64,000 nt of DNA, from positions 36,368-100,367 of the forward strand of contig FTLJ01000507.1 in the NCBI GenBank assembly GCA_900155495.1, in the 5' to 3' direction. The notes under the pieces are model-generated. The model was not told the origin of the DNA. It ran no database searches and saw only the letters and a program-made list of their open reading frames with translations. The position numbers and the translations under genes were made by a program. Below, piece by piece: positions 1 to 64,000 of this stretch. Positions within the stretch are counted from its first letter, which is position 1; every line of letters starts with the position of its first letter. This stretch comes from Porogramme epimiltina (Eukaryota; Basidiomycota; Agaricomycetes; Polyporales; Polyporaceae).

Positions 1-861
1 CACCACCCTGACAAGAAAGCCGGCGCGGTCGGCGACTCAAACGACGATGCGTTCTTCAAGTGTATCCAAAAGGCGTTCGAGGTCCTCACCAACCCCGAGA
101 GGCGCCGTCAATTTGACTCTGTCGATCCCGCTTTCGATGAAGATGATATTCCGACCGCATCCCAGGTCACCAAGGCGAAGAACCCCGAGAAAGCCTTCTT
201 CGAGGCTTTCGGGTACGTCTTCGAGCGCGAGGCACGCTTCAGCAAGAAGCAGCCCGTCCCTATGCTCGGCTCGTACGACGACTCGAAGGAGACGGTCGAG
301 GGCTTCTACGACTTCTGGTACAACTTCGACAGCTGGCGGAGTTTCGAGTATCTGGACAAGGAGGTGAACGAGGGCAGTGATAAGTAAGTGCTTCGCATTA
401 GGCTCGAGACTTGAAAAGTTGAAGCTCTGTGATGCAGCCGCGATGACAAGCGATACACGGAGAAGAAGAACAAGTCGGAGCGCGCGCGGCGCAAGAAGGA
501 GGATACTGCTCGTCTGCGCGGCATCGTCGACGTCGCGCTATCAGTCGATCCTCGGATCAAGCGCATCAAGCAGGAGGAGAAGGAGGCGCGTGAGGCGAAG
601 AAGAAGAACAAGGGCGGTGCGAACGGTGCTGTGAGTGCGAAGCAGAAAGCGGAAGAGGACAAGAAGAAGGCGGAGGAGGAAGCTAAGAAGAAGGAAGAGG
701 AGGAGAAGGTGCGTCCTCAACGCTACTGCAATTCTGTTCATCCGCTCACCCGCATGCAGGTCGCTCGCGCTGAGGCGAAGAAGGCCAAGGCCGCCGCCGC
801 GAACGCTGCGAAGAAGGCGAGGCGGCAGCAGCGTGCTGCTGAGGGTGGTGAAGCCGCATAA
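1..861 (+). CDS. ZUO1: Zuotin-type ribosome-associated J-protein (3' part, truncated by window start)
   Basis: This is the C-terminal part of a zuotin/MPP11-type co-chaperone, which in the family works with an Hsp70 partner at the ribosome exit tunnel. The frame opens inside the J-domain with HHPDKK (the HPD loop that activates Hsp70), followed by the J-domain end (AFEVLTNPERRRQFDS) and the zuotin-homology region (FFEAFGYVFEREARFS, YDDSKETVEGFYDFWY). A long Lys/Glu/Ala-rich charged helix follows. Two introns fit: 384-437, which joins EGSD to NRDDKRYTEKK, and 709-759, which is 51 nt and in frame. The protein ends AAEGGEAA. I see no clear C-terminal four-helix bundle after the charged region, so it may be shorter than yeast Zuo1. 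The start lies outside the window. Confidence 0.93.
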
Positions 862-2251
862 CGTTCTTGTACGCCCCTGCCCCCACTACCACCCCTTGTA
901 TCGTTTTGCATCACGACCACACTCCCCTCCCCCATCCTCTCCATCACCGCACGACGCTGTCAGACACTGTCTTGCACGTATTGTATACCTCTGTTGCACT
1001 ACTTAGACGCGTTTGCGCCTCTAGACCCATCTGATGTAGCCGTCATTCGCATTCCACAATCCTTACGACCTTGTATCAGGATCTATCATGCGTGCACACT
1101 TCCATGACATTTTTCCTGCCGTAGGTGAGATGGTCTGTATTGTATGTTGTCGCTCCGAAAAGTGCTCTCGAGCCGACATGCGGTACCTCGTTCGCACCTC
1201 TCGCCTCCCTTCCATGTATTGATTATCTGCCTACAGTGATACATCTATTGATGTTGACGTGTCAACTCCAGATATGTGGGATAGGAAATATCCAGACGGC
1301 GCGGCAGATGCATGGGCGAAGCAGGCATCCCACAATTCTGCAGATCCACACATATCCTACGCGGATCGTAGAGATGTTTGGTTCGTCTCAATCCCGGCAG
1401 CAGACCACATGGCGAAAATGCGGCGTCCAGTTCAAGATCCAAGGTCAGGGCGCGTAATTCTTACAGGCAGGCCTGTTTCTAGGCGTAGACCTATGCACCC
1501 GACGTGCTCCATGAGGTGTGTCTCGTCATCCCGCTGGGATTGATTGCATGTTAGTCTTATTTAGCGACTACCAAGCGAACACCTCGAAGAAATTGAACGT
1601 CAACGACTGAGAACTTCGACCATCTTCAGCTTTGTGGAAGAAGACCTGATTTTCTTCGTTGAGGATTCCACTGCCCGCGGAATGCTTTTGAAAGCCTCGT
1701 GTGAGTGGATTTAAGTAGGGTGGCGACGTCGACGGTTGCTGATGCTCACACATCCGTATCTCAGAAGCAAGCCGTCTCCGCTGCTCCCGGTAATCTATCA
1801 GCCGCAAATCGGTCTTCCTTTTGACACGACGCACCGCCATCATCTAAACACCTCCCAAGGAGCTACATGACTGCAGCGAGGTCTCCCTTTCATGCACAGT
1901 TTGCCGCGATGCCCGGAAAGGCTCCGACGTTCTCCAGAGCCGTCGATCATCTAAGTTTAGAGTTGAGTGGGCGTAGTCACGTTACAAGCTTCTTTATCTA
2001 ACGGAACTTCTATATAGGTTTTCAAGGCAGCCTGTCTCGTTGCTCCTTCTCCCTGTACGATTTAGTCGGGCGAGCCTCGTGCTACACGGAACCCCGCATC
2101 AAAGGCATGCATCGCGTCATGGTGTCCTTCTTTGCTTCCATGCCGTCAAGCGTCCCGGGATCTTTGAGCCGTCCAGCCAGCACTCTTAAAGCTCCCTTAC
2201 CATGCACGCGCGATCCTCGTTGAGCTCCTCTCCTGTCTTCCATACCCTAGG
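862..2251. other. Intergenic region, mostly featureless
   Basis: This holds the 3' UTR of the zuotin gene and the promoter of the peptidase gene. A CT-rich leader precedes the ATG at 2252. The only coding-like stretch is a short minus-strand frame at 1568-1843, listed separately. I see no RNA gene, repeat or recognisable relic in the rest. Confidence 0.5.
1568..1843 (-). CDS. Possible small hypothetical protein
   Basis: This is an open minus-strand frame of 91 codons starting MMAVRRVKRKTDLRLIDYRE. An intron-like stretch inside it (donor GTGAGCATC, acceptor CACACGAG) keeps the frame when removed, giving about 75 residues. The N-terminus is basic and helical. I recognise no family. It could be a chance ORF: no strong promoter is visible and support rests only on the open frame and plausible splice sites. 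Confidence 0.2.
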   Translation of the reverse strand: MMAVRRVKRKTDLRLIDYREQRRRLASEIRMCEHQQPSTSPPYLNPLTRGFQKHSAGSGILNEENQVFFHKAEDGRSSQSLTFNFFEVFAW

Positions 2252-4324
2252 ATGCTACTCTCTGGCTTCGTCGCCCTCGCGCTCACTTCCATCGCCACGG
2301 CGCACGTCCCCGCCAGGCATGTCGCCCACGAGGTCCGGCGCTCCCTTCCCATCGGCTGGACCCCTGTCAAGCGCGCGGATCCCGGCCTCGTCCTCCCCCT
2401 GAGCATTGGACTCGTTCAGTCGAACTTGGACAACCTCGAGGGATACCTTATGGACATTGCGGACCCCGACTCGCCCAACTACAGCAATCACTGGACACCC
2501 GCCGCTGTCGCAGATACATTCCGGCCATCCGAGGCCTCGGTCGACGCCGTGCGCGCATGGCTCATCGCGGAAGGGAACATCGAGGCGGGCCGGGTCGCGC
2601 TCAGCCGGAGCGGCGGATGGATGAACGCAAACGTGACGGTAGAGGAGGCAGAGCGCCTCCTGGGCACCGAGTACTTCGTGTACGAGCACGCGGAAGGCGG
2701 GATGCCGCATGTCGCGTGCGTGGGTGCTTACCATCTCCCCGCGCACGTCGCGCCGCACGTCGACATCGTCACGCCTACGCTGCACTTCGACGTCAAGGCA
2801 GTGCGGCATGGCGCGTCGGACTTGCAAAGCAGGGCGGTGGCGAAGAACGTTGGGAGCGTGGGTTTCGGCGCGTCGCCCCAGACGGGCGGCAAAGTCAACG
2901 TAAGTGATCGCCCCGTTGTCCCCGCTGCGCGCTTCCATTGATCACGCGCGTCGGTTCAGAACATATTTACGGATCTCTCTCATTGTGACGAGACGATCAC
3001 GCTCGCATGTTTGCGTACGCTGTACAGCTTCGTCTACGAGCCTCTGGCGGCCAAGAAAAACAGTCTGGGCGTTGGTTCGTATCCTAGTCTGCGAACGCTC
3101 GAATCGCGTACTAATCTGCCCCAACAGTGGAATACAGCCCACAGACACACAACCCCTCCGACTTCGATATCTTCTTCGGCAACTACTCTAAGGGTCAAGT
3201 TGGAGAACGGCCCACACTCATCAGCATCGATGGCGGAACCCTCGATTCGGGAGGCGATATCGCCGAGTCCAGCCTCGACCTGCAATACGTACTCGGGCTC
3301 GTTGGCAAAAAGCAGGAGGTTTTGCTCTATCAGGTCGGAGACCCGGTCGAAGGCGCATCGTTCAACAACCTCCTCGACGGCCTTGATGGCTCCTACTGTA
3401 CCTTCGAGGGCGGCGACGACCCCACCCAGGACGGCCAGTACCCTGATCCTCTGCCAGGCGGCTCTCAGGTACAGGAAGACTGCGGCGGGAAGCCTACCGC
3501 ATTCGTCATCTCCACCTCGTATGGATATCAAGAAGCGGACCTCACTCCAGCCTACATGCAACGTCAGTGCGCGGAGTATGGCAAATTGAGCCTTACCGGT
3601 GTCACCTTCGTCTACTCCTCCGGCGATGCTGGTGTGAGCGGTAGGGACAATGTCTGCTTGGACGACCAGGGCGAGCAGGTCGTCGGTGGCACACGCTTCA
3701 GCCCGACCTTCCCGGGAGGATGCCCGTACGTCGTCTCCGTCGGTGCGACACAAGTCGTGCCCGGACACAAGGTCACCGACCCCGAGAGCGCGGTCTTCCA
3801 GCGCTTCCCTTCAGGCGGCGGCTTCTCGAACGTCTTCGCACGGCCCTCGTTCCAAGCTGGCGCTGTCGCGAACTACCTGAAGGAGTTCCCGCCGCCGTAT
3901 GCGAGCCCGGCTGTGTACAACGCGACGAGCCGTGCATTCCCTGACGTCGCTGCGAACGGGCTCAACTACTCCGTCGCGCTCGACGGCGAGTTCAGGCTTG
4001 TCTCGGGCACGTCCGCGTCCGCACCGACGTTCGCATCCATTCTGTCTGCGATCAACGATGCGCGACTCGCGCTCGGGAAGAAGCCCGTTGGCTGGGTCAA
4101 TCCTGCAGTGCGTCGCTCTGTGTTTCAGGCAAGGAGAGAGTGGCTCACTGGATGCCGTTTTGCAGCTGTACAAGTTTGCTGACGCATTCAACGATATCGT
4201 CAACGGCACAAACCCCGGTTGCGGCACGCAAGGCTTCGCAGCTAAGGCTGGCTGGGACCCTGTCACTGGTTTAGGTACTCCGAACTTCGTCAAGCTCTTG
4301 CTGCGGTTCATCGTTCTCCCATGA
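2252..4324 (+). CDS. Secreted sedolisin-type serine peptidase (tripeptidyl-peptidase, S53)
   Basis: This is a predicted extracellular acid peptidase of family S53, which removes tripeptides from protein N-termini. The start gives a signal peptide (MLLSGFVALALTSIATAHV), followed by a pro-kumamolisin domain to about residue 190. The catalytic domain shows the family residues in order: E and D in AESSLDLQY, the oxyanion Asp in SSGDAGVSG, the nucleophile Ser in SGTSASAPTF, and the C-terminal calcium site WDPVTGLGTPNF. Introns fit at 2900-2959, 3075-3127 and 4108-4165, giving 633 residues and an intact frame. NYS and NAT sequons fit secretion. Length and architecture match fungal tripeptidyl-peptidases. 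The gene stands alone with no evident cluster partners. Confidence 0.93.
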
Positions 4325-4549
4325 ACATTTACGACAATTGCGGCATTTAGAAGGCTTACAGAAGACGAGTGTGAGTTCAGATGTGCTTCTCTATCAGCCG
4401 CTGTCTGTGACACACTTCTTTTAAGCAGGCTGTCAAAGCCGCATGGGATCGTGCGGCTGGTGGTGCCAGCTGGAATGCCATATAACACTGCATTGGTTTT
4501 GCCTGTTGTGAGTTCAATATGCCCCGCTGGTCTACCCTGGTTCCTGGTC

Positions 4550-4680
4550 AAGGCTCAGCATCTACGTTGGACATGAGAGGTTCAATTGTGAACATGTCGA
4601 CGAGGGTCTGTAATGTCATTGCTACAGACTTAACATGTAACGCTTCGAGCGGATTGGTCTTCACCGACGAGTCGAAGACG
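4550..4680 (-). pseudogene. Relic of an EIKP-family gene (divergent partner of the 4.9 kb YGWP gene)
   Basis: The minus strand encodes a fragment alignable with the EIKP family: FDSSVKTNPLEALHVKSVAM followed by TLQTLVDMFTIEPLMSNVDA. The intact copy at 28.5 kb reads FARLVNEDHRAQGVETGPM then TSQTLIDMTEIKPLNSNVNT. The core E-I-K-P has decayed to T-I-E-P, so the putative catalytic Glu and Lys are lost, and in-frame stops lie downstream. Its place, head-to-head with the YGWP gene at 4879, is exactly where an intact partner sits in the other cassettes. I read it as the remains of a lost partner. Confidence 0.7.
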
Positions 4681-4699
4681 GGAGCCCGTTCTAGGTTTT

Positions 4700-4878
4700 A
4701 AATTCCTCTATCCGGATAATGATGACGTCACTGTAAGTCGGCGGGCCGGCCGAGGCCTCTGGAGCGCCCACTCCCTATGTGGCGCGAATCTGAACATGAT
4801 GCCGGTGTTGCATCCTGACCACTATCATCTTATCCGCCTTTCTGCTGTACACACGCCCCTCTCTCTAACAAATTCGCA
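4700..4878. promoter_or_regulatory. Promoter of the 4.9 kb YGWP gene, formerly bidirectional
   Basis: It contains a perfect TGACGTCA palindrome (4723-4730), a GCGCCCA element near 4763, GAACATGATG near 4793 and the family box CCTGACCAC ending at 4822, 57 bp before the ATG. The same ordered elements occur upstream of most other YGWP genes. The EIKP relic lies on its left side. Confidence 0.6.
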
Positions 4879-6206
4879 ATGACTGTTACGACACGCTCTA
4901 CGGCGAGAAAGACGCGTTCCTCGGTCGCGTACGCGAAGCCGGAGGCAGCGACTGAAACGCAGAAGAAAACCAAATCGTCTCCTTCGTCGAGAACGATATT
5001 GAAAGCATCCTCTAGAATGGTATCTAGGCGAGCTAAGATCAAAATAGCCCCCAAAGTGAGGATAAAGCGGGCAGACAAGACTGCCAACAAAGAGGCAGCA
5101 ATCGCTGCTCGCCGGACGCAAGACGCCGAAAGGGCTGAACAAGTGGTGAGCATGCTCGTAGACAAACATACTGTTCGTGCTCACATATCTCGGGTTTAAT
5201 ATACCTTCAGGGTATCAAGCGGGATGACATTCTCGCAAAATATCCCCCAATGAAAGCACTCACCACAGACGACCTTCCTCAACCGGGCAAGGAGGTACCT
5301 CACCGCATCTACGGCTGGCCTATCACCGAAGAATACATGATCGACTATGCCCGTCGTCATCGACTTGTCTTCGATGTTTCCTTACACCATCGCAAACGCT
5401 TCGGAGGCAGGGAGCAGTACAACTATGGCGATCTCACCGATGATGACCTCGCGGACGAGAAGCTCTTCCTCAGTCTTCGTAGACATGCGAAGTACGATGT
5501 CATGATGTGGTTCCTCACGGAAGTCGGCGCGACAAACCTGAAGATGGAAAGCCCAGCATCCCGGAAGTGGAAGTGCATGCTCGTTCTGTGGGACACACGG
5601 GACTACGAGGAGACATACGCCACGTACCAGGGACGGGGTAGTTGGGAGAGGGTGAAGAATTTCATCGACGACGCGTTAAACGAGTGTCTACCGGAAGGCT
5701 GCGAACGTCGGACCTCGCTCGAGTGGTTTTGGTCGCGCGAGAACACACTGGCAAGTTAAAAATTTGCTCTCAGCATTTCCGGCGTGGCCGGCTACGGGCG
5801 CTGAAAAAGAGAAAAAGTCGCCCTCTAGATTTTCGTGTAGGCGCCTCCTATTCGCCACGTGATTGCGACCGCGTCCGCGTTGTAGGGACTCGGACGCGTT
5901 CCAACTCGAGTCATACATTATGTAGTGCTCGTATAGGAAATTATAGCACATATCCGTTGAATAAAACCTTCATTTCGTATACAAAGGCCTTGCGCATGCG
6001 CGATGACACCCACCAGCGCTGGAAGCGGATTTTAGCGCTTCGTCGATTTCAGTCATGTGGCGGCTACAGCGCCGGTTCCAGTGGCTACAGAGCCGGCTCT
6101 GAGCCGGCTCTGTAGCCGGCCACGGCCAAAAATTCACGTTCCCGCCACGCCCAATAATTCACTTTCCGGCATTTCCATTGTGCTAACTTTGCTTTAGTTG
6201 ACCTGA
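4879..6206 (+). CDS. YGWP-family protein, copy 1 (intron carries an insertion)
   Basis: This is an unknown protein of about 271 residues. Exon 1 (4879-5145) gives the basic tail MTVTTRSTARKTRSS and a Lys/Ser-rich stretch ending AERAEQV. Exon 2 (5211-5750) carries IYGWPITEEYMIDYARRH, YNYGDLTDDDLADEK and NECLPEGCERRTSLEW. By homology with the other copies the last exon is only 6198-6206 (TTGACCTGA, two codons and stop), preceded by the intron end GCTAACTTTGCTTTAG. The second intron then runs 5751-6197, far longer than the usual ~50 nt, because a palindromic element sits inside it. It would use a rare GC donor (GCAAGT). If unspliced, the frame ends at 5759 after ENTLAS, which may still make a near-complete protein. 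Its partner to the left is only a relic. Confidence 0.75.
5781..6168. mobile_element. MITE-like palindromic insertion in an intron
   Basis: A 388 bp block is bounded by an 8 bp direct repeat GCATTTCC (5773-5780 and 6169-6176), the target-duplication length of hAT-type elements. It contains an inverted repeat CGTGGCCGGCTAC (5783-5795 against 6112-6124) and a perfect 35 bp palindrome centred on 6100 with arms GGCTACAGAGCCGGCTC. It encodes nothing. The inverted repeats do not start exactly at the direct repeats, so the true ends are uncertain; the 8 bp repeat could be chance. Confidence 0.55.
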
Positions 6207-7038
6207 TATCGGTCGCTGCCGCGTTCTGCGGGGGTGGTAGTGTGCACTCGGATATTTATCCTTATTACGGCTCCCTCTCATAGTATGCGCGCCCCCTTAG
6301 TTGATCGAGTGCTTCCAAGACGAGATAACGCCATCCAACCCTTCCATTACCAGCCCCGTACTGCACGGTCCGCCGAGGGCCCAGTTGCCAGACAATTGGA
6401 ACGTTCATCACTGAAGCCAAGCGCGGATGTCTCTCTAATCGGTGTAAGCGGGGTATGTCACTCAAGTGATCCCAGTCGCGAGCGAAGACTTGTCATTTTT
6501 TCTATCAATTTTATGCTAGCGATCAGTGGTGATGCAACCCCTCGGTCCAGTGACCACGCGACCGATGATTCCATTCGCACCGAATTCCTTCAGTAGTCAT
6601 GCAATTGCACTATTTGTGTTATATGTGATCGAGTACTTTGAGGCCCATTGGAAGTAACTAATTCTCGGAACCTGAAGTCGGAAGACGGCGCAAATACCTC
6701 CTCATGATGCTCCACCAAACAATGAGTGGGGCGTGAGCACCGATTGTTCTCGCTCAAACAGCCGTGGTTGCTGGAACTGCGGTACGAAGTTGAGGGACAT
6801 CAGGTGCTAGTATTTCCATAACGTACGGGCATTTTGGGCATGATTGTGTCATATACAGAGAGACAGAGGGATACATGTCATAAAAGCTGATAGTACATTG
6901 TATGAGAGCAATATGAGACGTTCTTCGAGAAGCAGGAGCACTCCAACTCGCTACGAGGGTGCATTCAGATCATTATCCATATCCGCTTCTCGTGCCGGTT
7001 CCACATTGCTCTAGTCGACAGAGAGCTGATAGGAGGAG
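6207..7038. other. Intergenic, no recognised feature
   Basis: This is 0.8 kb between the converging ends of two cassette genes. The first part resembles the 3' UTR of other YGWP genes (TTGACCTGATATCGG then GGATATTTATCC). No gene, RNA or clear repeat is seen. Confidence 0.4.
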
Positions 7039-8538
7039 TTATTGAGCCCGCTTTACGCGTTTCGCAGAGCGCAAGACCCCTGCGAATCGAAGCACGCCAA
7101 CCGTCTCATTGTCTTGGGCCTCATGGGCCGGAGCTGCCGTCTGTGGGATGGTACCGGCGGCGCTGGTGGTCGCAGCGGCCTCGTTCGGCACTGGTACGTT
7201 GGGGGCGGCGGCGTGTAATGCGCGCAGAAGCATACTACTGCGGGTGACTCTTGCTGAGATCGACGCGGGGGGTTGGTCTGCCGAGCCGTTCTGGGGCGGG
7301 GGTGAAAAGTCGGAATCCGTGTCGCGCCCCTCACCAGAGGTAGCTTGGCTTACAGCCGGGGTGACTGTCGGTGTTCCCCGAAGCACTTCTAGATGCCGTT
7401 CGAGTGATAACACGGGGATAGCGACTAGCTCCCTGTGCACTAGTTCATCTGCTGCATCCTACATAAATAAATGAGATAAAGAGGCTTGGTGAGGAAGAAT
7501 GTTTGGAACATACGGTCACACCAGCTGGGATCTCCTGAGGCTTCTCTCGCGGCGCCGACATCCAGCATGTGTCGTACGTAGTCTTCCGGTGATGCTTCAT
7601 GGGTTGCCGTAGGGACCATAGGAACGGACGCGTTAGCTGCACCTTAGCTTCAACGGAAGTCACGTCGCAACCCTCGCCGAAGGACACCATAGGCTCGTTC
7701 CAGCACAGGATTTCCGGCATTTTACGGCCCTTGGTCTCCTCGATGCTAGCCGTAATGCGGGAGATGAGATTCTCGTGTTCTTCTTGGGTCATCCTGGTGT
7801 GGGGGATAGCCTTCATTGCTTTGAAGTGATGAGGCTCGAGTATGGCTGTCTTAGGACGCTTCCAGTGTAGTTGAGTATAATAGATCCCAATCATTACCGT
7901 GACGTAAACATGCATCCACTTCGGGTTACGACAGAATGCAGCCATGGCCGTCGAGTAAACCTGAAAGAGACAGTCGCTGATCATACCCCCTGCTACGTTC
8001 CTAGCAGCCTCAGTACCCCAAGGCTCGTTATCACTCAGCGGCTTGATCTCAGTCATGTCGATGAGAGTTTGCGAGGTCATTGGCCCAGTGGTGATGCCTT
8101 GAGCACGATGATCCTCGTCGACGAGGCGGGCGTAGTCGGGGATCCTGACCGGCCACTCGTCCTCTTCACCACCTTCCGCCGATGCATCGGACGACTCCTT
8201 GCCAATACGTGACTTCTTGAGCGGGTATTGGGGTTCGGTGAACATTGTCTTATGAGGGCCCGGATCGACGACGGTGCACACCATCTCGGAGATGCGGTTC
8301 CATACGGGATATAGGGTCCCCTCTATGTCACGATTCTCCCATGCAGTTCGAATGGCGGTCAAGAGGCCGGCGTGAAATGCGTCCTTGTCATTCTTTGAGT
8401 CAAGTCAGTCCAGGCTTATACGCTATGGAAGATGGGAGATGGTCCGAGAGACTCGCATACTTTGTGTTTCTTGCGGTCGGGGTTTTCACCGTCCTCGGGC
8501 TTGTCGGATGTAGAGACTTGTTTACGCTTCCTAGCCAT
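7039..8538 (-). CDS. EIKP-family protein, copy 1 (candidate PD-(D/E)XK nuclease)
   Basis: This is an unknown protein of 458 residues in three exons, read leftward: 8461-8538, 7514-8392 and 7039-7458. Exon 1 is a basic nuclear-localisation-type leader (MARKRKQVSTS ... DRKKHK) that ends exactly at the basic cluster, as in the two paralogues. Exon 2 holds the conserved core: RIPDYARLVDEDHRAQG, then TLIDMTEIKPL, a helix CLFQVYSTAMAAF, MIGIYYTQLHWKRP and PEILCWNEPMVSFGEG. The spacing PD ... E-x-K ... Q resembles a restriction-endonuclease-like fold; that is inference. Exon 3 is low-complexity, Ala/Pro/Ser-rich, and shares TVTP and DSDFSP with the 28.5 kb copy. It is head-to-head with the YGWP gene at 9021. 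Confidence 0.8.
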
Positions 8539-9020
8539 AGGTGGACAGCTAGCTTGAAGTGGTTCGTAGCAACGAAAGACTGGTTTGGGTCCCTGTCCTG
8601 AGCTTCGACACAGGAGCGGTATTAGACAAGAAGGAAGGGGAATGGCGGAAGGAGAGGACAGAGGCAGTCGAAAAGTAGGAGGGCCAGCGAGCCGCCAGGT
8701 TATATACAGAAGTCCTGTTCTTTCTTCTCCCCAGAAATCGAACAATTGCAGCGCGGTGAGGCCATTGCTGATACTGAGGTGATGACTGCTTACTAGAATA
8801 ATCGACGGAGACAATGACGACGCGGAGTTTCGCGATCGACCGCGGAAGGCGGTCCGCCACAACTCCGTGGAGCGCTGGCTGTGGGCCGAAAGTGAACATG
8901 AGAGCGAGGCGCCCGTAGTGCACAATCTCTCTTGTCCTGACCACCATCATCTCAACGGCCCCCATTCACTCAACCCTTCTTCTCTGTGCGACCCACAACT
9001 CCCTTTCTATCAAACCAACG
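8539..9020. promoter_or_regulatory. Shared divergent promoter of cassette 2
   Basis: This is a 482 bp gap between the divergent starts. Toward the right gene it carries GAACATGA, GGCGCCCG and the family box CCTGACCACCATCATC (TGACCAC at 8938-8944, 77 bp before the ATG). Toward the left gene a TATA-like TATATA lies near 8700, read on the minus strand. No other gene fits here. Confidence 0.6.
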
Positions 9021-9953
9021 ATGCCAGTGGCGACACGCTCTACCACTAGAAAGATGCGGTCCCTCACCGTATATGCAAGGCCACCGCCCTCCTCAGAGGC
9101 GGCGACACAGAAGACGGAGTTGTCGTCTAGGAAAGCATCAAAACCTCGCAAGCTAAAAGTGCCACAAGCAGAAGCCACGGCAGTGCCTAAGGCTATGGCG
9201 AAGCGGCCCTGTAAAATCGCCGCCACCGACGCCTCTGCCACTGCTCGAAAAGCCCAAGAGGCCCAGAGGGCCGAACAAATGGTGAGCACGATCGTGTATG
9301 ATTGGCCCTCCTCGAACTCACACCTCGCATGAACCTCCCGTCAGCGTCTCGAATGGGACGCGGTCGTTGCGAAATGTCCACCTCTGAAGACCCTCACGGC
9401 CGACAACCTCCCTCAACCCGGCAAGAAAGCTCCTCTCCGACTTTACGGTTGGCCCATCTCTGAAGACTACATGCTCGATTACGCACGTCGTCATCGGCTC
9501 CTCTTCAAAGTTCTCCCATGCCATCGCAAACGTTTCGGGGGGAAGGAGCAGTATAGTTACGGCGATCTAACGGAAGACGACCTCGCAGAAGACGACCACT
9601 TCTTTAGTTTCCGTAGACGTGCCACCCTCGACGTCATCATGCACTTCTTCTTGGAAGCGGGCGCCATTGACCTCAAATTCCGACGCCCAGTGTCTCGGGA
9701 TTGGGAGTGGATGCTTGTCTTGTGGTCTACCGAAACCTACGAGGAGACGTACTCTATGTACCAGATAGACGGGAGTTGGGAGAAGGTGAAGAAGTTCATC
9801 GACGATGCACTGAACGAGTGTCTGCCGGAGGGCTGCGAGCGTCGGACTTCATTAGAGTGGTGGTGGTCGCGCGAGAACAGGTTGGATAGGCTGGTGCGTC
9901 GAGAGTTGCTTTCTATCGTTATCATTTTGCTGACTTTATCGTAGTCTGCTTGA
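9021..9953 (+). CDS. YGWP-family protein, copy 2 (reference copy)
   Basis: This is an unknown protein of 272 residues in three exons: 9021-9281, 9345-9893 and 9945-9953. Residues 1-87 form a disordered basic tail beginning MPVATRSTTRKMRS, rich in Ser, Lys and Ala. It looks like a nuclear or DNA/chromatin-binding tail, which is inference. Residues 88-270 are a compact domain with RLEWDAVVAKCPPLKTLT, LYGWPISEDYMLDYARRH, YGDLTEDDLAED, WMLVLWSTETYEETY and FIDDALNECLPEGCERRTS. The last exon is TCTGCTTGA, only Ser-Ala-stop, after an intron with donor GTGCGT and branch GCTGAC. I know of no named family with these boxes. It is paired divergently with the EIKP gene ending at 8538. Confidence 0.85.
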
Positions 9954-10403
9954 CCGCGACCCCTACCGTCCTCCGTGGACGTTTGAGTATATACTGGGAT
10001 CCGATCTGTATTTGTATCAGATTTCCGTCTTTCTCTATTCTCATCTAAATTTGTTATTTTGGTATTCGATTTATGTGTGCTTACCTCTCTATCGCCCACG
10101 CACATAAGACCAACGTGAGGGCTCTCTGGATTATTGGTGCTGCATGGCATGCTTTGGACGAGCTGATGACCTTCTGGAAAAGTTTTGAAACGCCTTTCCC
10201 GCGCGATTAGCGGAACGCTTGACTCCCGCCCGCAGTACATGATATTTGGAACTCTAATATGGTGAACGAGGTGAGTGCTGCGGTAACACTCTAGCGCGTC
10301 AAATCACTCAGGGTCTCTTCGCTCTACTTATCTTTAAGCCGTGCCTCTGCCACCATAGCAGCACTTCATTCACCCGAGTCACGTCTATCTCCACATTTTA
10401 CCA
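9954..10403. other. 3' UTR of the YGWP gene and promoter of the BTB gene
   Basis: The first ~110 bp resemble the 3' flank of the YGWP copy at 25 kb (both have TGAGTATATACTG- or TGGTATATACTG-like sequence and GTATCAGATTTCC/GTATCCAATCTCC). This implies the duplicated unit includes the 3' UTR. The rest precedes the BTB start. No other gene is seen. Confidence 0.5.
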
Positions 10404-11639
10404 ATGGAAAAGCGCACCCTCGAGTCGACGCTACCGAAAGAACAAGCTCCTGCATTCTACCACAATCCGGCTGTAGGAGACATCGTACTTCGCTCTTCGG
10501 ATGGAATCGAGTTCTACCTCCACTCTGATATCCTCTCAGCGACTTCGCAATTCTTCGCCGATATGTTGTCTCTCCCACAGACCTCGTCGAAGAACACTTT
10601 AGAAACCCCCACGAACACCCCCACCCCTCACTTGTCCGGCAAACCAGTCATTTCAACCCATGAGAACAGCGCCGTATGGGAGAAGATAATCCCCCTTTGT
10701 TATCTCCCAGCTTACAGCTCCAATTTCTCTTTGGCGACCGATTTGACGGCTATTGGGGATCTCCTCAAAGCTGCCGACAAATTCGACGTGCGTGCCGCGA
10801 CCGACGCCGTACGCGCGTCCCTCCTCCGCTCCCCACTAGTCAAGCAGCACCCACTCAGCATCTATGCCCTTGCGTGGGCATACAAGCTCCCTGACGTCGC
10901 GCTCCTCGCAGCCCGACGCGCGCTCGCGCTTCCCCCAGACGAGTTCGGCGCCCTCCCATCAGAGTTCGACACTATCGATGCCAGCACCGCATACAAAACT
11001 CTCAATGCGTACCGCAGTGACTGTAGCAAGGCAGCACGCTTCATCACTGCCATCTATCCAGATATTGGCGCCCCGCATTGGCTTAAAAACACGCCCCGTG
11101 GTAAGGAGCTCACTCGGCTGATGCCCGAGCTCTGTGGCGGAGACGAATGCGACTCTGGACACAAGGATGCACCCATTCCTCCCAAGCCCTCCCTGCTCCG
11201 TCGTTTATCACAGGTTTCGCGCACAGACAGCCTCAAGCTCCCTGGGCGTGGGAAGGAGAAGAGCGTGTACCCGACGGCGCGGACGGAGAAATCACGAACC
11301 TTCCACATCTACGTCTCTTCCGGGTCTGGTGGTCGGCGCTTCCCGTGGAAAGCGTACTTCGCGGAGCTGACCCGCGTATTGGAGTTCCGGCCGCACCCCG
11401 ACTTCGCGCGCTCCCAATCTGCCAAAGATGTCCTCATGGAGTCCATTGTCGAGACATGGGGAGAATGTGCCGAGTGTCGCGGAGGGCCGTATCGTTTTTT
11501 GGTCGATGTTGTCGTGGACATGGTACGAAACGAAATCGAGGGTGCGATAGCAAAGGTACGCCGTCAAAACGGCCCTTCAATCTGTGATTACACATGACTA
11601 ATTAGATGATTATAGGTGACGCTGTCCATCGATGCATAG
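10404..11639 (+). CDS. BTB/POZ domain protein
   Basis: This is a 391-residue protein with an N-terminal BTB fold (VGDIVLRSSDGIEFYLHSDILSATSQFFADML, residues ~25-57, then helices through ~160), a domain used for dimerisation or as a cullin-3 substrate adaptor. It has no kelch or MATH repeats. A linker with PSLLRRLSQVSRTDSLKLPGR (~265-285) could be phosphorylated. A C-terminal half with CAECRGGPYRFLVDVVVDMV follows. The frame runs to 11555, where a donor GTACGC and the acceptor GATTATAG add exon 11616-11639 (VTLSIDA). Such BTB proteins form large families in Agaricomycetes, usually of unknown target. The role is not further resolved. Confidence 0.85.
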
Positions 11640-11889
11640 GCCAAGCCCCAATGTGGGCCACATCATCTTAGATGTCAGGATTTGGTACAACAGATGCCTC
11701 CAGAGCAGACCTCCTTACCGGTGCTATCATTTTACCTGCGTAGTTCTTCACTCCGTTGCTTTTACGGACACTGTTACCCTCGCTCTCCCGTCTCCTTTGC
11801 TACGATGAAAGTCTATATGTATCACGTGCACGTCACAGGAGGCTAATTATACAACTGTACGAAGTTTACACCGAATGCGTCGTCGATTG

Positions 11890-13031
11890 TTAGTAGTGTA
11901 CCTCTAACTCCGGGATCCATCGCGCAGGATGACCGTATGCCTGAGCCCTTCTGATGGCAACTATGTAGAGGTTTTTGAGCTGCGGGGTTTGTCCGCGCTT
12001 CCTGCCAGTGTAGGAAGTGTCCCCACGGAGCCCTTTTGCCTGTACAGTATATTAGCTTTTGATACAGGTGCGTAGAGACGATATCTGCTGAAGGCACGAA
12101 CCTTCAAGGACATCTTACGCTCGTGGGAATAATGTTCCCGAACGACATAAGTCAAGAGATGGCCTAGGGTCAATCGATCCTTCGGGGCCTCCTTGACCAC
12201 CCGCAAAGTAGTCTGTGTATCCTCAGCATGCAGCTGTATTGGTAAGAATTAGACATTTTGATGCCGATGGAGAACGGTGGAGACAATAGAATACTCACCA
12301 TACCGCGCTGGACAATCACCTTCCCGACATTCATCGCCGGGTAGAGCGTGTCCAGGACAAGATTGGCCTTGTCCACCACCTCGAGAATCGTCGCGTCCGC
12401 GGCCCCCGTAGGGTCACCGTCCGCATCTTCAATTGTCTTCGCACAATGTGAGAGCTGGAAGCCATGCACTCCACCAACTGCAATGCGGATGCTGAACTCC
12501 GGATCTACGTCTGCAGGGAGCGGGAGGCGAAATACGCCCCCGGAGAGCGTCGCGAGTCGCTCTCGCACAGATTGAAGTATATCGACTGCCACGGTCAATT
12601 TCGATACCGGAGTATTCGATCCTTGTATCTCCGCCTGCACTAATCGCGATACCACAGATTGTGACATTGTCCTCGCGTGCGTGCCACTGGTGTATGAGTC
12701 TAAGGGCCACAATATGGACATGTGTAGTCAGTAGAGCCCACGGCAAAAGATTCAAGAAGAATGCGCACTGGGCAAGTGGTCACGGTATCTTGTTTGCACC
12801 TCTTCGCCCTCTTCAGCTTCGTCTAACGTGAGTTTTTGTATACGATCGAGGAGGACTTGCGCTTCGAGCGATTGACCTGTGATGTCAGGTAACTTTAGAC
12901 CATCAGCGAGATTATTGAGAACGGCATCACTCACTCGAGGAATGAGCTTCAGCACTTCCTGAGGCAGCTGGTCAACATCGCAGAGTGGGATCGAAGATGG
13001 TTTACGCACTTTTTATCCAACTAGAGGTCAT
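11890..13031 (-). CDS. Unknown multi-exon protein (paralogue near 23-24 kb)
   Basis: Exons fit on the minus strand at about 12784-12967, 12299-12699, 12102-12233 and 11890-12039. They give VLKLIPRVSDAVLNNLADGL, VFRLPLPADVDPEFSIRIAV, HGFQLSHC, RLTLGHLLTYVVREHY and a C-terminus LYIVAIRRAQAYGHPARWIPELEV. The end resembles the gene near 23-24 kb (IWFVAIRRTVPDSNG ... YFPELEI), so both belong to one family. I do not recognise the domain. The start is unresolved: an ATG at 13031 sits behind a CT-rich leader and a TATA-like TTTATA, but no donor joins it in phase to the next exon. A missed exon or frameshift is possible. Confidence 0.55.
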
Positions 13032-13275
13032 CTTAGATCCTACGTGAAAATACAGAGACGAGAGGGTGTAGAAGGGAGGGAAAGGATGCAAGTGAAGGAT
13101 GCAAGTGAAGGATACAAGTTGAGGTAGAACAATGGGTCCGCGTATAAATGCGCAGGGCACCGCGCTTTGGCCGGTGACCACACAGATAAAGCGTAGAAAA
13201 GCAACATACATCAATAAACTGCATAAACAAGGGAGTCAAAGGATAAAACAGCTTTGGCAGGCCTTGGGGAACTGT

Positions 13276-14271
13276 CTATTCCAACGCTTCGAAAACACGG
13301 TCCTCTTCCAGCGCGATGATCACCTCCGCGGTCCAACCCCATAAACCTCCACGAAGGTAAACTTGGCGGACGCCGATCACGTACATGGACGCCCATATTT
13401 CGTCGATGAAAGACTTGACAGATCGGGGAGACATGTATGTGATACTTATCTCTTCGTCTTCCACCTTGCGAAGCCACTGTATCGAGGCGTTAGAGCACGT
13501 GAGCACTGGGGAGTCAAGTAAGAGAGATTAGAGCGACGTACGTCTTCTAGGTAGTCCTTTTGCACCCGAATGCACTCCCAAACTACGTCTTTAAACGTCA
13601 GCGACGTTTGGGGTTCCACCGCACGCACGGACATCGGAGGTTCTTCGTCAAAAGAGGACGGGTCCGACCTTTTCAGTGACTACACATAGAGAGTGTGGTA
13701 TCAGCGATATAAGCATACGTGGAAGACATGTACACAAACCATCCACGGGACAAAGCCTACTTGTGAAGCGCCAGGTTTGTGGTATCTGGACAAATCGAAA
13801 TCAATGTTGCACCACTTGTTCTCTCGAATGAGCCATTCAGGATCGGCTAGAGGAACCCCAAACGCGCCGCCGAGCGTGGTGATCGACGTGAAGTCGTTTG
13901 CTCCACGGTCTGCTTCATCAATTGGGCTACACCGGAAGATGCGGAATCCGCGACCACTCAGCCTAATATCTTCGTACAGGAAAGGCGGCGGCAAGGATTG
14001 CTTCGGGCGCTGCTTCGGGCGCCGGTTCGCTGTGCCCACAGGGCAGTTAGAAGGAGAAAAACTGAAAACCGTTTAAACACGTACGCGATGACATGTAATG
14101 AATCATTGGGGGCGGGGCTGGAGCATGGATAAAATGGTCAATCAGATACGGGTCGACTGTTTTGGAGCGCGAGCTCAAGGAGTCTGCTTCAGAGGTGGTC
14201 AGTCATTACCCACATGAAGTGCAGCTCCGGAGTCAGCACTTACCAGTCAGAGGGATAGTTGAAAACGGCAT
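13276..14271 (-). CDS. Unknown multi-exon protein
   Basis: A set of exons on the minus strand reads MPFSTIPLT (14244-14271), DSLSSRSKTVDPYLIDHFIH, then RRPKQSLPPPFLYEDIRLSG ... FTSITTLGGAFGVPLADPEW, then MSVRAVEPQTSLTFKDVVWE, and finally WLRKVEDEEISITYMSPRSV ... YVIGVRQVYLRGGLWGWTAE up to the stop at 13276. Splice phases fit for the first joins. The last join needs a weak donor (GTCGCT), so the exact end is uncertain. It is rich in Pro near the N-terminus and has a hydrophobic C-terminal half. I recognise no family. It lies 245 bp upstream of the next unknown gene on the same strand. Confidence 0.5.
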
Positions 14272-14727
14272 GATGGAAACAACTCTAAATGGGAGACGGT
14301 CGTAGGCAGTTGGGAAGTTGCTACGATTTATATACCTTTCCTTGTAACAAGGAGACGTGTGGCCTACAGCGAGGTCCGAAGACCACAGCTCGGTAGCAAA
14401 AGGAGATGTGAGATGTACTTGCTTTGAGAAACCTGAATGTAACTAAACAGAGAACACAAACTTGAAGATGTCTGACTCATAGCACATCACAGCGTTGCAA
14501 ACACTACATGGAGAATGGGCATCCGGGTGGGAGTTATAGCATATGAGACGTGGGTGAAAAGGCTGAGCACGCTCCTAGCCAAGACGGGAAGCATTGCAGC
14601 AGTCAGTGGCTAAAGTCTGCTGTAGACGTAAAGAGACAAGGAGAAGCGATAAGGCGCCGGAACGATGGCGCTTCGTCATTCCGCTTTCGACGCAAAAAGT
14701 GTCCTGTGGCCGGTGGAGACAAAAGGA
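14272..14727. other. Intergenic, promoter region only
   Basis: This holds the upstream region of the unknown gene (a TATA-like ATTTATATACC near 14330 read on the plus strand) and sequence up to the tRNA. Nothing else is recognised. Confidence 0.4.
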
Positions 14728-14807
14728 TGATGAGAGTGGGATTCGAACCCACGCCCTTTCGGACCAGATCCTTAGTCTGGCGCCTTAGACCGCTCGGCCA
14801 TCTCACC
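14728..14807 (-). tRNA. tRNA-Leu (anticodon AAG)
   Basis: On the minus strand the sequence folds as a class II tRNA: acceptor GGTGAGA with TCTCATC, A box TGGCCGAGCGGTCTAAGG, anticodon stem CCAGA/TCTGG around the loop CTAAGGA (anticodon AAG), a variable arm, and a T arm with B box GGTTCGAATCC. No intron is present. A TTTT pol III stop follows at 14721-14724. The discriminator base is A, as expected for leucine. Confidence 0.95.
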
Positions 14808-15035
14808 ATGTATAAAAGGCCCACAAACAGGTACGTGAGGAGTGCTCAGGTACATCACCCGACGCGGTCACGCCACCTGAAGCGAAAGCGAACATACGCG
14901 CACCGCACGGCCCACGCGTGTCGGCGTCTATTCTCTCCCTCTACTCCGTCCTTCTCCTCTCCCTTCTCTTCCTCTGTACGCACCCGCGGAAACGTCACAG
15001 GAACCACACACACTACCTCTCTCCGTAAACACATC

Positions 15036-17006
15036 ATGGCATATCCACCGAAAACCCCCACGCGCCACCGGTCTCGTTCGGAAACCAAAACCCCACTTTC
15101 CTCCTCGATCTTCGGCACCAACCACCTCGCGGACGCATCAAATCCGTTCATCGTCCCCAGTCGCACAACATCCCCCGTCAAGAGCACCACACGCGGCTCA
15201 TATCAAGTCTCTGAAGCGCTCCAAAGGCAGGCCAGCACGGGTGTTATCCGGAAGGGCGGCATCGAGAGCAGGTTGGACGTAGTGACTAGGGACTATGTCC
15301 CACCACCGAAGTCTGAGAAGCGGTCTCGCTCGCAGCCAACGGTAAGCATCGCTCACTACTTCATTATCTTCCACTCGTGCAATACTCTGGTCCGGTTGAG
15401 GTCTTGGAGGTGTGCCGGATGACTGGCGGCTCGAGACGCAACGTTTCGGCGTCTTCGTCACAATGTGCTGCCCGATGTCAGCTAGTGGCACCAGACCACG
15501 AGTCGATGTACCACGTCAATCTTTCTTTGTCTCGCCACTCCGATGCATCGGTGTGCCACCTACCAACCACGCATATCATGCTTCAAACTCCAAGTTCGAC
15601 ATCCCGCCCCTCTTTCACTTCTTTACTCTGCAAACATGTCTGAACCGACCGACTCACCACCTCCTTCCCCTCAGCGCGACACCAGGGACAGATTCATCAC
15701 CACTCGAGATACCGTCGATGAGGTTGCCGCAACGCTGGACCTCATGTCCCTCAACCCGGAGTCGGCTTCACCTGGCCACACTGCGCGACTGGCTGCTGCT
15801 GCCGGTGTGCCACTCAACCGTCGTATTCTCGCGTATCACGAGCCTCCTCCGGCCGCGTCCTCCGACCCACTGATGGCACAAGCACGCGAACTCGTCCGCC
15901 CGTTGTACGCCCGTGCAGGGTCCTCCACCTCAAGTACGACAACTACAGGCACCACCAAGGAACGCCGCATAGCCAATCAGCCCTACAAGATTCTTGACGC
16001 TCCCGGCATGATTGACGACTTCTACCTCAACCTCATTTCCTGGAGTGCCACAAACATCCTAGGTATCGCGCTCATCAACAGCGCGTACCTTTGGATGGCG
16101 GAGACCGGCGAAGTTGTGCCCATGACACAAGGACCCGACGACGGCTATATCTCATCCCTCGACTTCTCCAACGACGGTGGCTTTCTCGGGGTTGGGTACC
16201 CGAACGGCGCCGTCGAGCTCTGGGACGTCGAGACGCGCACGAAGCTGCGCACGATGTCGGGGCACTCGGCGCAGGTCGGCGTGCTGTCCTGGAACGGCCA
16301 CATCCTCAGCTCCGGCTGCCAGGACGGGAGCATCTGGCACCACGACGTGCGCGTCGCACGGCACAAGGTCATGGAGCTGCTCGGGCACCAGGGCGAGGTG
16401 TGCGGGCTCAAGTGGCGCCCTGACGGCGAGCTGCTGGCGAGTGGCGGCAACGACAACGTGCTCAACGTCTGGGACGGGCGCGTCGGGGACGTTGGCACCG
16501 CCGCGAGCTCGTCGACGTCGACGAGCCAGCGCTCGGCGGCGCGCTGGACGAAGCGGAACCACACCGCGGCGGTGAAGGCGGTCGCGTGGTGCCCGTGGAA
16601 CCCGGCGCTGCTCGCGTCCGGCGGGGGCACGTCGGACGCGACGGTGCACATGTGGAACACGACGACGGGCGCGCGGCTGCACTCGCTGCCGACGCCCGCG
16701 CAGATCTCGTCCATCCAGTGGTCGCCGCACAAGAAGGAGTTCCTCACGACGCACGGCTACCCGGCGAACTCGATCATGGTGCACTCGTACCCGTCGATGG
16801 AGAAGCTCGCGGAGATCAAGGACGCGCACGACTCGCGCGTGCTCTTCAGCGCGCTCTCGCCGAACGGCGAGCTCATCGCGACCGCGGCGGGCGACGAGAA
16901 CCTCAAGTTCTGGAAGATCTGGGACGCGCCGAAGGCCAAGCGCAAGGAGGCGAAGGAGTCGTCGCGGGCGGGCAGCACCAGCGCGAGCATCCTCACCCTC
17001 AGGTGA
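15036..17006 (+). CDS. CDC20: Cdc20/Slp1-type APC/C activator (WD40)
   Basis: This WD40 co-activator presents substrates to the anaphase-promoting complex in mitosis. Exon 1 (15036-15341) gives MAYPPKTPTRHRSRSETKTP and a Ser/Thr/Pro-rich tail likely to be phosphorylated. Exon 2 (15675-17006) starts RDTRDRFITTRDT, where DRFI is the C-box that binds the APC/C, then QPYKILDAPGMIDDFYLNLI, the family signature before the propeller. Seven WD repeats follow (GVYLW-like SAYLW, VELWDV, SIWHHDV, LNVWDG, VHMWNT, LKFWKI). The tail ends ILTLR, a variant of the Ile-Arg tail. The 333 nt intron is long for this locus. An alternative ATG at 15636 would drop the N-terminal tail. Total 545 residues. Confidence 0.92.
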
Positions 17007-17372
17007 AGCTCGCTCGGAGCCGAGTTGTGACGGGGGTCGAGGGAGGGTGAGGGTCAGCTTGGTTATGTGCCGTGTTTGAGTACTAGTCGTGACGTCGTTT
17101 TGTTGTCCTGCAGTCCGTCATCGTGGAATAGGATCAACGTGTTTCACCATACTGCATTACAGTCTTGCTGTCTACCCCCCAGACGCTACTGACCCACTAG
17201 AAGCCTAATCCCCCCGGGCACTGTGTCGCCTGCCAGTCTCGATCACAACGACAGTCAGCCATGTTCGCCACTAGTGTCAGCCTCTACCTAATATATGCGC
17301 CTCGCATTGATGATGCGCTTCATCTCCATTCCTTCTCCCTCTTACAATCATCCACCACACATACTTTCTAAC
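17007..17372. promoter_or_regulatory. 3' UTR of CDC20 and promoter of the Ser-rich gene
   Basis: A TATA-like TAATATATGC lies at about 17288-17297. An in-frame ATG at 17295 overlaps it, so the real start is more likely the ATG at 17373, which lies behind a CT-rich leader. Confidence 0.5.
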
Positions 17373-19196
17373 ATGCTCCTCAACAAGCTCACCACGATCC
17401 TTAACGGCAACCGCACTGCCAAATCTGACCCTGAAATCAGCCGGCTCGCCTCCCCACCTATGGCCATCGACTCCCTCGAGACACACCCGGCTTCGACGCA
17501 ATGCATCCTCGAGCTCCAGCCCTCCTCTTCCTCGGACATGTTCACCTCCTTCTCCCCCATGCCCCTCCCCTTTGGCGGTTCCGTCTCCGAGTCGGACGTC
17601 GAGCTCAGTAGGACGATCGACGGGCCCGGCACATACGACTCCTCCGACACGCTCCACCGCGCCAGCATGTACGCTTCCCGGGCAAACTGCATATACGAAG
17701 AGAACGTTCTCGACGGGGATGACATCCGCGCATACACCCGTGCCCTCGAAGACGCGCTCGCCACGGAGCGCAGCGCAAGACGCGCGATGCAGGAGGCTGA
17801 CGCCGCCCGCGCCGCGGAGCTGGAGTCCCTCCGCAAGGAGGCCGAGCAGCTCAAGGAGGACCTCGTCTATGCGTTCTCCTTCTACGACCGCCCCTTCCCC
17901 AGGTGGGACGGCCCTGCCTACTGGGATACCGAAGCCGATGAGCCACTCACGGTCAAGTACAGTCGCCTCTCCGAGCTCGTCCACTCCGCGTCGATCACGC
18001 TGCCTGCCAAGTCCTCCGCCAGACCATCCGCGCCGGCCCTCTCCCTGGCCCCTCCCGAGGGCGCACGGACCCAAGGGGAGTACGCGGCGCAGGTCCGGTG
18101 CACACTCGGCGCGCGGGCGGAGGCGCGCTCGTGGCGCGCGCGGGCGGCATTCTGGAAACGGGCGGCGCGTGAGGAGGGGCGGCACACGGAGACGGTCACG
18201 CCGTCCGCGTCTGCCCTGGCCGCGACGCAGCAGATGGAGGAGGTGCATATCGGCGCCGCGCGGCGGGCGAGGGTCGAGGAGATGCTGCAGAGGCTGAAGG
18301 CGGGGGAGCTCCGGCTTCGCGTCACCCGCGTCGGGCATGCAGATGGCGGGGTTGAGGGCGAGGACCTCGCTGCACCGGTGCCTACGGTCGAACTCCCGGT
18401 CAGTCCCCCACCGTCGGCGTCGGTAGTGAGCGAGGGTACGTCCGAGGGGAGCTTCAGTATGAACTCCATGCGATCTGCGCCACCACTCCCCGCTCTGTCG
18501 TCGTCCATGGTCCTCCCGGCATTCGAATCGACGTCCACCGCCCGTCTCTCCGCCGCACCAAGCCATCTCCATCCACTTGACGCTGGCAGCAGCTCCTTCA
18601 TGTCCACCTCCTCCGGTTGCGGCGTCTCTGCATCCGCTTCCACCGCCACGCTGGCCTCCGTGAAGTCATTGCGGCGGCATGTGAAGGTCCTCCCGTCCAC
18701 CCAGATCACTGTCTCCGACAGCCTCAATGCTTCCGGCGCCCTCATCGAATCCTCGCTCCCCTCCGGCCCAAGTCTTTCCGACGGCGACGCGCACGCGTCC
18801 AGCTTCTCTTCTGCAGACTTCTCTGCGCCTTCCTCCCCTTCCAAGGCATCCTCCCTCCGCCCCCTTCCTCAAGTCCTCGTCGACTTCGGAAACGACTCGG
18901 ACGAGGACCTCGTACTGGTCATGCACAACGACTTCTCCGAAACGTCCTACTGCGCGACGCCTGAACGTCCTGATGGGTCAACGGAGGCGGGTCCAAGAGG
19001 AGTGAAGGAACGCAAGGCGCGGCTCCCCGCGTTCGGCCTCCGTGCAATCAGGCGGTTCTCGACAAACATCACCATGGGCCGCACGCCACTCGCGGACACA
19101 TCGAACACCGGCGGGCGCGGGCGTGGGACGAAAGGAGAGAAGGGAGTAGCGAAGGGGGCACGGCTGCAGAAGCTAAGCCTTGGGCAATCCTCATAG
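17373..19196 (+). CDS. Ser/Ala-rich coiled-coil protein, unknown function
   Basis: This is an intron-less frame of about 607 residues from MLLNKLTTILNGNRTAKSD. Residues ~125-180 form a likely coiled coil (RALEDALATERSARRAMQEA ... EAEQLKEDLVYAF). A second helical stretch lies near residue 240-310 (VRCTLGARAEARSWRARAAF, ARVEEMLQRLKAGELRLRVT). The C-terminal half is Ser/Pro/Ala-rich and disordered, with an acidic patch DFGNDSDEDLVLVMHNDFSE and a conserved end RLPAFGLRAIRRFSTNITMG. I recognise no named family. The acidic patch and C-terminal motif recur in a decayed copy at 44.1-44.6 kb, which suggests these segments are the constrained ones. The start at 17295 would add 26 residues. Confidence 0.75.
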   Translation: MLLNKLTTILNGNRTAKSDPEISRLASPPMAIDSLETHPASTQCILELQPSSSSDMFTSFSPMPLPFGGSVSESDVELSRTIDGPGTYDSSDTLHRASMYASRANCIYEENVLDGDDIRAYTRALEDALATERSARRAMQEADAARAAELESLRKEAEQLKEDLVYAFSFYDRPFPRWDGPAYWDTEADEPLTVKYSRLSELVHSASITLPAKSSARPSAPALSLAPPEGARTQGEYAAQVRCTLGARAEARSWRARAAFWKRAAREEGRHTETVTPSASALAATQQMEEVHIGAARRARVEEMLQRLKAGELRLRVTRVGHADGGVEGEDLAAPVPTVELPVSPPPSASVVSEGTSEGSFSMNSMRSAPPLPALSSSMVLPAFESTSTARLSAAPSHLHPLDAGSSSFMSTSSGCGVSASASTATLASVKSLRRHVKVLPSTQITVSDSLNASGALIESSLPSGPSLSDGDAHASSFSSADFSAPSSPSKASSLRPLPQVLVDFGNDSDEDLVLVMHNDFSETSYCATPERPDGSTEAGPRGVKERKARLPAFGLRAIRRFSTNITMGRTPLADTSNTGGRGRGTKGEKGVAKGARLQKLSLGQSS

Positions 19197-19680
19197 TTGG
19201 AGGGACTGTACGCTCAATTATCGTTGCTCCCTTGTTACTTGTGTACCTGTAGCATTCTATTCTGAAACCTCACCCGCTTCAGTCCTCATCCAAAGCAGCT
19301 AGAAGAGATAGTGTGTGATGACACCTAGCGAAACTTATTTGCACGTTAGATCAGTAGTCAATGAAGACAAGCTAGTAAAGCACATTAAAGCCATTTGTAA
19401 GACTGTGGACAATGTCGATGAAGTCAATCGTGTTTGAATAACAATCAATCCATATTGACACGCTCGGGATCTAAGTACTAAATATATTAAACAAACATGT
19501 ACGACAGAGAACCGCAGTGGGAGAGTCAACACGATGCCATCGCCACAAATGTAACGGATGGAATGACGATCCGCTTCAGCAGGAGGAAAGCCTGACGGTA
19601 GTGAGCCAGGACATCAGGTGCGGTAGTTGGGCCCGCCGATCATCCAGGACACTGCTTATCCGTTGGGACAGTGTATGACG
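19197..19680. other. Intergenic between convergent genes
   Basis: These are AT-richer 3' flanks of the Ser-rich gene and the YGWP variant. No gene, RNA or repeat is recognised. Confidence 0.4.
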
Positions 19681-20435
19681 CAGCAATGTAATGGGTTACG
19701 CACCACGTTGTTCCGCCAGTCCAAATACCAGTACAGTTCGCTCCGAACCCCTTCTTCTTGAACGCCCTCGGCGTTCATCTCCTTCTCCAGAATCGATATT
19801 ACCTTGTCATAGTCACGGCACCACTTCCACTGCTCCTCAACATCGTAGTTGGACCACAGCGACACGATCCCATCCCAGTCGATGCCAAACGGCCGGCCGC
19901 TGTTAAGAGAAATCTTGCATTTGCGACTGAGGTGGGAAATCATCGCTTCGCGGGCACTGAAGACAAAGAGCGCGCCGATGTGACGGTGCTTGAAGTGTTC
20001 CTCGGTAAGGTCCGCAACGTCGATGACGTCGGACGTCTCTTGGGACTGGTCGCGGTCGCGGAGCTGGTCAGGATCGTGAAGCTTGTGAGAGTCGTGAGAC
20101 TCGTCAAACTCATCAGAGTCATGAGACTCGTCAGACTCAGCGTCGTCCAAGAAGTTTGGGACGGTGAGGTGATTCTTCGCGGCGTAGCGCAGTGCGTAGG
20201 CGTTTGTGAAGGGGAATCCGTAGCGGTAAAGCGGAGGGGGGTCGGTGCTACCAGAAGCAAGTTCTGAGGAGTCTAAGTTTTCACGGGGTGGGAACATCTT
20301 CAGAGCGGTAGCCCATTCCTGCAAAGCAAGTGAGCCGGACGACTGCTAGAGGCGAATGGTGTCTAAGCATACCTTCTCCAGGGCAGCCCTCTCCTCGGAT
20401 GCAGATGCCGAGGTGCGATCCGTCTGGTATAACAT
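19660..20435 (-). CDS. YGWP-family variant A (short N-terminus, acidic insert)
   Basis: This is a divergent member. Exon 1 (20373-20435) encodes MLYQTDRTSASASEERAALEK and lacks the R-S-T-T-R-K tail. Exon 2 (19704-20318) gives EWATALKMFPPRENL, LYRYGFPFTNAYALRYAAKN (for YGWP), DVADLTEEHF, GIDWDGIVSLWSNYDVEEQW and NAEGVQEEGVRSELYWYLDW (for NECLPEG). An extra stretch of Asp/His/Ser repeats (DSDEFDESHDSHKLHDPDQL) sits in the middle. The donor GTGCGT after NNV matches the family's second intron; a final small exon (TGTCCTGGATGA) is inferred. No GGGCGTCT/TGACCAC promoter elements are seen and no EIKP gene is adjacent. Confidence 0.75.
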
Positions 20436-21320
20436 GGATGGCAGTGAGGGGGGAAAGCAAAGAGCTACTAGGAGGAGTCGGGGGTGCTTCTCAACAAGTG
20501 GGACTTGGTGGTGGGCGGCTGGTGGGCGGCGCGGCAAACGCGCTTGTTTAGGGCAGGTCGTTTCGCGTCTCGGAAGTCGTGCATCACGACGGGTGCCGGC
20601 CACCATTATGCCATGTAGCCTTGCTGCTGCAGAGACCAGGGATTGGTGGTTCTAGGCGGGGTTCGCAGTTAAAGTGTAGTGGGTGCATTCACAATCGCGT
20701 GTTTCTCAGCCGGAAAGTTCAATCGTCATTAACCCTAGCGTTTGTGCTTGAAAGACAATAAAATCTCCGATCGCGCCACGTCTCTCGAACACTATTGCTG
20801 CACTTGTTTCGTAGAACTCAAGGGCGTTCAAATTGCGGATCACTAGGCCAAGAAAGCCACCGAGGTGGCGGCTGTCGCTGGTATGTCTCAGTTATTACGG
20901 GAGCCTCCTTGATAAAAACTCATGCCGAATCAAGAGAACGAGACAGATTGCGACGACGTGCCGAGCTGGCGAAGCCACAGTCTTAGTATGTCGTGTCTAT
21001 ATATGCGACTGGAAAGAACGCATTCGTACTTGCGTAGCACTATTACTAAGGCCTGTGGAACACATGCAACGCAAATCATGATTGAATACTCATACATCCG
21101 AGTAAATCCGTATCGACAAACCGGTCGTGTGGGGGACGATAGTGACAACGGTGTACGACAGTCACAGGGCAGTGAGGTGGTAAGGGCAAAGCATGAGAAC
21201 AGGCGCACACATGCAGCGGTTATGATGACGATGGGCACTTTGACTGAGAGGAGGCTTGACAGCGGAGAGAGTGACGAGCCACGCCTACCAGTCAGGACGC
21301 TGGGCACCCGTTGAGTGTCA
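20436..21320. other. Intergenic between two YGWP variants
   Basis: This is about 0.9 kb holding the upstream region of variant A and the 3' flank of variant B. Several short open frames have no coding character. Nothing else is recognised. Confidence 0.4.
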
Positions 21321-21329
21321 TCCAGAGTA

Positions 21330-21985
21330 AGGTCACGCAATCTAGCACGCACCACATCGTTCCTCCAATCCAAATACCAGAACAGTTCACTCCGGACTCC
21401 CTCCTCTTGAACGCCCTCAGCATTCATCTCCTTCTCCAGAATCGAAATCACCTTGTCATAGTCACCACACCATCGGAAACGTTCCTCGATATCGTGGTTG
21501 GACCACAACGACACAATCCCGTCCCAGTCGAGGCCAAACGGCCGGCCGCTGTCAAAGGAGAACTTGCATTTGCGACCGAGATGGGATTTCATCGCCTCGC
21601 GAGCGAAATAGGTCAGGTACATGGCGACCTCCGGGTCCGCAAAATGCTCGTCTGTGAGGTCCGCAAAGTCCAGAACGTCCTTGTCCTGGAACAACTCGCC
21701 GCAGTCATCAAAGCAGTTCTTGATAGTGAGGTGATTCTTGACGGCATAGCGTAACGCATAATCGGTCTTGAAGGGGAATCCGTAGCGGTAGAGGGGGGGA
21801 GGGTCGGTGCTACCGGAAGCAAGCTCTGAACGATTGAGGTTTTTACGTGGAGGGTACATTTTCAGAGCGGACGCCCATTGCTGTAGAACAAGTAAATCTA
21901 ACGATTGCGGAGGCGGAATATTGTCACCGTGTACCTTCTCCAAAGAAGCCCTATTACGAACTTTGTAGGACGAGTTGGAGTCCAT
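21330..21985 (-). CDS. YGWP-family variant B
   Basis: This is closely related to the variant at 20 kb. Exon 1 (21935-21985) encodes MDSNSSYKVRNRASLEK. Exon 2 (21353-21880) begins QWASALKMYPPRKNLNRSEL and carries LYRYGFPFKTDYALRYAVKN, DFADLTDEHFADPE, GLDWDGIVSLWSNHDIEERF and NAEGVQEEGVRSELFWYLDW. It lacks the Asp/His/Ser insert of its neighbour. A donor GTGCGTGC follows NDV; the last exon is tiny but its acceptor is ambiguous (after GGTGCCCAG or after GACTGGTAG). The tandem, same-strand arrangement with 80% or so of visible motifs shared points to a local duplication. Confidence 0.75.
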
Positions 21986-22305
21986 GATGGATAGGGAGAA
22001 GTGAAAATTGGAAGACGACGGCGGCGAGGGAGAGGGCATGGAAGAGGGAGAGGAAGCGGGCATGGGAGAGGGAGAGGGAGAGGACGAGGATGATAATGAA
22101 GAGGAGGAGACAAAGTGAGAAGTAAGAGGTAGAGGTTTAGAATAGCCATGGCCAGGCTAAGACGGCGCCTATCGCGTGCCCGTGCCGGCCGAGAGACGCG
22201 TCGTACTAGTAGTGGCGTCAGGACCAGTCGCGCCGGCGACGCGTCTTGCGCCTTTTTCACGACCGCCACCGCTGCTACTTGTTTCAACCTCTCACCCCCT
22301 CCTGT

Positions 22306-22603
22306 ATGGCCCTCACCCCTCAAGACACACAGACACAAGGGCCCAACGCCCAAGCAGCGGCGAACCCGAAGGACTGCATGGCGTGCCGCGTCATCGGGAC
22401 GGGCGCGCTAGGCGGAGTGGGGGTGTATGCGCTGAACCAGTCGCGCGCGCACGCCCCCGGCTCCGTGGTGGGGAAGAGGATCATGGCCGGCGTGGGTGTC
22501 TGTGAGTTCACGCGGCTGTTCCGTGTCGTCTTCCGTGGCTGACCGTGACGCGCTCTTCTCTGCAGGTTTTCTGGTCGCTAGCTACCTTCGGTGGACGAAA
22601 TAG
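22306..22603 (+). CDS. DMAC1/DUF4536-like small mitochondrial membrane protein
   Basis: This is a 77-residue protein in two exons (22306-22501, 22566-22603). It has the signature KDCMACRVIGTGALGGVGVYAL: a CxxC pair and a small-residue-rich membrane helix, as in the DUF4536 family that includes human DMAC1, a complex I assembly factor. A second short hydrophobic segment MAGVGVCFLVASYLRW is made by the splice (donor GTGAGT, acceptor TCTGCAG). The N-terminus is Gln/Asn-rich and polar. The family match rests on pattern recognition of the CxxCRxxGxxxxxGxGxY motif. The role in complex I is inferred from the family. Confidence 0.75.
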
Positions 22604-23100
22604 ATTATCGTTGTCCAATCAAAGTCGTATGTGTGTGCCAATCGTCTGCGTGGGTGCTCTTCGTGCAGGGCTAAAATCAAGTTTGGGTGCGTCCACTCTG
22701 TTGGGTGTGTCGATGGCGGCACTTCGGGCCTCCACTTGCAAGTCAGCCCTTCTCCGCTGTGTCACCAGACCGTAGACTGAAGCTGAGACCCGGGCCGAGA
22801 AGTCCCTGCTATCAGCGGTTAAGATGCAGACATAGGCCTCGGCAGCTCCGACGTGGATTGTTGAGGACACGGGCTCACAACACCTGCCACCACGAGACGG
22901 TGCTTGCTAGCCGACATAAACACGTGAGTTTAGAGACCGGAGATTATCGGATTGGCAGAACAATGTCTCCACCACTCCCAACGTTATACACCCGTCAATC
23001 CCCTACGTAGTCCCGAATTGACTCCGCGATGAAGGGAACTGATGTCATGCTGCGCGTTCATTGTAAGGAGGTGTATTTGTTCAATGTTGCTGCGTCTTGG
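22604..23100. other. Intergenic, nothing recognised
   Basis: This is the 3' flank of the small membrane protein gene and the presumed promoter of the next gene. Short open frames here lack coding character. Confidence 0.35.
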
Positions 23101-24049
23101 GCGAGCCAGCGATTAGACCCGGATCTCCGATCCCACCGCGGCCTCGCGCCACCGGCGGGCGGCTATTACTCGGCCCCTATCTCCGTACTGTGGCATTCAC
23201 CACTCGCCACTCCGACGTACCTCCATCAATCGAACCAACACCACCCCGCCAAAGTAGATGAGCCCGTATCATGGGTGAAGGTGGGCAAACGGCCTAGCTA
23301 CATCCTTAGTGCACTTTACTTACCCCAAACCTACTTGACAGTCAAATATCGCCTCCGGGTTCCTCTTCCCCAGAACGTTGACCGCTCGTTCGTTCCCTGG
23401 CCAGTCAAAGACTTGGATGGCAACCAAGGGTTACAACTGTCTCATTTCGACGAGCACTTCCACATCCGACGGCATCTCGACGCCGGGGGGCAGCCCGACA
23501 ACAGCCTCGAGGGCATATACGCCAGAGACGCCTACTCAGTAGCGCAGTCCTGTCTTCACCAAGACATCGTGTTCTCCGGCCGCTTCGACATCTTGGAAAG
23601 CTTCGGTGCAGGGCACCTCATGTGCCATGTCGACCACTGTCCTGTATGCCCTTCCTTTCTTCTGCGCCACAAGGTGGCTGACCGACGTCCCGCGCACACA
23701 GTTCCCTCGAGAACCCTGGCCCAGCTCGAACAGGGAGTACACGAGCGGCCAGTACCTCGTCGACTTCGTGTCGTACCTCGCCCCCCGCCAAGTGGCGTGG
23801 TTCTACAGTCTGGTATGCTGCTTGCCCTCCCGGCCGATCTACCTGCCTAATCTGATCCCTTTGTTCTCCGTGCAGCGTCCCGGCGACCCGGACAAGTGGC
23901 GAATAGGCAACACGCGCAAGCCCGAGTGGACAAAGTGGAAGAAGAACCCGCGGCTCGACTCCATCTGGTTCGTCGCCATCAGGCGCACGGTCCCGGATTC
24001 GAACGGCATCGTGTGTTACTTCCCGGAGCTCGAGATTCGCATCGAGTAA
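23101..24049 (+). CDS. Unknown protein, paralogue of the 12 kb gene (structure uncertain)
   Basis: The frame to about 23640 gives KYRLRVPLPQNVDRSFVPWP, GLQLSHF and YSVAQSCLHQDIVFSGRFDI, parallel to VFRLPLPADVDPEFS and HGFQLSHC in the 12 kb gene. After a frame change that needs an intron, a second segment reads REPWPSSNREYTSGQYLVDF ... LAPRQVAWFYSL. A clear intron then leads to RPGDPDKWRIGNTRK and IWFVAIRRTVPDSNG ... YFPELEIRIE. The last join (donor GTATGC, acceptor CCGTGCAG, phase 0) is convincing. The middle join is not fixed and the start is unknown, so it may be an intact gene or a decaying paralogue. Function unknown. Confidence 0.45.
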
Positions 24050-25153
24050 CTTTTGTGTACTCCCTTATCTATTGATCTATTTAAGCACCTCAGGATACCA
24101 CTGTAGCATTTCTCGATGCCTCACGACGGCTGTACGACCTGTGCATGAATGCCGTGAGGGGCCTTGTACTACTATCATGTATGGGAACAACGCGAACCTC
24201 TTGGTTGAACGATGACGTCATCATCGTAATCGCGACCTTGTATCAATGTCTTGTCAGCCCACACGACCCAACTTTCCCTAGGGACCCTATATTCCTCAAA
24301 TAAGCAGTTGTAACAAAGAAGGCACACGTCGCACTCTGAGTCTTGGATACGGCCCCCAGCGATAGGCGAATAGCACAGCTTTCGCTACAGGTATAAAGCC
24401 CGCCTTATAGAGACGACTTATACAATGTCTCGACCTGCTCTGAGCGCCACGGGTGCTTGTTGACCTGCGCTGTCTCCCCTCCACTAGCTTGCACCCTCGT
24501 TAGAGGGAACCGAGCGAGTGAGAAAGGAAGTTAGTAAGGAAAAGCACAGAGCGTCCAACCGGATTCGCTCACGAGACGAATGGAGTTGATCAAATGACCT
24601 GAACCAAGACGTGCTCCTACTTCTCCGACCGTCTGGAAGGTACGGCGTCGCCGTGTGGTCTCATTGGTTCTCTGAGGATGGATCGTGCAAACCTCCAGAC
24701 GAGGAGGCTCACGAAAGTTGGTCCGGATCTGGTGTCAGCGTGTAGTGGATGGGTTCCATGACGTCATTTGGTTCGGGTTGTTGGTCGCTGCCGAGATGGA
24801 TCCTCCTGGAGCTGCGAGTCATGGGCACATCTTCTAAGAGAGAAACTCAGAGTGTCCCACAGACGTTGGCATTACCAGGTGAGGCGATGTCAAGGCACAC
24901 CTCGTGGACTCTCCGGTCGTCCTGAACTAACACGCGTGAGTAACCTCGGGAATAGATAGGCCTCATAAAAAGGTACCGTGCCACACGCGCTGTCACCACA
25001 TCATTGAGCTGACTCCAATTGGCGTTGATAGATCGCACGTAAAAGATAAGAAATAGCGTGAATAGTGAGAAGTATGGAGATTGGATACAGATACAAGTCG
25101 GGTCACAGTATATACCAAAACACCCTCGGAAGACGGTCGGGAGTGACTGGCAG
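24050..25153. other. Intergenic with two TGACGTCA palindromes
   Basis: This is 1.1 kb without a recognisable gene. Perfect TGACGTCA sites lie at 24213-24220 and 24759-24766. The last 150 bp resemble the 3' UTR of the YGWP copy at 9 kb. No RNA gene is seen. Confidence 0.4.
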
Positions 25154-26063
25154 TCAGCCTGACTAAAACAGCGTCAGCGGGACAGAAACGGCTGGAGACT
25201 ACTCCCAACGCACCACCGTGTCCAACCTATTCTCGCGTGACCACCACCACTCTAACGAGGTCCGACGCTCGCAACCCTCCGGGAGGCATTCGTTTAGAGC
25301 GTCGTCGATGAACTTCTTCGCCTTTTCCCAGCTCCTGTACATCTGGTACAAGGAGTACGTCCGTTCGTAGTCCTCGGTGGACCACACGACGAGCATCGAG
25401 TTCCAGTTCAGAGACAATGGGCGTCGGAACTTGAGGTTCGTCGCGCCTGCTTCTCGAAGGAAGAATATGAGGACGTCTAGGTTGGCGCGTCTGCGAAGAC
25501 TAATGAAGAGGTCTGCGTCCGCGAGATCTTCATCCGTGAGGTCTCCGTAGCTATACTGCTTAGCGCCCCCAAAACGTTTTCGATGGCATGGGAATACATC
25601 AAAAACAAGTCGATGACGACGCGCGTAGTCAAGCATGTAGTCTTCAGTGATGGGCCAGCCATATAGACGCAGAGGGACCTTTTTGCCGGGCCGAGGGAGG
25701 TCGTCGACCGTGAGGGTCTTCAGAGGTGGGCATTTTGCCACAGCGGCTTCCCATTCGAGACGCTGGAAAGAGTGTGAGGGGACGAAGAGACGGAATACGA
25801 ACAATCACACTCACCATTTGCTCAGCCCTCTCCGCCTCTTCCGCTTTGCGAACAGCGTTCGGAGTGTCGGTGTTCGCGGATTTGCGTGAGCCCTCTTTTG
25901 AGGCTATAGGTGATACCGAGGTCTTCTTGCACGCGGACGTGTACCTCGGAGGTCTCGATTTTGTCCCAGACGGCCGTGACGACGTGTTCTTCGGCGGTGT
26001 CGCTTCCTCCAGCGGCTTCGCATGCACTGTCTGGGACCGAATCGCTCTGGTTTTTACAGGCAT
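25154..26063 (-). CDS. YGWP-family protein, copy 3 (no partner)
   Basis: This has 268 residues in three exons: 25815-26063, 25214-25762 and 25154-25162. Exon 2 is 549 nt, the same length as in the 9 kb copy. The tail reads MPVKTRAIRSQTVHAKPLEE, four residues shorter than the usual RSTTRKTRS. The domain keeps LYGWPITEDYMLDYARRH, YSYGDLTDEDLADAD, SMLVVWSTEDYERTY and NECLPEGCERRTSLEWWW. The last exon is TCAGGCTGA (Ser-Gly-stop). The promoter box GTGGTCA (26130-26136) and GGGCGCCT (26157) are present. Where the EIKP partner should be, only sequence resembling the 3' flank of the 28.5 kb EIKP gene remains (26226-26352), so the partner was probably deleted. Confidence 0.82.
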
Positions 26064-26225
26064 CTCTACTCTAGGAGAAGTATTTCAGGATGTATAATGA
26101 GTGAATAGTTGACAGCAGTCAGGATAGTGGTGGTCAAGCAAGAGGGCTTGAGTATGGGCGCCTCAACACGCCTCGCCGGTTGGGCGGGGACGGGCGCTCC
26201 GCGGAGATCCGCAGACGGCCAAAAC

Positions 26226-26352
26226 ATAGTGACGTCATGACTATCTCTGGATGTTGGGAACGTTCGGAGAGCTCTACCATTCGATGGACGGACAGAATAA
26301 CAATATCCACTATGCTCACTGTGAAAATGCATAGCTACCTTTCGGAACAATG
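26226..26352. repeat. Copy of the EIKP-gene 3' flank (deletion scar?)
   Basis: This is about 125 bp similar to 30293-30432, with shared stretches such as ACCATTCGATGGACG and GATCTCTG-like ATCTCTG, and both ending in AACAATGTGAG. The second copy lies just downstream of the EIKP gene at 28.5 kb. Here the segment abuts the promoter of the lone YGWP copy 3, as expected if the EIKP gene between promoter and 3' flank had been lost. It begins with TGACGTCA (26230-26237). Confidence 0.6.
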
Positions 26353-27079
26353 TGAGCCTTCCCCTTGAGCTAACTTCTCGGGTATTTCCTGCAGGCCGCC
26401 CTTACTTGGATTACTACGGCACTGCTCGGTGACCTGAACCACATGCTCCAACTTAGCTTATTCAACATTATCTTTTAGATAGATGTCTCTAAATTATCTC
26501 AAAGCTCCGTGAAGCACCAAGTTTGTGCGTCTCAGGGGTCTCAGCTCAACATGATATAGAAGATACGGACAACCCCCTCCAGGCTTCTGTTCTCACGATA
26601 ACTCTATGTGATCTACTTTTAACGTCGCACTATCTTACAGAGCTCTTGATGTACGCCGAGGATGTTGGATCTGAGCGTCATTTACCGTTTTAATCTCCTC
26701 GCAAGCTTATACATCCATCTCCTTCAGGAATACGCGGACTGTTGGACTTCACACACAGTGGAGCTGCTTTCCTTGATCACACTTCAGTTTTACTGTCAAT
26801 AGTGGCCGTGGTACGCGCAGTTAGGTCCGTAGTAACACTGCAAATTGTGATGCCGATGTACGGGCGCCCATCGCAGGTGCTCCACGTCACCCAAGCGGTG
26901 AGGACGTTCAGCTGCCGCTAAGTTACTGAGGGGCGCGAGCCGTCCAGCTTTAGTCGGATTTGAGGACACACGGTGAAAAAGGAAGATCCGAAGAGGAAAT
27001 AAAAACAGCTATTGTATACAAGCGCAGATCAGATCATAGTAAACACTAACACGTCCGTGGAAAGCGGCAGATAGCCCTG
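26353..27079. other. Intergenic, nothing recognised
   Basis: This is about 0.7 kb between the scar and the 3' UTR of YGWP copy 4. No open frame of coding character, RNA or repeat is seen. Confidence 0.35.
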
Positions 27080-28018
27080 TCAGGCGGACTAGAACAAAGT
27101 CAGCGGGCTGGCAACGATATGAAGTAAGTTGCGACGTACCAGCCTATTCTCGCGCGACCACCACCACTCCAACGAAGTCCGACGCTCGCAGCCTTCAGGT
27201 AGGCACTCATTGAGCGCGTCGTCAATAAAATTCTTCACCCTCTCCCAACGACCCAGTGCCTGGTATGTAGCGAACGCCTCCTCGTAGTCGCGCGTGTCCC
27301 ACAGGACAAGCATCCAGTTCCACTCTCGAGACACCGGGCTTTCAAACTTCAGGTTTGTCGCGCCGACTTTCACGAGGAACCACATCATGACATCGAAAAT
27401 GGCACGTCTACGAAGGGCGAGGAAGAGCTTCTCATCTGCGAGGTCGTCGTCCGTAAGATCGCCATAGTTGTACTTCTCCTTGCCTCCGAAGCGGTGGCGC
27501 TGGGATGGATACACGTTGAATACAAGCCTGTGGCGGCGGGCGTATTCGAGCATGTAGTCTTCAGTGATGGGCCAGCCGTAAATACGGTGAGGCACGTCCT
27601 TGTCAGGTTGAGGAAGGTCGTCGGCGGTGAGGGTTTTCAACGGCGGGCGTTTCGCCACAATTGCATCCCACTCTAGACGCTGAAGAAAGATGCAAGAGTA
27701 AGTAAGGAGGATCTAGCTGTCGGCGATCGTGCTCACCATTTGTTCGGTCCTCTCGGCATCTTGCGTTCGACGAGTGGCGACCGCTGCCTGGGTGTTGGCG
27801 GTCTTATGCGCTCGCTTCATCGCCACTTTGGGTGCGTTCTTGGTTGTGGGTTGCACGAGCCTCTTCTTAGAGGCAGAGGGCTCCCTGGATGTCGTCCTAG
27901 ACGAGGATGGGGGCGATCTGGTTTTCTTCGGTGCCGTCGCCGCCTCCGACGGGGGTGGCTTGGCGTACACCACCAAAGAACGCATTTTTCTCGTCGTGGA
28001 GCGTGTAGTAGCGGGCAT
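27080..28018 (-). CDS. YGWP-family protein, copy 4 (paired)
   Basis: This has 276 residues in three exons: 27737-28018, 27140-27679 and 27080-27088. The tail MPATTRSTTRKMRSLVVYAK is followed by a long Ser/Pro/Lys stretch. The domain has RLEWDAIVAKRPPLKTLTAD, IYGWPITEDYMLEYARRH, YNYGDLTDDDLADEK, WMLVLWDTRDYEEAF and NECLPEGCERRTSLEWWW. It is closest in motifs to copy 1 at 4.9 kb (both DVMMWFL and LVLWDTRDYEE). The last exon is TCCGCCTGA (Ser-Ala-stop), behind branch GCTGAC and acceptor TTCTAG. Its partner EIKP gene starts 508 bp away on the other strand, making the best-preserved cassette of the window. Confidence 0.85.
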
Positions 28019-28526
28019 TGTGAGTTCTCAAGGAAATGGTTTGCGGTGGAGGAGATTGGAAAGGTGGGTAGAATAGTGGTGGTCAGGATGCAAGAGGGAT
28101 TGGCTATGGGCGTCTGACTCTCATCATGTTCGGTTTCGATTCACGTGGGTCAAGACTGAGCGCTCCTCGGACAAAGGTCGGGCCGCGTGTCCCGAGGGCC
28201 GATCCGACCTACAGTGACGTCACCATTGTCCGAGTGCGATATGGTGGTCAAGACTAAGTCTAAACAGGCCCTGTTACCGTTCTGTCGAGTGCAATTGTCG
28301 CCCGCAGAAGGGACAATGAAGCCTGGAACGAGGTATTCATATATAAGTGGTCCACCCACCGCCCCCTGACAGGTCGTCCTTGTCCCCTCCCTGGACCTCC
28401 TTGACTCTACCTCCGATTCCTCTGGCCACTTGCTCTGCTCCGTGTCGGTGTTGAGACGTGCTACGAGAAACTAGGCTGGTTTCCTCGTCATCGCGTATCT
28501 TAGGCGTCTGTCCACCATCTTCAAGG
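28019..28526. promoter_or_regulatory. Shared divergent promoter of cassette 3
   Basis: Leftward it holds the family box GTGGTCA (28079-28085), GGGCGTCT (about 28108) and CATGTTCGG, in the order seen upstream of other YGWP genes. In the middle lies a perfect TGACGTCA (28215-28222). Rightward a TATA-like CATATATAAG sits at about 28337, 190 bp before the EIKP start. Confidence 0.65.
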
Positions 28527-30126
28527 ATGAGCAAGCGCAAACAGAACACCCGCCTAAGTGACTCGGACACGGTCACTGAGGACAGCTCTGACCACAAGAA
28601 ACGCAAGGTATGCCCCCCACGATTTGACTACCATACTTCGGTAACTTTATTGAGACTACTTTCCTTCTAATTAGAAGATAAATAAGCACTCATTTCACGC
28701 CGACCTCTTGACCGGTATTCGCACCGCATGGGAGGATCGCGCGACAGAGGCGAATCTATATCCTGTCTGGAACCGCATTTCCGAGGCGTTGTGCTCTGTC
28801 ATGGATCCTGGGGTTCATAAGACAATGTTTACAAACCCTCAGTACCCGCTCAAGATACAGGGTAGCGAGCAGAACCCATCCGACACGGACGACACGGCGA
28901 AGACTGAGAAGAAACCCAAATCATCTCTCAGAATCCCCGACTTCGCTCGACTTGTCAACGAAGACCACCGTGCCCAAGGCGTCGAGACTGGACCGATGAC
29001 CTCGCAAACCCTCATCGACATGACCGAGATCAAACCTCTTAACTCCAATGTGAACACAGAGCGCTGGGGTACACAGGGAGCCAGAGACAAGGCAGCCCTA
29101 GCAATTCCGGGGTGCCTCTTTCAGGTCTATTCCACGGCCATGGCCGCATTTCTTCGCAATCCTAAGTGGATGGAGGTCTACGTGACGATAATGATCGGAA
29201 TTTACTTCACGCAGCTCCGCTGGAACCGACCTTCCGATGAAATGCTCGAGCGGAGACCCACCGAACCCAAGACCTTGCGACGCATTCCGCACAGGAGACT
29301 CCTACCACATGAACATGGTAGCATGGTTTCCGACCTCAAGAAATGCATCGAGGAGACTCAGCATCGTGAGATGCCAGATATCTTGTGCTGGAACGAGCCT
29401 ATGGTCTCCTTTGGCGATGGCTGCGACGTTACGTCCTCCGGGGCTCAAGCTCAGCTAACACGCCTATTTCTATGGAGCGTAAGACAGCCACTCAAGCGTC
29501 ACCGGAAGACAACGTATGATCGGTGTTGGCTGTCGGCTCCCCATGACCGACCTGAAGAAGTGGACGCCGAGGAAATCGTATGTTCTAATATCTCCCTCCC
29601 AAACATTTCATAGGCACTAACGCAACTGTGGTGTTAGGATGAAGCGGACGGCACGGTACGCAATACTCTAGTTGACCAGCCTCTTGCGGAGCTCAAGGAC
29701 TACGAAAATGAGCTTTGGGGTCGTGACCCGACCGTCACTCCAGTGAATCGAGGCCGGTCCTGCGAGAGGGGAGACGAGGATTCTGACTACGAACCGGGGC
29801 CTAAGGTGCCTAAGAAGCCGAAGAAGCCGAAGACGAGACGCTACGTGAACGAGCCTGGAGATCTCACACCAGCCTCAGCCAAGATGAAACGTCGTAGTGA
29901 GGTTAATCCGTCTACCGCCGCTCCCGACGTGCCGCTGCTGGATGTGCCTCCTACTGTTGTCGCCGCAGATGTCGCCGCTCCAGCAGCAGCACAGGTCCTG
30001 GAAGAGCATGAGGGCGAGGAGAGTCATGTTGGATCGCTGGGGTTTTTCGGAACGTACTTGCATTTGATGAATGCGCAATTGGACGACGACGACGACGTCG
30101 TATTGGAAGGTTTCTCCTCCGACTAG
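28527..30126 (+). CDS. EIKP-family protein, copy 2 (candidate PD-(D/E)XK nuclease)
   Basis: This has 490 residues in three exons: 28527-28607, 28675-29577 and 29638-30126. Exon 1 gives MSKRKQNTRLSDSDTVTEDS ... KKRK, a bipartite nuclear-localisation-type leader. Core residues: P115-D116 in RIPDFARLVNEDHRAQG, E145-x-K147 in TLIDMTEIKPL and Q177 in CLFQVYSTAMAAFLRNP, the order and spacing of a PD-(D/E)XK core. Further conserved boxes are WMEVYVTIMIGIYFTQLRW and PDILCWNEPMVSFGDG. Exon 3 is disordered: a basic PKKPKKPKTRRY patch, then Ala/Pro repeats, then an acidic end DDDDDVVLEGFSSD. The fold call is mine from motif spacing; no named family is claimed. It is divergently paired with YGWP copy 4. 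Confidence 0.82.
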
Positions 30127-30750
30127 GAGGATGCTCTGGGAGTGACGAAGCAAGTTGACGGCGATGCGTATGCGTCCTCCGTGTAAGATATTACGTAGAG
30201 AATCAGTGCGAGAAATTTGTTTTGTAGGGCTTCTGCCATGTAGTAGTAAGATCTCAGTGATCGTTAGCTCAGCACTGAATAGGAATAGCGCTCCAGTGAT
30301 GTCATGATTATCTCTGAATTTTCGGAATGTTCGGAGGGCTCGACCATTCGATGGACGAATAGAATGACAACGTCCACTCTGCACACTATGTTAGTGGATG
30401 TATCTTCGGAAATGAGCGTTGATAACAATGTGAGCGAACGACAATGTTTACTCTCCTGGCTATGACAATGCAAACTTCAATGTACTGAAATGTAAGAAGC
30501 ATACTATTCTTATGCTGTAACCCGACAGCTTCCGTAAGCAGGTCTTGGTCGCCGAATAGGACAGGGAGTGAGAACTACAACCACACGCAGAATGCTCTGA
30601 TGATGGAAACGGAGAAATGACGATTATAACGCAACAATGCAGATACAAATGACAAGATCAACGACAATGTAGTGGGGCGGATATCACAGATAGCAAAAGG
30701 AGGTTCTCAGTAGAGCTGTAGTACCGGGGTTCAGCACCGGTGTAAGGAAT
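30127..30750. other. 3' flank of the EIKP gene, with repeat at 30293-30432
   Basis: The segment 30293-30432 matches the deletion-scar repeat at 26226-26352. The remainder, up to the end of the next YGWP gene, holds nothing I recognise. Confidence 0.45.
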
Positions 30751-31622
30751 GCTCCGAGACAAATACGTACGTTGTTGCTGTCCTGAGACCACCACCACTC
30801 GAGCGACGTCCGCCGCTCACACCCCTCAGGCAGGCACTCATTCATCGCTTCGGTGATAAACGTCTCTATGGTCTCCCAGGTCCCTCAGTGCTGGTACCTC
30901 TCGTACTTTTCCTCGAAGTCATCGGTAGACCATATCACTAGCATCCGCTTCCAGTGTAAGGACACGGGATTGTCGACTTTGAGCATTGCGCCGGTTGTCT
31001 TCCGGAAGTGTGCGATGACTCCGATAGTCGCAATCCGCCTGAAAACGGCAAGGGATTTTTCGTCTGCAAGCTGAGCGTCCGTGAGGTCCGCGAAGTCGAA
31101 CTCGTCCTTGCCATCGAACTTCGACTTGAAGCCATTGGGTACAGAAAACGTGAGATGGTGTCTCTGAGCATAGTCGAGCATGTACTCTTCCGAGAACGGC
31201 CAGCCGTAAAGGCGATGGGGAGGGGAGCACTCGTTACTTGAGTTGGGAAGGTCATCAGGGCCTAGTACCTTGACAGGAGGTCGTGAGGCAACGACAGCCT
31301 CCCAGTCTTTCTGCTGGAAGACACGCATTATGATACGAAGTAAGGGACAGATAGCTGCACTCACCATGTTCTCCGCTCTTTCTGCCGCTTTAGCCTCTTG
31401 AATAGCGGCAGTAGCCTGAGGAGGGGTGACCTTCGATACCTGCATCGTCACTTTCTTGCGCATCGTCTTTGGCTTCATTCTCGATGCTGTGGCAGAATTG
31501 GGTATAGATGTCGTCCTCGACGACGAAGTCGACGCCAGCTTCGTTGTGGATCTCGTGGCAGGGTTTCCGTACACTGGTTGCGAACGGGATTTTCTAGTGG
31601 TAGAGCGCGTTACGCCAGGCAT
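30710..31622 (-). pseudogene. YGWP-family copy 5, broken by one nonsense codon
   Basis: Exon 1 (31365-31622) gives MPGVTRSTTRKSRSQPVYGN and ends AERAENM. Exon 2 (30771-31313, 543 nt) carries RLYGWPFSEEYMLDYAQRHH, DFADLTDAQLADEK and MLVIWSTDDFEEKYERYQH. A TGA at 30885-30887 then stops the frame after 228 residues. Beyond it the frame continues intact (GTWETIETFITEAMNECLPE), so a single base change separates it from the open copies. Splice sites are intact, including the last intron and a tiny exon CTCTACTGA. The family promoter box is present at 31713-31719. If translated, the product lacks the NECLPEG end. It could be a sequencing error, or a truncated protein may still be made. Confidence 0.75.
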
Positions 31623-32339
31623 TTTGATGTCAATTAATGTAAAGGGACAAGCTGTTAAAGAGTTATGATGGGTATATCGAGAGACACTGTAGGCGAGTAT
31701 AATCTTGTGGTGGTGGTCAAGGCTCAAGGTGTATACAGAAGAGCGATCAGCTGTGCGCGTTTATGACCTGCGCGTCTATACGATCCAGACTTCAGAACCG
31801 GACACCGGGATGAGGTACTATAGCTCCTTCTGATGTTACAGCACTTAGAAGCGCGCAACCATTTTTGGTTCATTCCATACAGCCTAATCCACCGACCATC
31901 ATCGTCTGCGGCCGTGCTGTGAAGCCCTCCGGCGCGCCTCATTCACTCTTCTGGTAGACCTAAATCTACCCGTACCCGACCCGTGCTATGCCCTATGAAT
32001 CAGGGGTAGCGCCGTTAATTATAATAATTCGTTAGCTCATATGCATAGCATCCCTATGTAGGATCAGCTTGGAAGTTCAAGATGACAAACAAAGGCCAAG
32101 GAAGAACATTCCAACTAACTGCATGCCAAGCCCTTGTTACTCCGAACTCGCAGTGCCTATTGCATGCACAGAACAAGTATTTGTCCCTATCGCCGCTCGC
32201 TTGTGTATAGTCACATCCTTGCCAGTGGTAGGAGCTTTCATACATAAGGAATGAGACTTCAGATATGATGATGCAGGTCCAAAGATACGGTTACAGATGA
32301 AGCGGGAATAGTAAGATGATGTAATTGAGACGGAGACGG
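31623..32339. other. Intergenic between YGWP copies 5 and 6
   Basis: This contains the promoter of copy 5 (box at 31713-31719; GGGCGTCT degenerate) and about 0.5 kb in which no EIKP remnant is visible. No gene is recognised. Confidence 0.4.
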
Positions 32340-33267
32340 TTACCGAAGCTGTTGGGCCTAGGATCAGCGATGATGCGCAATAATCTGACAAGCAGGTCAC
32401 GTACTTTGTTCTTCTCCCGCGACCACCACCACTCCAGCGACGATCTCCGCTCACAACCTTCCGGAAGACATTCGTTCATCGCCGCATCGATGAACGTCTC
32501 CAGCTTCCTCCAATTCCCAATGCGTCGGTACATCCAATACATTTCTTCAACGTCCTCCGTGGACCATAACACAAACAACCATTGCTGCTCTAGCGAGATT
32601 GGCTGTTCGACCGACAAAGCCGCCCCAGTGTTCTCCCTCAAGTGATTAAGGACTCGGAGAGTGGCGATCCGTCGCAAGTGAGGAAGCGACTTCTCGTCCG
32701 CGAGGTGATCATCTGTCAAGTCCGCGAAGCTGAACTCAGCTTTTCCGTCGAACTCCGAGCGACAGCCTTGGGGCACAGAGAACACTAGACCGTGTCTCCT
32801 CGCGTATTCGAGAGTATATTCTTCGGTGAATGGCCAGCCGTAAATGCGACGAGGAGCGGAGAGGTCGTTGTGGGGGCCGGGAAGGTCGTTCGGGCCCAAA
32901 ACTTTGAGGGGAGGTCGCGCGGCAACAAATTCCTCCCATTCTCGTCTCTGTGAAGTATTTAGTGTCAGGTAATCTAGCAATGGGACTGAGAAGCGCCACT
33001 CACCATCTTGTCGTCCCTCTCCGCTTGTGCAGTCTCCCGGGCAACAGTGGTAACATCGTCGAGGACGGTCTTGGATGACCACTTGGAGGTAGGCTTGCGC
33101 GCCATCTTGTTTTTCGTGTGAGTTAGTGTCTTGGAGGACGCTTTGGACGTCGTCTTTGATGACGAGCGAGGGACGGCGACTGTCTGTGTCGCTTTCGACG
33201 GCTCTGGCTTAGCGTACACCGTCTGTGAGCGAGTCTTTCTAGTGGTGGAACGTGTAATAGCGGGCAT
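32340..33267 (-). CDS. YGWP-family protein, copy 6
   Basis: This has 271 residues in three exons: 33004-33267, 32405-32947 and 32340-32348. The tail starts MPAITRSTTRKTRSQTVYAK. The domain has RREWEEFVAARPPLKVLGPN, IYGWPFTEEYTLEYARRHGL, FSFADLTDDHLADEK, WLFVLWSTEDVEEMYWMYRR and NECLPEGCERRSSLEWWWSR. Exon 2 is exactly 543 nt, as in copies 5, 7 and 8, which marks these four as one subgroup. The last exon is CTTCGGTAA (Leu-Arg-stop), using acceptor CCCAACAG; a nearer CCTAG would give a longer end. Promoter box at 33349-33355 and GGGCGTCT at 33379. Confidence 0.82.
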
Positions 33268-33777
33268 GTTAGGTGTTTTATGGAAGTACTTGGTTGTATT
33301 TTGTTGAGAAAGAGGAAAGGAGAGCGCCAGGTAAAAGACGATGTCGTGGTGGTCAAGGTACGAAAGTGACTCGCGTCGGGCGTCTCTCTATGTTCGACTT
33401 CAGTACTTCAAACCGCACCCACTATCAGGGTACTACGAGAAGAAGAATCGCGCGGGTGCTCTCCGCAGGCCCACTCCTGCTACAATGTTTTTTAGGGGAG
33501 TGGCAGCGCCCCAACTACAGCTTCAAAATCCATTTGCTAGAGAAGATAGCAGATGCCCGCTATGAAAGTTTGATGTAATAGTGGTATGTGTAGCATGGCA
33601 GGGAGAAAGAATATTAATGTATACAGCGTGCCCTGTGCTCGAGGCCATGCCGCCGTTTCGTTCCCCACATCAGACATCAGAAAGCAAGATAATTGTCAAT
33701 GTCTGATAGTACAAGTACTGACAAGAATATGATAAAATTGCAGCAAACCGTGGACGAAGTACTACACATGGGCACTC
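33268..33777. other. Intergenic between YGWP copies 6 and 7
   Basis: This contains the promoter of copy 6 on its left part and the 3' flank of copy 7. No EIKP remnant, RNA or other gene is recognised. Confidence 0.4.
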
Positions 33778-34703
33778 TCAGCGGAGCTATCAGTGCACCG
33801 AAAATCAGCATTAGCGCGCAAGGATCTTACAATATCAAGACGTACCTTGTTCTTCTCCCGAGACCACCACCACTCGAGCGACGTGCGCTTCTCGCTTCCC
33901 TCTGGGAGGCATTCGTTCATCGCTTCATTGACGAAAGTCTCTATCGTCTCCCATTCGCCCAGGCGCTTGTACCTTGCGTACTTCTCCTCGACGTCATCGG
34001 TGGTCCAGATGACAAGCATCCACTGCCAATCCAGAGACACCGGTTGGTCGACTTTGAGCATTGCGCCCTTTGTTGATCGAATGTGCGCAATGACTTTGAT
34101 AGTCGCCATCCTCTGCAAGGAAGGAAGCATCTTCTCGTCCGCTAGTTGTTCGGGCGTGAGATCTGCGAAGTCGAACTCGTCCTTGCCACCGAAGCGTTGG
34201 CGGCGGTCTGGATGCACTGCAAATCCAAGATGATGTCTCCGAGCATACTCGAGCATGTATTCTTCGGAGAACGGCCAACCGTACAGGCGATGAGGAGGGG
34301 GGTTTTGCTCGTCCGAGCCTGTAAGGTCTGCAGGTCCAAGGCTCTTGAGAGGAGGTCGTGCCGCAACGATATCCTCCCATTCACGTCGCTACAAGATTTT
34401 GCTTGTGAGACGGAAGAGCACAGAAAAAGCAGTCAAACTCACCATCTTCTCGGCCCTCTTCGCCTTTTCAGCCTCCCAGATGGCCGCAGCCTCCGCTGTG
34501 TCGAGGACTTTTGATGCCTGCTTCGCTACTGGCTTTCGCCCCATCTTCAATTTCTTTTGAGTTGCCGCTTTGGAAGGCGGTTTAGACGCCGTCTTCGACG
34601 AGCGAGACGCAGACTTTGCTACAGTCCTTGCTGCAGGCGCAGGTTTCGCATATACTGTCTGCGGACGGGACACTCTGGTGGTTGAGCGTGTTACGACGGG
34701 CAT
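33778..34703 (-). CDS. YGWP-family protein, copy 7
   Basis: This has 270 residues in three exons: 34443-34703, 33846-34388 and 33778-33786. The tail MPVVTRSTTRVSRPQTVYAK leads to a Lys/Ala-rich stretch (KKLKMGRKPVAKQASKV). The domain has LYGWPFSEEYMLEYARRHHL, DFADLTPEQLADEK, WMLVIWTTDDVEEKYARYKR and NECLPEGSEKRTSLEWWWSR, where the usual GCER is GSEK. The last exon is CTCCGCTGA (Leu-Arg-stop) after branch CTAATGCTGAT and acceptor GATAG. Promoter box at 34772-34778 and GGGCGTCT at 34801. It is closest to copy 5 by motif content (ATIKVIAH/ATIGVIAH, GAMLKVD). Confidence 0.82.
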
Positions 34704-35590
34704 TTCGAGTTTCGGACCAGTCTTAGACGTAAAGGAGGATGGAAGTCGAGAGGTTGAGGACGATGTCACTGGTGGTCAAGGCACAACGATGATCGGCCTT
34801 GGGCGTCTCACTATGCTCACTGCCATCAATCCCGAAATTGGCCCCAACTCGGACACTGCATTCTAGGAAGAGCCCCCTCTATCCACCTACTAATGGGATT
34901 AATAATGCCATATAACGATGCCGTTTGCTCTCAGTGAGTAGTGTTAGGTGTTACACGGCTTCACTGAAGCTCATAGTACGCGAGTTGTGGAGTTCAAGAA
35001 GACGTAGCAGGCTTGTGAGCGTGCGCGTACGTCGCACGTATATCCCGTTCTTTCTCGCTATGCGCGGCCATCATCCCTGGTTGAGAACTATGTGACCGCT
35101 GGTAGTGTCGGCCATACAGCCCCTTGGTCGAGTTGTAACAAGATCATGGAATCTCTACAGTTCACTGACCATCGGTTTCAGCTGCTTTACGAGGTTTTAA
35201 CTACTCGCGCATCTTAAAGCTACAGCATTTCCCTTTAATGCACGTCCCTATGTACAGGTAACAGCATTCGTTACGGCTTCGAAGGTTGAAACGGCCTTGA
35301 ATGTGTAAAACAAAGCGTTCACACCAGGAAAGGATCCAGAAGGTCCAACGTACTCCTTGCCCCACCCCCACTACAGTTCAGAGCCCGTCAAACTTGTCAC
35401 CATGCGTACACCTCCCTCATCACTTCACCTTCCATGTTTACAATGGCGTCCTCATCGGGACTCGAGGTTTCAAACATAAGGGATGTGTTTTTGAGTGGTA
35501 GAACGATCTAGAGATTCAATTACGGCTGACGTAGGAACAGCGAGGTTACGGAAGTGTAATTGAAACAAGTACTGTCAGAGACGCTGTGCG
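34704..35590. other. Intergenic between YGWP copies 7 and 8
   Basis: This is 0.9 kb. The left part is the promoter of copy 7. The rest has no recognisable gene, RNA or EIKP remnant. Confidence 0.4.
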
Positions 35591-35591
35591 A

Positions 35592-36460
35592 CTAAGTATC
35601 AGCATTAGTGCTGCAGGGGTCCGACAAGTAGGGACGTACTTTAGTCTTCTCCCGCGACCACCACCACTGGAGTGACGTCCTCCCCTCACACCCTTCCGGA
35701 AGACGCTCGTTCATCGCCGCATCGATGAACGTCTTTAGCTTCTCCCAAATCCTAAGACACCGATATATCCCATACTTTTCATCGGCATCCTCGGTGGACC
35801 ATATCACAAGCATATGTTTCCACTCCAGCGAGATTGGCGACCCAAGCGACAAGTCCGCCCCGGTTTTCATCTCCAAGTAGTTGAGGACGAGACGAGTGGC
35901 GACCTTCTGCAAGCGAGCGAGCGACTGCTCATCCGCGAGGTGATCGTCCGTAATGTCCGCGAAGTTGAACTTAGCTTTCCCGTCGTACTTCGAGCGACAG
36001 CTTTCAGGCACATTGAACACGAGACCGTGTCTCCTCGCATATTCGAGCATGTATTCTCGGGAGAAAGGCCAGCCGTAAATGCGACGAGGAGCGGAGTGCC
36101 CATTTTCGGGGCTAGAAAGGCCGCTGGCGTCCAAAACATTGAGGGGAGGTCGGGCGGCAACGAATTCCTCCCAGGCTCGTTTCTGTAACGGTGTCAGATG
36201 ATATAGTAAAGGGATTTGGGAGCACCACCCACTGCATCTGCGGCCTCTCGAGCAACAGCGGTAGCTTGACCGTCGGCCGTCTTGGAGGATCGCTTAGAAG
36301 TATTTCTGCGTGTCACCTTGGTTTTTGCGAGTGTTAATGCCTTTGCGGATGGTCTCGACGTCGTCTTTAATGAGGACCCAGGTGAAGTCTTTGTCGCTTT
36401 CGACGGTAATTGCGTCTGCGAGCTTGTCCTTCTAGTAGTAGAACGTGTAACAACGGCCAT
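35592..36460 (-). CDS. YGWP-family protein, copy 8 (shortened exon 1, possibly decaying)
   Basis: Exon 1 (36233-36460, 76 codons) starts MAVVTRSTTRRTSSQT and ends REAADA. It lacks the ERAxxM end found in the other copies, and its donor is GTGGGT instead of GTGAGT/C. Exon 2 (35640-36182, 543 nt) gives IYGWPFSREYMLEYARRHGL, FNFADITDDHLADEQ, HMLVIWSTEDADEKYGIYRC and NERLPEGCEGRTSLQWWWSR, where the conserved NECLPEGCER has Cys to Arg and Arg to Gly changes. The micro-exon acceptor is ambiguous. The frame is open, but the deletion and weakened boxes suggest relaxed constraint. Promoter box at 36531-36537 and GGGCGCCT near 36559. Confidence 0.7.
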
Positions 36461-37346
36461 ATTTGGTGCGTTAGAGCGAAGAAAGTGGTCGAGGAAGCAA
36501 CAGGTAGGCTGTCGGGTAGAAATTGTCGTGGTGGTCAAGGTGCAAGAGCGGCTAGCTTTGGGCGCCTGTGTTCAATTTCCAGTTCCCGGCAGCCGACAGA
36601 GATGGAAACCCCGTCCTTAGACCATAGTTCGTAGTCTTGCATCTCGTCATCAGTTGTAAGTACCGGTACCATGTGAAATCAACGCGCTGCTTCTCTTTGT
36701 ATATCGAACTGTTGGAACTTGGCTGTGCCTTCGTGCCCGGGCCTCTTGCTTCTGGACGTGCGCACATTGGTTGGAGCTTACTGACGGAAGAATATCGTGA
36801 GATGCGTCGTCTAGGTTGATGCACAAGGCTCACCGAGCGGGTTTTGAGGCGCGCTGTGAGCCTTCCTGGTTTGAAAGATAGTGGGTCATCGACGGGTATC
36901 TCTGCACTACTCGTGGTTGAAATTCTGCACGGCATCTGTAGAAGGAAGTGGTTTCAGTTAAGACTCTTCGCCACCGGGGTGACGGGAAAGCGCTTGCGGA
37001 GCCAAGTTCTAATTCGGGTCAACCCGCTCGTCGAAGCAGAAGACTTGGTAGAATAGTTACGGGCTAGCTTAATACCATAGTCTCCAAGCAGCCAGCGCTC
37101 GAATTCCACTTTACAGCAGTTGAACAGGTTCCGTTTAGGCTTGTCGTGCATTTCTTCCTCAGTCGAGGCACGCCTCGTCCTGCCCTAAGAATACTTCGTT
37201 AATTCATATGCACGCCGGCGTATCACATTTCCATGTAGTAGTTACAATGCCTAAACCTGAGAACTTCGATGCACGTCAAGCAACACGACGTACGACAACA
37301 AGAAGGGGAACCGCATCGAACTTCACCCTAGCCATCCCCGCGCCGC
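36461..37346. other. Intergenic at the end of the cassette array
   Basis: This is the promoter of YGWP copy 8, then about 0.7 kb without a recognised gene. It marks the right border of the 25-36.5 kb array against the alanine aminotransferase gene. Confidence 0.4.
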
Positions 37347-38984
37347 TCAAAGTCCGCCGTACTTCTCCACGAACTTCTTGTGGAAGGTCTCCAGCGCGCT
37401 CACGTACTCCTCCACGCCCGGACACAGGCACGTGAGGCGGTAGTGGTGCTCTCCGTCCTTCTGGCCGAACCCAGACCCGGGAACGACACAGATGCCCGTC
37501 GCGTCGAGCAGCTCGAGCGCGTACAGCGTGTCGGGGCTCTTGCCCTGGCGACCCGCCTCCTCGACCGCCTTATCCGGGAGTTCTATCTTCGGGTACAGGT
37601 ACAGCGCACCGGGCGAGTCCACGCACGAGACCCCGGGCAGCGCGTTCAGCCGCGACGCCATCAGCTGCGTCCGGTGGCGGAGTGCAGCGTGGATCGCGTC
37701 CGTCTCCTCGAGATACAGCGGGTACGACGGCGAGCCGGGCTTCGGCGGGCGCACGAGCGAGTCCACACCGATCTGGCCGGACAGCGGCGGGCACAGCGTG
37801 ACGGACGCCATCTTGTACAGCAGCGCGCGCACCTCGTCCGAGATGTTCGTGCACTCGAAGTATCCGCCGCGCCGCCCGCACTCGCCCTTGACGCCCTTGG
37901 AGATCGAGTGGAAGGAGAAGAGCGCGACGGGCGACTGCAGCTCGCGCACGACCTGCTTGAACGAGTGGAATGGATGCGTGTCCGGGCGGTGCAGGTTCGC
38001 CTGGTACACCTCGTCCGCGAGCAGCACGAGCGAGTGCTCCTCGCACAGCTGCACGAGCTCGACCATCGTCTTCTTGTCAAGGATCGCGCCCGTCGGGTTG
38101 CCGGGGTTGATGACGACAAGCGCCTTGGGCTTGACGCCGTCCTTCTCCGCGCGCGCGAGTGCCGCCTTGATCTCGTCGAGCGACGTCGACCAGCCCTCAG
38201 GCTCGGAGAGGTGATAGGGGAGCGGGACGCCGGAGTACTGCGCGAGCGTCGCGGTGTACAACGGGTACTGCGGGATCGGGATGAGGATGCCCGTGACATT
38301 GGGGGTGATGAGGACGTTGAGGATGAGCGAGACCCCCGCGGACGCGCCTGCGGTCAGGAATATGTCCTCGGGGTCACTGGGGAAACCGTCGCGTTCTGGA
38401 GCGGACTTAGCGCGGGGCGCGCCGGGAGAGGGAGTGCGGGCGGGACGGACCTTCGATGAACTGCGCGACGCTCTTGCGAATGAGGGGCACGCCTTTGCTG
38501 TGCGAGTACGCGCCAATGGACCCGATCTCCTCCTGCAGCTCCTTCGCGCGGTCAAGCACGTCTTGCGGCCACTTGCCCTTGACGACCTCCGCGAGCGGCG
38601 GGTACTCCATCAACGCTGCGACCTGCACGCAACGCACCTTCGTCTATACCCGTGCGATGATAGAGACCAAAAGGTAGGACGTACCTGGCGCGTGAAAGTC
38701 AGAGGGGGCTGATCGAGTCCCTTCTGTTGCGGGTTGCCGATGTTGGAGGAGATGACCTTCTGGAAGGGGAGGTCCTTGTGGCCGGCCTGGAGCTTCTCGC
38801 GGAGGCCCTCAGCCTTGATGGCGAGCTCGCCGCGGACGGCGTACTGGACATTGAGGATAGCGGGGTTGAGATCTTCAGCGACGAGGGGGCGCATGTTGGG
38901 GGATGAGAGGGAGAAGAGACGGGGGATGACGCGTGTCGGGCGGGACAGGGAGTTATGTAGCGGTCTCGACCTAAGGGAGATCAT
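37347..38984 (-). CDS. ALT: Alanine aminotransferase (probably mitochondrial)
   Basis: This is a PLP enzyme interconverting alanine + 2-oxoglutarate and pyruvate + glutamate. Exons 38685-38984, 38451-38622 and 37347-38395 splice in phase to 506 residues. The N-terminus MISLRSRPLHNSLSRPTRVI is basic and Ser-rich, like a mitochondrial presequence. Family motifs in order: VQYAVRGELAIKAEGL, SSNIGNPQQKGLDQPPLTF, RDGFPSDPEDIFLTAGASAG, the PLP-phosphate and ring residues in VVINPGNPTGAIL and ADEVYQANLH, and the Schiff-base Lys in SFHSISKGVKGECGRRGGYF. The C-terminal domain ends HYRLTCLCPGVEEYV. A second ATG at the codon for MRPLVAEDLN could give a cytosolic form. High codon GC and complete domains indicate an intact housekeeping gene. 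Confidence 0.93.
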
Positions 38985-39993
38985 GGGAGGCGGCGCTGAC
39001 GACTTGGGTAATCGGATGATGGGCTAGATGGTTATCGTGGGGTATCTCCTCTCCCTTGCTCCCAGGTGACTGCAGGGGTGCTGGAGGGTGTTTTTGGAAG
39101 GTGAACGGCGGTCAAGAAGTCGTCCACGTCGTGCGCCGCGGCGAGCGCGAGTCACTCCGCGTAAAATACTGCCCAGATGCGAGGCGCCCGATCCGGGAGA
39201 GCGATGCGCCCCCGGTCCGATGCTCCCGGCGAGGTCTCGGAGCAGTCAGAGCAGAAAACCGGCCGCGAGGACGGATCTGCGCGCCAGTTTGGCCTCTTGG
39301 TAGAAAGGGAGAAGGAAAGCACGTCCTCCGGGGCACGAGGGGCGAATACGCCGTAAGATTTAGCCAGCAAGTATGCAGCTTCGCCCCTTCTGCGGGCTTT
39401 TCGCGGGCTACGAACCACGAGGCCATAAATAAGAGCTTCTAGGAAGCGGTCGGCCAAGAAAATGCGCATATACGCACAACTTCGGAAATTGGAAGACCCA
39501 CGTACCTACTTGGGGTGCCTGGTGCGCCTCACGGATACTTTGCCACAGCGAGTAGGCTAGCGAGGACCGAGGGTATAGTGAATGTGTACGACGTTACAGC
39601 CATGGAGAGCATGCGAGGAAGGGGTGTGTAGGAGGGAGTGGAAGAGTATGATGAGGATAGGAAGATAAGAAGCAGAACCCTCCGGAGCCTGTATCTCGAG
39701 GACTGGGAGAGCCGGGACCTCGAATTGGCACGTGACCGCGCGGGGCATTTTTAGACGCCTGTGCATGCGCCGTGTGGACAGACATCATCGCGCGCGGACG
39801 CGTCGCGCTTCACCCCGATGTCGCGCGAACTTACTCGAACGTCGCCTCTTCCTCTCCCGCCGACGTCGCAAACGTCCTCCACCCTTCCGCACGCGCGCAT
39901 CGCGTTACGATTAAAACCCCCTTCCCTTGCCTAATCTCCGGCTGCAAGCAGCTCCCAACCCCCTCGCTGCCATCCTACCCCGCTATCACGACC
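38985..39993. promoter_or_regulatory. Divergent upstream region of ALT and Hikeshi genes
   Basis: This is a 1 kb gap between head-to-head starts. It has several overlapping open frames but no coding signature. A CT-rich leader precedes the right-hand ATG. No tRNA or repeat is seen. Confidence 0.4.
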
Positions 39994-40723
39994 ATGTTTG
40001 GGTGCCTAGTCGCCGGCCGCCTTCCTCAAACGAACTTGCAGCAAATCGACGAGACACGCGCTGTGTTTGAGATACCAGCTGCCACCACAGTCAATCACAT
40101 ATGCGTGTTCCTTCTAGGGAGTGGTGCGTCGCAGCGTTGTTCTATGAACACTCTCATTCTGACTTCCATCCTAGTGCCATTTCCAGATGGTTACGGTGCG
40201 ACCGTCCACTTCTTCTGGCCAGGGAAAGGCTTTCAACTTCTAGGAATGTGAGTTTTCGTTGTCATCGGCTTATTAGCCTCCCGCGCGCCGCCACTCGTTC
40301 CCCTGACCGCATGCCCCCCTGCTCAGGCTTTCGAATGACAAGCCATCAGCGATATTCCGCCTCCGCGGCACATTCTCAACTCAAACCACAGACGTGCACG
40401 CCGCCTTTACTGGCGGTGCGGGTCTTGACACGAACGTCACCGCGCGTGTCGGGCTCTCGATCGAGCCGCTCGACAAGATCGCGGAGCAAGTCGCGGGGCT
40501 TCAGGGCGCCCTCGTCAAGCCTGGAGAGAACATGAGTCCAACGCTCATGGCGGAACGCATCGTGAAGAACTTGAACAACTACCTGTCGAGCTTCCTCGAC
40601 GGGGGTCCTGCTGCGATGAACGCGAACGTGATGGTGCCTATGGGCATGATTGTGAAGTGGTATGAGAACTTTTTGACCAAGGTGCGCAACCAAGGTATCG
40701 GCTTCTTGGCGAGACAGGAATAG
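39994..40723 (+). CDS. OPI10: Hikeshi/OPI10-family Hsp70 nuclear import carrier
   Basis: Three exons (39994-40123, 40175-40247, 40327-40723) give 199 residues, the usual size of Hikeshi proteins, which carry Hsp70 into the nucleus under heat stress. It starts MFGCLVAGRLPQTNLQQIDE, matches the family through FEIPAATTVNHICVFLLGS and PFPDGYGATVHFFWPGKGFQ, LLGMLSNDKPSAIFRL, and ends in the C-terminal domain MIVKWYENFLTKVRNQGIGF. Splice phases at VFLLGSV and LLGML restore the conserved sequence without gaps. Cytoplasmic/nuclear role inferred from the family. Confidence 0.93.
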
Positions 40724-41475
40724 TGTGCTGGGATACGGAAGGTGGGATCTAGCAGAGTGTAGAGATACGCAGGTGCGTAACAACATCACGCTTTCACGTT
40801 ACCGCCACTGATTTCCACTTGCTACAGAAGTTGGATATCATACATGTACTTGTATTGGACATACGTCACGACTATTGTTTATTCACCCAAATTCGCGATC
40901 TCGTCGAATCATAATCGTTCGTAATACACCTCTGGTTCGGGAGCATTCCCATGTGTGACACCACTGGGAAGACGGTGACGACTCTTCACCGGCACCCACT
41001 CGAAATGAGGCCACCCTTTTCCAACCCCTGGGGCTGGGAGACGTGCTGAGGAAGACGGCTTGAGGGTTGTTTGCGGGTTACCCCTGGCCGGTGAAGGGTC
41101 CTGTCAGCTATAGCGTGCAAGATCATTACACTGTCGATCTTATATGCGTCGTCTTTAGAGGGTTCCTGTGATGCACGTGTGCGTTGTTTGTAAACATATC
41201 TCTACGCTTGACAGAGGCCAGACTGAGCACATATAGATCGATCCCCGTTTAGAATGCACCGATCGTCTGTCTGTCTCCTGTGAATGGCCTTCGAGTAAGG
41301 ACGTCGGCCAAAGCTGGTCGAAGGCCACTGTTCAAGAGCACATCCTCTAACATGTAGTGTACAATGTGGACTGCAGAGTTCTCCATCCATCCTTTCGTTC
41401 TACGCTGCGCTGATGCTGTATTCCTCGTTCCCCCTAGGTATCCAAAGATTCAAGGTCGCAAAACAGGCCGAAAGC
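40724..41475. other. Intergenic between convergent genes
   Basis: These are the 3' flanks of the Hikeshi gene and of the class V aminotransferase gene. No gene, RNA or repeat is recognised. Confidence 0.4.
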
Positions 41476-43450
41476 TCACTCTTTCGCCAACAGGATCGTG
41501 TCCTCGGCCTCCTTGCATACCGCCTTGAACGCCTTTGCGAGGTACTCGAAGTCCGAGATCTGCGCGGCACCGACAGAGCCCAAATCAGCTCCCCGCCCCT
41601 TCCTCGCAAGCAACACCACCCGAGCAAGACGCACCTCGTTGAAGACCTGCGCGCTGCAGCGGCACCACCACCCGCCGGCGTGGAAGTAGTGCGCCGCGTA
41701 CGTCTTCCACTCGAGCAGGAGCTTCCGGCGGAATAGCATGTCGATCTGCGCGAGTTGCGCGGGTGCGTACACCGCGCCCTTGGTAGCCTCGACGGGCAGA
41801 GGAAGGAGGACGTTGCTCTGTGGGGCCGCACGGGACGAGCGAGGGCGAGTATTAGCCCTTGCAACAGGCGAGGGAAGAGTCAGTGCGCACCATGCTGAGC
41901 GTGAGCTCGCCGTTGGGGTCCATAACGCGCGTGCCGAGGAGCTCGGCGAGGCGCTGCGCCCCGTCGAGCGCGAGCTGTCGGCAGTAAGTGTTGATCGCGG
42001 CCTCGCCGCCGAGCCAGTTGCGGAACGCGATAGCTAGAGAAGGGGTAGATGAGCGGGGTGGCATCTCAGGGTCGCTGATGAGTGCACCCACCGGCGGGGA
42101 GGGTGAGGTATGGGGTGGAATCGGCGGTACCCGTCCCTGTGGACAGAAATGTGTGTGAGCTAGTGATGGTGTGGTTGAGTGGGGGATCAGTTACATTCGT
42201 GTTGGGTGACGAAGTCCGTGCCCACGTCCTTGTACTTTGGGTTCGAGGGGGAGACATATGCATGTGACGTCGGCATGGACGACTTGATGAGGTATTGGTT
42301 CCTATGGAGAGGGATTAACCTGTGCTATTCATAGAAGAGAGAAAAGAGAACTCACCGCTTCGGAACGTACAACACAGAGCACGATCGTTTGGCGAACAGC
42401 CACTTATGACAGTTCGACAACCAGAAGTCAGGTTGTGTCGCGCTCAGGTCGATGGACGGCTAGACGCAAAGAGATCAGCATCTCAAAACGCATGCACGCC
42501 ACCGGGGCCGCACCTCCTGCCCGATACTGTGTGCCGCATCGATGACGCTCCACACGCCTTCCTCCCTGCAGATCTTCGTCATCTCCTGCCATGGGAGGAG
42601 CACGCCCGGGTTAGACACGATCGAGTCGATGATTGCGACAATCTTGTTCTTCCGCGCCGTGGGGTCCTCCGAGTACCCAGGCGAAAGCGGGGGGACGTCC
42701 GTAAACTGGGTATCCGCATGCGCGGCCTTCAGCGCACGCACGCCGTCCCGGAACTTCTCCACGAGTTGCGTATGAGTGAGAGGGAAGCTGAACTCAATCG
42801 CGTGTGCGGTCGGGTGCGGTTGGTCCGCGCGGTCGGAGATATACTCCATCGTCCGGGAGACAGCGTTATACGTGGTAGACGCTAGAGGACACAGGTTCAG
42901 CCAGCAACGCGAGAGACCAGGCAGTAAGAGTGCTGCTAATTACCTCCGATGAGTAGATCGCCTTCGCGCCACTCAAAGTTCCGCAGGACCGTGTTGAGCG
43001 CATGGGTCGCGTTCGGCACCAGCACGACCTCATCGGCTCCCGCGCCGATGAGCCCCGCGACTGCCTCCCTAGAATGCGAGACTGGGGTCAGCAAACACCT
43101 GCGGATGTCTGTGTCTCTCGCAGCGTACCTAGCCTTGTCAAGCATAGGCTTCATCGTCAGGCGCATGAACTTGTCGGGGTTGCGCTCTATCTCGAGCGCG
43201 AGCTCGGTCGCAGCGAACGTAACGGGGAGCGGGATCGACCCGTACGATCCTGAGAACCATAATGGCAACGAAGTGACCATAATACATCAGCGTCGCCGAC
43301 ATGCGTCACCATGAAGATCTTACCATGGTTCAAGTTAACATACTCTTCGTCCAGCGCGAAGTAGTGCTTGAGCGCGTGGCCGAATGGTGGCGGCTTGCCT
43401 TTAGCATCGAAGCTCTCTCCGGGAGCGGGCGTGGGCTTGGTGATAGGCAT
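41476..43450 (-). CDS. Class V aminotransferase-fold PLP enzyme (isopenicillin-N-epimerase-like / Egt2-like)
   Basis: This is a PLP enzyme in ten exons on the minus strand. It starts [20 protein letters not shown] (ATG at 43450). Family motifs follow: [16 protein letters not shown] made across intron 1, [30 protein letters not shown], the Schiff-base Lys in [32 protein letters not shown] made across intron 6, and [17 protein letters not shown]. It ends EDTILLAKE. All nine introns have GT-AG sites and restore phase. The family includes isopenicillin-N epimerase, cysteine desulfurase-like enzymes and fungal hercynylcysteine sulfoxide lyase (ergothioneine pathway). No other pathway gene is adjacent, so the substrate is not assigned. 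No cluster context. Confidence 0.88.
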
Positions 43451-44099
43451 ATTACCGCGGGTTCTAACAGTATTCTGTCTGGAAACGGCGCTTGGTTAGT
43501 GTCCGCGTCTTCCTCCAAGAGACTGCCTTTAGGGCCGAGCAACGATAGCTGGCGGAGGACCGGGGCGGAGGCGAACCTTAACGGCGAGCGGATAATCCGG
43601 ATGATCGATGTTATCGCGGGAACGTCCTCAGCGGATGGGTTCTCGTCCAGGTTCTCTTGAGGCCGTTTGACCATCATATATATATGTGCGAAGATTCGTT
43701 ATATGAGTCAGATTGACGCGGAGGAGAGTCAGGAGGTGTATAGGACGTAGTAGTACGCAGCACGCTCTTAGTCCCCAGCCTGTACGAGGATTCTTAGTGA
43801 TGATTCCTCCTTTTCCCCACGCGACTGCTTGAGAATGCTCACTGATCTGTCAGCGACGAACAGGGAGGACGAGGTTGCAGATCAACGTGCGAAGATTGAG
43901 AAGATGCTTCGGAGAGGTTGTAAAGTAGTGAGCTAGTTGCATGCCTCTTCGTGTTGCGCACGCTGCGGATGGACTGAGACGGATGAGGGTCGTGCAGCGC
44001 GTGGTGCGTCAGTACTGATATGCGAACAGGGACACGCTCGGCATCATCGGCATTGGTAGCGGGGGAGGGAGTATCTGAGGAGAAGGTCGGTATGAGCAT
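43451..44099. other. Intergenic upstream of the class V aminotransferase gene
   Basis: This contains an overlapping upstream frame (MMVKRPQENLDENPSAEDVP, 43677 leftward) that is out of frame with the enzyme. It could be leader sequence. No other feature is seen. Confidence 0.35.
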
Positions 44100-44610
44100 C
44101 ATGCTACTTCCCATCGACTCGACGTCCACTGGCTACCCGCCTCTCTGCAACACCAACTCATCTGTGACTTTTCATTCCCATCTCTGAGCTCTGGTCGAGG
44201 CACCCCCGCATCTGCTTCTGCCTCATTTCCCCTCTCCGCCGGACCCCGGTTACTCCATCCCCCAGGGCCTCACCAACTTCGAAGATCACTCGGACGAGGA
44301 CCTCGCGCTCGTTAAGCAAGACCACCTCCACGAAGCATTCCACGCCACAACTCCCGAGAGCGACTTTCGGCGCACATCGAAAAGGTGGGTTTAAGGACAA
44401 GAGCGCGCGGTGGGACTGCCCGCGTTTGGGCTTCGCGAGACCGGGAGGGGTTTCACGAACATCGCCGCGGACCGCACGCCGTTTGCGAAAACGTCGAATA
44501 TGCGCGCAGATGCAGGAAGAAAGGGTGGAGGGGCGAAGGGGGCACGACCGCAGAGGCCAGGGACTGGGATTGGGAGTTCTGGGGGGAACCCGGAGTCGAA
44601 GTGTAGTGCG
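44100..44610 (+). pseudogene. Decayed copy of the Ser-rich coiled-coil gene (17.4-19.2 kb)
   Basis: Segments on the plus strand match the C-terminal third of the 17.4 kb gene: TCGACGTCCACTGGC against TCGACGTCCACCGCC, then NFEDHSDEDLALVKQDHLHE against DFGNDSDEDLVLVMHNDFSE, and GLPAFGLRETGRGFTNIAAD against RLPAFGLRAIRRFSTNITMG. A stop codon (TAA after KRW-V) and frame changes interrupt it, and the N-terminal two thirds are missing. It is a truncated, broken duplicate about 26 kb from its parent. Confidence 0.75.
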
Positions 44611-45941
44611 TACTCACCGTCGGACGTCTCTCAGCTCGAACGGTCGGCTGTCTTCGTCCCTTCCTTGTCTTATGTTGGCACGTCTAGTATGCTTCAGCGA
44701 CGGAAATATTGCAAAACCTTGTCTTCCAAGCGCGATATTTGCGGGTCATTCCCGCCGGGTACAGGGGAAGTCCGATCATGGGAGAAAGCAATAGAGGTGG
44801 CGACTGTCATTGGCACTTCGGGATGATCGCAAAAGTCCCCTTGATGATTTCACAAGGGGCACACGATGGAGCGAGAGAACAAACGAGAGAAGGTATGACG
44901 ACAGGTCGAACTGACGGAAGTGGTCACTGTCAGACGCATATGATTCAGGGGAGGTCGGAAATGCTCGTCCAACGCTCGGTTAGACACTCAAATTCAAATA
45001 CTAAACTTGAAATCGAAGCGCGTCGTTCCCTTTGCGCCTGGTTCTCAATTAGTGTTCTGCATCCGACGCCTCCATGGGAGCATGTCATCCCAGAATATCT
45101 CAGGGCGGTGCATATATGGGCAACACGGTGAATATTGACACTTGCTCGTGGATTGCGGCCCTTAGACGTTGACGGTGCGCCATAGGACGACTACTTAGGT
45201 CGACGACGTCATAGGGCACACACCTCTCCCTCGGACGGACCACACCGTCGGTTCTCCCCTCGACCCCAGAGTCTCTTCGAACCTTCCCCGAGGATCGTCG
45301 GTCTCGGCGGGTACCATCTACTGCCCTCTGCACGGATCTCGATGTGATTCTTGCGCGGTGATCCGCCCGATCCTGGATATTCGACATCGCCCGGTTTCTC
45401 GACACTCGGAGATCCCCCACGCGGTCCATTTAACGCAGTACCTCTAGCTCTGAGCCTCGAACTCCGAACCCCCGAGCCCTGAGATCCGACCTTCGACCAG
45501 CTCCGATTGGTCCTCGCACACACACGCACAAGGAACGGGGTTGCGAATGGAAAAAAGGCATGTTTGAGTTCGGTTCGTACATAGCACGGGCTACACAGGC
45601 ATATGGCAGCTAATACATCTTGGATTCGGCGTCGGCTTCTACACGTGAGGATGCATGGTGATGCGTGAGCCCCGACTTCGCGGCGTTTCGTGGCAGGTAA
45701 ATTGCAAAGACAAGGATGAAGGCGGCAGGAAGAGGAAGGTACGGGTATTCGCGGTCGGGGAGAGAGAGAAGGCAAAAGGTGGAAGGGTGACGGGAAAGGC
45801 AGCGGGAAGAAACGGGAGAAGCGCAAATCTCGAGCTCCGAAGGGCACTAATTGTACACTGGCATGAATGAGAACGAGCTCGTAAACGGTTTAAGCGAAGA
45901 AAGAATATTGGCGGGAGCATGGTGAGAATGCAATGAAGAAA
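44611..45941. other. Intergenic, nothing recognised
   Basis: This is 1.3 kb. The right part is the 3' UTR of the copper-fist gene. Long pyrimidine-rich open frames on the minus strand (45.2-45.9 kb) lack any family signature and I regard them as chance. Confidence 0.35.
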
Positions 45942-47972
45942 TCAGAACGGACGCGCAAAACAAGAATTCGAAAAACCAGAGAAAGGGGGCGCATGTCCGC
46001 CGCTACTGCTACTGGTCCGATATTGGTTGTGGTCCGCACTGTAGGGATGCGGCGAAGGGGAGACGGGGGAGGCGGAAGAAGAAGCGCGTGTGTTGAGGCT
46101 CCCCATTCCCGTGCAGCACGACCGCACTCCCGTGGCCTCCACCGCAGGAGGGATATCGAGGTCGCCAAGTGGGTCGGGCGATGGAGAGGACACCGAGAAG
46201 TGGGAGGAGCGCGACGACGATGAGGACGCGCGGCTGAGTGACGTGCGCGGGATGTCCGGCGGCGCGAGCCACGAGCCGTCTGTGTAGCCCGTCATCGAGT
46301 CGTCGGGGTCGTTGCTGGGAGCCAAAACGGAGGGGCCGCCGGGCTGCTGTACGTTGCCGGCGTGACGCCCACCACAACATTGGCCGCGCTCGCCAGAGGT
46401 GGCGAAGGTGAGGGTGCGCCCGGAGCCGCCGTGGGGGAGAAAGCCGTTGCAGTTGGACGCACACGCGCAGAAGCCCGACTGGCAGCTGCACTGACCGCCG
46501 CAGTGGTCGTCCGTGATCATGGGAGAGGACTGGGACTGCGCCTGGGCCTGTGGTCCGAGGAGGTCTCCCCACATGTTGAAGTTGTCGATCATAGCGGAGT
46601 CGAAGCGCAGGTCCGGCTGGCTGAGGCTGGATGATGAAGGAAACATCGGGGGAAGCTGCATCGCGGAGGAGGGGAGATCGGGCATGGAGGAGACTTGACG
46701 AAGCCAATCGTCGATGTTTTGTATCGTGCTCGGGTCGTAGACGGAGCGCGTAGTGTCGGTCGCGAGGGCTGTGAGCGAGTTGATGTTGCACTCCAGACAC
46801 GCGACGCAAGTGGTCGGATTGACGCAAGCGGTGGAAGGGTCCACATCCGGGCCCCGGTGCTCCAAACAGCCCGCACATTGGCACGATGGACCGCAGCCAC
46901 ATACCGGAGGAGAGACCGGAGAGGGGGAGAATGAGGAGTTGTCTTGACCGAGGGGCCAGTCGCCAAACCGGGTGTCGGGGTCCGCGGCGCCGTCGAGGAA
47001 GTTGGGGAGATGGGGCGGAGGGGCACTACTCACGGGAGAATGGCTAGATGGCCGAGTCTGCTCGTAAGCCCGCCCGTACGGGCTGTAGAACGCCTGCCCG
47101 TGGCCAGGATGACGGGATGACTGGATGACAGAGGGGTCGTGGGGAGAACGCGAAGGAGAGCCCGGACGCTCAGAGGGAGGTTTTGGGAGGACGGGGCGCT
47201 TGTTCCCGGAGTGAGCGTTTGCGACGAGGGCCGCGGGTTGAGAGTAGACTTCGCCGGGAGCAGGCGCTATATTGGCAGCAGCGCTTGAGCCCCTACGCGA
47301 AGCGGTCTTGGACGGGCGTTTGCCTCGCACACGAGGCGTCCAGCATGTGCAGGCTGCGCTATCCCTGCAAGTACAGGCCGGAGCTGATATAGGTTATGAG
47401 AACAGAAGGATGCATTTCACAGATAGTATACTCACTACTGTGGTCCGAGTCTGATTCGGAGAAAGGTTGGGACGCAACCGACGCCTCCAGCAGCAGCTCT
47501 TGGGGCAAACCACCAGGGAACGCGGCGCGGGCCGAATCCTTGGTGCCGGCTGACGGAAGAAAGAGCAGGAAGACCTTAAAGGTCAGACAAGTTGAACGAT
47601 ATCAAGCTACAATGGATTAACACACCTTTGCTCGGGGCGCTCGCTGGGACGTCGACGGGATCTTTACTTTCGCAGACGCATTTCACGTGGATTTGGCGAG
47701 TCTTTCGTAGTTCGCGGCAGTGCTCGCATTGGGTGACGGGACGGCCCTTCTTCTTGATTTCGAACAGAGGGCGATCGGTGTGTCGGCAAGATGAGGAACG
47801 GTGACCCTTGATACAGGTTTCACTGGGGGGAGGCGTAAGCGCACGTGATGGCGTCATAGAATAACGAGAAAGCCCATACCAGGCGTATTTCTTGTCGCCG
47901 ACGAAAACCTAGCCAGATAGGAGTGTGCGCTCAGAGACAGAGGCCTCTGAGCGGGGTAAGGAGACGCACCAT
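45942..47972 (-). CDS. Copper-fist transcription factor
   Basis: This is a copper-sensing DNA-binding regulator of the Ace1/Mac1/Cuf1 type. Five exons fit: 47970-47972 (only the ATG), 47880-47908, 47626-47822, 47436-47549 and 45942-47383, total 594 residues with all phases consistent. The N-terminus is the copper fist: MVFVGDKKYACETCIKGHRS, then the zinc ligands C, C, C and H of CETCIKGHRSSSCRH, the KKKGRP minor-groove motif, and CEHCRELRKTRQIHVKC. The C-terminal half has Cys-rich copper clusters: VCGCGPSCQCAGC, CVNPTTCVACLEC and CGGQCSCQSGFCACASNC. The linkers are Ser/Pro-rich. Targets are probably copper transporters or metallothionein genes. An upstream region with a GTATATATCGG-like TATA (near 48215) supports the start. 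Confidence 0.92.
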
Positions 47973-50573
47973 GGCAGGGGATGGGGGATTGAGAGCGGGT
48001 GGGTGGATGGGTGGGCTAACGGATGCGAGTGTATATGCAGGTGAGATTGAGGTAAGAACGCCCCGGACGCGCTTTTGCAGCGCCCGCGACGCAAAGCGTG
48101 CGTTATTGGGATATGGGGAACGCCGTGTCGAGGGTCTTTGTGGTGAGGGACATGGGCACTGGCGGGTGGAAAGGAAAAGAAATTGAGAGTCTGAGCACGA
48201 CGCCGCCTGAGCGTATATATCGGTGCCGCCGCGCCACCGGGGGCAAACAGCGCCAAAGAGGGTGACCGGGCCGCATAACGCGTGACGGTAACGGTGTCGC
48301 CGCGGGCGAGTAGGTTCGCGAGTGGCAATATTCGCTCTCTCGACACCAGGCGTGTATCAGCCAGCCCGGACGGGGTCCTCCAGAAATATCAGAACCCGGA
48401 CGTGTGGGAGCTCCTTCCCGCCCCCGTATCTGCCATCACCGACGCCAGCTCCCCACATTGCCCGGTGCCACCGCTTCCCCCGCACCACCTCGTACAGCGT
48501 GCTGCCCCATTCCGCGCCGTTGTTCTGGCGGCGGCGAGTCAAGCCAGACTCTTTCTGTGGGGACGGAGTCGGTGGCTTTCGCCAGCAGAGCATGGCGGAG
48601 GAGGCGTGGTGGCAGCCACCCGGAGTTGTCGGAGAACCCCCGTTAGCTTCGAGGAGCATCCAAGAGACGGTTCTGACGGGCGAGGGGAACCCCCACGAGG
48701 CGCCCCGCTTCGCACCTATGCATTCGACCCATCCCAACGTGCGTTTCCTGCCCCGAAGTTGCCACAGATAGCGGGGCGGGCAGTGCATGTCCTCCCCTGA
48801 TAGGGAGCATGGGGCCACCGCACAGTGCGCAGCGCGCCCGTCCTCCCCCGGGGCCCAGGACGGCGTACGTGAACCGATCTTCGCTAGTCCCAGCGTGCCA
48901 GCATGCGCGCCGTGCTCCGCAGCCCGGTGACCTCGATGACATCGGTGCGCGACGCACAGACCGCGGCGCCAGCCCGCCTAGACTGCACGCCGTCGCCCGG
49001 GGTGAGAAGGCCACCGGAGCGCCTGCGCCTCGACGGGGGTTCGGATCGCATCCCTGACAGAGTTTCGAGTTCGCGAAGGCGTCCCACCAGCGGACCTGTG
49101 CGCAGCGGGGCGGCCTCTGCCCAGCCCGCGCACGGACCTTGCGGCCTCTGCGACGCATGCGCGTTCCAGGGCGGGATATCTTCTCCGGGCGACGCCTCGT
49201 CTGGCGAAAAGAGCGCAGGGGATGGTGTCCATCCATGAACGGGACGGCCGTCGGGGAGCCTTAAACACAAGGACGAGGATGCGCCTGCCCGGGCCGCAAT
49301 GTCGTCCTGCCGGGCGGTGCAATGACGACGAGCAGGTGTGTCCCTCGCCTCGATTGGAGGCCACACTCCCTGCCCGCGTCCCCTTCTAGAAGTGGAGTGG
49401 ATCGGAACAATCGATAGGCAAGATGAAACCGAGCGTCGGGGGGGGGATACTCGTGGGCGATCGAGCCTTCGGAGTCGGGGGGCGCCACCCCGTCGCTGTT
49501 CCGCCGGGGGACTTGAAAAATGAAGGTCAACATGGCTGGGCGGGCTCACCGCCGTCGGTGCGCTCTCCTGCTATACTTGTCCATTAGAGCGGGCCGCTCT
49601 CGTCATCCTGGAGACATTAGGCGCGAAGTGCAGGCGTACACGTTGAGGGGAGAGGAGGGCACCGTCATCTCCACCGTTCCTGGCGTGTCTGTTGCAGGTT
49701 GCTCGATCGGTTAAACCGTGATGTTTAGGCGCCCTGTGTAGATCAATATGTAATCGAGCAAGACCCTTTGCACTGCTCGGCGAGGCTCGTACCCCGCGCA
49801 CCTGGGGACGTTTATTTCCGTCCCTGATAGGACTTCCTGAACAAAAATAACACAACGCCACGGGCGGTGCGCTGGGGAGAGGCTGGAACTCAGGTGCCGC
49901 GCGCGAGTAAGCTAAGAAAGGCACAAGAGGCGCGAGGGCAGGCGCGATGGCAAACTGGCCTAGAAGAGGGAAAGTGCATCTACCAGACCAAGATTGGATG
50001 TTGTCGCGCGTGAGATTGCGTGCCGGCATGACCCCGCGCGCTGAGTATGGGATCAGGAAGCCACTATACCAGAAGTCGCGATCCAACGCGCGAGGCTAAC
50101 ATAACACGGAACCACACCTAACACGCTCTCCGTGGTCTCCTGCGTCGCGTCGAAGATCCATTATCGTCCTGTAACATCGCGTGCCGCGACTCTTAAAATC
50201 ATGGCCGCGAGCTGATTTTTGTTGGATGCTGCTCCTGGCAAGTCGGGTGGTCGTGAATTTATTGACGTGCAGAGGCGTTACGAGTAACCTGCCGCCTTTG
50301 ATGCCCCGCGCGTCCATTTCAGGAGAACCGAGGTATTTGGCTTTGCATCACGGGTGCAAGTTCGTTATCGCGGGTCCGCAAGGTGGCAAGTATAAGATTG
50401 GTCTTTGGTAAGGGTGGCGAAGAACGGGACCCCGAAGAGAGTCCATCGGGTGCCAGGGGGATGGACCAAGAGGCCGCACGTGCCGTTTCTTGACCTCCAC
50501 GGGCGCCAAAAAGTTCTGCAATCCTCTCATTGCAGCGCGTCTTCGCCTCTCCGCCTCCTCCACCCTCCTTACC
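47973..50573. other. GC-rich intergenic region, 2.6 kb
   Basis: The left 300 bp is the copper-fist promoter (TATATATCGG near 48213). From 48.3 to 49.6 kb the sequence is GC-rich and open in several frames on both strands at once, typical of random GC-rich DNA. I see no domain, splice pattern or RNA. The 3' part precedes RRP9 with a CT-rich leader. An undetected gene cannot be excluded. Confidence 0.35.
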
Positions 50574-52714
50574 ATGCCCGATCCCTTCTTCGCCACCGCC
50601 AAAAACCGCAAAAGAAAGCGGCCAAATGTTCGGGATGCCGGCCCCTCCAAGAAGGTCGCGCGCGGGGCGAAGGGAAAGCAAAACACCAAGACACCGGCGG
50701 CTGCAAAGAAGCGTCCCTCCGCCGCCGACGAGGAGCTTTCAGACGAGACTCAGGAGGACGACGAGCGGGATGGAATCGACGAGATGGACCTGCGTGCGCC
50801 AGACGTGGACCCAGATGCGTACGAGAGCGGGGAGGAGGACGAGGAAGAGACGCCTGCCCAGAAACGGCTCCGGCTCGCGAAGCTCTACTTGGAGGGCGTG
50901 AAGCAGGGCCTCTCACTAGGTGCGCACCGCCGTCGCATTATATGCATCAACGCTCTGACCAACCGCGTATTTAGCGGACGGAGAGTTCGACGCCGCAGAG
51001 ATCGACCGGGAGCTCATCTCTGCGCGACTAAAACAGGACGTGATGGAGCACTCTGGAAAAGTGCACCTATTCGTCGCGGACAGCGTGAGTACCGCCGCTC
51101 GCGTGCCCTTGCCCTCCGCGGACCGCAAAGCTCACTCTATGCGCAGTACGACCTCTCGCACGCGCCCCCGTCCCTGCGCACGAAGCGCGCCCACAAGTTC
51201 TCCGTTACTGCCGCCACCGCATCCGCCGATGCCCGCTGGCTGTTCACCGCCGGCAAGGATGGGTCCATTATCAAGTGGGACCTACGGACTGGCCGCCAGA
51301 CGCACACCTTCCACAAGGCCCGCGTAGACAAAGGCAAGGGCAAGGGCAAGTCGCGCGACGTCGGTGGGGGCGAGACGCAGGGGCACACGGACGAGGTATG
51401 GGTGCTCGCACTCAGCCCTGATGGGAAGTACCTCGCGAGCGGCGGGAAGGACAGGAGAGTGGGCGTGTGGGACGTGGAAAAGGACGAGTGGGTGAAGGGC
51501 TTTGGCGGGCATCGCGACTGCGTTTCGGTGAGTCCTCTGTCAATGCGCGCCGTCGCTCCCTGTGTATGCGTGGTGAAGGCTTACCAGCGGGCTTCAGGCA
51601 TTAGCGTTCCGAAAAGCGCCACCCAGTCTGCAGACCCCTACGCAGCTATATTCGGGCTCATACGACCGTACGCTGAAGCTGTTCGACCTGTCCACGATGG
51701 GCTATATCGAGACGCTATTCGGACACCAAGCCCCCGTGCTCGCACTTGACGCGCTCAGGGGCGAGACTGCCGTAAGCGCAGGCGGACGAGACAAGACGGT
51801 GCGCTACTGGAAGGTGCCCGAGGAGTCGCAGCTCGTGTTCCGAGGCGGAGGCGGGAGCAGGTGGCACGACGACTTGGACGGCATCGAAGACGGGGACGGT
51901 GCAGGAGCGGAGCCAGGCGCGGCCGCGAAGACCGCGAAGGGCGCGGGCACGGAGAAGTTCGTCGAAGGGAGCATCGAGTGCGTCGCCATGATCGACGAGA
52001 CCACGTTCGTGAGCGGGGGCGATAGCGGGTATGTTCCGCCCCTTCTCTTCCCTCCCCCGGCCCTTCTCCCGCCGCTCTATCGCGCTTCTCCCATCCGCCC
52101 GCGGGGCTGACGGGTCCTTCCCCTTCCGGATATAGGTCCATCAGTTTATGGTCGACACAGCGCAAAAAGCCCGTGTATACACAGGCGCTCGCGCACGGCG
52201 TGGACCTCGCGCACGTCGCGGCGGACGACATCGCGACGGTCCGCAAGCCGCGGTGGGTCACCGCGCTCGCGAGCCTGCGCTACTCCGACCTGTTCGCCTC
52301 CGGTGCGTCCGCTCGCGCGCCCCCGCCTTCTAACGCCGTTGACGTCCGCCTCGTGCCGCAGGTTCATACGACGGCGAGGTGAAGCTGTGGAAGCTCGACC
52401 AGAAGCTCAGGTCGTTCGCGCTCGTCGGCGCCATTTCCGTCCTCGGCGTGGTCAACACCCTCCAGTTCGTCTCGCCCCCGAAGGACTTCTTCGCAGCCGC
52501 CTCGTGGACGACGCCCGCGCCAAGTGACGGCCACCAGGAGGAGGCCGTGCCTGCGCCCGTGAGGCCAAGTGGGAAGGCGAAGGTCGGCGCTGCGGCGCCC
52601 GTGCTGCTCGTTGCGGGCGTGGGCCAGGAGATGCGCGCCGGGCGGTGGGTGTCGCGCAAGGGCGAGGGTCATGTGAACGGCGCGGTTGTGTTCGCGCTCC
52701 ACCCTCGGACATAA
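50574..52714 (+). CDS. RRP9: U3 snoRNP WD40 protein (Rrp9/U3-55K)
   Basis: This is a nucleolar WD40 protein of the U3 snoRNP, needed for 18S rRNA processing. Six exons (50574-50919, 50975-51084, 51147-51527, 51598-52028, 52136-52302, 52362-52714) splice in phase to 595 residues. The N-terminus is basic and nuclear (MPDPFFATAKNRKRKRPNVR), then acidic, then the family segment TPAQKRLRLAKLYLEGVK and SGKVHLFVADS. The propeller repeats include LRTKRAHKFSVTAATASADA, GSIIKWDLRTGRQTHTF, GKYLASGGKDRRVGVWDV, TQLYSGSYDRTLKLFDLS, GYIETLFGHQAPVLALDAL, ETAVSAGGRDKTVRYWKV and SSYDGEVKLWKL-like SYDGEVKLWKL. Every splice junction falls inside a conserved repeat and restores it. Confidence 0.93.
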
Positions 52715-53230
52715 CGCGTTTGAGCTGCATGTATCGTACCCAGCATTACCACCCACATTGCTATTGCACGCCTGATCGTGTTGGTTTTGCCATGTGGATC
52801 GCGCCGTGGTGGCCGCATGGTTCTACCACCAACCATCCACCATCTGGCTGTGGTGAGGCAGACGGGAACTCGGTGTTAAAGTGATATTATCGGAACGAAG
52901 TACACAAAGGGGCTATAGTACACGACTTAGGACTTGCCAATCATTGAGTAGCGTATCGAATGGACCAGAAATTAATGCCGCTCAGCGGCTTCGAAAGGCC
53001 TATAGCTGAATATGTATGCTTGTGGAAGGCAACATCTTCTGGAGTCACGCCACTTCGCGGAAAGGGGGAGGATCGACCAGTGGCTGGGCGTCTTCGGACA
53101 TCACAGAGCCCACGAAAGTCGAAACAGAGCTGTTCGACCAGCGTCTGCCCTTCTTACCAAGGAACGACAGCCTAAAGGTTGCGCAGGTGTGTCAGTGCTA
53201 TCTCGGACACGCGTCTAGGGATAAGCTATC
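52715..53230. other. Intergenic between convergent genes
   Basis: These are the 3' flanks of RRP9 and of the membrane-protein gene. Nothing else is recognised. Confidence 0.4.
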
Positions 53231-55125
53231 TCACCCGTCCGAATCAACGTGCCCTGCTGTTGGGCAGGTGAGGTAGTACTCGTACGCCCTCGCTGCAGCA
53301 ACCGCATCTTGTTCCAACGTCTCCTTAAGCGGGGAGCTCTCTTCTGGCGACAGAGACCTGGCGGAGTCGAGGGTCGAGCTCCGGCTCGAGTTCATAGAGC
53401 TTTTCCGGCTCGGGTTCTCGGAGGCGAAGACCTCTTCCCCCCTGTTGTACCTCCTGATCTTGTCGAGGATTCCGCCCTTCCAGTCCCGCCATACGGGGGT
53501 GTCGTTGGGCAAGAGGTCGTCCAGCACGCGCCGCAATGCATGGTCATCCGGACCGCTGCCCTCCGTGGGATAGGGTGTACTGGGCTGAGGGTTCGACAAC
53601 ACGAGGAGGACGAACACCGCCATCGCGGTGCGCGTGCCGAGCGTGTATCTCTTAATAATGGGATCCTGGAGAACATCTTTGATGAGAATGTGACGCTGGA
53701 TGCCTTCACAGTCGATCGAGGCGAGGTAAGAGTTGTACATCCATGAAACAGCGAGCGTCACGAGGAACATGATCTGCCCGAACTTCTTCCCCTGAGGGAG
53801 GAGAAGGAGCTGCGCCAGAAACTGGACGGTGAGCAAAAGGGAGCAGAGCCCAATGCGTTGGAAGTTGTCGCTGCATTGGTACTTGAGGGAGAATTTGCCG
53901 CGCGTGACGCAATTCACCGCGCCTTCAGGCCCCTTGAGGATGACTATATGGTCTCCATCGGCGTTCAGGATTCCGCATGCAGAAGGAGAGCCCTTGGCGG
54001 GCGTTGGGTGGGAGAAAGTGAGGCGGCCCGAGCCGATCCACCAGCAAGAGATACCGTTGGAGAGCATCCCCACGAGGATCATGGAGAAGCTAATCCAATC
54101 CTCATATAGGCCGCACAGGATGCATGCGGCGAGAGAGATGAGGATCGGAATATGAGCAAAAAGGCTTGATTTTGCGCGTTCTACGCCCTTCACCATGCCA
54201 GGGTGCATCTCTTTGTCCGGCTCATGGCGGAGGCGTGCGATAGTGACGTCGACAGGGCGTGTTTTACGGTACCTCTTTTGAGAGGTCGCGAACACTGGAT
54301 CCACAGGCTCGTGCTTGCATGCTTGAGTGAAGAGGTCCGCGAGGTGGCCTGTCTTTCGCATCGTCGTCCCAGAAAGGATGTCGTTGTAGCTCGGGCCTTT
54401 CTTGCCGTCGAATTCGAAGAGCTCGGCGGGGTCGTGGTTTGGTCCAGGATAAAGGCCGTCCCAGAACCGCGACCGTGCCACTTGACCATATCGCTTCGCG
54501 ATTTCGTAGCTTCCGGGGGTGTTGTACCAGCCAAGCCACCGCCGTCCGGCGTACACATGTACGGTCGACATAGCCTTCACGGCGACGTCGCCACCAAAGA
54601 AACCGGCGACACCGGAAATGTCAAGACTAATGTTCTTGGCGTCCTCGAGTGGAATCTGAGGAATGGGGGCCATGCTATAGGGTCCACTATAGCTGAAGAT
54701 ATAGTGAGTGGGTAGGCGATGAGGTTCATATGGATTGACTAACCTGGGTAGCTTAGATCCTTCAGCTGCGACGTGATGACAACAATAGAGTCAATGTTGG
54801 GGAGGCGTAGCGAATGTCAGGAGTTTATATAACCCTCGCTAGGTCTTTGCGACACATGGTCCCAGGCCGCGTAAGCTAGACAGCAAGCACCCGGAGGAAA
54901 CCTTGTGGTGGCCTCATATCCGATGCGGTCGGCGTAGAAGGGAGGTACATCTAGAGCTACGGAATTAATCTCGCTGAGTTCGATGTGGATCAGATGCACT
55001 CCAATTGCAGCTACTAAACATGAGATGAGAACGATAGGGGTGAAAGAGACGCGCAATCACTCACAACGACGATCTATGCGGTGCTTTTCTTTTGCGTTTG
55101 CTCCTTCACACACCGTGACTTGCAT
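53231..55125 (-). CDS. Multi-pass membrane protein, unknown function
   Basis: The main exon ends at 53231 and includes MAPIPQIPLEDAKNISLDIS. Two in-phase introns extend it upstream to SEINSVALDVPPFYADRIGY ... AWDHVSQRPSEAEGSKLPSY. Hydrophobic segments: LFAHIPILISLAACILCGLY, SFSMILVGMLSNGISCWWIG, IGLCSLLLTVQFLAQLLLL, FGQIMFLVTLAVSWMYNSYL and TLGTRTAMAVFVLLVLSNPQ. The C-terminal 110 residues are cytoplasmic-type: Ser-rich with ASENPSRKSSMNSSRSSTLD, likely phosphorylated. The N-terminal exon with its ATG (55125, MQVTVCEGANAKEK) is uncertain, since an internal start at 54673 is also open. The pattern is one I associate with unannotated Agaricomycete proteins. No function can be assigned. Confidence 0.75.
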
Positions 55126-55552
55126 TCTGAGGTGACAAACGAGCTGTCTGCCAATATGTAAGCCTCTTCGAGGTTCTCCACGACTTATGACTCACCTCTG
55201 CGACAGTATATGAGCGGTCTAATACTATGTATGTCGTTGCGACCAAGAGAACCGGGGAGAGTATTGCATACCTGGGCAGTAGTGGAACGATGTATCAAAA
55301 CCATAGCACGAATGGAACTATGGGTATGGGAGAGATAGGGGCAAAGTTGAACATGCATTGTATAGCAAGTCTCAGCCGCGTCGCGCCGAGAGGAGGCGTT
55401 CCTTTAAGCGCCAAGGCATTGTGGCGTGCCAACGCATGCAAGTTGGCAACAGTCCGCTCCATGTGGTTCTAGAGGCAGATGTTATGTAATAGCTCGTGGT
55501 AATACAGATAAGAAAGTAGATAGAGACATGTAAGTAACCGAGAAAAGGTACA
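55126..55552. other. Intergenic, nothing recognised
   Basis: This lies between the membrane-protein gene and the 3' end of YGWP copy 9. No feature is seen. Confidence 0.35.
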
Positions 55553-56497
55553 TTAAGGTGAGCAGCCAAGCTAGGTAACGATTAGCATCGATATCAACGA
55601 AGGTGTCGCCGTAATGAGCTTACCACTTTATTGTCCGCCGACCAGTACCACAGTAGTTCTGTGCGCTCCGCTTCAGCAGGCAAGCATTCGTTCATCGCAT
55701 CGTCGAGGAACTTCGACACCTGATTCCATATTCCAAGGATGTCAAAGGCCGCATACTTTTGCTCCACGTCGTAGTTCGACCACAGCACGACCATCCGCTT
55801 GTACTTCAACGAGAGGGGTCTCTCTACTGTCATTTCCACCCCCGTCTTGTCTGCAAGATACTCGAGGACCGACGACGCAGATGTCCGACGTAGCGAAAGT
55901 CGGAGTGGCTCGTGAGCGAGGTCCTCTTCTGTCAGATCCCCGTAGTTGTATTCATCCTTCCCGCCGAAGCGCGCTTGAAGAGTAGGGATAACGGGGAATG
56001 TAAGTCGATGTCGCCGCGCATACTCGATCATGTAGTCTTCGTCGTATGCCCAACCATATACGAAGCGTGGGCCGCAAAGTTCGTGACCGGGAAAGTCTTC
56101 TTCACTGAGGGTTTTTCGGGGAGGGCGCGTCGCGACGACCGCTGCCCACTCGCGTCGCTTAGTAGCGTGGGGTCCATCAGGACGAGCTTGAACATATAAC
56201 GAACGTGCTCGGACTCACCATCGCTTCAGCCCTCGCATCCATCGCGGCCCTTCGAGCTGCGATGGTAACCTCGTTGTTGGTCGTGGGCTTCCTCGATCGT
56301 TTGGTAGTCGCTTTGGAAGCTTTCTGGGAGGCAATTCTTGAGGTCTTCTTCGAGGTTTTCGTCGGGTGCATCTGCGACGACGATGCTTGTGGGCACAATA
56401 TAGATCGGGTGGTCTGGGGTGCAGCTTTCGAAGCGGGCTTGGAGTACATGGATTGAGAGCGGGTTACTCTCGTAGTAGTGCGCGTCGTAACAGGCAT
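55553..56497 (-). CDS. YGWP-family protein, copy 9 (paired, divergent subgroup)
   Basis: About 276 residues in three exons: 56219-56497, 55624-56157 and 55553-55570. The tail is MPVTTRTTTRVTRSQSMYSK. The domain keeps RREWAAVVATRPPRKTLSEE, VYGWAYDEDYMIEYARRHRL (Ala for Pro in YGWP), YNYGDLTEEDLAHEP, RMVVLWSNYDVEQKY and NECLPAEAERTELLWYWSAD. The last box is intermediate between the main group and the 20-22 kb variants (SNYDVEQKY against SNYDVEEQW, LLWYWS against ELYWYLD). The second-intron donor is GTAAGC. The last exon is longer than usual (CTTGGCTGCTCACCTTAA). The promoter box GTGGTCA lies at 56584-56590 with GGGCGTCT at about 56600. Its partner EIKP gene starts at 56826. Confidence 0.82.
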
Positions 56498-56825
56498 TGT
56501 GTGCGTGTGGGGGTTAGGAGATGAATGCGTATGGGGGATTGATGAGTAGCAGAAAGGGCAATGGCGATGGTGGTGGGTGTGCGGTGGTCAGGAACTAAGA
56601 CGGGCGTCTACAGGTTCATGTTTGACTCTCGGCGGATCGGACCGCCTCAGCGGTTTTTTGATTTTGCCGCTCCGGCCCGTGGTGTATCACAGCCCAGCCT
56701 CAGCGTCGTTCGGTGGTCAATCACTACTGTATAACACCCCTCCTACTCTGGAATACGTTCTCTGCCAGCGCCCTGCATCTCCATACATCCGTCTCTTCTA
56801 CAAACACCTCTACTCCAACTCTATT
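56498..56825. promoter_or_regulatory. Shared divergent promoter of cassette 4
   Basis: This is a 328 bp gap. Leftward it holds the family box (56584-56590), GGGCGTCT and TTCATGTTTG. Rightward a TATA-like TGTATAACAC at 56730 lies about 95 bp before the EIKP start. Confidence 0.6.
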
Positions 56826-58324
56826 ATGCCCAGGTTGAAGAGGAAGCGAAGTGCGACAGATTCCGGAGAAACCCCTGGTTGGAACAAGCGCAAGGTATGC
56901 TGACCACCCTTCGAGATTTGCGCTCATTACGGCTGTTTTTGATCCTTACCGTCTTCTCGCCCATCAGGTAGTTGTCGAAGATGAGGAGTCTTTTCACCAT
57001 ACCTTGGCCCAAGACGTTAGCTTTGCGAGCGAGAATCGATCACTGGAACAATTCTTGTACATCGTCTTCAACCACATCTCTAGCACCATATGTAAAACCG
57101 TACAGACACACAAGCACCCCAACTCCACAATATCCACTGCCCCACAGTACGCCTTTGGGAATCCCGGTGCTAAGAATCCCCCTACTTTTGAGCCTGTCGA
57201 AGGCCTCAAGCTTCGCATCTTGTCCATGATCACAGACTCGGCGCGCATCATCAAGGTCAACAAGTCCGGGAGGTCTAAAGAGACCATACACATCCTTGTC
57301 GACTTTACAGAGATCAAGCCGCTCAACGTAGATGCCGAGTGGCACACTCAAGAAGCCAAGGACGAAGCTTTCAGTCACGTTACGCGGTACATTCTGCAAG
57401 TCTTCAAGACTGCCATGGCTGCGTTCCTGCATCACAGCGACTGGCATAGGGTTTACGCCATGCTAGTGGTCGGTGTATACTACTCTCAATTTCTCTGGAA
57501 GCGCCCTTCTAAGGGACTCATCCGGCCTCCCATCGAATTTGACTGTTTAAAGTCATTTCCCACCACGAGGCAAACCGCTGAGGAGTTCGAGCGACTGGTG
57601 GAACACCTCGATGCGGCGATTGACGAGTGCAACGGCCGTCTCCTTCCCGAAGTCTTGTGCTTTAACGAGCCTATGTTGACGTACCATCAAGTTGAAGACA
57701 GTAGCGCGAGCTCTGAGATCACCCTTACGCCTCAGTTCCTCTATTCGATGCGTTTACCATTGAAGCGCTGGTCGAAAACGAAGTATCAATTCAGCTGGCT
57801 GTCAGCACCTTCGGAGAAGCCCGACTTCGATTTGAATGCAATTGTACGTACATGACACGCTTACATCATGGAAACTAGCTATTGACAACTTGAGGCAGAA
57901 GGAAGGTCGCCAGATCGTGCACTCAGCTTTGGTATTGCAACCTGGCAAGAAGCTGAAACGTTTTCGCAATACCTTACTCGGTCCCCCAACGGTCTCTCGT
58001 TCCACCGTAGACAATGGTCATGGCAGGAAACGTCCTGAAGATCCCGACCTCGCGATGACCTCTTACCTCAAGAAGAAGTTGGCCATAGAGGCGAAGCTCA
58101 CCCCCCTCAAAGAGAGGATCGTTGATTGGCACATGAGGAGCAAGGCGAAGCGACGTCTGCGCAAGCACCAGAATCCTGGTGCTGTTACGGCCGATCTCAT
58201 TGCTGAAGCGAGCGGAGAGGTGCTCACGCGGAGGGAGTTACGCAGGAGGGGAGGTCGCATCGGCGTTGAGATCGCACCCATGGGTCATCTTGGGTCACGC
58301 AATGATGCGAACGCGAATGACTAA
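56826..58324 (+). CDS. EIKP-family protein, copy 3 (candidate PD-(D/E)XK nuclease)
   Basis: This has 456 residues in three exons: 56826-56894, 56968-57843 and 57899-58324. Exon 1 is MPRLKRKRSATDSGETPGWN plus KRK, the conserved basic leader. The core reads MITDSARIIKVNKSGRSKET (T-D for P-D), then HILVDFTEIKPLNVDAEWH, ILQVFKTAMAAFLHHSDWHR, VVGVYYSQFLWKRPSKGL and PEVLCFNEPMLTYH. Exon 3 differs from the other copies: it is strongly basic and helical (LKKKLAIEAKLTPLKERIVD, MRSKAKRRLRKHQNP), with GPPTVSRS matching the GTPTVTPA of copy 1. The divergence between copies is large, yet Glu-Ile-Lys, the downstream Gln and the divergent partner are kept. That argues for function rather than neutral drift. 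Confidence 0.8.
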
Positions 58325-60317
58325 TTCTCTTGCCCGAGTTGTGTTTCCGGAGCATAGTCCGTCCCAGTACTGAAGCAAAGTTATATTATGTATCATTGTC
58401 TATGCCCATGTTTATGCCCATGCATGCTATTATCACTCGCATTTGATTGTGAGGCTACCGCTTCCTCCAAATCTGAAGGAAATCATCTCGCTATAGCACA
58501 TGTTCGAACTATGAAGAGCAGTAGCAGCATGCAATATTTGATGTGTTCATGCCGTGGAAGTAGTTTCCAGTCGACGGAACGAGCTGTTTTTCCACTTATG
58601 CAGAGTGCAGGAAGCTGCATCCGTACTAATATGCTCACATCTCAATAGTGAGTTTCAGCGGTCCATTTGTCTCCGTAGCTATTCATCTTTCCTACGCGTA
58701 GCTTGATTGCCCACCTCAATCTACCGTATTTACTGAAGCCCGTCATAATAGTCATCTGGTATACCTTAGGAGGTCAATAAGTCGCACTCTTATGACGCCT
58801 AACGACCTACAAGTATCCCCAATTACCGTCCCGGGTGGGTGGCGTGGGTGTGGCACTGGTGGCGTTCAATACGATGACGTCATAGCCCATCTCTACCCCA
58901 TTTGGGTGGTGCGCTTATCCTTTGATTTTCTTCGCCACCAGCGTGTTGGGCTCTAAATCGTAGCTCATCTGCGGCGGATACTTATAAAAAGTGGTATGTG
59001 GTATTCTTAAAAAGCTTGAACATACACTCTGACGTACGATTACATTCTCGCTATCAATTTACAGAGGCTTAAAGGGCGCCTTTCTTATGATGTGTCTTAA
59101 ACTCGTCTGCGTCGAGTAGTCGAATATACGCCGATCTTGGGCTATATCATGGTTGGGTATGTCATATCAAGACACATATTTGCCAATATCATGGCTGCCT
59201 CAGAAGTTGGGCTGTTATAGTACCGGGTTTCACGGAGCAGGGTCCCGATATCGGTGCGTGGGCACCGCGCCGTGATAATTGAGCTCGCGTCCGTTTTTCT
59301 TCTTCCATAGGAAACTCCGAGGCGTCATAGCTCAATATCCACCTTGTGACAATATACGCCCACTACGAACACGTCTTGCGTTGTTGTTGTTCTATGCATG
59401 GTCCTTGTGCCTAAAACGGCATTTCTCCACCAACAGATGCGCATATGAATCCCCTTGTCTTTCCATTACATCCCCTAGTTTGTGGGGCAAATTTATGGAT
59501 GATATTGTATGACCCAAATTGTAGACAGGTCTTGTCGGCGTCTACCGACGACAAGAGGCTTTCGGCGTGTCCCGCCGTCTCACCGGCGCCCCCCGCCCTC
59601 GTACCCCGTTTCCGCCCACGTTTCCCGCCCAGACGCCCTCCTGTCAACGCGCTGACGCGTCCTGCTTCTTCCTTCGCGTCACGAGGGCTCAGAATGGCAG
59701 TGATCTGTGGTCCTGGATGAAGTGGTCGCTAGGAAAATCTTCACATGACATTGGTGAGGGCTGGCACAAAGGCGATCGTGTACGGCGTTTACTCACGGTT
59801 CCCCTCGGTTCTCAGCCACACAGTCCTTTCCCAAGGCACGGTCCTCTCACACGTATCCCGAACGTTCACACTAGTGCTTGCAGCAGTCGAACGAGCAAGT
59901 CGTTGCATGCCGTCCTCGAGCCGGTGGCGCTCGGTTAGCCGATAGCTGATGCAGCCAAAGGAGGACGACCCTGAGCTTCCGGCACTTCGGCAAGGATAGA
60001 ATGTGGTCACTTAGTGTGAGTGAAGCAGTAGCTTTGGTCTCCGGGAAGCAATCTGATTGGACGCACAGTGCCTTTACTCTGAGCGTGGTACGCCGGTGGC
60101 CTCATCGCCGAACATTGCCAGCCTCATTGTATGCGAGTACGAGACCACGGAGATGTAGCCAAAGCGAAGAGATGATGGGTTCAACTAGAGGAGATGGACA
60201 GGCCGTTGGATTACTATAAATTGCGAGGTGAGGTACGGGAACGTCTTCTTCACGCAAGCCTTCCTAACGAACGAAACCTCGTCCCGTACTCTACTTTCCA
60301 CGTTATACTTTGCACCT
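58325..60317. other. Intergenic, 2 kb
   Basis: This contains a TGACGTCA palindrome at 58875-58882 and, at the right end, a TATA-like CTATAAATT near 60215, 100 bp before the small gene. No other gene, RNA or repeat is recognised. Confidence 0.4.
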
Positions 60318-60787
60318 ATGGATGCTTGTGAGTAAGATCTCACTCCTTCTACACTTACGCGCGTGTCTTCTCACGGCGCCCTTCTCTTGTTTCATGACTG
60401 ATATAAATGCCTCCCCAGTTGCCGAAAACACTGGTACTCATGACAGGGCCCTAGAAAACGCGCCCAAATCTCCTTCTTCGCTCTGTGAGACCTAGTGTAT
60501 TTCTTTGCGACTACTACTGTATGCTGACACGTGTATAGCCGGAGCTCTTGGAGGCGATCCACCTCCCACTCTGCCGGCTCCGGGTACGTACATCTGGCGT
60601 TTGGACATGACGGAGATGGGCTCATATCCGACGTGCCACTACAGACATGCAGAGGATTTGGGGTGAGTCGCTCTTCCGTCAAAAGGTACTTAGCTCATCC
60701 TCATGCCCGTTCCATACAGAATACTTTAAGCGGGAGCAGCAACGATCGTCGCAGGATGTGGGAGCCGAGGACGAGCCTCACGCTTGA
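60318..60787 (+). CDS. Small five-exon protein, unknown function
   Basis: Five short exons (60318-60327, 60419-60484, 60539-60583, 60645-60662, 60720-60787) join through canonical sites, all in phase 1, to a 68-residue protein. It starts MDAFAENTGTHDRALENAPK, continues with a Gly/Pro stretch GALGGDPPPTLPAP and ends with a helical, charged segment MQRIWEYFKREQQRSSQDVG and an acidic tail EDEPHA. Donors are GTGAGT, GTGAGA, GTACGT and GTGAGT; acceptors CCCAG, TATAG, TACAG and ACAG. A TATA-like CTATAAATT sits 100 bp upstream. Four consistent junctions make chance unlikely. The helix suggests a small subunit or adaptor, but I recognise no family. Confidence 0.65.
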
Positions 60788-63375
60788 CTACGGACTCGTC
60801 TACTGTATACTTGTTGTCCGTTCGGCCTCGTGCTGTCTCTCGCCGATTTCTACCAATAGACAGAGGGTTTCTGGTTAAAATCACGACAGAGGAGTAAACA
60901 ATGAGCGAACACACCTCTTCTGCTTTCTGCCGCACTCGTGGACAACGAGAAGCAGGCGTAATCCCATGAGTACCCCCAGCTCCGATACGCCGGCTGCCCC
61001 CTCTTCGTGTACTTCGGCCAATGTGTTCCCGATCGAGAGCTTTGCGCTCCTGTGACGCAGGAGCGAACTAGCTCGAAGTTAATACGGAGGGGGATTGACT
61101 GATGCACTACGCTTCACGTACCGTAGGGGTGCAATGGCGAATGGAAGTTGCGATGGCTGGAAGAGTATGTGTGCGGGTTAAAGCTGCTGGAGGGCCTTGC
61201 GCGAGACTTTAGCAGTAAGCTTGATGAACGTCGCAGAACGGAAGCGTTCAACAAGAGAGAAGACGAGACGTTCTGCAACTCTCGGGCTTCGACATATAGT
61301 TCAAGACGCCATGAATGACGAGACGCACCGTATTGCTTCACTTGGTCCTGCTAACGCCCAAAGCCCATCAAGACATCCACGCAGTTGCGTATCCTGCAGA
61401 TGGACATACTGCGAAGACGTCGCGCATCGACTTCGGGCTTTTCAGGGACTTGATCCAGAGGTATCTGCGTGCTGGCAAGACTCCGCGAGGCCAGGAGAGG
61501 TGGCAGGGAGCAAAAGGGGAAACTGAGGGGATGACGCGTCATGAGATTCGGGGGGGGGGGGGATACTGCACAGAGTCGGATCCTTGCACACCCTTTCAAG
61601 AGGTCGAGGGGACACGTCATGACGACCGAACATACGGTCATCTATACGATGCACAACAACAAATACTGAACTAGGCACAATGAACATTTTACGGCATCGA
61701 GACGGCTCACCGCTAACATCTCACCTACCCCTCCTTTTCGGAAAAGCTAGCGAGTCATGAACATCGCGCAACACCAAGCCATGCAACAGGCTAAAAAAAG
61801 CTCAACTCGGTGAGTCTCTCGCGTGGCATCTGAGCCGGGGCGGGTCTTCTTCGCGAGCTCTAAGCCGTTACATCATGTAGTGCTGGTGATAATGATAGTG
61901 GTTACATGTTATATGGATTCGGCACGAAAATATGCGACACGAACGGTCTAAGATGGTACGTACGGTGCCACGACACGACTGTTTGAACGGCGCTGCATGC
62001 AACCAGTTGCGACGCGCGATTTCGAATAGTCGCCGCATCGAGGCGGTAGCGCCCAATAGTACACGTGATCACTTCCCATTTGGGTAGTCGTTTCCCCGGG
62101 AGAGTTGACGGCCATGTGTGCTTGGACTCCAAATCACCTCTCGTTCCTGGCGACCCGGTATTTGGCGTGAATCCACATAGTATGCATGTCTTTCTTTGAA
62201 GATCACTACGCGCGCAGTACTGGCGAAGGCGGGAAGTTGTGAAGGACAACCTCCTGGTCGCGAACGACCTTCAACTCGTCGCGGGCCATACGGCTTTTGT
62301 TGCTCACTGGAACCTCAAATCGGGAATGGGGCATTGAATATTGAACCGTTACTGGTGAGCTCTCTGGTCCGGGTGATGGCGTAGAAGTCTTGGTGCTAAT
62401 TGATGCTTGGCGTTTTACCCCACGAAGATGACCTTGTATTGCGACGTCATGACGGCTCCCTTGTCTACCTGAAAGAGCCTGCAGGCAGCGAGAGCCTTGC
62501 TGTAATCCCCAGGCTTATCACCTGTGGCGTCTCTGCCCCCCCGGTCTGTTCTTCTTCCTGGGCTCTGACACACTTTGCTTATTCTCCAGAAAGTCTGAGA
62601 CAAAAACTCTTCTGATCGTGACGAGACGGTATACAGACGCGCCGCGCTCTCGATCGTCCGGTTCACAGGGACGTCTACCTTTCGGGTATGTCGTCTTCTA
62701 AATGTATTTGGGGGAGCACATGGGCAATAACAAAATTCGGCAAGTCGATAGCTCCTTGGCGCATCCTGGCAGCTTTCGGCTGGTGCTCTCCGTTGAGCGT
62801 CTTCTGACTCTCCCCAGACTCCTCGGCCGCACTCATCCCCAACTAGTGCTCATCTACTCCCCACAAACTCTCACTGCGCGTGAAAGATATCGTATCTGTT
62901 CATCCAAATGATGACATGCTTTACAGCGCGCGTGAACGCTTCGCACACCCATCGCTGCCTCGACTCGAGATACAAACACTACGGCGGATAGGGTCGCGAC
63001 ACCACGTCGGTCCCTCCGGCGATCCCACCAATCATCGTAAACGTTTCCGTCTCCACTCGATCGTGTCGCCTCCCTGGACACTAATATCTCTGTTTGTGCA
63101 GACACTTCTTTCCGGGCGCGCCCTAATACCAAACTCCGCTGATTATCACAAACACCATCGCGGATTCTGCACCCTCTCGGACCCTATACAGTCCACTACT
63201 CCTACTTCTTGGGCGCGCGCCGTCAACGGGGACCTGCATTTCAGGAAGGAGACCGTGCACGGCTGACCAGTGCCGCGCGCGGGATCGTTCTGGTGGCGAA
63301 CACACGAGGCGCACATCAGACACCGCCCGCGCAGAGGCTGACACGTCTACGGCGGCGCCCGGGCCGGGGCCGGGC
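60788..63375. other. Intergenic, 2.6 kb
   Basis: No gene or RNA is recognised. A run of 13 G lies at 61550-61562. Short open frames have no coding character; small multi-exon genes of the 60.3 kb kind could be hidden. Confidence 0.35.
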
Positions 63376-64000
63376 CCGGAGAACATATATACCCCCCACG
63401 TCGCGCACTCCCTCTCTCCTCACAACCCACACTACCGCTCCTCCACGAGCGCAACATGGCCTAACCGCCCCCACCACTCGCCGACAACGGCACCACTATG
63501 CACCGCTCGTCGCGGTAGACACCAACCAGCAGGGGCGCGACGCTCCGAGGTATGTATGTCCCGCCACATCGACCTCTACTCGTCGCTCATCGCGCGATTC
63601 AGCGTCGACGATACCCCAGGTGCCCCCACGATGTTACCACTGGTACGCTCTCGTCCTCTCTCTTACACTACACAGCATGTTGACGATCACGCAGAACGAC
63701 ATCGTCGGTGGTGCACCACTCCGGTCATCAGAGGCCATCAGCATGTTCCGTCCGTGCATCGCACACATCGCGGAGCGCGCAATTGAGCCCAGGCGTCGGC
63801 GTCGCGCTTCAGCCCTCCATTCGAGTCGCTGTGTCAGCCGCGGCGCGACCGGAACGAGTACCCGCCCACCGTCACCAGAAAGGCATCGGCGCGGGGAAAG
63901 TCAACGACGCCAAAACCTGGAACGGGCTGCGAAAGCGGCACGGGTAGGCGACGTACGCGTCCATGGTGTTCGCCCTCTGGACTCTCAACGAGTCGCGGTT
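63376..64000 (+). pseudogene. Promoter and start of a gene running off the window, frame broken at codon 3
   Basis: A strong TATA box (CATATATACC, 63384-63393) and a CT-rich leader with CTCACAACC precede an ATG at 63456. The reading is ATG GCC TAA. Reading one base out of step continues open for about 30 codons (PTTRRQRHHYAPLVAVDTNQ) to a GTATGT donor near 63551. Later intron-like sites (GTACGC ... ACACAG at 63651-63675) precede a frame open to the window end. This may be a frame-shifted pseudogene, a base-calling error, or a wrong start. No family recognised. Confidence 0.3.

Follow-up and report, generated by a model that had tools for sequence, protein, structure and literature searches.

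A divergent fungal gene pair encoding a predicted nuclease and its putative antidote in Porogramme epimiltina

The basidiomycete HD mating-type locus carries divergently transcribed, multi-copy and very divergent HD1/HD2 gene pairs. The gene pair described here, whose two families are referred to as EIKP and YGWP, is similar in its divergent transcription, multiple copies and strongly diverged pairs; however, neither EIKP nor YGWP has a homeodomain match in Pfam, which sets the pair apart from the HD locus, and the three Homeobox_KN matches obtained lie on other contigs (C139, C206, and C397). Other described systems combine a toxin with a protective partner, and three of them (CinA/CinB, Spok, and wtf) are the nearest functional models. 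As described in the passages cited, Wolbachia CinA/CinB links a nuclease gene to one encoding a product that binds and rescues (PMC8787490); this system is bacterial and its genes run in one direction, whereas EIKP/YGWP is fungal, divergent, and intron-containing, and has many solo partners. Killing by Podospora Spok needs the lysine of a PD-(D/E)XK nuclease (PMC6660238), its likely target is DNA (PMC9972908), and killing and resistance are separable (PMC6660238, PMC9972908). Spok is like EIKP/YGWP in being fungal, multicopy, and equipped with a PD-(D/E)XK nuclease (a predicted one in EIKP), but it carries its nuclease and kinase parts in a single protein rather than having two genes; with separate genes and no Pfam kinase match in EIKP or YGWP, the pair falls outside the Spok family. 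The wtf genes of Schizosaccharomyces comprise 4–14 predicted drivers and 9–17 antidote-only genes per isolate (PMC9562144), a mixture of full units and antidote-only copies also seen for EIKP/YGWP (7 and 21, respectively); wtf differs in that both proteins come from one gene through overlapping transcripts (PMC9562144), and no sequence relation to the two-gene EIKP/YGWP was seen in Pfam. Finally, the polyimmunity loci of bacterial polymorphic toxins consist of divergent immunity paralogues arrayed in tandem and in the same orientation (PMC3482391), and the YGWP arrays are likewise tandem, in one orientation, and composed of divergent paralogues; yet the cited definition has such arrays never interrupted by toxin genes (PMC3482391), and EIKP lies inside the YGWP arrays, which excludes them from that class. 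We read EIKP/YGWP as a two-gene poison–antidote module, holding this at about even confidence, with both the toxicity and its neutralisation presumed.

The window, i.e., the whole stretch of DNA analysed, is 64 kb long, and its main locus contains the following features:

27080–28018, minus strand: putative antidote gene YGWP P1, a paired copy; exon 1 at 27737–28018, intron at 27680–27736, exon 2 below
28078–28085, minus strand: YGWP promoter element TGACCACC, present in 22 of 25 YGWP upstream regions, the other three reading TGACCACT
28294–28318, plus strand: EIKP promoter dyad ATTGTC-N11-GRACAATG, from a genome pattern search
28527–30126, plus strand: EIKP gene P1, a paired copy encoding a predicted PD-(D/E)XK nuclease of 490 aa; exons at 28527–28607, 28675–29577, and 29638–30126
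30295–30399, plus strand: 3′ flank of the intact EIKP P1, in common with a deletion scar (below)

The YGWP gene starts at ATG 28018, has a 57-bp intron, and stops near 27089, or at 27080 with a small third exon, so that the choice of the last splice gives a product of 276 or 290 aa; the EIKP gene starts at ATG 28527, has three exons, and stops at 30126. The head-to-head arrangement with 508 bp between the start codons, as given in the preliminary description, was borne out by reading of the sequence.

Searches of the window by tblastn yielded nine YGWP copies (at 4.9, 9.0, 25.2, 27.1, 30.8, 32.4, 33.9, 35.6, and 55.6 kb), one distant relative, three full EIKP genes, and one EIKP fragment. Three of the YGWP copies are paired, one lies beside the EIKP relic, and five further copies are solo. 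Apart from the main locus, the features are:

4554–4646, minus strand: EIKP relic fragment of ~30 residues, with T and E in place of the catalytic E and K
4879–5759, plus strand: open YGWP gene o1 of about 270 aa, adjoining the EIKP relic; sister of the YGWP at 27–28 kb
7039–8538, minus strand: EIKP member of pair P2; core at 7523–8389, ATG at 8538, 3′ end taken solely from the ORF list
9021–9953, plus strand: YGWP member of pair P2, with an approximate 3′ end
25202–26063, minus strand: YGWP gene o4, solo; its sister is the P2 YGWP at 9.0 kb
26228–26332, plus strand: EIKP deletion scar, consisting of EIKP 3′ flank, ~165 bp upstream of the o4 start codon
30777–31622, minus strand: solo YGWP o20, with a single in-frame stop and an otherwise conserved core
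32414–33267, minus strand: solo YGWP o18
33852–34703, minus strand: solo YGWP o15
35649–36460, minus strand: solo YGWP o19
55594–56497, minus strand: YGWP gene of pair P7, the most divergent pair
56826–58324, plus strand: EIKP member of pair P7, with the 3′ end taken solely from the ORF list

Thus, the pairing recurs at 7039–9953 and 55553–58324, as previously proposed, with both genes whole in each case (tblastn, with EIKP 3′ ends from the ORF list). A relic pair had also been proposed at 4550–6206; its EIKP member is indeed a relic, but its YGWP member is the open gene o1.

The genome survey covered 41.9 Mb in 926 contigs, and the search counts are lower bounds. Seven EIKP copies were found in the whole genome, and a distant Ganoderma protein used as query recovered the same seven places. 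The 36 YGWP matches comprised 28 copies (at least 49% identity), three fragments, and five distant relatives (23–30%); one of the 28 copies is partial, one has a stop, and 27 have stop-free cores. Six contigs carry all 28, most of which lie in local arrays, and in arrays around an EIKP all YGWP genes occupy one strand and EIKP the opposite one. Every EIKP gene has a divergent YGWP neighbour in this genome (7/7), with start-to-start gaps of 508, 482, 455, 472, 494, 336, and 328 bp based on EIKP starts from splice models, so that the putative toxin gene is tightly linked to the putative antidote gene throughout. The dependence is one-way, since 21 of the 28 YGWP copies are solo.

The structure model of EIKP has the alpha-beta-beta-beta-alpha-beta core of the PD-(D/E)XK superfamily, with an acidic residue (D89) at strand 2 and E118-x-K120 at strand 3; E118 and K120 are invariant in 15 of 15 aligned rows and D89 in 10 of 10. 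On this basis, EIKP is predicted to be a nuclease of the PD-(D/E)XK (restriction-endonuclease-like) fold and would presumably be catalytic. Its first exon is basic and resembles a nuclear-localisation signal. The YGWP product is small with a basic tail, and its fold is possibly new. Neither protein had a Pfam match above chance level, in agreement with the earlier statement that no family could be named for either.

Identities range from 34 to 64% among the seven EIKP cores and from 46 to 71% among their YGWP partners, and the two identity matrices are correlated (r 0.88, reached by 2 of 5040 permutations, the true order included), a signal that is partly shared history by block duplication and comes from only seven copies. 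Within these limits and for this genome, the correlated divergence and the complete pairing of EIKP support the proposal that the two genes form a functional unit inherited together; EIKP was never without YGWP (0/7), at EIKP identities down to 34%. The dN/dS of YGWP was 0.07–0.45 in 10 of 11 comparisons, with one not computable, and that of EIKP was 0.09–0.26 in five of six comparisons, again with one not computable, although the EIKP values are rough because dS was 1.77 or more. All seven EIKP cores (281–301 codons) are stop-free. Many copies and a predicted nuclease fold might also be expected if the pair belonged to a mobile element whose endonuclease was EIKP; however, the copies contain introns, have diverged, and are under separate selection, the surrounding long repeats are mostly the genes themselves, and no transposase-type Pfam match was obtained for EIKP or YGWP, and we consider a mobile origin scarcely credible.

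Phylogenetic analysis of the 28 YGWP cores scattered the paired copies across the tree, six of the seven having one or more solo copies as well-supported sisters (P1-o1, 98/94; P2-o4, 99/97; P3-o6, 100/100; P4-o9, 98/92; P5-o7, 100/98; P6 with three, 100/99). Within the window, 4871–5751 matches 28026–27139 and 9241–10040 matches 25855–25060, each at 75% and with similar dS (0.76 and 0.86), and the blocks at 4.2–10.1 kb and 25.0–31.0 kb look like inverted duplicates; because all YGWP copies are alike and crossed matches between the blocks are only slightly weaker (73%), this correspondence rests on the tree and the same order. We infer the duplication of a single ancestral block that contained two pairs. 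Its left copy retains a fragment of the first EIKP (4554–4646) together with an intact second EIKP, whereas its right copy has an intact counterpart of the first (28527–30126) and no second one. The 105-nt scar at 26228–26332 is 81% identical to 30295–30399, the sequence flanking the intact EIKP on its 3′ side; used as a genome query, that flank retrieved only the scar and its own site at E 0.01 or better, and about 45 bp of YGWP promoter is left beside the o4 start. A different EIKP was lost in each block, and all four YGWP genes are still open; two EIKP losses occurred beside an open YGWP, and the reverse was seen at none of the seven EIKP genes. No EIKP trace was detected beside the other 19 solo YGWP genes in the stretches examined, so these may have arisen by simple tandem YGWP duplication. 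The confinement of the copies to six contigs and the segmental-duplicate appearance of the two window clusters would suit an accident of local duplication, in which one ancestral divergent pair was multiplied and the two roles are unrelated; nevertheless, YGWP is often apart from EIKP (21/28) and EIKP never apart from YGWP (0/7), over EIKP identities of 34–64%, and we regard such an accident as very improbable.

The same losses bear on the possibility that the pair is a host genome-defence unit, in which EIKP would attack invading DNA or transposons, YGWP would be a specificity or control subunit, and both would serve the host and neither be selfish, the copies being amplified by an arms race against mobile DNA. 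The predicted restriction-endonuclease fold, the duplication and divergence of both families, and their low dN/dS are consistent with defence, but the 21 solo copies would be unexpected for a nuclease subunit, as would a YGWP that outlived its nuclease twice in one duplicated block. Additionally, PADLOC models, a library of anti-phage systems, matched none of 10 EIKP rows, the only rows scanned, and of 10 window ORFs compared with Pfam, the four that matched (a CDC20-type gene, a subtilase, a BTB gene, and an aminotransferase) included nothing defence-like. We consider a defence unit unlikely.

Relatives of both families were recovered from the protein database, 17 for YGWP and at least 10 for EIKP, most of them on short contigs lacking a name and genomic context; the closest named EIKP relatives among the matches listed were two Ganoderma proteins (LXA43DRAFT_993261 and GSI_10261), likewise without context, none of the YGWP relatives there came from a named organism, and neither viral contigs (both families) nor prokaryote genomes (EIKP) contained a confirmed relative. 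The relatives were compared with the seven EIKP and 27 YGWP copies of this genome, requiring at least 100 aligned residues for YGWP (one of 17 dropped). Fifteen of 16 YGWP relatives were at least 88% identical to one copy in this genome, versus two of seven near EIKP relatives at 98–99% among the matches listed, the others being at 51–82% and three Ganoderma-type relatives (31–34%) set aside. EIKP content may thus be more variable than YGWP content, perhaps between strains. Strain-variable EIKP, together with highly divergent paralogues and matched partners, would fit an allorecognition (somatic incompatibility) locus at which the paired copies mark self and non-self and non-matching EIKP and YGWP kill cells after hyphal fusion; however, the database contigs possibly represent other species rather than strains, and Pfam revealed no known incompatibility domain in either family, which leaves allorecognition distinctly unlikely.

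The promoters of the two families carry different elements. The YGWP element was identified by scanning 260 bp before the ATG in the 25 of 28 genes with a located start; TGACCACC or TGACCACT occurs in paired and solo genes alike, about 60–100 bp before the ATG in six pairs. The 8-mer has 45 occurrences on both strands of 203,194 bases, against ~6 expected by base count. The EIKP dyad is present in four of seven EIKP promoters (P1, P3, P4, and P5), whereas P2 and P6 have half sites and P7 has none; with spacers of 5–16 it had 14 genome matches and its backward control none, and the four spacer-11 matches all lie in EIKP promoters (beyond the main locus, C357:42008, C451:16383, and C615:21233). 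The dyad half site resembles HMG-box binding sites, which would fit control of EIKP by a regulator of sexual development. Since the EIKP element differs from that of YGWP, the two genes, poison and antidote, may be regulated separately.

The poison–antidote reading is based on the predicted fold, the motif, 7/7 pairing, co-divergence, separate promoter elements, low dN/dS, and two one-way losses, from which we infer catalysis, a nuclear site, toxicity, neutralisation, and any role in spore killing or in conflict between the nuclei of the dikaryon. The EIKP nuclease would cut DNA in the nucleus, a site proposed because of its basic first exon, and YGWP would neutralise it, probably through direct binding; loss of the pair, or exposure to EIKP without a matching YGWP, would harm the cell or nucleus. 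Under this proposal, EIKP is never without YGWP in this genome, and YGWP is kept after EIKP loss, because unmatched EIKP is harmful; a predicted nuclease that never occurs without its partner, and a partner that occurs alone and outlives the enzyme, form the pattern expected of poison and antidote. Basidiomycetes keep two parental nuclei in one cell for much of the life cycle. In mushroom-forming fungi, the pair could tentatively represent a new killer system based on a nuclease and its antidote, acting in spore killing or as an inter-nuclear weapon in the dikaryon, with two unnamed families, an antidote-only reservoir of possibly new fold, and promoters that time poison and antidote differently, although we place this below even confidence. 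If true, mushrooms would own a nuclease-based poison–antidote family with a natural record of dying poisons and surviving antidotes, and killer-element action in basidiomycetes would be directly testable in one species. No comparable basidiomycete killer was found in searches of open-access papers; the relevant passage of a review of conflict in mushrooms leaves meiotic drive aside, noting its role in some ascomycetes (PMC5031618), and a word search of the text of a 2026 meiotic drive review returned none of the words basidiomycete, Basidiomycota, or mushroom (PMC12941216).

More distant YGWP-like genes were also observed. A tandem pair at 19656–22156 on the minus strand has about 26% identity to YGWP and no EIKP nearby, the two genes being 57–71% identical to each other in two pieces; this pair suggests that the YGWP domain may be older or wider than the EIKP partnership. 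On contig C187 (104471–149617, L045–L049), four more such genes are spread over 45 kb with a core like YGW...DYAKRH...WWYDREN, and no EIKP was found near them in the stretches examined. The EIKP/YGWP clusters are located among ordinary genes; a CDC20/Fizzy-type WD40 gene (PF24807, E 2.8e-114) lies between two of them at 15486–17003 on the plus strand.
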